Source of the DNA: Mytilus galloprovincialis
Taxonomy: Eukaryota; Mollusca; Bivalvia; Mytilida; Mytilidae
Assembly (NCBI RefSeq): GCF_965363235.1
Contig: NC_134840.1
Location: 86,610,916-86,674,915 of the forward strand
Direction of reading: 5' to 3'
DNA length: 64,000 nt
This document shows positions 1 through 64,000 of this stretch, piece by piece; the first letter of the stretch is position 1, and every line of letters starts with the position of its first letter. The notes under the pieces were generated by a model. It ran no database searches. It was not told where the DNA came from and saw nothing but the letters and a program-made list of their open reading frames with translations. The position numbers and the translations under genes are program-made.

Positions 1-477
1 AAACCATTATAAAAGTAAGCATTATCAAGAAAGATTAATTTCTATTGTCAGATTTTAGAATGAATAATTATTGTTGATTTGTATCTCATAATCATATATT
101 TATTTATCATTAGAAAATAACCATATAGAAATAAAATCTTTCTCATGTTTCTTAATATTCATTTTATTCTAAATATCTGAATATTTATATTTTGACTGTT
201 AAACTAGCTATAGATCCCAATGCCACCTAAGCATAAAAAAGCCACATGAAATAATTAGATTATGATGTGTGCATTTTTTAACTGATTTGTATGTTTATAT
301 ATTTTTTTATATACCAGATAAAAAGATTAGTTTATAACCAACCCTGAAAGTCTGAGAATACATGTTAAATTCTATTGAGAATGGATTGTGAAAATTTTCT
401 AGTGTATTTCTGATGTATATATGCATTATTTGGGATGTTATTACCCATGGTAATATAACATCCTGTACCCCAAATTG
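1..477. other. AT-rich intergenic sequence, nothing recognised
   Basis: No convincing coding stretch, RNA gene or repeat boundary is visible here. Confidence 0.5.
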
Positions 478-722
478 TTTTAATAAGAAAGTTTTTTATG
501 CCAAATTTATGGGCATTATGTTTTCTTGTCTGTGCGCCTGTCCCTTTGTCCGTCCGTCCATCCAGTCTTTTGCTTCAAGTTTTTGGTCGAGGTAGTTTTG
601 ATGAAGTTGAGTCCAATCAACTTGAAACTTAGTACACATGTTCCCTATGACATGATCTTTCTTATTTTAATGCCAAATTAGAGATTTTACCCCATTTTCA
701 CGGTCCACTGAACATAGAAAAT
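478..722 (+). repeat. Dispersed bivalve repeat with Gly/Ser-codon-like GTCCGTCC tract
   Basis: The block runs from a TTTATGGGCATTATG motif through a GTCCGTCCGTCC-type tract to a stretch about ligand-like AACTTGAAACTTAGTACAC words. I remember near-identical blocks scattered through mytilid sequences, so I call it a high-copy dispersed repeat, probably part of a Helitron-like element. Its true ends are not resolved, and the short open frame across it is not thought to be a gene. Confidence 0.5.
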
Positions 723-1374
723 ATTTTTATTTTGTTTACATATAACAATACAAACATAACCTCTTCAGAGCTTTTTATCAAATATAGATAATAAAAAAAC
801 AGACAGCATACAGATAAAATATAAAAGCAGCATATATCAAAATGCATAGGTTCAGCCATATGGTAATGTCAAGCAAATCACTTATACTTAAAGTTTAAGG
901 TGAACTTAAGCTGGAGCACAGTTAAAGAAAGAAGCAGAACTATAATTTAAAGCACAACATAAGATTATAGTACAAATGAAAAATTAAAAAGCATACTGCA
1001 AAAGTAGCCATATTAGTCGATATGAACAGTTCTATAGCCTAGAATAGTTTTCCTGCAGACTTAACTCTTTCTGATCCATTCCAGAACAAGAGTTGTGAAT
1101 AAAATGCTCTGATATGTCTGCAGAGGTTGAACCCTTTACTGTTTGGAAAAGTATTTGTAATACATTCAAGTTTGATACAGCCCTAATTTTGGATTTTCAT
1201 TAAACACAGCATATAGGTTTCTTACACAGAATTAATGTGTTGAATTGAATTGAATTGAAAAATTTAAAATTAAACTTTTACCCATTATTGTCCAACATAT
1301 AAAATGTAAATACAAGGTTAAATTCAGCATATTCAAAAAGACAAACAATTGAGTTTCTTTTATTTATTATTGGA

Positions 1375-2450
1375 CAATATTAACTAAGTATTTTAAACGC
1401 TCCATTAAGGAAAAGTAAAATAACAAAAATGCACAACTCCAGGGAAAATTCAAAAAGGAAAAGCCCATATCAAATCAAAAACTCAACCACATTAAACGAT
1501 GGAAAACAACTCATATTCCTGACTTGGTACAGACATTTCCTTATGTAGAAAATGGTGGATTTGAACCTGGTTTTTCTAGCTAGCTAAACCTTTTACTTTT
1601 ATTACACTCCCTTTGGTATCTTTTGTCCCTTTTTTATTACATTCTCATAAAATTCCATATATTTATTTATTAACAAAGAGGTGATCACAAAAATACTGAA
1701 CCCCGATGAAAATTCTTTGTAAACAAAACCTTTCGGAAGTTTTGGTTGTTAATGCTTTTCAACTTTTGGCTCTTTTTGGATGGTCTTTTTCTTTTTTGTT
1801 TGGAGCTTCAGTGATGAGTCTTTGTTTTAGACAAAATGTGAGTCTTGCGTATACAATTTAAATTTTGGTATCTATCATGAGTTTATTACTTTAACGTTTT
1901 ACTGAAATTTTATATTTCTTGAGGAATGAAAAAAGTAAAATCACAAAAATACTGAACTCTGAGAATAATTCAAACCGGAGAGTCCATAATCAAATGGCAA
2001 AATCAAATGATAAAACACATCAAATGAATGGATGACAACTGTCATATTTCTGATTTGGTAAAGGCATTTTATTACGTAGAAAATAGTGGATTGGAACTGG
2101 TTTTATAGCTAGCTAACCCCCTCACTTGTATGACAGTCGCAGCAAATCGATTGTAACTGATATCAAATACTAGTAATGGAAAACACTAGTACATGATAAA
2201 ATTGATAGGTATTGAACCACACGTTTTCCTTGTTTTTAAGTGAAAAATCAACAAGTGAGAGTAAAGAAGTGTTAGTGTCTCGTTTGAATTGTTTTACATT
2301 GTCATATCGGGGCCTTTTATAGCTAACTATGTGGTATGGGTTTTGCTCATGTTGAAGACTGTAAGGTGACCTATAGTTGTTAATGTCTGTGTCATTTTGG
2401 TCTCTTGTGGACAGTTGGTCATTGGCAATCATACCACGTCATCTTTTTTA
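1375..2450. repeat. Mosaic of mytilid dispersed repeats, two related copies
   Basis: Positions 1381-1620 and 1925-2140 are diverged copies of one another: both have a CACAAAAATACTGAACTC-like start, then tggatgaCAACTGTCAT, then a GGTTTTATAGCTAGCTAA-like stretch. Related sequence is seen at 40720-40850, and in reverse at 38190-38420. The piece 2290-2440 matches, in reverse, the repeat at 23083-23165. A decayed hammerhead-type repeat sits at 1735-1885. No gene is supported. Confidence 0.6.
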
Positions 2451-3322
2451 TACTTTCATAAAGCAATTGGTTTTTATTAATTGTGCTAACGGTTTAATAC
2501 TGATTACAAAATTTGGGATGTTTTGTGAACCACCAGATGTATTGTGCAGTTGAAACCTTATAAGAAATGAGATAGCAGAAACATGGCAATTTTGGAGAGA
2601 TGTGCTTCCCGTTTTTGTCTATCCATGCAGTACAGAGGTAATGAAGATTAAAAAAACGACATAAATTCGTGGTAACATAGCTGCTTTACGCTTTTCTAAT
2701 AATATATAAAGCCTTTATATACAATCTAGTTTTAGGAAAGCAAAAAATAGGAAGATGTTGGTTGAAATAACCTTCTGTAGACTGGTTTTCCCAGAACAAT
2801 CATTTAGAGCTAAGCACTGTTGTAAATATATTGATCGACGCCATTTGTCTTTGTAAGATACAGCCAAGAACACCTATCATTATTATCAATGGGCCTAAAA
2901 GTTCAAATAAAAGGACAGCAATTGAATAACAAATTTGACACTGTGTGCGCATGATGACCCATACTTTGGGGTAGTATTCGGAGAGTTTTAGCTTCCAATT
3001 TGTTTTACCAGATTATCAGCCTCATATTTGTGATGAGTTTAAACTGGTACACTAAGATCGAAGACCGCAAAATCTTGTCACTACTGAGTTAAGATACCGA
3101 CACATCTTATTGGTTAAACTATTCGTAATAACACAAAACGTAGGTTAACTTTAAAGCTCATTGACAAGGAACACAAACGTAAAAAACCCACTCTTCAAAT
3201 GTCACCTACCACTCGTATGTTATTCTTCGCATATGTAAAATTTCAATTGGTTTCAGCGTTTTCCATTCAAGCATTCCCCATTTTATAATTAAGGCAGTCT
3301 AAGTAAAGGCAACAATGGTAAA

Positions 3323-3720
3323 AATGGTAATAAATTATAATCCTGGTACCTTTGATAACTATTTACACCACTTGGTCGATGCCACTGCTGGTGAACGTTT
3401 CGTCCCGAGGGTAATCCAGCCCAGTAGTCAATACTTCGGTTTTGACATGAATAACAATTATGTGGTCATTTCTATAAATTTTCTGTTTACAAAACTTTAA
3501 ATTTATCAAAAAATTAAGGATTTTCTTATCCCAGGCATAGATAACCTTAGCCGTATTTGGCACATTTTTTGGAATTTTGGGATCCTCAATGCTCTTCAAC
3601 TTTGTATTTGTTTGGCTTTATAAATATTTTGATATGAGCGTCGCTGATGAGTCTTATGTAGACGAAACGCGCGTCTGGCGTAATAAATTATAACCCTGGT
3701 ACCTTTGATAAGTATATACC
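3323..3720 (+). repeat. Retrozyme-like repeat, just over one monomer of about 351 bp
   Basis: The words AATTATAATCCTGGTACC and TTTGATAACTAT near 3333 recur almost unchanged near 3687, so the block is slightly more than one repeat unit. The unit starts with the sequence that follows the ribozyme cleavage site and ends with a complete hammerhead motif. That is the form expected when a ribozyme-bounded RNA circle or concatemer is copied into DNA. Related units are at 6243, 36180, 36707, 40852 and 43300. Short open frames on either strand here are by-products of the repeat. Confidence 0.75.
3637..3682 (+). ncRNA. Type I hammerhead ribozyme, core intact
   Basis: The three invariant parts are in order: CTGATGA at 3644-3650, GAAA at 3664-3667, and the cleavage triplet GTC at 3673-3675. 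Stem II is GTCT/AGAC closed by a short loop. Stem III is the minimal ACGCGCGT type known from schistosome satellite hammerheads. Stem I pairs GCGTCG (3638-3643) with TGGCGT (3676-3681), including wobble pairs. Self-cleavage is expected after position 3675. Such motifs are established in bivalve retrozymes and in Penelope-like elements. Confidence 0.85.
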
Positions 3721-4223
3721 GCTGTTTACAAGTCATAAATCGATTGATATAAAAAATCCGGGTGACAAACTTAAACCAAGGGAAACACATCAACTATAAG
3801 AGTAAAAATAGTTTTCGAAATAATGCGTCCATGTAGGGTAGTATGTCTACCTGTGGACTGTTGTCAGTTTAATAGCATGAATTCAGAATGAAAAAAAAGA
3901 GTAGATTTCAAGATAATACATTTCATTATATTAATGTATGAAAATCATCTATCCATTTATAATTGTTCTTCCTTCGTCCAGTCGTACAAACTTAAAAATA
4001 TATTGTTTTTCCTCCAAAATATAAAATTATGCCACGGGACGGAAATTAGTTGCGAACAGTTATTTACTAATACTAGCATTTCTCGTAAGTTCACTAATGT
4101 TAAATGAACATTTGAAGAGTGGGTTTTTAACGTTTATGTTCCTTGTATCAATGAGCTTTAAAGCTAACCTACGTTTTCTGTTTTTTTACGAATATTTTAA
4201 CTAATACGATGTGTCGGTATACC

Positions 4224-4306
4224 CGTTTAATTTCTGCAAGCTAAAAAAAACATGCGTATATACCCGTTTAATTTCTGCAAGCTAAAAAAACATGCGAAAT
4301 AACTTA
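4224..4306. repeat. Tandem duplication, two units of about 40 bp
   Basis: The words ATACCCGTTTAATTTCTGC and AAGCTAAAAAAA...CATGCG occur twice in a row immediately outside the right arm of the foldback element. The copies differ by one A in the homopolymer. This is a local tandem duplication with no coding content. Confidence 0.8.
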
Positions 4307-4496
4307 AAAGATAGCATCTGTAGTAAACAAAAACAACAAAATGTCCAATCTCACAAGGGTCAAACAAATTGATCTCGTTTTTTTGCAGCCAATCTTAAGA
4401 TACAGTCTGTGGTTTAGAATTTCAAAACTTAATACCGTCCTGAACATGCATGAAATATTGTCATTTTAATGTTATATTTAACATTGTCATTAAAGC

Positions 4497-5010
4497 GGGA
4501 GGTTTGGCATGCCACAAAACCAGGTTCAACCCATCATTTTTTTCTTTAAAGGATATCCTGTACCTGGGAACAGTATATCTATATCAGTTAATATATATGT
4601 TCCTGCCTGTACCAAGTCAGAAAAAATGGCCATTGTTATATTATAGTTACATTTTAACGTTATTTCTGTTGTGTCGTTTGTTTCCTCTTATATTTGAGTG
4701 TGAATTCGCATTGCTTTAAGACGTGTCACGGTACTTTTCTATCCCAAATTCATGTATTTAGTTTTGATGTTATATTTGTTATTCTCATCGGAGTTTGTCT
4801 AATGCTTAGTTCGTTTCTGTGTGTGTTACATTTTAATGTTGTGTTTCTGTTGTGTCGTTGTTCTCCTCTTATATTTAATGCGTTTCCCTCAGTTTTAGTT
4901 TGTAACCCGGATTTGTTTTTTTCTATCGATTTACGAGTTTCGAACAGCGGTATACTACTGTTGCCTTTATTTGCCACTGGACACTAAGCAACCAACAATC
5001 AATCAAATAT
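4497..5010 (+). repeat. Dispersed mytilid repeat with AATC-type 3' tail
   Basis: The block carries the words GGCATGCCACAAAACCAGG, GGTATACTACTGTTGCC and ACACTAAGCAACCAAC, and ends in AATCAATCAAA. I remember this 3' end, with its short AATC repeat, as very common in mussel DNA. Similar tails are at 40185-40215 and 49480-49510. A tetranucleotide tail fits a retroposed SINE or LINE 3' end. Open frames in several phases across it look fortuitous. Confidence 0.55.
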
Positions 5011-5410
5011 AACTTAATTTAAATGTGTTTTTTTTTATTATTATTATTAGAAAGAAGCTCTTTTGTACTCAAAAGATCAATAACAGTCTCATCAATATTT
5101 TTTTTATTTTCTTTTTGATAATTGGACTTATTTTTGGGGGCTTTTAGAAGTAAACATTTACGTTGACAACAAAAAGTAGCAGGGAAGACATGTTTAAGCA
5201 TTAACAATTTGCGTTAAATCATTAAAAGATATGGATATATCTTATATAGTATACATGCCAATGAGACGGCTATCTATTATATACCAAAAGGTTTAGTTAG
5301 ATTATTCACATATTCGATTACTTTCTTATACACTAATCTGAATTCAAAAATAAATAAGACTATTTTTTCAAAACTGGTTTTACTATAACACATATGCCAC
5401 TTGAATGACA

Positions 5411-5650
5411 TTATTCAATGCATATTAAAAAAGAGGGACGAAAGATACCAGAGGGACAGTCAAATTCATAAACGAAAATAAACTGACAACGCCATGGCTA
5501 AAAATGAAAAAGACAAACAGACAAACAATACTACACATGACACAACATAAAAACTAAATAATAAGCAAAATGAACCCCACCAAAAACTAGGGGTGATCTC
5601 AGGTGCTCCGGAAGGGTAAGCAGATCTTGCTGCACATGTGACACCCGTCT
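5411..5650. repeat. Dispersed mytilid repeat
   Basis: The block starts near AGAGGGACGAAAGATACCAG and runs through CTGACAACGCCATGGC and GGTGATCTCAGGTGCTCC to CACATGTGACACCCGT. I recognise it from memory as a high-copy mussel repeat. Boundaries are approximate and no function is known to me. Confidence 0.5.
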
Positions 5651-6242
5651 TAATCTTCAGTCTTAGGTCAAAAGTTTTTCACCAATCAGTAATTTCCCTT
5701 TTAATTCATGTTGAAACACATATTTGGTAAAACAATCTATAGTTTTCTATTCTTCATTGAATACAATACAGTTTCTTAAAATAATTCTGAAATTTATTTA
5801 TGATTTATGTTTAGTAATTCAGATGACAAAATATGAATTTCATATAAAGAAAAAAAACTAAGAGACGTCATCGAAAAATCAATGAAGTGATAACAAACTT
5901 AATTCAAATAGTTTGGGGGTAAACATTGCTGCAAGTTTTGTTTACCCAAAATCGATTTTACATACATTGTATATCCATATTTAGCATATTAATCTATTGC
6001 AATAAAAAATCATACTATCTAATAAAATTGGTAGATTTAGCTAACAAAGTCCTTATATTTGTATAAAGTAACATTCGTTTATAGTGGAAAATTGTTTTAA
6101 CTTTGAATAAGCTACAATTAAATATTATACACCTATTGACTGGGTGTGAGGGTAATAGCAAGTTTGTTATCCCTGAGATACCAACTATTGCTCGAGGCGA
6201 ATATTTATAATAAAAAAATAATAATAAAAAAAAAAACACATT
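5651..6242. other. AT-rich spacer, nothing recognised
   Basis: Only A- and T-rich sequence with short homopolymers is seen. No gene, RNA or element end could be supported. Confidence 0.5.
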
Positions 6243-6468
6243 GAAATACTAAGGCTTTTCTACCTCAGGCATAGATTATCTTAGCTGAATTTGGCAAAAC
6301 TTTTGTGAATTTTGATCCTCAATGCTCTTCAACTTCGTACTTTATTTGGCCTTCTTAACTTTTTTGGATTCGAGCGTCACTGATGAGTCTTTTGTAGACG
6401 AAACGCGCGTCTGGCGTATATACAGAATTTGGTCCTGGTATCTATGATGAGTTTATTTCCATTAGGTG
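6243..6468 (+). repeat. Retrozyme-like repeat, second subtype
   Basis: The block starts at GAAATACTAAGGC, passes through TCCTCAATGCTCTTCAAC, carries a complete hammerhead, and ends GGTCCTGGTATCTATGATGAG. It shares the ribozyme and the upstream half with the repeat at 3323-3720 but has a different 3' part. The same subtype appears in reverse at 43296-43540, and as a remnant at 14820-14925. Confidence 0.7.
6374..6418 (+). ncRNA. Type I hammerhead ribozyme, core intact
   Basis: CTGATGA is at 6380-6386, GAAA at 6400-6403 and GTC at 6409-6411, with stem II GTCT/AGAC and the short ACGCGCGT stem III. Stem I pairs GCGTCA (6374-6379) with TGGCGT (6412-6417), a better match than in the copy at 3637. 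Cleavage is predicted after 6411. Confidence 0.85.
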
Positions 6469-7399
6469 AACCAAATTTAACATAAGACTGTATTTACAAA
6501 GTATTAGACAAAACATGAACAATAATTACTTATATAGATACGACCTTCCGGGGCTTTTGAATTTAACCATTTAATATAGTACTAAAAATTTAATAGATTC
6601 TATTGAACTGGCTCTCAATGGTCAATTTGGTGCAATTGTTTTAATCGGTATTCCCGTTTCATTGATATTTCCACACAGCTAACATCCTTGTCATTTATAA
6701 GTGGTTTTAAAAAAAATAATGATGTACTGAGGTTTTGAAATTTGTGTCAGATGTTCGGAGTCCTTGTTTTTTTTTCCTACGCAGCAGGATAAAATATTTT
6801 GCCCCATTTCACCCATTTTACTATATATAATTCTTCAATAGCTCATAAAAGGTTATTTACCAAAATTTTTGCAAATTCTAGATGTCTATTCTTTCGATTT
6901 GAAACAAAAATAATAACAATGAAAATACAAGGGAAAAGTCAGCCTTTTACCGCCATTTTTTCAAACTGAAATATCTCTAAAAGGAGCTCCGCAACCTTTC
7001 ATTATCTTTTAAGCTTGTTTTGTTCCTTAACGAATAATCTTTTGACTTTTAATATCAACTTTAATTTCTTGATTTTTTTAAATTTCACCCAAGTACAACC
7101 TTTAAATTAACTTATTTCTATGAAAAGAACACTTAAAAAAAGTATATTTAGATCACAGAAGTTAACCAGAAAAAGCATCACAAAAACTAGTAATCAAATT
7201 TAACACGGTGCAATTATGATCTGGTGTCAAACAAAAATTCGAATGATCAGTCAAAATGCTTAAGCGGTCAAGATTTACGAAAACAAACCTAAGCTTAAAA
7301 GAAACATTAACGGCACAATTTTTTTTTCTGCACCAGATACACATTAGGACAATAAATAACATGATTACAGTCCAAAACAAGACATGCCTCCTTCGTTGA
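6469..7399. other. Spacer, nothing recognised
   Basis: Unannotated AT-rich sequence. Short open frames on the minus strand (7162-7380) show no recognisable motif. Confidence 0.5.
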
Positions 7400-7545
7400 C
7401 AATAAGTTTTACTCAGAGAAAATATCGAGACAACACCATCTTCATTGTGTCCAGCGCTCTAGACCACCCGGCCATCTAACTGAACCAAAGACAGCTTTCG
7501 GTGGCCCAGTGTTACCTTTTCTCGTCAGTAAAATCTTGAGTTGTA
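7400..7545 (-). repeat. Reverse-oriented fragment of the SINE-associated repeat
   Basis: Read in reverse, the segment has the words AAAAGGTAACAC, GGCCACCGAAAGCT and GGTGGTCTAG. These match the sequence just upstream of the tRNA-like head at 15570-15640 and 42200-42260. It is a diverged partial copy. Confidence 0.55.
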
Positions 7546-7589
7546 ACACAGTACATGATTTATAAGCCATTAAGATGGAATATATATAG

Positions 7590-7765
7590 AGCCTAAGTGG
7601 TCGAGAGGGCTAACGCGTCGGAGAGCAAGGCGATTTGGTACCACGATATATCAGTATCATGAGTTTGATTCCTGGCAAGGGAATGTCAAACCATCATCGA
7701 ATGGCGAAAGGTCGACATTTATTTGGTAACATATAGTTGACGCATTGGAATAACTGTCTTCATCA
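7590..7765 (+). repeat. Degraded tRNA-derived SINE copy
   Basis: AAGTGGTCGAGAGGGCTAACG and GAGTTTGATTCCTGGC are decayed A-box and B-box like words. Between them is GCGATTTGGTACCACGATAT, as in the better copy at 15613. It is a dispersed SINE relic and not a functional tRNA. Confidence 0.5.
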
Positions 7766-8690
7766 AACATACATTATTTTTGTTTTGGGATGTTCACTAA
7801 TTATCATAACAATATTATTGATAATAATAAATGATAACGATTAATTAATTTTGAACACCGATATACCACTGTTGCCTTTATAATAACCATAATTCATACT
7901 TAAAGAGTACAGCCGAGTTAGCTATACAATAATCTTTCCTGCTGCTTTATGAAATACATTTTTGAAATATAACAAATAATTGCACAGTAATCGAATAAAC
8001 ACACATAAGAAAAAAAGATATTGTAATGAAATATATACAATTTCAAAACAGACAAGTGACAAATTCATACCGTATTGACATCAATCGAATTACCTTAACA
8101 ATATATAAGGTTTACATTTGTGACCAATCTGCATATAATACTCCATAGCTTCTTAATGATACATTAAGTTTGTTTTGTAATGAACATTAATTCAATCTTT
8201 AACATTTTTTCCTGCCGACATACAAGACATACGGAGGAGACTTTCATCATTAGTAAAATGGTTATAAAATTAGATAAAGATATCTCTCATCAACATAACT
8301 TCTATTTCATTAATTTATTTCATGTGTATCAAGTAGATTTGCATAATATTGTTTGCCCTAAAAGTTCTATTTTTACTTCAAACGAGGGAGTGACACACCT
8401 TTATCATATTTGCACGATTTGACAGCTGAGACATTCATACCCCACCGTATTCATATATTTTGAATATTAAAAACTTCATACATATATATAATATATTGAT
8501 TAACTTAAAATATATATATGTTATACTATATATTTATGGATAGCTAAAATAGATTTGTCAAATATATTATGTGTCCATGATTGTTGTTTTTATTGCATCT
8601 TATCCAACAACACACTACGATAATTCCCTCTTTTATAAAACTTTTAAAATAACATAAAACAGAATGTAACTGAAAATAAATTTTAAGGTT
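7766..8690. other. AT-rich spacer, nothing recognised
   Basis: No coding or repeat structure could be supported. There are simple TA-rich tracts near 8480-8520. Confidence 0.45.
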
Positions 8691-8868
8691 GCTTATGAAT
8701 GTGAAATGTTAACCTCAAACATAGTCTCGAAGAGCTGGCAAAGTTTTATTTCCCCTTAGAGCAAAGACAGCCTCTCTGGGCTCTTTATCTATTTCTGTGT
8801 AAAAATTATCTTTGATAAATTGAGCAAACCCATTTTGACGTACAACTCTGAAATATCCTTTTTGGATA

Positions 8869-9930
8869 TTGCTTGTGTATAATAGGGCAAAGCATAGAGA
8901 CGCCCAAAGAAATTGTGACATTGACCACCTCAACTTTATTGATAAAAAACCTTTTGAAAGAATCCATCTGTCATTTTCTAAATACCTTTTCGGAATCAGG
9001 AAAACCACATCAAATATAGAAGTGAGATTGGAACTAGGCAGACTTGCAGTTGACAATTTTATTACAACCCAATCTATTTTATATCTTGCTAGACTAAATA
9101 TTGATAATTTGAACCCATTATTGAAAGAGAGATTTGAACTTTCCAAATCCCTTGATGTACAAGGCGTATATTCTTGGTATACATATGCTAAAATGTCTAA
9201 CCAGACAATAGCCTTCGAGACAAAGCGGCTAATTGTAAGAATATAACAGATGCAAGCCATTTAAAATCGGAAATTAAAAATGATATAAATGACTATCATA
9301 AAGATTTATATAAAAGTAAAATAGAAAAAATTGACGAAAGTAGCAAACTTTTTCTGTATAAAAACTTAAAACCTTCACTTGAAGCAAATTTTTACTTATT
9401 GTTTATTGATTTTCCTATCAGGAATATTTTTTTCTAAACTTCGTGTAAGTGACCATAATCTTGAAATAGAAAATGGTCGTTACATTAAAACTCCTCTGTG
9501 TAAAATCTGCAAAGTCATCGAAGATGAATTTCATTTTATTATCAATTGCAAGGTAAACGAAAATATCAGACAAAATTTATAAAATCATAATTATATACAA
9601 TAAGTTGATGAACATTTTATTCATTTCTTTGATGATAAAAAAATATCTTATATATTAGATCCCACTTCCTGAAGACATGTTAGAATAATTGGCGTCTTTA
9701 TCAAAAAGGTCATTAGAACTGAGGACAGAGGTGTTATTGTAACATGGATATTGAATATTGTAGTATTATAAATTTATCACTTATGTTTTTGTCTACATTT
9801 GATTAACTTTCGCTCGTATATTATTTTGTTTTTATTTTGTTTTTATTTTGTTGTTTATTGTTTGTTTAAACTTGTATTGCCACAAACATTGTAAATGTTT
9901 AATGACAATTAATAAAATTATAAATTAAAA
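8869..9930 (+). pseudogene. LINE 3' relic (end of reverse transcriptase ORF, Cys-His cluster)
   Basis: The first open piece (8869-9246) has the words KPFERIHLSFSKYLFGIRK and VRLELGRLAVDNF. These line up with [14 protein letters not shown] and [12 protein letters not shown] of the better-preserved LINE at 16922-18010. A second piece (9379-9582, other frame) has RVSDHNLEIENGRY and a C-x2-C-x8-H-x4-C cluster, matching [16 protein letters not shown] and the same cluster there. The frame shift between the pieces and several stops mark it as dead. An AATAAA-like end near 9910 fits the LINE 3' end. The polymerase core is missing, so the copy is 5' truncated. Confidence 0.7.
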
Positions 9931-11689
9931 TATATATCAGATAAGTATGATGTATTATCAGCAACTTTATCATATATTCAATCTCATTTATTTATCAAAC
10001 TCTTTTGAATTAAACATTACCCTAGATTGAGGTTAGCTGTTTACAATGAATTTATAAAACCAATGTTTTATAATTTTCAAGTTGATGTCTATATGATTTC
10101 TCGATGTACGTTTAAGATCAGAAACAGATTCTGATTGGATTTATTTTAGTTTTTGGTGCAGTAGTTTGTAGACTGTTTTTGTATCGTGTGGACAATTTTT
10201 GTCTTTCTTCACTTTGTGAGTTTTGAAAATTAATTCTACTATAGATACACGTTAAACATAGTCATGTTGTCATGTGTACAGCGGAGAATGAATTCAATCT
10301 TCATTAAGATAAAGAGTCGTGGTTTTTTTTAAGTGATAGAAAACGTGAAGACATATACTTAACTATAAAGAAAACCCATTCTTAAAGTTTCTCAAAGTAT
10401 TCTTTCATCAACATTATGTCCTTTACAGTCAACATATAGCTCAGGATTATATGGTATGTGTAACTGAAATTTTATTTTTGATTATTTTTGCATATCAATG
10501 TAATTGAAATTTCTTTTTTTTTCGATTATCAGTCGAAGATTATCAGTAACCGTTGTGGTGTCAAATGTAGCACATTCTTTTTCAAAATATATTTCTACCT
10601 CTCGCTTTTTCTCTGCGACAGACAGACATGTGGATTATACATTCTGTCGTTAGAGTTGTCTATATTTAGGTAAAGTCTTAAAGTTTTTTGTAGGCATGTA
10701 AAACTTGTGAAACCGTCATAATTTGCTTTTTGATTTTCAAAAGTAAAATCGGTTATTGGATAGGGGGTATATGGTGCGTGGTCCACAGTTTCCATTCATA
10801 CAGTATTCAAACAGTATCCATTCATTTACATGAAAACCTTTAAGCAATTTTTTTCAAATTTAGATATTTTGTTTCCTGTGACTGACACAATTTAAGCTTT
10901 TCTTGTTAAGTTATAAACCTTTCCCAAGAACTCAATTTTTGGAGGAAATACTTCTTAGTTACTGCATTTTTGTTCAAAGGATAGTTATATTACTCCCTTT
11001 TTAAAAGATTTTAAAAACATATTGTATTATCGATTAATGATATTTTGATTTTTTTCTTTCGTTTCTTTTCTTTTCTTTTCTTTTGTGTGATGTATTTTGT
11101 GGTAGGATTTTTGTTATTCTATAACTAGTTTTCTGAATGCTATGTATCTAGTTTTTTTTTTGAAGTGAACCCCTTTAATTTCATATCAATAATCTATTGT
11201 TATTAGAGGATATATTTCGTTACAGTACATTGCGTATTATATAGTTTCTGACAGTAATAGATTAGTTGCAGATCTATATTAGTGTGTGACAAATGAAAGA
11301 TAATAATATTTGGAACTATTGATTATATTTCATTATAATTTGAAAACAGATATACTTTGTGTAACATCATACATGTCATATCTAACTTTAGATAATTACT
11401 TTTAGTGGTTATTTCTTCTGTTCTAAGGGAAAAAGCTCAAAACCGTTATTTCCATGAACCAGTCTATATGGATTTTGTTCAATTAATTTTAGTCATTAGT
11501 TTTAAAAAAATTCTTTATAACTATTTTTTGAGACATGTTATGAAAGTAGATAATCATAGTTGTTATGTGATATTTTATTTTTGTTTTGTGTTAATGTTTC
11601 ATTTTACATGATCCGGTTTGGGATTCAGATTTGCAAATATCATTTACATTATTAATTAGATAATAGTCTGTATTAGATATTCAATCTCA
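9931..11689. other. Intergenic spacer, nothing recognised
   Basis: AT-rich sequence with poly-T and TTTTC tracts. No reading frame above about 70 codons and no convincing repeat ends. Confidence 0.45.
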
Positions 11690-11815
11690 ATCTAAATTCC
11701 GAGTTGTTTTCAGCTTAAATGTTGTGTCTATACTTGCACAACTGTTCGGGTTACACTTCTGCAGGAAATGGCCGGTTTGCTGTCACTCTGACAGCCTCTT
11801 GTTTATTTCGAAATA
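11690..11815 (-). repeat. Terminal fragment of Helitron-like elements, chimeric
   Basis: Positions 11690-11770 resemble the right end of the element at 56355-56440 (AATGTTGTGTC...ACTTGC...GTTCGGGTT...CTGC). They run straight into CCGGTTTGCTGTCACTCTGACAGCC at 11773-11797, written here only in part: stem GGCTGTCA/TGACAGCC. The latter matches the end of the tandem-repeat element at 47418-47453. Short terminal hairpins of this kind are typical of Helitron-like elements. Confidence 0.55.
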
Positions 11816-13139
11816 AGAAATAATCCAGTCACAAATTGAATTACGCATATATTGTTTTTTTTTTTTTTTTTTTTTTTGTGGGGGTAAAGTCTCTATAAAA
11901 CAAGGTAGATGCTGGACAAATATAAATTACAAATATAAATAATACCAAATATTCACATTTTTTTTTCAAAATGGTCACAAAGCCATAAATTTGCAATTTC
12001 TTTAATGAAAATGTGCCAAAAAAAAAAATACTCACTAACACTTCGGTTTTGTAGTACAATTCATGAGCAGAAAATTATATAAAAAGTCAAATACCAACTT
12101 ATTACCCCACCAAGGTATCATATTTTACATGAAGTTTAAGAAAATCAACCAAAAAAAAAAAATGAAAATTAGAGGCTAACATTCAGAAATAAGAATCCAT
12201 GATCAGTGTACAATGTAGTATTTTGAAAACTGCTGTTTTCCTATGACCGTGTATTTGGCTGGTTTTTTTTAAATGTGGGTTTTAATTGTTACTTTGGTGG
12301 GTTTTTTTTTTTCTTGTTTTGCTTTGATTAACAAATAATTTTATTAACAAATTAGAACCACATGTTAAAACATTTAGTACGGTGGTCAGACCAAACTTTT
12401 ATCGTCAAACATACTATATGGCTATATTATATATCATTGGATTCGGCAAAATGAGTACTTTTGGATTCTCGATGTTGTCAAAAAGAAATGTGGTAACAGT
12501 TTTGCATACATTAAGGTCAAAAATCAACATACTGTTTTCTTTTGGTTTCCTTTTGTGTTTTCAAAATTGAAAGATATAGGCAGTATTTTGTGTTAAATTT
12601 AAGATACAGACACTTTTTTCAAATCAATTGACAATGAATTATCTCGAAAATTTAAAGAAAAAAAGAGGAAATTATTACTAATGGTAATGGATTAATTCTG
12701 AAAAATGGCGTTTTTCAAAACTTGTTCTATTATACAAGATCAATACCAATTCCTATAGAGTTACAGTAGTTATCTTGCCGGGTGACATTCAAACTCAGCA
12801 ATAAATGATAAATGTTGTTTTCAATTTAAGCCTACTACCCCGAACGTTTATTTTGCAAAGAGCTCATGCATGTAATTCATTACAACCAATAACCACTTAT
12901 TTCCTCGAAAACAGTTACAACTATGAAATCAAAATGATCCACAAAACAGATTTCATCTAGGAGTATCTTCTGGTTCATCTGTCAATGAATTGCTCCTTAA
13001 TTCTGACCATTGACAGGAGCAAAGCTCCGTACATGTTAAGTTTTGTTACGAACAAATACATGACATAATGTTACATAAAGATTTTCCCTTAAATAAACAC
13101 ACAAGATCCTGCAAGAATTCTGCTGACATATGCTTTTCA
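11816..13139. other. Spacer with homopolymers, nothing recognised
   Basis: Contains long poly-T tracts (11856-11877) and poly-A tracts. I see no gene or element boundary. Confidence 0.45.
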
Positions 13140-15480
13140 AAATACACGGGGTGTTATGAATTATTTTATTTTCGCCAAGCTAAACCCCGGAATAGGGGTT
13201 TAGCAATTTGTGATGCGGTCCAAATTGCCGCTTCACAGGGAGATAACCTGACTAAATTTACATCTTTACTGGTGGCAAGCTTGACGCGCATTTTATTCTT
13301 TTCATGATGGAATGATTAAAAGAGATTCTTCAGATCATATATCTTTGAAATAAACTTTCTTGCACAAACAAGGGCTTCATCTTCGTCAGAATTCCCAAAG
13401 CTCCGCAACTAAAATAGTCGTGCGTGTCCTTCAAAGTCTTGTAGACTGTTTTCTTACCTACTCCAAACAGAGACGAAGTTGTGTCGCATCCGGTAAGAAT
13501 ATGTACAGCAGGCTGCAGTTTACAAATTGTTGGAGAAAAGCAAGCACATAGTTGGTGAATGGGTAAAAATCCTCACCCATTCTTTACACTGCTAATGTTC
13601 CTCATCTGCACCTACAACTCGCTTGTATGTCGTAGCGGGCTACAACGTCACCTGTTTGTAGAAGTGAACACACAGAACATCTCACCCGTATCAGAGGTCC
13701 GTATGGTTGTTCTGCCGCTCTTTTCCATTTCTCTAAACTTCATGTTAAAGTATAAGGCATTAATTATCATACGAGTATTGGTCCTTCAGGGCCGTAACTA
13801 CATTGAGGCAAATGAGGCAAATGCCTCATGTTAGAAATTAAAAAAAAAATGAAACAAAAGATTGACTTCATATCAAATTGTTTTCACGGAAAGTGTCTTG
13901 CAAGAGGCAAGTTCTCTTCACTCTCTAGTGTCGCTCCTGCATGTTTTGCGTGATTATGTTTCTATTTTACTTTTAGTTTTCAGAGTTGATGGTCTATTGT
14001 TTGTACTTTTGTGTCCCGTGTTTGTCTTTTGTTCATTTATTATCCAACCTTTATGACTATAGTCTGAGTGTTGATTTTCATTTGTAAACGTGTGGTTTTG
14101 CAATGTTGCATGTCCACCGATGTCCAGACATTGCTCGAGAAAATTTTAAGAATATACGATGCTACTCACAGAAAAAAAGTAGTTTCTGCATGGAGAATTG
14201 AACTTGATATTAAGGAATCCAAAACTGGCTTTTTTTGGTAGATAAAACTAAATAGCTGAAATGATTTACATTAAAGTAAGCTAGGTCACCAATTTCCCGG
14301 TATCAAGACGTGTTCAGACTCTTAAACAGAAAATAAAGGAATATGGAGTAAACGTGCACTGGGCCTAATCGCACACAAAGTCAATACATAGAAAAAAATA
14401 CAAATGATCAATGGTCAAAGTATTTCTTCCTGTTTTTCATCTTGATAGTTGCTCGAGGGTCTTCAACAGTAAAAAAAATTCATAAATACCGTAAAACAAG
14501 GTCAAGATGGTCCCTAGTGTCGACTTAAACAGTACTAGTACTTAAAGTATAATACTGCACTGTCACCATATTTAAATCTAATAAAAAAAATCACCAAAAA
14601 AAAGTCGAGGCACAATACAAGACAAGAACAGACAGACATATCGCAGTCCGGTATTAATGATTATGAGTGAGAATTACGATTTTTGCCTTATCCTACATAT
14701 CGGTCTTTTAAAATGTTTTCCCTAAAACCTAAAAGTCTAAAATTACAATGAATCTATGTGTTTGCTTATAGACAGAATATTGTCAAAAAAAATTGCTAAA
14801 AATTAATTGCGTTTCAATGTAAATAAACTCATCATGCCATAGATACCAGGACTAAATTTTGTATAGACACGCGTTCGAATCCAAAAAAGTAAAAAAAGCC
14901 AAATAAAGTACAAAGTTGAAGAGAAAGTCCGGGAAACGTCCAGAATGAACGATTTTGTGTTATTTTTTTCAGAGCTTCTTGGGGCTTTGAGCGGCCCCAA
15001 GACCCCTCCCCAAAATTTTTTCGCCTCGCTACGCTCGGCGAAAATAGATTTTGCCTCACTTTTAAAAGAGGCTAGTTACGGCCCTGTCCTTGTTGAGTTC
15101 TAAACAAGTTACGACAGTCATTAACATTATTGTCGGAAATAACTTTGAAAGTTTCAGGATTTACAAACGTTCCGGCTAAATAAGCCCACTATAAGGTGGT
15201 ATCATAGGGGATTAGTCACAGTTTTGAAGGAAAAAAACTACCAAGGAAATTGGGGAGAGCCTGCATGTTGGTTTTCTTTAACAGAAAAAAACTTCAATCA
15301 GTCAGGAATCCTTCTCCCTTCAATAATGTGATACACTTTTGTAGGGAGCTGTAGTCTTTGTGCGGCGTTCCTTTTCATGCAGCAAACGACTTTGTTGAGT
15401 TTTTCATGTCGTACATGGCTAAAACGTCTGCTACTGTGTGCGCAGGAGAAAATCATTTGGTCATATATTTATGATAGTCA
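13140..15480 (-). pseudogene. Decayed multicopy metazoan gene with TGCDTTS motif, split by a transposon
   Basis: On the minus strand 13340-13560 reads PIHQLC, then PAVHILTGCDTTSSLFG, then VGKKTVYKTLKD. Further upstream, 13600-13786 gives TRMIINALYFN and KFREMEKSGRTTIRTSD, and 15092-15180 gives AYLAGTFVNPETFKVISDNN. I remember this order (EADTRMILHA, then SGRTTIRTSDTDVVVL, then HALTGCDTTSSLFGxGKK) from large uncharacterised gene families in bivalves and cnidarians. The GCD...GxGKK part recalls the helix-hairpin-helix region of FEN-like nucleases, which is only an analogy. Stops, frameshifts and a 1.3-kb insertion (13787-15086) show the copy is dead. Confidence 0.6.
13787..15086. mobile_element. 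1.3-kb DNA transposon, terminal CAGGGCCGTAACTA repeats, 5-bp duplication
   Basis: The left end reads CAGGGCCGTAACTA and the right end TAGTTACGGCCCTG, an exact 14-bp inverted pair. TCCTT flanks both sides (13782-13786 and 15087-15091). AGGCAAATGCCTCA (left) and TTTTGCCTCA (right) extend the end similarity. No transposase is visible. A remnant of the hammerhead-type repeat lies at 14820-14925. A hAT-like group with 5-bp target duplications is the best guess from memory. Confidence 0.8.
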
Positions 15481-15504
15481 GCTGCAAGGTCACCGACATT
15501 AATT

Positions 15505-16062
15505 TGTAGGATCCTTATATACCATGCCTTATATATCATGTACTGTAGTACGACGCTAGATTAAAACTGACGTGGAAAGGTAACACACGGCCACCGAAAG
15601 CTTCATTTTTATGAAGCCAGGTGGTCGTGTGGTCTAGCGGGACGACTTCAGTGCAGGCGATTTGGTGTCACGATATCTCAGTAGCATGGGTTCGAATCCC
15701 GCCGAGGGAAGACAAAAAAAAAATGCGAAACCAAATTTACAGATCTTACATAGTTGGGTTGATGTTTAGACGAGTTGTATATACATAATGTACACATCCA
15801 TGTATCACCATCACTGCTGGTGATCCGATGGATAAAATTGTTGTAGAGCTGTCACTGGCTCAGACGTACTTATAAATATGAGTATTTTCTGTGACTGTAT
15901 CTTATATTAATTTGTAGGATCCTTTACTATAGATAATTTAGCTGATCTGTAAAAATAACATCTCCATGCCTTATATATCATGTACTGTAGTACGACGCTA
16001 GATTAAAACTGACCTGATAAGGTAACACCCGGCCACCGAAAGCTTCATTTTTAGAGCAACTC
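15505..16062 (+). repeat. Composite SINE repeat, with partly duplicated body
   Basis: The word TTTGTAGGATCCTT...ATGCCTTATATATCATGTACTG occurs twice, at 15505-15600 and 15908-16050, on either side of the tRNA-like head (15613-15712) and its body. The same body recurs at 41250-42240. So the SINE lies within or between tandem copies of its own 3' region. No gene content is visible. Confidence 0.6.
15613..15712 (+). repeat. tRNA-derived SINE head (Leu/Ser-like) with pol III boxes
   Basis: An A-box like TGGTCTAGCGGG is followed by a long variable region and a B-box GGGTTCGAATCCCG, both in good order for RNA polymerase III. The 3' side goes into a poly-A stretch and then the SINE body. A true tRNA is unlikely because the acceptor ends do not pair, and because copies occur at 42237 and 7590. 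Confidence 0.7.
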
Positions 16063-16500
16063 TTTCAAAACATGACACTTCATACATATGAATTACATGA
16101 TTCAGAACAAAATACCTTTAAAGGGAGAAAGTTGAACTTAAACTTCCTGATTAACGCATCTAAATGACTACATGGATTTTAAATGATGTGTATAAAGAAG
16201 AAAGTACTCAATAATCTCTTAAGGGAAAACAATGACTTGTGCCTTCAGCTTTATAGTCTACAACAAACGTCATTGCCTGATAGCAGAAAAAGCTGGTTCA
16301 GGTATTGCTTTTTGAAAGAAAGCAACTTGTTTCTCTGGTTTTTTTTTTTTTTGTTTTTTTTTACCTATTCTTTAAATGTTGGTCTAAATGTGAAAATAAT
16401 AAAGTTCGAAAGTGTGTGCGAATATCTATAAATATATATACAGCCTTAAATAACAGGAATATTACGTACTCGGCTATATATACACATCCGTAAAAGGGTA
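16063..16500. other. Spacer upstream of the GTPBP2 promoter
   Basis: No element or gene is recognised. A poly-T tract lies at 16340-16362. Confidence 0.4.
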
Positions 16501-16537
16501 ATTCCCGACACCGATTTAATATTATTGTTGCCACAGC

Positions 16538-16546
16538 TGATGCAAT
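16538..16546 (+). promoter_or_regulatory. CARE-like site TGATGCAAT upstream of GTPBP2
   Basis: TGATGCAAT is an exact match to the C/EBP-ATF response element bound by ATF4 in the integrated stress response. It lies 124 bp before the predicted GTPBP2 start codon. A 9-mer can occur by chance, so this is only a candidate; the transcription start is not known. Confidence 0.4.
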
Positions 16547-16669
16547 ATGGCGCACAAAAAGGAAATCTTTTTGTGGCCAATTAAACATCGAACAATATCT
16601 ATCATAACTGTATAGAAATCTTGTTATGTCGACATTCATCACATTATATATATAATTAACTAACTGAAG

Positions 16670-16735
16670 ATGTTAGAAATGGATCCTCATCACCACGGAA
16701 TAGAGAGCAATATGTCAAATTCGTTGCCACCGGAG
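16670..16735 (+). CDS. GTPBP2: GTPBP2 exon 1 (residues 1-22)
   Basis: It encodes a short N terminus ending SNSLPPE, then a GT donor at 16736. The final LPPE continues into VEEGNIEYK of exon 2, exactly as in vertebrate GTPBP2, which secures this exon 7.7 kb away from the next. Inner ATGs at 16679 and 16712 are alternative starts. Confidence 0.88.
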
Positions 16736-19700
16736 GTTTGTTTTGGTTTCGTTTTAGCCTGTAAATACGTTGTATTGTGACACAGTATAATGCATTTTTA
16801 TTAGGATTTTTTGCTTTCGTGACTTGTTTTACGCAATTAGTTTAAGTATGCTTTTTTTATTTGGGTACCTTTTACATGCATATAGAAGATCACACCAAAA
16901 GCATCTACCAAGGCAGGTAGATTGATTAACAAATATGATTTTATGCTAAATGGTGTAAAACTAGAGTGTGTTAAAACATATAAATATTTGGGTATACATT
17001 TTTGTGCATCTGGCTCCTTTACAGTAGCCCAGGATGAATTGTATAAAAAGGCTCTAAAAGCCTATTTTAAGTTATCTAAAGATTTTTTATCCTTGCATCC
17101 TTCAGTCAAAACAAGCATGCATGTTTTTGATCATACCATCAAACCCATCTTGCTATACAGCTGTGAGATATGGGGTGCCTTTAATCCTATGTCATCTAAA
17201 TATAGAAATGGAATTTTTTCATTTGACCATATTTATTCTAAATTACCTGCTGAAAAACTTCATACTAAATTCTGTAAATTTATTCTTGGAGCTCCAAAAA
17301 AAAGCACCAATTTTGCAGTATTAACTGAGTTGGGAAGACTACCAATATATTTTAACATGATTAAAGCAATGACTAAATACTATTACAGATTAGAAAAGTC
17401 AGACACTAACTTTCCATTGTTATATAATGCATTTATAGAATCAAAGAAATTGTATGAGTCAAAGAAACCATCATGGTATATGTCATCTGAAAAACTTCTT
17501 TCACTGATTAATAATTATCAAATATCCTCAGACATGGCTAAACCAATTGACAACAGAAAACTAAGAATTGCCATGTTAAAAGATTGGGAAAAGAATCTCA
17601 AAACTCACTCAGAAGGAAAACTTTGCACATATGTTACGTTTAAAGCAAATTTTGGTTGTGAAAAATATCTTGATATTGTTAAAAAATTTGAAGATAGACG
17701 GAGTCTAACAAGATTTCGCATATCTGCTCACCATTTACTTATAGAGAGAGGTAGATATAGTAATACTCCCCGACACAATAGAGTATGTAAGAGATGTTGT
17801 AGTAATGAGGTCGAAGATGAAACACATTTTCTTTTTAACTGTGATAGTTTATCAGATCAAAGGAAAGACATGATAACAATGATAAATAATTGCTGCAAGA
17901 ATTTTCAATATCTTGACCCTAAACAAAAACTGATATGGTTAATGAATAATGAAGATGAGAATTTATTATCAGAATTATGCATGTTCATTAAGAAATATGA
18001 AAAGTTTTAATGGGATTTATTTCCCTCTACTACTTGTAATTTGAACTTTATATTTTCTCCATAGTGAGTTCTAGAGCACCGTCCCTTGATGAATATTGTC
18101 CAGTAGCAATGTTAACCCTTGCTATTGTGCATTAGTCATGAGGAGAATCACTATTGGAGTAATCTCATGTATCTGTAGCTAGTTCTGAAGGATCCCCCCT
18201 TGATGACCTTTGCATTGTTGTGATGAAGTCCCTCACTACTGTGCACTGGTTATGAGGAGAACTACTGCAGATTGAGATACTATATTCCCGGTTCTATTTT
18301 TGCTATTTTTTTAGTTTCCATATTTTAAAATAAACTTAATATCATATCCTTTTAATATTAAATCGGCCTCATTGCACTCAATGTCTCTTACTATAATTAT
18401 ATCCTACATTACTCATATTATCAATTTATTATTTGTGTATTACTTATTGTGTATTTCACTAATGTTTATATAATCATTGTATTATGATGTTTTTGTATCT
18501 TGCCTGACAAGGGCCCATGATTGGAAAAATAAAATAATGTCTAATGTCTAATGTCTACCATGTCTACAGAGTCAGAGGTCAACATATGCCAGTTCAGGTT
18601 GTTGTAATTATGAACTATAACAAATAACTTCAAAAGCAACATTTTATCTCATCCTATTTTGTCTCCATTTACTGATCATTACACACTTTCCCATTCAATT
18701 TTGACAAAAAAGTGAAGCAAAATCTCTAGGTCAATTGTCAAAGATTCGAAACTGGTAATATACTATACAATACAATTTTTTTTTTTTTTAACGCATCTAT
18801 ACTTATATACTGCTGCAGAACATGTAAATCTTTTGAAGTTTTTATATTTTAGTCTATTTTATGTGGCAATAAAGATCACTGTAAGCAAAAAAAAATAAAC
18901 TGTACATTTGTATGCATTCATAATAGAAATGTACAATCACACACAACAGATAAGCAAGCATGATGAGCCTGTAGGAAATCAAATTAAATGTACACATACA
19001 TTTTGTACATGTATAAAAAAATATTGACAGATATGTTATAAAGATTTAATATCAAACTGTTACATGTATATAAATAAAAATCAAAAGTTCATTTTTGAGG
19101 TAATTATATTTAATTGTATATAGTTTTAGACTTGTTAGATGACACAAAGAAATAAATGACATCTATCATCAACTTTAAGAATAATCTTGTATTTGTTTTA
19201 ATTTTCAATATTTTCCCAATCTGTGACATGTTCAAAGTATAAATGTATGTTCCGCAGGCAATATAGGAAAGTTGTACTTACATAAGCCATATCTATAGAA
19301 ATAGGATGTAAACATTAATCCACCATTCTGCCTCTGATGAAGGTCCTTTTTGGACCGAAACCGGTCAGGCTATGAAACATCACCAGGCGCTGTTAATTAT
19401 GTGTATTGGTATATATACTATATTTTTATAAATGTATGTTCCCTAGCACAAAATTTTGTTAGAAACTGTCGATTATTATACTTAATAAGCTGTCATAATG
19501 CTAACTGACTTTAATTATTTAGTAAAACATTGTATTTTGTACTCATGCTTTTATGAAACAACTTTTGAGATTTAAGTTATTAATTTTGTCATTGTTTGTT
19601 TAATAAGGTTGATAGCTTTTCAGAAAATACATATTATAAGAAATTGTCACATTTGTAACATTTTATTCACAATGTGAAGCAAGAATAATTCTATCATTCA

Positions 19701-22700
19701 TACACCCCCTTGTTAATCAATGTTTTTGTTTGTCAGCATAGGTTATTGAATCTTGAAAACATAATTATGTAAATCTCTAAATAAGTTTAAAAAAATAACG
19801 AAACATAAAGTACATTTTAAGACATTTTATCAAATGATAATTATTACTCTCACATACCTGCCAACTTTTCAAAATGCCCATGGGAGTTTTGCGTGCATGA
19901 TGGCTGTCCTAGTCCTAAAAAACCTTCAAGGGGGCCTTCAAATACATTTTAATTTTGTTTTTTTAGCTTCTTCATACTTTTATAAGCCTTGTGTCATTGT
20001 AAAATTAATTATTTTGTTTAAAATTGTGGACAAATTTGCTCTTTCAAATTTCAATTTGGGAGCCTCCATGGGGTAAATCCCCCGCAAATAGTGACAGTTG
20101 GCAGGTATTTGAAAGGGGAGATAATCATTAAACTTTCTTTTTATGGACAAATTTAAGCCACGGTTATAAAAAAAGTTCATTTTTTGAGCTGGTTGTCATA
20201 ACTATATTTATATTTTTTTTTAAACAGTTATGCATGGAAGGTTTTGTTCCTGAAAATTTAAACTACATGTATAATGTTATTACATGTAGGTGTAAGAACA
20301 TATAGCTTGCATACTACATGTATTACATGATAATTACACCATAATTTGATTGATAATATTCATAACATGTGTCTTCAAGTATTATATGTATGTTATTATG
20401 CTGGCAAATTTTATACTTTAAAAAAATGTACCTGGAGGTGTGTTTTATAACAGTAACCATGGTAACAAGAGTAACATGCATATATAGTTGAAACATCTAG
20501 AAATTAATAAAATACTATTCTAATTCCAACATGGCTTCAGAAGTAAGAGATAGTGCAAGACACAAGCCATAGTCCTGATACCAGGGATGGGGTAATTGAA
20601 AATGTAATGGTAATTAAGTGTAATGCATTACAATTTTCCATGTAATTGAATGTAATGTGTAATTGAGCATTCTTTTAATTACATGTAATGGTGATTTAAT
20701 TAAGTACATTGAAAAAAGCATGTAATGCTCAATTACTTTTGAGTTACATTTCAATTACATGTACTTTTTTGTGTTAAAGATAAGGATTTGTGTTTAATAA
20801 TATAAATTGTTAAATTATATTTATTTTTTTAAATATTGATATCACATACTTCTTTAATATATGAAGTCTGTAATTTATTCTGAAGTTTTTATATTATTTA
20901 TTTGACCTACAGAATTTTTTTTCTGAATAGTCTTTTAATAAAAAAAAAATGTGAGAATATTTATTTATGTGTTGTTCAGTTTTTTAGAAAGATCTTTGTA
21001 AACTAAATAGATTGATAAGTTATTAACCACCTTGTTAAACAAAACCAAAAAAAAATGTGTCACAGTGAATTTTTTTTCTTATACAGGTAATTAGAATTTA
21101 AAATCACTGCACACAATCATTTTGTCAAATTAGTATACACAAAAGGATTATAGAAATAAAGATTAATAGCTGTAAAAACAAACTGCAATTAATCAGATTA
21201 AAATGTCAAGGGACAGTGCCACTTTTACATGTATGTTTATCTAATTAGTGAAATACATGTACATGTATTGCTAATATTTAGACATTATGTACATTGTTTG
21301 TACTAAAAATTATTTTCAATATTGTGACAAGCACACTATTTAATATTTTTAAAGTAAAAAAAAACAAACTTTTAATTTATTTATGATTTCATTTCTGAGA
21401 TGTCAAAATACCCAAGTAATTATGAACAAATTCCCTCTCCTATCAACACATCTTCTAATCATGGAACTTCCATGTTCTGATCAAGCAATATCTGCCACAT
21501 AAGCTCCTGTCGAAAAACTTTAGAATTACTGTCAAAGTGTTCAGACCAGAGATATGCAGACTTAATGACAAAACATTAAAATTACTAATGATTATCAAAT
21601 GCAACGCTTAAACTATGCTTATCGGTACGTCATGCATATTTTACACATGGATTTTATATACATGTATAATATTGTTAAAAAAATATTATGATAAATGTAA
21701 TGTGTAATTTAATTAATTACTTTGGTAAAGTAATTGTAATTTAATTAATTTCATTTCAAAAACTGTAATGTGTAATTAGTGTAATTGATCATTTTTGCAA
21801 TGTAATGTGTAATTTAATTAATTACATTCCAATGTAATTGACCCCAAGTCTGCCTGATACATGATCTAACATGAACAACCGGATGTTTTTATTCTGCACC
21901 AACTGTACAGCATGCACCAAATATTTTGATCTTTGATCTTTTATTGTAAATACACATTACCAGCACCTACGTAACACACAGGTATTGAGTACTCATTACT
22001 GAGTTTAACTACTACCATGACTACTAGTATATCAAAGAAGAAGAAGAAGTACAAACGTATACATGTACATACTTGATTCCTTAATATCGCTGCTGAGACA
22101 TAGCTTAAATTTCAAATTTAAATTCAATTTTATATTAAGTCAAAACATGGAAGTATTATATTGACAGGAACTCCAACGAAAAATTAGCACATTCGCACCC
22201 CACTGATTTCTTTAGGAAAATAAAAGGTTCCGACTCAGTATGTCAAGTATGTGATAACTCCTTTGTGGGGTATCTGCGATGCCGCCCTCGCGTGTGTAGT
22301 TTACAGAAACTGATCTTATCACATGATCTGTTATCGAGGGTCTAATCTACCTACCAATGTAAATAAACACGGAAACTCCCGTGGCTAATTGCGAATCGCT
22401 ACATGAATAACGACACCTGTTTCTATTCAATAATTAAAGACTACAGCTGAAACAATCTTAAAAATCGGTCCATATTTAACAGAATGACAAAAGAAAATAA
22501 CTGTATTTGGAAAGAAGATAAGATTATTTTTAGTTTTGTCTAATATGTTTTTATCACTAGAACTAGGAAATCGGAAAATATCGGATTATGCAGATTACAT
22601 GACTCTGAAGTAGAGTGTTTGCAGAAAATAATTTGATGTCCGTGTAGTGTGCCTGATGGCGCCTGATAACTCAAATTTTAAGTTAAAGATTGTAAATTTT

Positions 22701-25700
22701 AATCGAGTGTAACACAAATATTAATAGTTTCTCGATCGTAAAATGTAACTTAACATATTTATAGAAATTGTTTTAAGCACTAAGAGGTGGATAATTATAC
22801 GCCCGTGATTGTCTCTAGTATGTATCAAGTTAAAACACAGATTACATGTACACCTTCTTTTTTTTTAAATTCAACCTGGTCCGAGATTGCTCTGGCGTCT
22901 GACGGATTTGCTTTGGGAAATTTATAAAATTTTCTTTTTGTTGAAATGAATGAAACATTTGACACCGGACTTTCAGTAAACAATTCAACAAGTGATTTGT
23001 TAGCAGTAAACCTCAATTATACATGCAGATTACAACTATTTGTTTCCTTACACAAGACATTTATTATAATTCAATATAAAAATAAGAAGATATGATTGCC
23101 AATAAGACTACTCTCCACCAGAGATCAAATGAAACAGAAGTTTTCAACTATAGGTCACCTTACAGCCTTAAACATATTTTAGCAAATCCATTTCATATAT
23201 GAAAAAAATTCTATTGGCCTGATTATGCACAAAACAAATAACAGAGAAACAAATAAGCGAATATAAAGAATAAATAGATATTTGCGATTGAAAATGATGT
23301 CCATGCAAACGATTACGTTTTTTTTTCTGTTTTTTTTTGGGGGGGGGGGGGATCATATGGCATCTGTTTGAAATTAATCAGTTAGTTGTCAGTAATGATT
23401 TTGTTTCACATTGGTAGCACAAAAGGGGGATGGTTAATTTTTTGCTACAACTGAATCAAATGAAGAATAGCATTACTTTTTTTTCAGTAAACTGATATGG
23501 CGGAAATGTGGTGGAAAAATTTTGTTTTGCAGTCGGGTCCTTCACACGGAATCATCTTTTCTATTGAACATGTTTCAGATTTACAAAAGCAATAAAACTC
23601 TTCAATTTCTTCTCCGATAATTTTTTCAAATAATCGTGCATGTCCATCTTGATTAGTGAAATATTTGTAAATGTTGATAGTTTATTAACAAGAAAACCTA
23701 AAAACTATAAATTGTCAACTGTCAAATATTGGCATGGTCGTTAAATGTCATATCCTTGACATTTATGTATACATCCGGTTACTTCGGTAAATTCCGTAAT
23801 TACGAGTATCTCGAAAACGTCGTTGAACCCATGCATCGATACAACTAATTGAAAGATGTCAAATTAATTAACAGATACTTAACGATTTTGCGGTATCGCA
23901 CTATAAACGTTTGAAGTCGGTTTGTTGGAGTTCCTGTCAATATAATACTTCCATGGTCAAAAGAATGAAATTACTTGTCCATAATACAAAACAATGTATA
24001 GGTATAGTAATAGCAAAATTGGTTTAATTTGCTGTTGAAAAAAAAAATGTTAAACCCCTGACCCCAGATTGTATTACTGATCAATGGAACAAATATTCTA
24101 AGCATACTTTCCAATAAAAAAATGGTTTTAAAAGCAAAACTTATTGGTGATTGACTCAGAAAAGCAGATGTAGTGTAAAAATTTTGTAATTATTAAGAAA
24201 TAGTTACTGTGACTTGGGAAAATTTTATTGAGTTTTAGTAATTTAATTTTGGTACAATTTTAATGTGTATTAGCTGATTCACCATTGTTTGCATAAAAAA
24301 ATAATTGACTTTCAATTTTTCTTAAACTAGACAGCAGATGATATACATTTTAAAAAAAGTTATTGAAAGATCTCAACATAGTGCCAGAAGTAAAACATTC
24401 CTATATTTATTCTTGAGGTAGTATTTTATAAACTTTTTATCTACTATTTCAGGTTGAAGAAGGAAACATTGAATACAAGGTATTTACTTTTTACAGTTAT
24501 TTGTCTTTCTTTCAATAGAAAACTAATCTTGTTAACTTCTTCATTTATGATTAGAAATTTGATCTCTTTAGAATGATCTGTTATGTGGATTTCCTCCGTT
24601 ATAATGAAACCAATGTTAAGGACAAAAGCATTGAAGGTTAATCAAGTATTAGAAAAAGTTGGAATCATATTTTAAGTAAAAAAGTACAAAAGTTTATGAA
24701 CTGAGAATATATTAAAATTCATGTTATAAATTATGTCAAGTACTCTGAACCCATGATTGATATATATACATTTATAAGACTTGTAAGGTTCTAAAAGTCT
24801 CCATCAGCATGATCAGTGTATCAACCAATTGGTGGTAGATCAAAAATAAATAAACTGCAAATGTATAGAGCCATCACATGTCATTTTCAACTTTTCTCTG
24901 TGGTATTAAAATGTGATCATATCAACTTTTAAAAGGCAAATACCGTATTTGCCTTTTATGAATTGATATGATCACATATTTTAAAAAATACAAAAAAATG
25001 GCGAGTAAGGAAAGAGATATGAAAACCACTGAACATTTAAGTGTTATTTAAAAATAACAGCTATTAATGGTTATTAAGTTTATAAAGTGGAACACCAAAA
25101 TGCAATGTATGGAAACACAAAATACAATTGACACTGAAACACATGTACACATATAGTATCATGAGACAAAAGATTTTGTACTGGTGGAAGAACATATTGC
25201 ATGTTTTATTTCTTTCCAAGTTCAAATGATGTTGCATATACTTCATTTAAGCATAACTTGCACTGTACTGTAAACATTTAGTGTCATTTATCATTACAAT
25301 ACTGTACATGTACAGACAGATATGTTGGCAAGTATTCTTTTCATGGTATTTTTATATGCCATGATTATGTATTTCATAATAAAAAAAGATTTTGAGAGCT
25401 TTTTTCATGCTTTTCTAGATGGAGCAAGAAATAGAAACAAGTACACAGAAGAAAAAAAACCAACTTTAAAAATACAATTTCATGTACATTTATTTATATA
25501 GGAATATTGAAATAAGTTGATTATTTTACAGTTAAAATTAGTGAATCCAACTGAATCCCGACTAGAGCATTTGATAACTCAGATGAAATGGAGGTTAGAA
25601 GAAGGAGAAGGGGAGGCAATCTATGAGATTGGTGTTGAAGATAATGGATTGTTAGCTGGATTGACCAAACCAGAGTTAGACAAGTCAATGGAAACCTTAC

Positions 25701-28700
25701 AAACTATGGCATTAAGGTTAGAATCTTTAAAAAGCACTGAAAATATTTATAGATAATCAAGTTTTCTACACGTTGATAACTTGAAATACAATGTATCAGT
25801 CATGAGCTTAAATGTGAATGATTCACTTTGTTTCAAGTGGCTGAAACTTTATGATAGCTCTGGTAGAAGAATTAATAATCTGTTTATTGTTCTAGTACAT
25901 ACAAGTACACACTGAACACATACATGTATCATAATTAACAGATTGGTATAAAATATTGTAAAATTGGTTCATTTGTAATAATATATAGATATAGGAAGTG
26001 CCAATGAGACAACTGTCCATCCAAGTAACAATTTATAAAAGTAAACCATTATAGGTTAAGGTACGGCCTTCAACACAGAGCTTTGGCTCGAACCGAACAG
26101 CAAGCTTTAAAGGGCCCCAAAAATTACTAGTGAAAAACCATTCAAACGGGAAAACCAATGGTCTAATCTATATAAAAACGAAAAACAAGAAAATGCACTA
26201 AATGTGTGATCAATAAAATAATGTAATGTACAGATGAATAAAAGAAGAAAAATGAAGAATATGCCTGACATAATAAAAACAATATTATTTTGAAGATTAA
26301 GATATACTAATACTGTATTTATCCTCTACCAGGAATTTTTTTTAATTTAATTCTCTCCTTGAAAATTAAAGAATGTCATGAGAAAAACCTTGAATTTTGA
26401 TTTACACTGAATTAAATTTTATTTATGAATATATTTTTAGATTAGGTGCCTCAACTTCAATATTGAGAGAAAGGACAATAGATGCAGAAGGGGGAGAAAA
26501 TCCAAGGCATGCTTTAGAAATTTTAGTCAGAAAAGTTCCAGAAGACCAACAGGTATAATTTAATTTTGGACTACAGTGGATTTATTTATTTTCGATGGTA
26601 CCAATTTTTCGTGGATTAGGGAAAACTTGCATGATCATGGATATTTATTTTCATGGTTTTGATGAAGTCTGCATATGAACCTATAAAAAAGTTGTCATTA
26701 GTTGAAATTTAATTTCCTGGTTCACCTATACCCATGAAATCAACGAAAATTGGTATCCCACGAATAATAATGAATCCATAGTATCAGATTATTGTCTATG
26801 ATATTGTTGCTCAGAAATATGATTAAAAAAATTACAATTTATTGTATACTTTGCTGCAGCATAAATAATATTTGTCTGAACTTTTGCCTTTTGTAGTTTA
26901 TTGATTTGAGACTAGCAGTCCTTGGAAATGTAGATGCTGGGAAGAGTACTTTACTTGGTGTATTAACTCAGGGAGAATTAGACAATGGACGAGGGAGAGC
27001 AAGACTAAATCTGTTCCGTCATTTACACGAAATACAGTCTGGAAGGACATCCAGTATAAGTCATGAGATTCTAGGATTTAATGGAAAAGGGGAGGTAATT
27101 GTTGGATTGATATTGTGTTCAAAATTACTATGATTCCACAAAAATGGAGAAAAAGTATAGAATTCTTAATACTTCATCTCATTTACAGATTAGCTTCTAA
27201 ACATAAGATTTTTGAAATGTATTATGAGGTACTCAAATATATAACACATTTCCTTAGTTTTATATTTGTATTTTTTATAGACTAAGGCTGTGTTAACACT
27301 TCAGGTTTAAACAAGTTTGAAACAAGTTTACCGGTAATAGAAATTTTAAACATTGATTATAACTGAATACCGTGTTTATGCTGGAAACACTCGCGGCTTT
27401 TAATTAACTTTTGAATATAGAATTGAATACATGTTAAACAATTGATATGTTTTTCTTTCATAGATGTAAACAATACAACTTGTGTACACAAAAAAAATGC
27501 TATACATGGGCAGTGTGAACGCAGCCTTACTGTTATAATTTTAATTTCAGATAATTAACTACAGTGAGTCAAGGACAGTGGAAGAAATTTGTGAAAACTC
27601 CACCAAACTTATAACATTGATAGACTTAGCTGGACATCATAAATATCTCAAAACCACCATCTTTGGATTGACTGGTTATGCTCCAGATTTCGCCATGCTT
27701 GTTGTTAGTGCAAACACTGGGCTAGGTAAGATAACACACATAGATCTGCTTGTTTCATTACAGATTTACTTTATTAAGGTATCATAGATTAATATCCATT
27801 GGTAAGACAGAATATATTGGTATGTGTATATTTATAACTTTAAAAAAAAAGAAAGAAATATTTAACTGTTGTCAATAGATATAAGAAGAGGGGCATGAGT
27901 GCCAATAAGACAACTATAAAGTATGGCCTTCAACACAGAGCCTTGGCTCACAACAAACAGCAAGCTACCCAAATATGACTAGTGAAAAACCATTCAAACC
28001 AGAAAACCAAAGGTCTAATCTACATAAAAAACAAGAAACACTTATGAACCACATCAACAAAGGACAATAACTGAACATCAGGTTCCTGACTTAGGACAGG
28101 TGCAAACAAATGCAGCGTGTTTTAAAGTTTTAATAAGTACCAACCTTCACCCTTATCTGAAACAGTGATATGAATATAAATGATACATAAGTGACTTGTG
28201 TCTTAATAATATCAATGACATAATGCGTTAAATTTACAAGTGTGGAGTACAGTTAGTCTTATAATAAATTATTATAGATGTACAATTTTTTCTCCAGTTT
28301 CCTTCACCAGTAATTGACTGTTATTATTATACAAATATTGAGAAATCATTAATTTATTTTGAGGGTTAAAATTGTGATTGATTGAAGAAAATTTGATATT
28401 TTTATATAATTTAATTTATTGACTGTTCAAATTTTCAAATAAAATTGTACGTTAGGAAATATCCATTACATAATGACACCACTATACTATTTATTTTTTT
28501 CAGCTGGTACAACCAAAGAACACTTAGGATTTACATTAGCTTTAAAAGTGCCAGTATTTGTAGTTGTAACAAAAATAGACAAATGTAGAAGATTTGTGTT
28601 AGAAAGAACAGTCAGTCAACTGGAAAAAATATTAAAATCTCCTGGTTGTAAAAAAGTTCCTTTAAGGATTAAATCTGACGATGACGCTATTACTGCTGCT

Positions 28701-31700
28701 ACTAATTTTGATTCTGACACGTAAGTACCAAGATTTGTAAAAGGAAATCACTTTTTCAACGGTATTGATAAAGACATATTCCCTTTCTTTCAAAACACAT
28801 CCTATCAAATTGAGACATTTGACATTTGTATGCCCCTGCCATAGTGAACATGGCATTAAGTTTTGCCCTTGTTGTCTGAAAATCTGTTTACACATTTGTA
28901 TTCCCCTAAATTTGTTACCATTCTCTAATTTAAGTTTACCTCAACAAAATGTTATGAAACTTTAACACAATGCTAACTACCACAAAACTCAGGTCAAGTA
29001 CAATTTGAGTAGCATCATTTTCACCATTCTTGAGTAATGTCCCTTTATAACTTTATATGCAAGCCAAGGCATTTTCACATTCCCCATTTATTTCAATTAT
29101 TTTAATCTTTCAATTATCTATAAGTGCATTTACATGTATTTTTTGTTTCTTTATAAGAAAATTCATGTCCTTCATTTGATTCAACTTGGAATCTATATTT
29201 CTACCCCGCTTACTTTAAAACATTTGAAAAATTATTTTTAATCATCAAGATATAACTATTGTTATCACATTATCTTTCAGAATCACACCAATATTTACAG
29301 TGTCCAGTGTAACTGGTAAACACTTAGATCTGCTGACTAAATTCCTCAATGTTCTCCCACCAATGAAAAATGTTCAAGAAAGAGAAAAGTTAAAACAACA
29401 TCATACAGAATATCAGGTATAGTCCAAATGTGTTTCTGCAAAATAGTACATGTACTTTCATCGGGACAGTTTAACAGTTGCATATAGCTGTTTGAAATGT
29501 TCTACTCTGATCAAATGAAAATTAATTCAGAATATTGTTTCATTTTTTTTACGTTCTACTTTTAACACCAAGGTTATGAGTTTTAGAAACTAGATGCTTA
29601 TGAATTTTTTGTTCTCTTCTAATAATGGTTGTAACACAGTGTGTACAGATTCACTTTTATTAACTGTGAAATTTGTTCTGACTAATCTTTTAATTGTTTG
29701 TAGATTGACTGTATGTTCTCAGTACCAGGGGTTGGAACTGTTGTTGGTGGTACAATACATAGGTAAGAAATTAGTATAACTTTGAGGGATATATTTGAAA
29801 GTATAAAACAAAAGTAAAAGTGACTGACTTCCTTGTTTTCTGATTATCAAAAATTACAAATTAAAATTAAGTCACAACAACCCAACATCAACATAAAGTG
29901 ATTATTTCAACAATACAATGTATATCACTTAGTAAGCACTTTTAACAACCAAATGTTCGACATATTGTAATGAATTTTGTACCATATGGGAGTTATTGGA
30001 TTGAAAGAACTAAATTATTGTGTACATAAATTTAAAGGTATGTCTTATTTTGATATAAAATTGAGAATAGAAATTGGAATGTGTCAAAGAGACAACAACC
30101 CAACCAATGAGTAGATAAAAAACAAAGGCCACCAAGGGATCTTCAACACAGTGAGTACATTGCGCACCCAAAGACGTAATCAGCTTGTAAATTTAATTTT
30201 TTTTTGTTGCTTATTGCATTGATATTTCCTTTATAACAAGAATTAAGTTACATTTGTCTATTATTATAGGGGTTCCATAAAAGAAGGTGAAGCTTTACAA
30301 TTAGGACCATTAGAAGATGGATCTTTTACCAAAGTTTATGTGAAATCAGTATATAGAAATCGACTTCCTTGTCGTTTGATACAAGCAGGACAAACTGCAA
30401 CTGTTGCTTTAAACAATGTTAAAAGAGAAGTCCTCAGAAAGGTAATTTGTATAGATATATAAATTATACATAGACAACTTAATTACCTCACCTTAAAAAT
30501 ATGTCGGTGTATAAAATATCTCATAATACTTGATTTTACCACTATCAAAAATTTAATAACAGCTATAGAAAGAATGTTTCCATCAAGTCAAAAGATCTTT
30601 GACATGCTTAAATATATGGAAAACTTCATCCTTAATTTATAGAGTTTTTCAGAAAAACAAACTATTTTACAGCTGAACTTCATTATGTCAAAGGGAAACA
30701 GACAAAAAAGTATTCAACACATCAAAAACTTTCATTTGGTCAAAGTGGGTCATTATAAATTTGGTATTGAAGAAACACAGTTTGTGATAGGTTAAAATGT
30801 ATTGATCAAACTTGAAATTTACTTGGACCAAGAAATTACCCTGACTCAATCAAGTTTTAGGAACAATGAGGTTTGACTCTAACTCAATTTAAACAAAATA
30901 ACAAAGAATGAATAGCATTTTGTGTAGATGGATAGCTACAGTGTCACAAAACCTACCAAATAACAACTATTTATGAAAAACGCATTTAGGAACTTTAAAA
31001 AAATTTCAAAAATTCTTCAGATCATAAAAAATTCAAATTTGAAAGTTATTAATTGATATATGATCTTTAAACTCATTTGTTGAGCACAAATGACTGACAT
31101 CTATTATATTACAGGGTATGGTACTACTAAGTCCTGAAGTACAACCATCAGTATGTTACCAGTTTGAAGCTGATGTTTTCTTATTATTCCATACAAACAA
31201 AATAACTAAAGGATTTGAAACAACTTTATATGTTGGAAGTGTTTGTCAGATCTGCAGAATAGAAAAGATATATCAAAAGGTAAAACTAGATGTTTCTTTT
31301 CGTTAATTTAATGTAAAATTATTATATGTCTCAGAGAAAACATCCCACCAAAGGTCTGGTGATAAGGAAAAGAAAAATGTTTAGCAATAAACTGTTTTGA
31401 ATTTGACCCTATAGAATGAAAATAATGAGTTCAAACATATGAAACTATAAAATAGTTGTAGCTAAATACTAAGTATCTGAATTACAACTTAATGAAATGC
31501 TAAGTAAGAATTAGAATTAAAGAGAAGATAAAAGTAGTAATGCAACAAGTTCATTTGAAAGGAAATATTTCTGTATATTCACAATGAAACTTATACTCAA
31601 ACTTTGTTTTTTATTTCACAGGATTCTATAAGGACAAGTGAGAAAGCTCAAGTCTTGTTCAGATTTATAAAACAGCCTGAGCATATAACCGTAGGATCAC

Positions 31701-31834
31701 GGCTCTTGTTTAGACAAGGTGTAACCAAGGGAATGGGAGAAGTTATAAAGATATACTCTATACTAGACGATAATTCTAACACCTCCAGCGACGAGACAGA
31801 GAATGGAATGTTTGTGGATGCACAGAACAGCTGA
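16670..31834 (+). CDS. GTPBP2: GTP-binding protein 2, complete 12-exon gene
   Basis: Joining 12 exons (16670-16735, 24453-24479, 25532-25716, 26441-26552, 26897-27094, 27551-27725, 28504-28720, 29281-29416, 29704-29762, 30270-30441, 31115-31279, 31622-31834) gives 574 residues in one frame, with GT-AG at every junction. The protein has the elongation-factor-like GTPase motifs: P-loop GNVDAGKST (140-148), switch I around T181, DLAGH (221-225), TKID (277-280) and SSVTG (335-339). Domain II and III-like beta barrels follow. [18 protein letters not shown] and the [14 protein letters not shown] region match GTPBP2 rather than GTPBP1. In mammals GTPBP2 works with Pelota in rescuing stalled ribosomes in the cytosol. 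Human GTPBP2 is about 602 residues; the difference is a shorter N terminus. The start ATG at 16670 follows an in-frame TAA at 16661. Confidence 0.96.
16890..18565 (+). mobile_element. 5'-truncated LINE in GTPBP2 intron 1 with heptamer tail
   Basis: The ORF at 16922-18010 is followed by a 3' UTR of about 0.5 kb with an internal imperfect duplication (the words TCCCTTGATGA and CCCTTGATGACC). It ends in a tail of about three TAATGTC heptamers at 18532-18560. The 5' boundary near 16890 is judged only from where protein similarity stops. Confidence 0.7.
16922..18010 (+). CDS. LINE ORF, 3' third of reverse transcriptase protein, 5' truncated
   Basis: A 362-codon frame, in GTPBP2 intron 1 and in gene-sense orientation. 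It begins in the thumb region of a non-LTR reverse transcriptase (TYKYLGIHF) and continues through [11 protein letters not shown] and [22 protein letters not shown]. It ends with a Cys/His cluster C-x2-C-x8-H-x4-C around 294-312. The palm with the catalytic Asp pair is absent. In-frame codons run upstream to about 16890, so the initial Leu is not a real start. It is a dead-on-arrival LINE copy with no frameshifts, so a fairly young insertion. It is the same lineage as the relic at 8869-9930. Confidence 0.8.
   Translation: MINKYDFMLNGVKLECVKTYKYLGIHFCASGSFTVAQDELYKKALKAYFKLSKDFLSLHPSVKTSMHVFDHTIKPILLYSCEIWGAFNPMSSKYRNGIFSFDHIYSKLPAEKLHTKFCKFILGAPKKSTNFAVLTELGRLPIYFNMIKAMTKYYYRLEKSDTNFPLLYNAFIESKKLYESKKPSWYMSSEKLLSLINNYQISSDMAKPIDNRKLRIAMLKDWEKNLKTHSEGKLCTYVTFKANFGCEKYLDIVKKFEDRRSLTRFRISAHHLLIERGRYSNTPRHNRVCKRCCSNEVEDETHFLFNCDSLSDQRKDMITMINNCCKNFQYLDPKQKLIWLMNNEDENLLSELCMFIKKYEKF
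18566..19237. other. Intron sequence, nothing recognised
   Basis: AT-rich GTPBP2 intron 1 sequence without visible element ends. Confidence 0.4.
19254..19426 (+). mobile_element. 173-bp Penelope-type insertion carrying a hammerhead motif
   Basis: The segment is flanked by identical 16-bp copies of TATAAATGTATGTTCC (19238-19253 and 19427-19442), a target-site duplication. Its only recognisable content is the hammerhead motif. Penelope-like elements are known to carry such motifs next to a TGATGAAGG...CCGAAAC signature, so this is probably a very short non-autonomous derivative. Confidence 0.75.
19330..19370 (+). ncRNA. Hammerhead ribozyme-like motif, Penelope type
   Basis: GCCT, CTGATGA (19334-19340), one extra A, stem II GGTCC/GGACC with a T5 loop, GAAA (19357-19360), palindromic ACCGGT-type stem III, GTC (19364-19366) and AGGC follow in order. 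GCCT and AGGC pair as stem I. The extra A before stem II and the two-base-pair stem III could make it weak, or active only as a dimer. Confidence 0.7.
19853..20110. mobile_element. Short MITE with ATACCTGCCAACT ends
   Basis: ATACCTGCCAACT near 19854 and its reverse complement AGTTGGCAGGTAT near 20098-20110 bound about 258 bp of slightly GC-richer sequence. No target duplication could be fixed and no transposase is present. Confidence 0.55.
20582..21852. mobile_element. Non-autonomous hAT transposon, 1271 bp
   Basis: It starts CAGGGATGGGGTAATTG and ends in the inverse of CAGACTTGGGGTCAATT. It is flanked by exact 8-bp duplications CCTGATAC (20574-20581 and 21853-21860). Both ends are filled with reiterated TGTAATGTGTAAT-like subterminal words on opposing strands, as in hAT elements where transposase binds. 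No transposase frame is present. It lies in GTPBP2 intron 1. Confidence 0.88.
22146..23955. mobile_element. 1.8-kb DNA element with perfect 32-bp terminal inverted repeats
   Basis: Both ends begin CATGGAAGTATTATATTGAC and stay identical to AACTCCAAC (32 bp). GTCAAAA flanks each side (22139-22145 and 23956-23962). The interior contains a nested repeat copy (23083-23165), a poly-T/poly-G tract (23317-23351) and a coding-like minus-strand stretch (22840-23010). No transposase is recognised. The 7-bp duplication does not fit hAT (8), Tc1 (2) or piggyBac (4). Confidence 0.85.
23083..23165 (+). repeat. Mytilid dispersed repeat fragment
   Basis: The words ATTGCCAATAAGACTACTCTCC and CAACTATAGGTCACCTTACAG, in parts, match in reverse at 2290-2440 and are related to 25985-26200, 27878-28130 and 30064-30180. 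Confidence 0.6.
23963..24452. other. End of GTPBP2 intron 1
   Basis: AT-rich intron sequence with no recognised element, ending at the TTTCAG acceptor of the microexon. Confidence 0.5.
24453..24479 (+). CDS. GTPBP2: GTPBP2 exon 2, 27-nt microexon (residues 23-31)
   Basis: Nine codons reading VEEGNIEYK lie between a TTTCAG acceptor and a GTATTT donor. The exon is in phase 0 on both sides, so skipping it would keep the frame. Confidence 0.92.
24908..24983. repeat. Long imperfect palindrome in GTPBP2 intron 2
   Basis: AAAATGTGATCATATCAA... and ...TTGATATGATCACATATTTT face each other around AAATACCGTATTT, giving arms of about 36 bases. It could be a tiny foldback element or a structured RNA segment. 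Confidence 0.7.
25532..25716 (+). CDS. GTPBP2: GTPBP2 exon 3 (residues 32-93)
   Basis: Encodes the conserved N-terminal domain with [19 protein letters not shown] and [10 protein letters not shown]. It is bounded by TTACAG and a GTTAGA donor; the last codon (AG) is completed in exon 4. Confidence 0.93.
25985..26200 (+). repeat. Mytilid dispersed repeat in GTPBP2 intron 3
   Basis: Carries GTGCCAATGAGACAACTGTCC, GGCCTTCAACACAGAGC and AACCATTCAAACGGGAAAAC words in part. A related copy is at 27878-28130. The family is abundant in mussels as I remember it. Confidence 0.6.
26441..26552 (+). CDS. GTPBP2: GTPBP2 exon 4 (residues 93-130)
   Basis: Encodes [14 protein letters not shown] and ends [10 protein letters not shown] before a GTATAA donor. 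It corresponds to the LRERE...VRKVPDNQQ region before the GTPase domain of vertebrate GTPBP2. Confidence 0.93.
26574..26781. mobile_element. Tc1/mariner-like MITE, 208 bp, TA flanks
   Basis: Ends CAGTGGATT and (inverse) CTATGGATT are flanked by TA on both sides. The inverted similarity continues through GGTACCAATTTTTCGTGG versus the inverse of CGAAAATTGGTATCCCACG. No coding capacity. It lies in GTPBP2 intron 4. Confidence 0.7.
26897..27094 (+). CDS. GTPBP2: GTPBP2 exon 5 (residues 131-196), P-loop and switch I
   Basis: Encodes the P-loop GNVDAGKST, the [17 protein letters not shown] helix region and SGRTSS of switch I, with the candidate magnesium-binding Thr at 181. Confidence 0.96.
27295..27527. 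mobile_element. MITE with AGGCTGYGTTMACACT ends next to an acceptor site
   Basis: AGGCTGTGTTAACACT at the left and the inverse AGTGTGAACGCAGCCT at the right, flanked by TA (27293-27294, 27528-27529). The right end lies 23 bp before GTPBP2 exon 6, leaving little room for the branch point outside the MITE. Confidence 0.7.
27551..27725 (+). CDS. GTPBP2: GTPBP2 exon 6 (residues 197-255), G3 motif
   Basis: Encodes [19 protein letters not shown] with the G3 motif DxxGH. Its acceptor lies only 23 bp after the end of a MITE (27295-27527). The donor is GTAAGA. Confidence 0.96.
27878..28130 (+). repeat. Mytilid dispersed repeat in GTPBP2 intron 6
   Basis: Shares GAGTGCCAATAAGACAACT, GGCCTTCAACACAGAGCC and GTCTAATCTACAT words with 25985-26200. 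A shorter, more diverged copy is at 30064-30180 in intron 9. Confidence 0.6.
28504..28720 (+). CDS. GTPBP2: GTPBP2 exon 7 (residues 255-327), G4 motif
   Basis: Starts with [18 protein letters not shown] and contains the guanine-specificity motif TKID at 277-280. It ends before a GTAAGT donor. Confidence 0.96.
29281..29416 (+). CDS. GTPBP2: GTPBP2 exon 8 (residues 327-372)
   Basis: Encodes [17 protein letters not shown], including the G5-like SSVTG, and ends TEYQ before a GTATAG donor. Confidence 0.95.
29704..29762 (+). CDS. GTPBP2: GTPBP2 exon 9 (residues 373-392)
   Basis: A 59-bp exon encoding [17 protein letters not shown], the first strand of the domain II-like barrel, with a GTAAGA donor. 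Confidence 0.94.
30270..30441 (+). CDS. GTPBP2: GTPBP2 exon 10 (residues 392-449)
   Basis: Encodes the rest of the second domain, including [20 protein letters not shown], and ends LRK before a GTAATT donor. Confidence 0.95.
31115..31279 (+). CDS. GTPBP2: GTPBP2 exon 11 (residues 450-504)
   Basis: Begins [20 protein letters not shown], the start of the third beta-barrel domain, and ends EKIYQK before a GTAAAA donor. Confidence 0.95.
31622..31834 (+). CDS. GTPBP2: GTPBP2 exon 12 and stop (residues 505-574)
   Basis: Encodes [19 protein letters not shown] and the conserved [15 protein letters not shown] short acidic, poorly conserved tail follows, ending in TGA at 31832-31834. Confidence 0.96.
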   Translation, partial: DSIRTSEKAQVLFRFIKQPEHITVGSRLLFRQGVTKGMGEVIKIYSILDDNSNTSSDETENGMFVDAQNS

Positions 31835-32290
31835 TGTTAAATATATTTAGAAAGACTTTGTACTTAAGTATGTCAACTTAATGAGTTTTATTTAAGATTT
31901 TTATTTGATAACCGTGTAAGCTGTGTTGCTTGGGTTAATCTCTTTTATAGGTTTTATACTAAATTTTGTTTATGAGAAATAAAACCTGCTCAGTTTCAGG
32001 GAATAATCATTTGAGTGTTTGAGCAAATATTGATGTTGTAAAATGCTGTAGTCAGATGTTAATATTCTCTTGTCGGAAAGTTGATTCTCTCTTGTCATGT
32101 GAATTTTTTTTGGTATTGGTTGTATATCAGGTTTTATTATATTTAAGTAAACAATTATTTTATGAAGGTTCGTCTCGTTAATTTTTGCTGTGATATATTT
32201 TTTTTGGTTTAAACTTTTAACCTGTAGAAAGATATTATTTTCATTTTATCACTGGAGATTTCAGTCAATAAATGAAAGTTATATTTAATA
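31835..32290 (+). other. GTPBP2: Probable GTPBP2 3' UTR with two poly(A) signals
   Basis: AATAAA occurs at 31978-31983 and 32267-32272, 144 and 433 bases after the stop codon. Either could direct 3' end formation. Further AATAAA words downstream (for example near 33512) mean a longer UTR cannot be excluded. Confidence 0.5.
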
Positions 32291-35089
32291 GATGAGTAAG
32301 AATTTGGTGACTTTTTGTCAATTTGACAAAGTTTCTTTGTATTAGTGGAGAAGTCAAACAAAAATAGTACATTACTGTTTCATATGTTCTACATTGCACT
32401 GTATTTCTTATAAGTTTATGTAGTATTTGTTGATTCACATGAGGTATCTATTTTTTTGTGTTTGATTGAAACATTATCTAGTCTAGTAGAAGTTAATCAT
32501 TAAGATTTTTTTGTTTTGTTTTCATTACCAATTTTTGAAAAAAAGTTATATTTTGTCCATCTGCCTAATGAGATATTCATTAAAGGCAGTGTTATTATTT
32601 TTTTTTTTTAATTTTTAAGTATTGCTTTAAAACAAAGGTATAACTTAGAACTAAGGAAAGTGGAAAGTAATCTGATGTTTAAGCAAGAACTAAATCTGTT
32701 AGTGTGGGACTTGAAGAGTTAAAAGTTTCCTTGCTACATGCAATTACCATACTGTTTTTGTTTTTTTTTTATTTTTGAGCACAGAAAGTCTTATTTGTAA
32801 TAGTATGTTACAATACTTAATTTGTGTTGTAACTATTTCAATGAACTTATGTTTTGAGATTGGTTATTTTCAGCTGTCAGCAGTCTATATATTAGATAAG
32901 TGGCCTGAAATTAGCTTGATATAATCCCTTTTCCCATTTCTGACTTTGTTTCCTATTTATAAAAAATGAATTGGGAAACAACAGCTAGTATCCTTGCCTT
33001 TTCAAACCTTACAGAAAGAGCATGTTCTCATTAATTTTTATTGCATAATCATATATTTTGAAATCTCATTTTAATCATAAATGCTTAACATTTTGATGAA
33101 GTAAAAATTACTGTCAAATCCTGCAGATTATACCATTCTGATTCCACTTGTTTTTTGATAGGCAGGGATACAGTTTGTTTTACCTGTGTGATGCTTCTCA
33201 TTCCTATACTATTTAAAATTTGAACCAAAGTCAGTATTTTGAAAATAGATTGTTGCAACCAGTTTCATAATAAAGTAATACATCAAACTTTCATTATTTG
33301 TTTCATTAAGCAATATTTATCATGGAAAATATGAAATGTAGTATAAAAAAATGTACAATGTGCAAATATTGATCTCAATATGTGTGAATGAAAATAAGAA
33401 TGCAGAAATTCCTGATCTTTTTTAAGACATACACAATGGTACTTTATGATAAACTTCAGAAAAAATGGATTTGACAGACTTTATAATTCAGATTGCTTGT
33501 TGATTGCTTAAAAATAAAGACAAATTATATTTTCTGAGTTATAACTCTTAAGGGCAGCTTAAAACTCTATAGACATAATTTTCTCGGTTTCATTTAGCTA
33601 TATCTTTCAAAAAGCCAGCAATAATGTACAAAGTGAATAACACATTTTTTTTTAGTTTAAAAAGGAATTTAAGATGAAGGATGAGAGAATAAATATATTT
33701 TATGTTCAAAACATAATTTGTGTATGCTAATTAAACCGAAATGTGTGATGGTGAGTTCTATAACTACACAATGTGTGTTGGTGAGTTCTGCTTGCTTGTT
33801 TGATCATGTTATCAGTGTATTGAATATTGCACAAAAAATTATAAATAAATGGCAATTGTATATGTATGTATGTATATGTACAGAGTTTTGTTAGATATCA
33901 TTGCATATATGTTTTTAGATACTGTGACTTAAAACCAGTTATATTTATGTTTCATTTCAATTTATCACTGTTGTATTTGGATTGCTATGGATTCAGTGCC
34001 ATCCTGACATTTCCAAAGTGTATGTGCACCAAGATTTTAACTGTTCAACAAAATACATATTTTCTCTCAACATGATGAAAAATTTGTCAAACCACAAAAT
34101 TAAATGTCCTTAAAATAAGTGAGTCCACAGTATAATGCGACCAAAATGCATTTTTTTTGCCCATAAAAATCACTTTTTGATTTAGTGTTATATCCACTTA
34201 GATTTTATCAGTGGTTTTGCCCTCATTTTGAAGTAAGAAAATAATACTAAGTTCTTTGATGTGTATTATATATGAAATGAAAACCAGTATAAAGAACTAC
34301 ACACAAACCAGATCATTATCTTGATATTGCATTTTGTATATGAAACTTCTTATTTTTGTAACTAAACATTGGATAACTATAGTGATACTGTTAGATATAA
34401 ATTTTTAGACTTTTCTTACAAATTTCAATGTGTTTTCCCTCATATTTTCATTTATGGATGCAAAATATTTAATTATAATTTATTTATTTGATGTGCCTTA
34501 CTTTCAACATGTTATAATTTTAATCTTTATATGTTTCTCTGCAATGAGAAAATACAAATTATGTTTGGCATTAACCATGTTCTATTATAGCATATTTTCA
34601 ATTAATTTTTAGCTTGTTTTATTTTAATTTGACCATTTAAGTTTGATCTTTGTTGAAGTAAACTTGTTAAAGAGTTACTAGTAGATGTTATTATTCTGCC
34701 TTTAGTTTGGTCCAGATTTCAATATTCTTGAATGGGTTACCGTTATTTCTCTTTTTGGATTTACATACTGGAATGTTCATGTTTATACATGTATAAGCAA
34801 AGAAACTTTAAGAATAGTTAATATTTATTCAAAAGGGAATCTGGATATGGGGTAAATCGACATTGGACCGCAATCTCACAAAGTACTAGGAAAAAGTCAT
34901 TAGTCATTGCATGGGTAACGTAAGGGATTAATGTAACTTTCTTGTGATACCAGTATGTCCTATTTCGGAGTAGGTACTTATAATGGTTCACATTGAATCC
35001 AATGAATGTTGTCTTGAGAAAAATAAAAGTCCCTTTGTCAGAGTTTTATATGTTATTTAACATAACTTCACACACTTTTCTCACACACT
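32291..35089. other. Spacer downstream of GTPBP2, nothing recognised
   Basis: AT-rich sequence without a reading frame above about 70 codons and without clear repeat ends. Confidence 0.45.
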
Positions 35090-35934
35090 CACTATAATCT
35101 TCATGCCGTCGGCACTAAAGGCCCGGCTATATTTTAATTTTTTTCTCTATTTCACACAGTCTTTAGCTGCTGTTCTTGTTTTAGCCTAGCTGGTCCCTCC
35201 GATTAATGTTCGTTCTGTCTCTAGTCATTCTCTGTGGTTTTGGAACGTCCAACTTTCCCTTTTCCCTCTGGTTTCTATGTCAGCGCAACAGAACAAATAC
35301 TGTTGGTTTACATCCTTAGTAAATGGCCGTTTCCAGCGCCATTCTATACTGTCATCACTTAGGTTCTTTGTTCCAGCTCTTCATTGGAGGTTCGTTTGAT
35401 ATAGTATTGGGCCGTCTTATTTTCAGTGTCTGTCTAAGACATCTATTTTGGAAGGTGTTCAATTTCTGCTTGTCTTGTTCAGTTGTTATCAAGGTTTCAA
35501 AGTAGGACTTATATGACAAAGCTCTTTAAAAATAACCTGACCTTTGTTTTAAATGACAGTACTGATGAACTCCATATTTTATTATCCTGCTGAATTGGCC
35601 TTTAGCTTTATTGAACCTATTGTACATGGCATTGTCACAGCCACCTTGTATTATGCATGTACCTATATCACCTAGGAAAGTGAAGGTATCGATATCCTCT
35701 AGGTCTTTCTCGTTTACCTTCATCAGGTTGTTATTTATGGTGTTTATTCGCATTACTTTTGTTTTAAATGTGTTTATCTTTAGTCCTATTTTGCTGACAT
35801 TTTCTTAAATTTTACTTGTTTTCATCTGTTCTAGTTAGAATTTGGACGATAGTAGTAATAGGTCGTCAGCAAAATAAAGGTCTTCTAGTTTATTGATAAA
35901 TTTCCATCTAATTCCTGTTGCATGACAGAAACAC

Positions 35935-36180
35935 TATAAGATAACAACTGTCATTTCCCTTACTTGGTATAGGACATTTGAAAAAAAAAATGGTGGGTTG
36001 AACCTGGTTTTGTTGGCTAGCCTAACCTCGGGGTTTTATGTCAATGTTAAATATAACATTCAAATGACAACATTACATGACAGGACTACAGTACAAAAAA
36101 AGAAAGAACATTCAGAAGAGAGAAATTCACAAATAAGCAATACAATACATTTTGACATGCTAATAGTTATTACAGGTAGC
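35935..36180. repeat. Mytilid repeat inserted in the RTE element
   Basis: Contains ACAACTGTCATTTCC, GGTGGGTTGAACCTGG and ATAACATTCAAATGAC. Related to the family at 1925-2140. Confidence 0.5.
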
Positions 36181-36400
36181 AGGCTTATAATTTTGATACG
36201 CCAGGCGCGCGTTTCATCTACATAAGAATCATCAGTGACGCTCAGATTAAAAAAAGTCAAAAAGCTAAACAATTATAAAGTTAAAGCGCATTGATGACCC
36301 AACATTTAAAAAAAGTTGTGTCAAATACGGCTTATGTTATCTATGCCTGGGATAAGAAAATCCTTAGTATTTAAAATAATTCATACTTTTTCAAACAGTA
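36180..36400 (-). repeat. Retrozyme-like repeat copy, ribozyme inactivated
   Basis: On the minus strand the CTGATGA and GAAA boxes are present. The cleavage triplet reads GCC instead of GTC, and the first stem II pair is lost. Upstream words CCTGGGATAAGAAAATCC match the other copies. Confidence 0.7.
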
Positions 36401-36411
36401 AATTTGTATTA

Positions 36412-37796
36412 AAACTAGAGGCTCTAAAGAGCCTGTGTCGCTCACCTTGGTCTATGTGAATATTAAATAAAGGACACAGATGGATTCATGACAATATTGT
36501 GTTTTGGTGATGATGATGTGTTTGTAGATCTTACTTTATTAAACATTCTTGCTGCTTACAATTATCTCTTATCTATAATGAACTTGGCCCAGTAGTTTAA
36601 ATGGGAAATGTAAGTGAAAATCTACAAATTTTATGAAAATTGTTTAAATTGACTATAAAGGACAATAACTCCTTAGGGGGTCAATTGACCATTTTGGTCA
36701 TGTTGTTTGGCTTTATAACTATTTTGATATGAGCGTCACTGATGAGTCTTGTGTAGACAAAACGCGCGTCTGGCATACTAAATTATAATCCTGGTACTTT
36801 TGATAACTATTGACTTATTTTTAGGTCTTACTTTGCTGTACATTATTGCTGTTTACAGTTTATCTCTATCTATAGAAATATTCAAGATAATAACAAAAAA
36901 CAGCAAAATTTCCTTAAAATTACCAATTCAGGGGCAGCATCCTAACAACCAGTTATCCGATTCATCTGAAAATTCCAGAGCAGATAGATCTTGACCTGAT
37001 CAACAATTTTACTTCCTGTCAGATTTGCTCTAAATGCTTTGATTTTTGAGTTATAAGCCAAAAACTGCATTTTACCCCTATGTTCTATTTTTAGCCATGG
37101 CGGCCATCTTGGTTGGTTGGCCGAGTTACCGGACACATTTTTAAAACTAGATACCCCAATGATGATTGTGACCAAGTTTGGTTTAATTTGGCCCAGTAGT
37201 TTCAGGGGAGAAGATTTTTCTAAAAGATTACTAAGATTTACGGAATATGGTTAAAAATTGACTATAAAGGGCAATAACCTCCTAAAGCGGTCAACTGACC
37301 ATTTTGGTCATGTTTGATTTATTTGTAAATCTAACTTTGCTGAACATTATTGCTGTTTACAGTTTATCTCTATCTATAATAATATTCAAGACAATAACCA
37401 AAAACAGCAAAATTTCCTTAAAATTACCAATTCAGGTGCAGCAACCTAACAACGGGTTGTCTGAGTCATCTGAAAATTTTGCAGCAGATAGATTTTGACC
37501 TGATAAACAATTTTACCTCCATCAGATTTGCTCTAAATGCTTTGGTTTTTGAGTTATAAGCCAAAAACTGCATTTTACCCCTATGTTCTATTTTTAGCCA
37601 TGGCGGCCATCTTGGTTGGTTGGTCGGGTCATCGGACACATTTTTTAAACTAGATACCTCACTGATGATTGTGGCCAAGTTGGGTTAAATTTGGCCAAGT
37701 AGTTACAGAGGAGAAGATTTTTGTAAAAGTTAACGACGACGGACGCCAAGTGATAAGAAAAGCTCACTTGGCCCTTTGGGCCAGGTGAGCTAAAAA
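36412..37796 (+). mobile_element. Helitron-like element with two core repeats of about 0.5 kb
   Basis: The 5' end AACTAGAGGCTCTAAAGAGCC forms a short hairpin in its AGGCTCT/AGAGCCT part. The 3' end is a hairpin AGCTCACTTGGCCC/GGGCCAGGTGAGCT followed by AAAAA. Two tandem core units begin TTGACTATAAAGG at about 36650 and 37257 and share most of their sequence. The first is interrupted by a 107-bp ribozyme repeat. I recognise the ends as a very common bivalve family. The minus-strand frames across it are not genes. Confidence 0.75.
36707..36813 (+). repeat. 107-bp retrozyme fragment inserted in the Helitron core, catalytic G lost
   Basis: Comparison with the second core unit (near 37305) shows a clean insertion after TTTTGGTCATGTT. 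It holds CTGATGA at 36739-36745 and GTC at 36768-36770. The GAAA box reads AAAA (G12 changed to A), which should abolish cleavage. Confidence 0.75.
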
Positions 37797-38149
37797 ACAT
37801 ACCATAAAATTGATCTTCAGGTCATAACCAAAGTGCTGTAAAACAACCTAGGGCCATAAGCTTTCCCTATGGATGAAATCAAACGCCTTTTCATAGTCTA
37901 CAAAGTTGGTGTATAAAGGAACATTCCATTCAGAACAATGTTCTTTGAAATTTCTTAAAGTGAAGAGTTGTTCAGGTGGATTTTCCATAGATAAATAAAA
38001 TCTTATAATAAAAAAGCAAAATGAGGATTTTAAATTTGATGTATGCCTTTTTTGTTTCTTTGTTACATTTGTTTGTTTTTATAGTGATTAAGATGATAAC
38101 CCAATGTTGACTGCTGTACTCCTATTTTTGACATTTTTACCTATTAATT

Positions 38150-38430
38150 TGTGTCTGTTTGTTTTGTTTACGCTTCGTTGTCAATATAATGGAATTTTAT
38201 TTGACTGTCATACAAGTGAGAGGTTTAGCTAGCTATACTAGCTATAAAACCAGGTTCAATCCACCATTTTCCATAAGTCAGGAATATTACAGGTGTTATA
38301 ATAATGGGTTTAAGTTATATACCCATTCGTTTGATGTGTTTGAGATTTTGATTTTGACATTTGATTAGGAACTTTCCTTTATGAATTTTTCTCGGAGTTC
38401 AGTATTTTTGTGATTTAACTGTAGTTATCG
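38150..38430 (-). repeat. Mytilid repeat inserted in the RTE element
   Basis: Reverse copy of the family at 1375-2140: GCTATAAAACCAGGTTCAATCC and CGGAGTTCAGTATTTTTGTG words in part. It lies between the RT segments at 38440 and 38000. Confidence 0.6.
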
Positions 38431-40016
38431 CAACATGTTCGATCTCGTTTCTTTACTATTTTAACAATAAGACCTTTACTCCACTCCTTTTGTTTTTCAT
38501 CTCCAATCCATATCATATTGTAAAGCTCAAGCAAATATTTAGTAGTTGTTATTGTATCTGCTTTTAGTATTTCAGCTGTTGTGCCATCAATGCCTCCTGA
38601 CTTCCCATTTTTCGATCTTGCAAGGCTTTTGTGATTTCCTCTTTCCTGATTGGACCGATATCTATCTCTCTTTCCTTGATTTCGTAGTTTAAATTGGTGT
38701 TAAATGGTATTTCCGGTTCAGGTCTGTTCAATTGTTCTTAAAGTGTTCTGTCCATCTTTTTAAAAGTTTTTCGTCATGGTTAGATAATAGATTTCCAGAC
38801 TTGTTTTTGATGATTTGAGGTGGTTTCTGTTTTTCATTGCAAATTGTTCTTGTAGCTTCATATACTGTTTTCATCATACCAGTGATTGCTACTTCTTCAA
38901 TTAAGCTGTCTGTACATTGCCTTTTGTCATTTGTCAAACTTTTCTTAATCTTCTTGTATTTGTCACTATACTCGACATTTAAACTGTTCTTGACTCGTTC
39001 TGATCTCTACTATTGTTAGTTTTTTTCCTTTAGTTGTCTTCTCTCATCTTCAAGTTTCCATGACTCATTGGAGATCAAGGGCTTATGCCCACACTCTTTG
39101 TAACATATGGTATTAGTTGCTGTTTCTTGATTGCATTTTGTAATTCCTTCCCAGAATGTTCTGATGTCCGGAGTTCGTCTTAGAGTTGGAACTTGTTCTT
39201 TAGCTCAATTAAAGATGTTTTTTTTTTACTTTTGGACGTTGTTGTTTGGTGGTTTCGAATCTATTCCTTGTAGAATCTGTTAGTATTTTGTGTTTCTTAA
39301 GTTTTGTTGACTGTCCCTCTGGTATCTTTCGCCCCTCTTTTATTCTTAACTAATTTGCATTTGAGGACTTCGTGATTGCAATGTCTGCGCCTCTCGTTGC
39401 CCTTGCATCCAGTACTGAAGTTCTGTGTTATCTAGTAAACAGGTTATGGTCTATTTGATTTTCTGTTTTCTTGTTCGGTGATATTTCTCCATTTTCCTTC
39501 TTCCTAATCCATGCCACCAAATAATGTTCTCGTGACTTTCATTGTTTATCCTAACCTTTGCATAAAAGTCTCCTATTACTAAGAGGATTTCATGTTTGGG
39601 TTCCTGTTATGAATGCATCTAGCTATTCTATGACGCTTTCTTTTGTTTCGTCTGTACCATCGTGGGTCGAAGCAAATATAGTGATGATACTATTTGTAAG
39701 GGTTGTTGTGTGAAATCTGACATACATTACTCTCTCAGTGATTGGCTTCAGTGCATTTTTTGCTCAGTTTGACAGCATCATTCTAACTCCTGCCTGAGGA
39801 TAATAAAACTTTGTCATTTTGAAGTGTAAGCTTTCCGCTGTTTATCCAACTGACCTCGTTAAAGGCTAGTATTTCTATATTGCATATGCCTATTTCCCAC
39901 TCTACTTCTGCAGTTTTACCAGTACCATACACAGTTCTTACATTCCAACTGCATAAAAGTATATTTTCTTTTGTGAACATAAAGGTATCAGCTTGTGGAC
40001 ACCCCCTGGATTTCAC

Positions 40017-40215
40017 TCACCAGCGTCATCTCCCTAAAACCATGTTGTACAGAAAAGGCCTTTACCACACTAGACGCATAGACGTTCCTGTACAGACCAC
40101 CAGCACACACTTTTCTCTGATTACATACTAATTGACTCTTTCCATTAATAAACAAAATGGCCACCATCATATAGACAAGGGCACTAAAAGTGGCGTTAAA
40201 TACCAACAAACAAAC
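40017..40215 (+). repeat. SINE-like 3' end with CAAACAAAC tail
   Basis: GGGCACTAAAAGTGGCGTTAAATACCAAC followed by a short tetranucleotide tail is, in part, the 3' end of a widespread mollusc retroposon as I remember it. Similar ends are at 4960-5010 and 49470-49510. Confidence 0.45.
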
Positions 40216-40719
40216 ATAAATACTATTTATTTTTGGTGACTCCCTCTCACTGTCACTAAATCAAAATTCTCTAACACCACAGAGTCATATTTCATTGGAT
40301 AATTTAAAGCCTGTAGGATTTTGTATTTCTCTGTAGCCAGTTTATTACCAAAACAAAAAGTGGAATAATACATCTTTGAATAATATTTGTTCGTACATGG
40401 CTTTATATATTAATGTTAAAAAGTACAACACGTTCTAAATCAAAAAAAAGAAATAATGCAGTAATTATGTGAATTAAAACTTTTATTATGGAATGTTATG
40501 CGACTGTCATACAAGAGAGGTTTAGCTTTAAAACCAGGTTTAATCCACCATTTTCTACATAAGAATGGTGTCAAACATGGCATACGACTGGAGCTAAAAT
40601 ATATGTGTGAACTATTAAAAATAAAGAACTCCACCATTGTGATAGTTGGTTAAGAATATTCTTTGTTGTAAGTATGTTCAAAAGGGATGCATGAGGTAAA
40701 AATGAAAAAAAAGAGTAAA
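40216..40719. other. Mosaic repeat and spacer
   Basis: A short piece of the family with AAAACCAGGTTTAATCCACC is at 40490-40560. Otherwise nothing is recognised. Confidence 0.4.
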
Positions 40720-40978
40720 AAATAACAAAAATACCGTACTCCAAGGAAAATTCAAACTGGAAAGTCCCTGAGAAAATGATAAAATCAAAAGCTCAAACAC
40801 ATACACCAAGTGAATGGAAATCAACTGTCACATTCCTGACTATTTTTCTTATCCCATGGATAGATTACCTTAGCCATATTTGGCACAACTTTTTGGAATT
40901 TTGTGTCCTCAATGCTCTTCAACTTTGTACTTGTTTGGCTTTATAACTATTTTGATCTGAGCGTCATTGGTAAGTATT
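40720..40978 (+). repeat. Mytilid repeat followed by truncated retrozyme-like repeat
   Basis: 40720-40850 belongs to the 1381-2140 family. 40852-40978 belongs to the ribozyme repeat family but breaks off at GAGCGTCATTGG, before the CTGATGA box, so no ribozyme remains. Confidence 0.6.
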
Positions 40979-41249
40979 TCTAATTTCAAATTTCTAACAT
41001 ATCTCGTAGCTAGTGTCCCTTTAAAGGAGCACTAACTGTCAAATTCATGTTCACCGATTTGACTCAAATTCTCATATTTGATTTATAAAAAGTTTGAAAA
41101 TAACAATTTACGAGGCTTGATAATATGTAGCTTCGGTTCGTGTGTATTTTAGTATCTATAGACGCCACATAATTAATTATCGAGTTTATCTCCAGACGAC
41201 CTCCGATGATCATGTTTAAACGATATAAACATATAAAATATATATATTG

Positions 41250-42295
41250 TACACAGCCATGTATCACCATCATTGCTGGTGATCCGATGGATAAATATGT
41301 TGTAGAGTTGTCACTGACTCAGACGTACTTATAAATATAATTATTTTCTGTGACTGTATCTTGCATTAAGGTAGCACAATACAAAGATTTTTTTCACTCC
41401 CAATCAGACAACTTTAAACTCATGTAATTCAATTCATCCTTCTTTATATTTTATAAATGAGGTACCAAAAGAAAGAAGAAAGATTAATCTTTCAAATTGT
41501 GATAATTTCATTATGACATAATTATTACATAATTAATTGTTATGTAATTAGTTGCTATATTGTGATGTTAACACTTGGATGAATTTAGCGTCTTTGTTCT
41601 TCATAGCATCCCAAAATATTTTATAGATTGTTGTACAACACAGCTTGACCTCCAAAACTGTCTGTCTCAGATTTCCAAAAACATCAAGAGAAGAAATTTT
41701 ATACCCAATTGAATTTAGTGATCTCATATGAATTGATGTTGCAAACTTCATTGAAGATTTATGAGAGAATAAAATACAATAGGAAAAATCTGAGACACAG
41801 TTTTGGAGTTCAAACTGTGTTGTGCAAGAATCTATGAAAAGTTTTGGGATGCTATGAATAACAAAGAAGCTAAATTCATTCAAGTATGGACATCACAATA
41901 TAGCAACTAATTACATAACAATTAATTATGTAATAATTATGTCATAATGAAACTATCACAATTTGAAAGATTAATCATTCTTCTTTCTTTTGGTACCTCA
42001 TTTATAAAATTTAAAGAAGGATGAGTGGAATAACATCAGTTTAAAGATGTCTGATTGGGGATGAGAAATCTTTGTATTATGCTACCTTAATTTGTAGGAT
42101 CCTTTACTATAGATAATTGAGCTGATCTGTAACAATAACATCTCCATGCCTTATATATCATGTACTGTAGTACGCCGCTAGATTAAAACTGACGAGGAAA
42201 GGTAACACACGGCCACTGAAAGCTTTATTATTGTGAAGCCCAGGTGGTCGTGTGGTCTAGCGGGATGGCTACAGTGCAGGCGATTAGGTGTCACG
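41250..42295 (+). repeat. SINE body and head copy, split by a TTAA foldback element
   Basis: 41250-41370 and 42087-42240 together match 15775-16060 with few differences. A tRNA-like head follows at 42237-42306 and continues at 42790. A 716-bp foldback element interrupts it at TTAA. Confidence 0.75.
41371..42086. mobile_element. Foldback MITE, 716 bp, TTAA target duplication
   Basis: Starts GGTAGCACAATACAAAGATT and ends in the inverse of GGTAGCATAATACAAAGATT. The two halves stay similar for about 300 bases, so the whole folds into a long hairpin. TTAA lies on both sides (41367-41370, 42087-42090). The related repeat at 15893-15920 shows the unoccupied site. TTAA use points to piggyBac or Kolobok type mobilisation. 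The 111-codon minus frame inside is fortuitous. Confidence 0.88.
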
Positions 42296-42306
42296 ATATC
42301 TCAGTA

Positions 42307-42777
42307 AACTGGTCCGCCGTTCTATCTATAGCTTCGCACCGGAGGAACGGGTTGGAGCTATTGTCACATTGGCGTTAATTGGACGAGTCTTACAAATTCA
42401 ATGATTTGCTAATAAAATTGGCCAATTAAAGTGATAGGAAATTGACCTCAAATGTTAATACTGCGATGCCGCAAAATAAACAAGTATCTGCCGTTAATTA
42501 ATCCCATGGTAGTAGCGCAGATAAATGACCAACGAGCGTGTTAACATGTTCTTGACAAACTGAGCCGGTATCTTTTGTTCCCTTAAGAACTCAGTAGGGT
42601 AATACATGTGCTAATTTTTATTTGATTTGCTATCAGTATAATACATAATTAAACATAGCCCATGATGTACTGGTCTCGTCAAATTATTAAATCCCGTGGT
42701 CAGAATTCTGACCACGGGATTTAGGCCATACCTGTTGTCAGTGTAGCGATAAGTGAACACAACAGGGGTCCAGTTTA
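42307..42777. mobile_element. 471-bp insertion in the SINE head, 12-bp duplication
   Basis: GATATCTCAGTA occurs at both borders (42295-42306 and 42778-42789), and the SINE head continues after the second copy. The inserted segment starts AACTGGTCC and ends near GGTCCAGTT, a short inverted pair. It carries a 36-bp perfect palindrome. No coding content. Confidence 0.8.
42688..42723. repeat. Perfect 36-bp palindrome
   Basis: TAAATCCCGTGGTCAGAA at 42688-42705 is followed directly by its own reverse complement, centred on GAATTC. No unpaired loop remains. Confidence 0.9.
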
Positions 42778-42789
42778 GATATCTCAGTA

Positions 42790-43295
42790 GCATGGGTTCA
42801 AATCCTGGCGAGGGAAGAACAAATAAATTTGCGAAAGCAAATTTACAGACCTAACATTGTTGGGTTGATGTTTAAGACGAGTTTTTGTGTATCGAATCAG
42901 TAAAACAAATGACTTTTAAAACGGTTAACATTTGTTTCACTTTCAACATTGAAATTATTTCCTTCAAATACCTGGACATGCACAATTCATGCGTTATCCA
43001 TCTCTAGCAAAGGGGTTAAATAAAAGTTCACATGAAGGCAGTTTCAATGAAGTCGAATTAGCTACGAATTATTCACTTGCAAGTGAATATAATTCATCAT
43101 CAATGTTTCGTAGCTTATTTTGACAAAATTGAACCATACTGGTAGCTAAAAGCGAAGTAGTTCACTATTCCATTTTCACTAGCGGCCAGTGATTGAACAA
43201 ACAAAAAAAATCATATTTTAGATTTTTTAAATATCTCGTAGCTATGAAGGTCAGCTATGATAAGAGATAAAAACACATTTTTGTGTAATTGTTAT
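42790..43295. other. SINE remainder, then spacer
   Basis: 42790-42890 is the second half of the SINE head (GGGTTCAAATCCTGG) and the start of its body. After that no feature is recognised apart from an 18-bp palindrome ATTCACTTGCAAGTGAAT near 43070. Confidence 0.45.
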
Positions 43296-43414
43296 TTAGT
43301 AAATAAACCCATCATAGATCATGCTAGATACCAGGATCAATTTTGTATTTACGCCAGACGCGAGTTTCGTGTGACAAAAGTTAGACTTATCAGTGACGCT
43401 CAAATCCAAAAAAG

Positions 43415-43446
<32 letters not shown>

Positions 43447-43540
43447 GAGCATTGAGGACCATAATTTCTAAAAATTTTGCCGCCCAATTTAGATAACGTA
43501 ATCTATTCCTGAGGTAGAAATTTAAAGCCTTAGTATTTCA
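43296..43540 (-). repeat. Retrozyme-like repeat, second subtype, ribozyme decayed
   Basis: Reverse copy of 6243-6468. The first core box reads CTGATAA, stem II is disrupted, and a poly-A tract (43417-43442) interrupts the unit. GAAAC and GCGTCTGGCGTA remain. Confidence 0.65.
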
Positions 43541-43732
43541 AACATACAAAAGTTTTGTAAACATGCAGTTAATTCATAAATTGACCATATCAATGATAAT
43601 TCATGTCAGCACAGAAGTGCTGTGCTATTGGGCTGGTGATACCCTCGGGGCTCAGAGCGTGGGATAGAGGTTACGAGTGAGGTTAATTTACGAGTGTAGA
43701 AACATATTTTCCCTATTTCTAATTTTAAAGAA

Positions 43733-43910
43733 TTATAAGGATGAAACGCCTTTTTAAAGGAGTTTATTGGTGTATAAACTGGACCAACGGTCACTCACAT
43801 GCAAACATATCATAAAAGTCCTTCGGACTTTAGACTTTTATTTGTTTGTGAGTGAATTGGTCGAGTTTATACACCAATAAATTCCTTTAAAAAGGCGTTT
43901 AATCCTATAA
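43733..43910. mobile_element. Foldback MITE, 178 bp
   Basis: TTATAAGGATGAAACGCC at the left and the inverse of TTATAGGATTAAACGCC at the right, with similarity continuing through TTTATTGGTGTATAAACT and CACTCACA on both arms. The element folds into one hairpin of about 75 bp. The target duplication is unclear. Confidence 0.75.
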
Positions 43911-43920
43911 TAACAGCTAG

Positions 43921-44025
43921 ACCTCAGTCTCAGCTGAGACTACTAGAACACTGTGTTATAGTAGTCTCAGCTATGTGTTATACGGAGTAGTCTCAGGTCT
44001 CAGTAACACTGAGACGTAATGTTTT
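43921..44025. repeat. Cluster of palindromes with AGTCTCAGCTGAGACT
   Basis: A 16-bp perfect palindrome at 43926-43941 is followed by three further partial copies of its arm (GTAGTCTCAG, GTAGTCTCAGG, AGTAACACTGAGAC) within 100 bp. Confidence 0.7.
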
Positions 44026-44318
44026 CTTCTTCTTATGATATCCAGTTATCCATCAGATTTTTGATGATTACTAACTGCTGCGCATGCGTAGGATAATAAT
44101 AAATAAATATTTACAAAATAAAAGTGCCAAAAAATAAACAAATACTAACATGACATGTGGTTAAAACTATTTACATAACTACTAGGTTTACTGTTCTATA
44201 TTGTAGAGAACAGTAGGTGTCAACTGTTCTCTAAAAATATTTAGAGTGGGAGAAAGTACTACACCTTTGGGGGTAGTACATTCCATTGTGTAATAGTATA
44301 CGGAAAAAATGAGTATTT

Positions 44319-45283
44319 CTAACAATCTTTAAATGCAAGTAGGTGTCTGTAAGTTTGTGGATGAAATTGTCGAGTTCTATTGTCTGTTGGAATGAGTAAT
44401 GTTGAAGGTACAGCGACAATATGATGAACAATTTTATAAAACATTATAAGTCTGGTTTTAAGTCTGCGTTGTTGTAAGGTAGGCCAATTTAAAGTATTGA
44501 GTATGTCTGTAACGCTACTGGTGTTGTGATAACGATTACAGGCATATATAGCAGCCCGACGTTGAACCATCTCAAGTTTATTGCATTGTTCAGCAGTATG
44601 AGGGTTCCAAACCGAACAAGCATATTCTAGTTTAGGTCGGACAAGTGCTAGATATGCCTGAGACTTAATGTTTGTAATGGATGTTTTCAGATTTCTTTTT
44701 AGAAAGCCTTGGCTTTTATTAGCATTACCAATGATGTTGTTTGTATGCTGTGTCCATTTTAAGTCGGATTGCAGTGTAACTCCAAGATATTTTGCGGAGG
44801 AGACAGATTCTAGAGTGTGGCCGTGAAGGATGTAGTCGTGTTTGATGGTATTTTTCTTGTTTGAGGCAGTGAGAACTGTACATTTGTCTGGATGGAAAGC
44901 CATCAGCCAGTCTTCTTCCCACTTTGCAGCAGCATCAAGATCTTTCTGAAGGCTATCACAATCTTCTTTAGATTTGATGCTTTTGTATATGATGCTGTCG
45001 TCTGCGAACAGTCTGAGTTTACTGGATTTCAAATATTCTGGTAGGTCGTTAATATATACCAGGAATAGAACTGGACCCAGAACTGTTCCCTGTGGGACAC
45101 CAGAAGTAACTGGAGCAATGTCTGATGACTCCCCATCCAGGACAACTGTTTGTGTGCGGTTTGATAAGAAGGCAGAGATCCAGTTAAGTGTTTCATTTTG
45201 AATACCGTAGAAATGTAATGTATATAAGAGTCTTTGATGTGGGACTTTGTCAAAGGCTTTGGCAAAGTCCATAATTACAAGGT
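44319..45283 (-). CDS. LINE reverse transcriptase, C-terminal part
   Basis: Encodes MDFAKAFDKVPHQRLL, SGVPQGTVLGPVLFLVYIND, the catalytic LRLFADDSIIYKS and the thumb SAKYLGVTLQSDLKW. Downstream are YLALVRPKLEYACSVWNP and a C-terminal tail. The palm is intact here. The N-terminal half of the RT lies beyond the 162-bp MITE in another phase. The phase difference (2 bases) equals the 167-bp insertion plus duplication, so the frame was once continuous. Confidence 0.85.
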
Positions 45284-45288
45284 CTGTT

Positions 45289-45450
45289 CAGTGGCGGATC
45301 CAGGGGGGGGGGTTCCGGGGGTGCGCACCCCCCCTTTATTTTTGCCGATCAATGCATTTGTATCGGGACATATGTTTTGCACCCCCCCTGCACCCCCCCT
45401 TTGCCCTGGGTTAGCACCCCCCCTTTCGAAAATTCCTGCATCCGCCCCTG
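45289..45450. mobile_element. 162-bp MITE with CAGTGGCGGATCCAGG ends, CTGTT duplication
   Basis: Left end CAGTGGCGGATCCAGG and the inverse of CAGGGGCGGATGCAGG at the right, flanked by CTGTT (45284-45288, 45451-45455). The interior is C/G-rich (CCCCCCTTT runs). The LINE reads through the empty site exactly if one duplication and the MITE are removed. Confidence 0.88.
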
Positions 45451-45455
45451 CTGTT

Positions 45456-46366
45456 TGGGTGTTATTGTCTGAATTTGAAGCTAGTTCTTGTATGAAAGAT
45501 AGAAGTTGTGTTTCACATGATCTAGAGTGTCTGAAGCCGTGCTGAAGGTCGTATAATAGGTTGTTTTTTTCTAGGTGGTTAATTAGGTGTTTAGTAATGA
45601 CATGTTCCATTAGTTTGCAACTGATACAAGTGAGAGAGATTGGTCTGTAGTTGACTGCGTTGTATTTTTCCCCTTTTTTGTATGCAGGTGCGACATTTGC
45701 GTGTTTCCAGTCGGGTGGTATACGGCCAGTTGTAAGTGATTTCTGGAAAACAATGGTGAGGATTGGTGCCGTAATGTTTTGAAGTTGTTTTAGTACTCTG
45801 CCGCTGATGTTATCTGGGCCCGTGGCTTTGTGCGGATTGATGTTGTGTGAGAGTTTTTGTATGCCAGGTGTAGTAATTGTGAGTGATGGTATGACTGGAT
45901 GGGGACTTGGCCCTTTATCAGGCATATTATTTGCTGTTTCGGTGGTAAAGACTGATTGAAATTGCTCATTTAAAATGTCGGCTTTTTGTTTTGTATCAGT
46001 TGTTAATTGGCCCTCTTTTTTTAGGGGAGCAACTCCACTATTGTCAGTTCTGATTGATTTAATATAAGAAAAGAGTTTCTTTGGTTTTGATTGGTTGCTG
46101 TAACTTAGGTCCGGGTCATTTGTTGGAAGGTCAAGGATAATTTTTTCTATGTATGTACAATAGGCACGTCTCTGTTCTTGTTGGACTTGTTGTTTTAGTT
46201 TTTTATATTTTACTATATGCTTTTTATCCTTTTTCATTTTAGAGTACAATTTATTCTTTTTATTTATCATTTTTCTGAGTTTGTTGTGCACCCAGGGAGG
46301 TCGATGTTTATACGTTAGCATTTTATGTGGGATGCTTGTATCTATTGATTTTGTAATATTGTTAAC
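45456..46366 (-). CDS. LINE reverse transcriptase, N-terminal part and linker
   Basis: Encodes the linker (PPWVHNKLRKMINKKNKLYS), then KADILNEQFQSVFTTE, NPHKATGPDNISGRVLKQL, RIPPDWKHANVAPAYKKG and NYRPISLTCI, ending GFRHSRSCETQLLSF. These are RT blocks before the palm. Reading frames extending into the flanking MITE and Helitron sequence are artefacts. Confidence 0.85.
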
Positions 46367-47453
46367 CGGATTTTTGTGACAAAAATGTCGGTTATTGATT
46401 TGGGAATGTACGGCGGGCGGCCGGGCGGGCGGCAATCAAATGTTGTCCGTGCATTAACTCATGAACCGTTCAACCAAAGCTTTTAAAATTTTAATATGTT
46501 GTTACTGACAACTAAATGAAGGTCAAGTTCAATAATAGCGATTTTGACTTTTACCGTTCAGGAGTTATGGTTCTTGAAAGATTGAAAAATGGAGTTTTCA
46601 GTCGTGTCCGTGCATTTACGCATGAACTGTTCTACCAAAGCTTCCCAAATTTTAATATGTTGTTACTGATGACAAAATGGAGGTCAAGTTCAATAATGAC
46701 GATTTTGACCTTTACCGTTCAGGAGTTATGGTTCTTGAAAGATTGAAAAATGGTGTTTCCAGTGACGTGTCCGTGCATTTTCTCATGAACCATTCAACCA
46801 AAGCTTTTCAAATTTTAATATGTTGTTACTGATGACAAAATAGAGGTCAAGTTCAATAATGACGATTTTGACTTTTACCGTTCAGGAGTTATGGTTCTTG
46901 AAAGATCGTAAAATGGCGTTTCCAGTCGTGTCCGTGCATTTACGCATGAACTGTTCTACTAAAGCTTCCCAAATTTTAATATGTTGTTACTGATGACAAA
47001 ATGGAGGTCAAGTTCAATAATGACGATTTTGACTTCTACCGTTCAGGAGTTATGGTTCTTGAAAGATTGAAAAATGGTGTTTCCAGTCGTGTCCGTGCAT
47101 TTTCTCATGAACCATTCAACCAAAGCTTTTCAAATTTTAATATGTTGTTACTGATGACAAAATAGAGGTCAAGTTCAATAATGACGATTTTGACTTTTAC
47201 CGTTCAGGAGTTATGGTTCTTGAAAGATCGTAAAATGGTGTTTCCATTCACATTGTTGCATTTACTCACGAACCATTCAATCTTAGCTTTTCAAATTTTA
47301 ATATGTTGATACTTATGACAAAATGGAGGTCAAATTTGATATTGACGATTTTCACTTTCACCAATCATCAGTAATGGTTCTTGTGATATTGCCAGGACAC
47401 AAATAAATGTTAATAAATCCGGTTTGCTGTCGTTGTGACAGCCTCTTGTTTTT
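46366..47453 (-). mobile_element. Helitron-like element with about five 161-bp tandem core repeats
   Basis: The core unit (TGTCCGTGCATT...CAGGAGTTATGGTTCTTG) begins at 46444, 46605, 46768, 46929 and 47090, spacing 161-163 bp, with a decayed sixth unit. The minus-strand 5' end AACAAGAGGCTGTCAC carries a hairpin, and the other end has ATTTTTGT/ACAAAAAT. It lies inside the LINE between its endonuclease and RT parts. Confidence 0.8.
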
Positions 47454-48570
47454 AAATAAATCCCACATTTCATTGATAGTACTATTGTTGTTATTGTTCA
47501 TAATAGTAAGCTCTTCTAGAGTTTTTTGTAGGTCTGCTTCTATATTTTCCCAGTTTGCTTTGTCATATTTTAGTATTTTTCTGGGATGTTGTCTAACTTT
47601 TCGAAGCCAAGTGTCTGTTTCTATGTAGACGATGTCGTGGTCACTTAGTCCTAGTGGTGGGAGTGTGTTTACTTTGTTGACAGTTGTTGGATTGTTAACT
47701 AGGATTAAGTCTAGTATTCTTTCTTTTCTAGTTGGTGTATTCGGAGACATATAGTTCTAGTTGTTGTAAAGATGTTCCTTTGTCTGATGGTGGTCTGTAG
47801 TATGCGCCTACTAATAAGTTTTTACTACCAGTCATGTTTATTTGAGACCAAACTATTTCACAGTCAGTTTTAAGTTCACTTACTTCTGTGCTTATATAAG
47901 TTCTTTATTAATGGCAATAAGTACACCTCCATGACTTTGGTTATTTTTATTTGGTGGTCTGTCTGATCTATAGACATTAAATGTCTTAAATAGTTCTGAT
48001 GGAAAAAATTCATATGATGTCAGATATATTTTTGTCTAGCCATGTTTCAGTGCCTATGATTATGTCAGGTTTAGATGAATCAATTAATTGATTCAGATCT
48101 TCTTTTTTATTTCGTATCGATTGAAAGTTTATGTTAAGTATCCTGATAGGTTAATGATTTTTAGTAGTGACTTTTTGTGATGTTTTGACTTTTGGTTTTG
48201 ATTTAGTCTTAGTATCATAGGCAATGAAGATGCCTGAGGAGCACCTAAGCTGTTATTGAGAGATGTATCACTCATACTCCAGTTACTACTAGAATTTAAT
48301 GATATGCTTGATTGGTTATTGAATAAGCTAGTGGAGAAAGTTGGCATTCCACAATTTGTACATTCCCAGCTAATATTGCTAGCATTCATACACTCGTAGA
48401 TGTGAGATGGAATACTCTTGACAATTAATGTGAAACCAAGTAGCGCAGCTGTCGCAGCATAGTGCCTTTTGATTTTAAAAAAGAAAATAGACAAACTAAA
48501 GCAAAGAGATTTTAATGTTTTATCAGAGAGTTTTATTAAATAAAGGTTAATGGACCCTGTGAAATGCAAA
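47448..48570 (-). pseudogene. LINE N-terminal part: PHD-like region and endonuclease, frameshifted
   Basis: 47448-47750 reads RKERILDLILVNN, LSDHDIVYIETDTWL and ends INEMWDLF. 47755-48130 holds endonuclease sequence in shifting frames (RILNINFQSIRNKKEDLNQ, DRPPNKNNQSHGGVLIAI). 48129-48569 holds the N-terminal Cys-rich segment. It is the upstream part of the LINE at 44090-48585. Confidence 0.7.
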
Positions 48571-48837
48571 TTTCTATCATACTGATGTTGAAATTCGCGC
48601 CTTTTCTATGTCGTATTCATCACATAAAAATATATGATGCAGCGACATCTAGGAAAGGAATGTGGCTGCCAAATACGGGCGGTAATTCCACCAAAAACAG
48701 TTCAAAATGCCGTTTAGACGCTTTTTGTAACTGATTATCAATGAAACATAGATGTTAAATAAATATTATATCGAGTTTAATAAAGATCTGCACTACCCGT
48801 TCTATGATTTTGCAAGGTGCTTGTCAACAACTATTTG

Positions 48838-48845
48838 TGACGTCA
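48838..48845 (+). promoter_or_regulatory. Palindromic CRE TGACGTCA at the PPP1CB start
   Basis: A full 8-bp cAMP-response element lies 10 bp before the start codon, which itself sits in CAATATGGCGG. That word resembles the YY1 site and the TISU element of genes with very short 5' UTRs. Factor binding is not tested. Confidence 0.55.
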
Positions 48846-48854
48846 TAAGACAAT

Positions 48855-63627
<14,773 letters not shown>

Positions 63628-64000
63628 GTAAGTTATTTATTGAGATAACATTCTAAGAAAGTAGTTTATTGTGAAGAAAAATGCAATCCTTTTGTGATTA
63701 TGAAGCTAAAGTAAGTCAGCTATAAAATACCCTGAAATGACAAATGTAAAACAATTGACGAAAGAGAACTAAAGACCTGATTAATGTACCAAAAAATAAA
63801 TAAAAAACCCAAGTATGATATACTGCAACAGACGACAACCACTGACTTAAACAGGCACAACCATAATGTGACTGGGTTAAACATGTTTACTGATGCCTTA
63901 AGATACATATTTTCCATAAGGTTGTATATCCATTGTCTTTGTCCAGCGACTAATTATTCATCTTACGTAACAATTTGTGAAAAGTAGAAATATTAATTTG
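63628..64000. other. PPP1CB intron 6, incomplete
   Basis: Intron sequence up to the window edge. The exon or exons coding for the C-terminal 79 or so residues are not included. Confidence 0.6.

Follow-up and report, generated by a model that had tools for sequence, protein, structure and literature searches.

Insertion ends of a hammerhead retrozyme in Mytilus galloprovincialis suggest internal initiation of reverse transcription beside a structured RNA module

Near the start of a 64,000-nt stretch of the Mytilus galloprovincialis genome (contig NC_134840.1, positions 86,610,916 to 86,674,915; hereafter, the window) lies a short hammerhead-containing repeat, which raises the question of what sets the ends of such elements when they are inserted into DNA. 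A preliminary description took it for a retrozyme-like monomer bounded by hammerhead cleavage sites, as would be left by reverse transcription of a self-cleaved, circularised RNA. Non-LTR retrozymes of this mussel have been reported as 350–390-bp repeats with about 5000 hammerheads in an earlier assembly (construct DRtz_Mg353), expressed as linear and circular RNA and capable of self-cleavage (Cervera and de la Peña, 2020; PMC7229834). In the part of that source used here, the authors leave open which enzyme moves animal retrozymes and whether the circles are the template (PMC7229834). The family is known; the part worth following is the anatomy of the insertions and the module that accompanies them.

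Copy A and its relatives

The repeat, here denoted copy A (Table 1), is an ordinary, decaying copy of the published family. The proposed composition of about 351 bp plus about 40 bp is real, in the sense that one 353-nt unit is followed by a repeated end of about 40 nt, but the last few bases of the second repeat copy belong to the flank. The front end, described as the sequence that follows the cut, does lie 0–4 nt from the cut position, but the match to post-cut sequence begins only at the fifth base (GTAATAAATT), and the preceding AAAATG has no gap-free alignment to TGGC. The hammerhead at the other end indeed has an intact core, but the block does not stop there, running on for 39 nt past the cut. 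A single hammerhead is present, that is, no ribozyme pair flanks the copy, and copy A alone should not release a circle because it has one ribozyme only.

Table 1. Features of the window that belong to retrozyme copies or their insertion sites
Feature	Coordinates	Strand	Remarks
Copy A, retrozyme insertion, 5'-truncated	3327..3714	+	Single 353-nt unit followed by the tail; 3' end set at +39 from the cut, but could lie as far as about +41
40-nt direct repeat, first copy	3327..3366	+	Unit positions +5 to +44; 37/40 identical to 3680-3719, spacing 353
Structured module, candidate reverse-transcriptase recognition RNA	3368..3456	+	Unit about +46 to +136; model R1 87.7 bits, copy A being in R1's own alignment
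Type I hammerhead, core intact	3638..3681	+	Predicted cut between 3675 and 3676
Copy A tail, post-cut sequence to insertion end	3676..3714	+	
Copy A right flank, insertion target	3715..3807	-	Other repeat, inverse-orientation copy of 4861-4954
Copy B (family 2), 5'-truncated	6233..6453	+	Hammerhead 6374-6417, intact core
Copy C, 5'-truncated	36158..36408	-	Hammerhead with damaged stems, GCC at cut
Copy D, 5'-truncated	36703..36812	+	Core GAAA changed to AAAA
Copy D empty-site homologue, same flanks without insert	37231..37380	+	Junction CATGT/TGA, duplication 0-3 bp
Copy E, old, decayed hammerhead	1727..1880	+	
Copy F (family 2), decayed	43322..43654	-	Interrupted by a T run
Copy H, body fragment	40845..40975	+	Ends where the hammerhead starts

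The covariance search proposed as a check of the ribozyme formally gives no hit above threshold for copy A, which has the conserved core of a type I hammerhead and scores 31.9 bits (E 4.5e-5 for 5.2 kb and 4227 families) against a gathering score of 34, so that the whole-window Rfam search at gathering lists nothing; among five relative loci, one (L041) does exceed the gathering score, at 36.1 bits. A structural scan of both strands recovered two hammerhead motifs in the window (3644 and 6380, both on the + strand), whereas 200 dinucleotide shuffles gave 0.015 on average. On folding, isolated hammerhead stretches did no better than shuffles in 4/4 cases, the motif of copy A included.

In size, type I hammerhead, low GC content, tandem relatives and the unit of about 353 nt, the repeat fits the published mussel retrozymes, as the preliminary description had suggested. 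The GC content is 0.358 in copy A and 0.361–0.408 in 22 related units, which are 350–368 nt long. The 86-aa frame of copy A is absent from the 22 other units (longest frames, 17–52 aa), so no circular ORF is conserved among them, and the unit holds no ORF for a reverse transcriptase with GIY-YIG; by its sequence, the retrozyme unit is not a Penelope-like element. The assignment of copy A as a non-autonomous, non-coding hammerhead retrozyme of the known mussel type is supported.

Six further retrozyme copies were found in the window at E < 1e-4, and among these only 6233-6453 passes the core scan. Copy D and its empty-site homologue lie about 500 bp apart. In the search for an empty site of copy A, the left homology extends for only about 25 nt and the alignment is poor, leaving its target duplication uncertain. 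Inverted arms at 3094-3202 and 4108-4220 (about 110 bp, about 89% complementary) surround copy A and look like a fold-back or MITE-like element that received the retrozyme. Elsewhere in the window, 57817-58149 (+) is an exon-like piece of a protein phosphatase catalytic subunit.

A 22-mer from the ribozyme has 17,985 exact matches in the 1.385-Gb genome, and its reversed control has none. We sampled 60 regions, all on contig C1, covering 85 of the 100 listed matches of this 22-mer, which spans the cut and includes bases past it. Scanning these regions and the window with up to 4 substitutions yielded 104 hammerhead sites: 30 are followed by a further unit, and the other 74 are terminal. The sequence GTAATAAA is present in both tails of copy A and was seen after 2/104 cuts, one being copy A's own. 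The same insertion was found in three blocks about 6.2 kb apart (L025, L026 and L027), which we interpret as a segmental tandem duplication; the duplicates L026 and L027 are left out of the counts of 72 terminal copies and 71 elements used below and kept in those of 104 sites and 127 copies. Exact searches outside the mussel genome, with three patterns against viral_contigs and two against genome_contigs, returned no matches.

Insertion ends and the structured module

The 3' ends of the insertions are nearly uniform. Among the terminal copies, 68/72 carry a tail to the end point of their family (46 in family 1 and 22 in family 2). The last unit-contiguous base in family 1 lies between +39 and +45 past the cut, most commonly at +41 (18/46), and agreement with the unit drops from 40/46 copies at +40 to 12/46 at +44, the corresponding values for internal copies being 22/22 and 21/22. 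The exceptions are L018, L036 and L042, which end elsewhere or are damaged, and L057, which ends a few nt early; L061, counted among the 22 of family 2, runs on for about 20 nt past the end point. Genome-wide, the unit sequence extends 10 nt beyond the insertion end in 2,594 of 10,653 exact tails and 7 nt beyond the cut in 15,164 of 20,906 matches; the contrast is rough, as the extensions compared are not of equal length or base composition. Because the first regions had been chosen with post-cut bases, a second search used the ribozyme up to the cut only. Of the 127 copies reaching the cut, 118 have a family 1 or 2 tail, 8 a family 3 tail (three of these being the L025–L027 triplicate) and one (L040) no tail.

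The 5' ends, by contrast with this fixed end, are scattered. In 71 elements, after exclusion of one further element truncated by the end of its region, the distance from the 5' end to the last cut ranges from 12 to 1726 nt (median 239); 21 are longer than one unit, 10 are longer than two, and copy A amounts to one unit plus the tail. With 5' ends taken from BLAST alignments and blurred by a few nt, 2/71 fall within 10 nt of a unit multiple, where 4.2 are expected, so there is no excess. Within 4 nt, the count is 1/71 against 1.8 expected, the one being copy A itself.

It is on the boundaries that the earlier reading gives way. A unit delimited by two hammerhead cuts would account for the front end of copy A, 0–4 nt from the cut position, but this is the element that supplies the single near-coincidence among the 71, and the continuation of 126/127 copies into the tail runs against a cut-defined 3' side; we consider such a unit very improbable. 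Cut-defined ends are rejected on the tails past the cut together with the scattered 5' ends. Nor does the boundary show that a self-cleaved circle left it, as the insert is longer than one lap and has no circle signature at its boundary. Given the scatter over the 71 elements, the front end of copy A looks like a chance 5' truncation. Growth of a tandem satellite by unequal crossing-over, without an RNA step, is hardly more credible as a source of these repeats: long arrays do exist, for instance one with at least 10 sites spaced by multiples of about 357 nt (C1:28984481-28989162), but many copies are dispersed, shorter than one unit and embedded in differing flanks while sharing one common end, and copy D has an empty site. 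This array and a second one on C1 (29329473-29333434, at least 8 sites), likewise spaced by multiples of about 357 nt, are possibly source loci or satellites.

Target duplications are short and variable. For 70 elements with tight boundaries, duplications of at least 4 bp number 21 versus 13.5 expected from mismatched pairs, those of at least 5 bp 9 versus 3.7, of at least 6 bp 5 versus 0.9 and of at least 7 bp 3 versus 0.3; a version with looser boundaries gives a weaker excess.

The fixed insertion end lies about 5–9 nt before a module of about 90 nt, the bases after the end being UUACACCACUGG. This module, which starts at +46/47, recurs with different flanks in two other tandem families of about 350 nt, represented by L010 and L050 (family 3) and by L047 and L041 (family 4). 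Family 4 was judged by eye, as were the ends of both families, which were called hammerhead-like on inspection; the family 3 and 4 motifs have no Rfam match at E up to 0.01. The motif CACTGGG of the module is found at +47 in family 1 (19/24), +53 in family 2 (6/6) and +39 in family 3 (3/3), and the common insertion ends lie at +39–41, about +44–48 and +33–34, respectively, those of family 3 coming from three independent places. The position of the insertion end thus moves with the module and is independent of the cut.

In an alignment of 32 module copies picked from 48, near-duplicates and some irregular copies having been left out, pairing is kept in 93.5% of the cells of five helices; double-sided changes affect 32 cells versus 8.0 in shuffles (0/500), and covariation is 0.158 versus 0.090 (0/500), with slid controls at no more than 0.058. 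Two of the five module-wide measures, pairs with change on both sides (5 versus 3.6) and further pair types (17 versus 17.8), are not above shuffles. A further helix, which would cross the five, reaches 91.1% pairing and has 2 cells with double-sided changes versus 0.3 in shuffles, so that the RNA may adopt an alternative or pseudoknotted fold. The model R1 built on the module also matches L013 (89.5 bits), L016 (65.9) and L041 (50.1), none of which is in its alignment, and for the module Rfam gives no match, whether in the stretch of the window that was scanned (E up to 10) or across five loci (E up to 0.01). The third retrozyme-like family, at L010:3150-4201 (-), consists of mutually identical 350-nt units with a hammerhead-like CTGAAGA..GAAATGCGCATC; stem III appears palindromic by eye in three motif kinds (ACGCGCGU, AUGCGCAU and AAGCGCUU).

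Initiation, template and enzyme

We consider it probable that copy A is a 5'-truncated insertion for which reverse transcription started internally, by the module, and ended at random. Multi-unit transcripts would self-cleave and close into circles of about 353 nt, as published for M. galloprovincialis. A reverse transcriptase supplied in trans and presumably primed by nicked target DNA would then start at one internal site, about 5–9 nt before the module, which may serve as its recognition site, and copy first the tail, then the hammerhead and then the body, possibly for more than one round, before falling off at random. An internal start with a random stop would leave the 3' end of the insertion fixed and the 5' end random, and internal, target-primed initiation is also indicated by the position of the fixed end within a repeating RNA, taken together with the random far ends and the preservation of cut junctions. 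The hammerhead would serve to make circles and would have no part in fixing where the DNA copy begins and ends. A fixed internal start beside a conserved module, independent of the cut, amounts to a testable claim on the mobilising enzyme.

A fixed 3' end and 5' truncation are generic for target-primed reverse transcription and could also be produced by a LINE acting on a SINE-like element, the RNA of which would have a fixed 3' end (+39–45) recognised by the LINE enzyme, as in SINE/LINE pairs; the window does hold LINE-type frames at 50559-53132 and 44319-47756, with RVT_1 and, in one of them, an endonuclease domain. However, in arrays the unit carries on past this end, the end follows a module that lies beyond it, the listed junctions have no common A or simple-repeat tail (a few flanks are AT repeats), duplications are mostly short, and blastn of the window with copy A returned only matches that we read as retrozyme copies. 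We regard mobilisation by a LINE as unlikely. The frame at 50559-53132 (-), open over 857 aa, has both an endonuclease and a reverse transcriptase domain and is a LINE; the frames at 44319-47756 (-), with RVT_1 and a weak endonuclease match, are split by a 161-bp tandem array (46444-47383).

If initiation is internal, as we favour, the template might be a circle or a linear multimer. In arrays with at least two complete recognised units, to which the comparison was confined, all 10/10 within-array unit pairs (five arrays; six pairs from L050) are 0.969–0.989 identical and 0/221 between-array pairs exceed 0.961. Units of these young arrays are of nearly one length, except for one of 358 nt in L050. 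Rare variants common to the units of an array number 3–9 in four arrays; L050 has 0, but there the three-carrier cut-off hides variants shared by four units. Those shared between arrays number 0.42 on average and 10 at most. A family 3 array is identical at 579/579 positions at a 350-nt shift. To us, these data favour a single template molecule for each array, a circle being the simplest case, although tandem transcripts or later homogenisation could be another source of alike units. In a wider comparison of the duplicated stretch in 18 multi-unit elements, the closest relative is in the element's own array in 9 (one tie) and not in the other 9, which tend to be older. The circularity of the template is supported by the kept cut junction and by unit homogeneity in the five young arrays, the wider test being mixed.

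Reverse transcription of uncut tandem transcripts from the internal site would yield the same outcome in DNA, and a linear multimer has been proposed as the template of PAc, an anole Penelope-like element for which the hammerhead is dispensable in vitro (PMC11167929). The 9/18 elements without a closest relative in their own array fit this route, but in the five young arrays each unit has its closest relatives within the array and lengths hardly vary, and retrozyme circles are reported to be abundant in mussel tissue (PMC7229834); on balance, we find a linear template somewhat doubtful and continue to prefer the circle.

As for the enzyme, Penelope-like elements appear to be the likeliest source, a choice that we make tentatively. 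Penelope-like elements had already been proposed by those who described the family, on the grounds that hammerheads and the tandem habit are shared and that the elements co-exist (PMC7229834). Such elements are present in the genome, with at least 147 GIY-YIG matches (150 scored of 1001 candidates), and one open frame (L072) has a C-terminal GIY-YIG over the cut-off together with RVT_1 at E 1.5e-6 and 28.5 bits, the cut-off being 29.6. Furthermore, the retrozyme shares the Penelope-like insertion habit of a fixed end past the hammerhead cut, a tail and 5' truncation. Comparison with three Penelope-like 5' pieces (L069–L071), which may exclude start sites, gave only short matches to the retrozyme; the module was not found in these pieces, and a Pfam search of them returned nothing. 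A minimal hammerhead, CTGATGA..GAAACCGGTC, which we take to be of the Penelope type, occurs in the window at 19334-19370 (+); it is non-coding, with no long open frame beside it in the 800 bases translated.

A more specific reading, which we put forward as a possibility rather than a probability, is that the module is a landing platform for a Penelope-like reverse transcriptase, with rolling cDNA synthesis from the circle, and that it is the module, rather than the ribozyme, by which mussel retrozymes of several hammerhead and hammerhead-like families are linked. If true, the missing machinery that mobilises animal retrozymes would have been found and the ribozyme would be a circle-maker only.

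Comparison with known systems

The closest counterparts of copy A are the mussel non-LTR retrozymes, which, compared by description, are alike in their type I hammerhead, length of about 350–390 bp, low GC content and tandem arrangement, and the name of the construct DRtz_Mg353 suggests a unit length equal to that of copy A (PMC7229834). The numbers differ, the exact 22-mer matches counted here standing against the roughly 5000 hammerheads published (PMC7229834). Units of animal non-LTR retrozymes in general measure 170–400 nt (350–390 in mussels) and form dimers to multimers, and their target duplications, when present, are larger than 4 bp (PMC7229834), whereas most of the duplications found here are shorter. 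In the main texts of the open literature searched, we found no description for animal retrozymes of a fixed 3' end 39–45 nt past the cut or of a structured module.

Hammerhead circles have also been proposed as intermediates of plant LTR retrozymes (PMC4918200), but these elements differ in carrying type III hammerheads in their LTRs, a PBS and a PPT and in producing 4-bp duplications (PMC7761336). The hammerhead satellites, or W-elements, of Schistosoma are similarly satellite-like repeats with some functional hammerheads, transcribed and also autosomal; the part of that source used here describes no fixed insertion end for W-elements (PMC8490949).

The Penelope-like elements differ from the retrozyme, which is non-coding and of about 353 nt, with a module that lacks similarity to the three Penelope-like pieces compared here. 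It is in the manner of insertion that the two meet. In PAc of Anolis, the cut lies at 26 and the main start at 111–118 nt of the ORF, with RNA to 172 nt needed; that is, initiation is internal, past the hammerhead, in an AC-rich stem-loop, and depends on RNA beyond the start (PMC11167929). Penelope insertions of Adineta have a 31-bp tail, duplications of 8–10 bp or none and, in one case, a microhomology junction (PMC3846280). In both, as in the mussel retrozyme, a start some tens of nt past the hammerhead cut is combined with a tail of 30–40 bp, 5' truncation and short or absent duplications (PMC11167929, PMC3846280).
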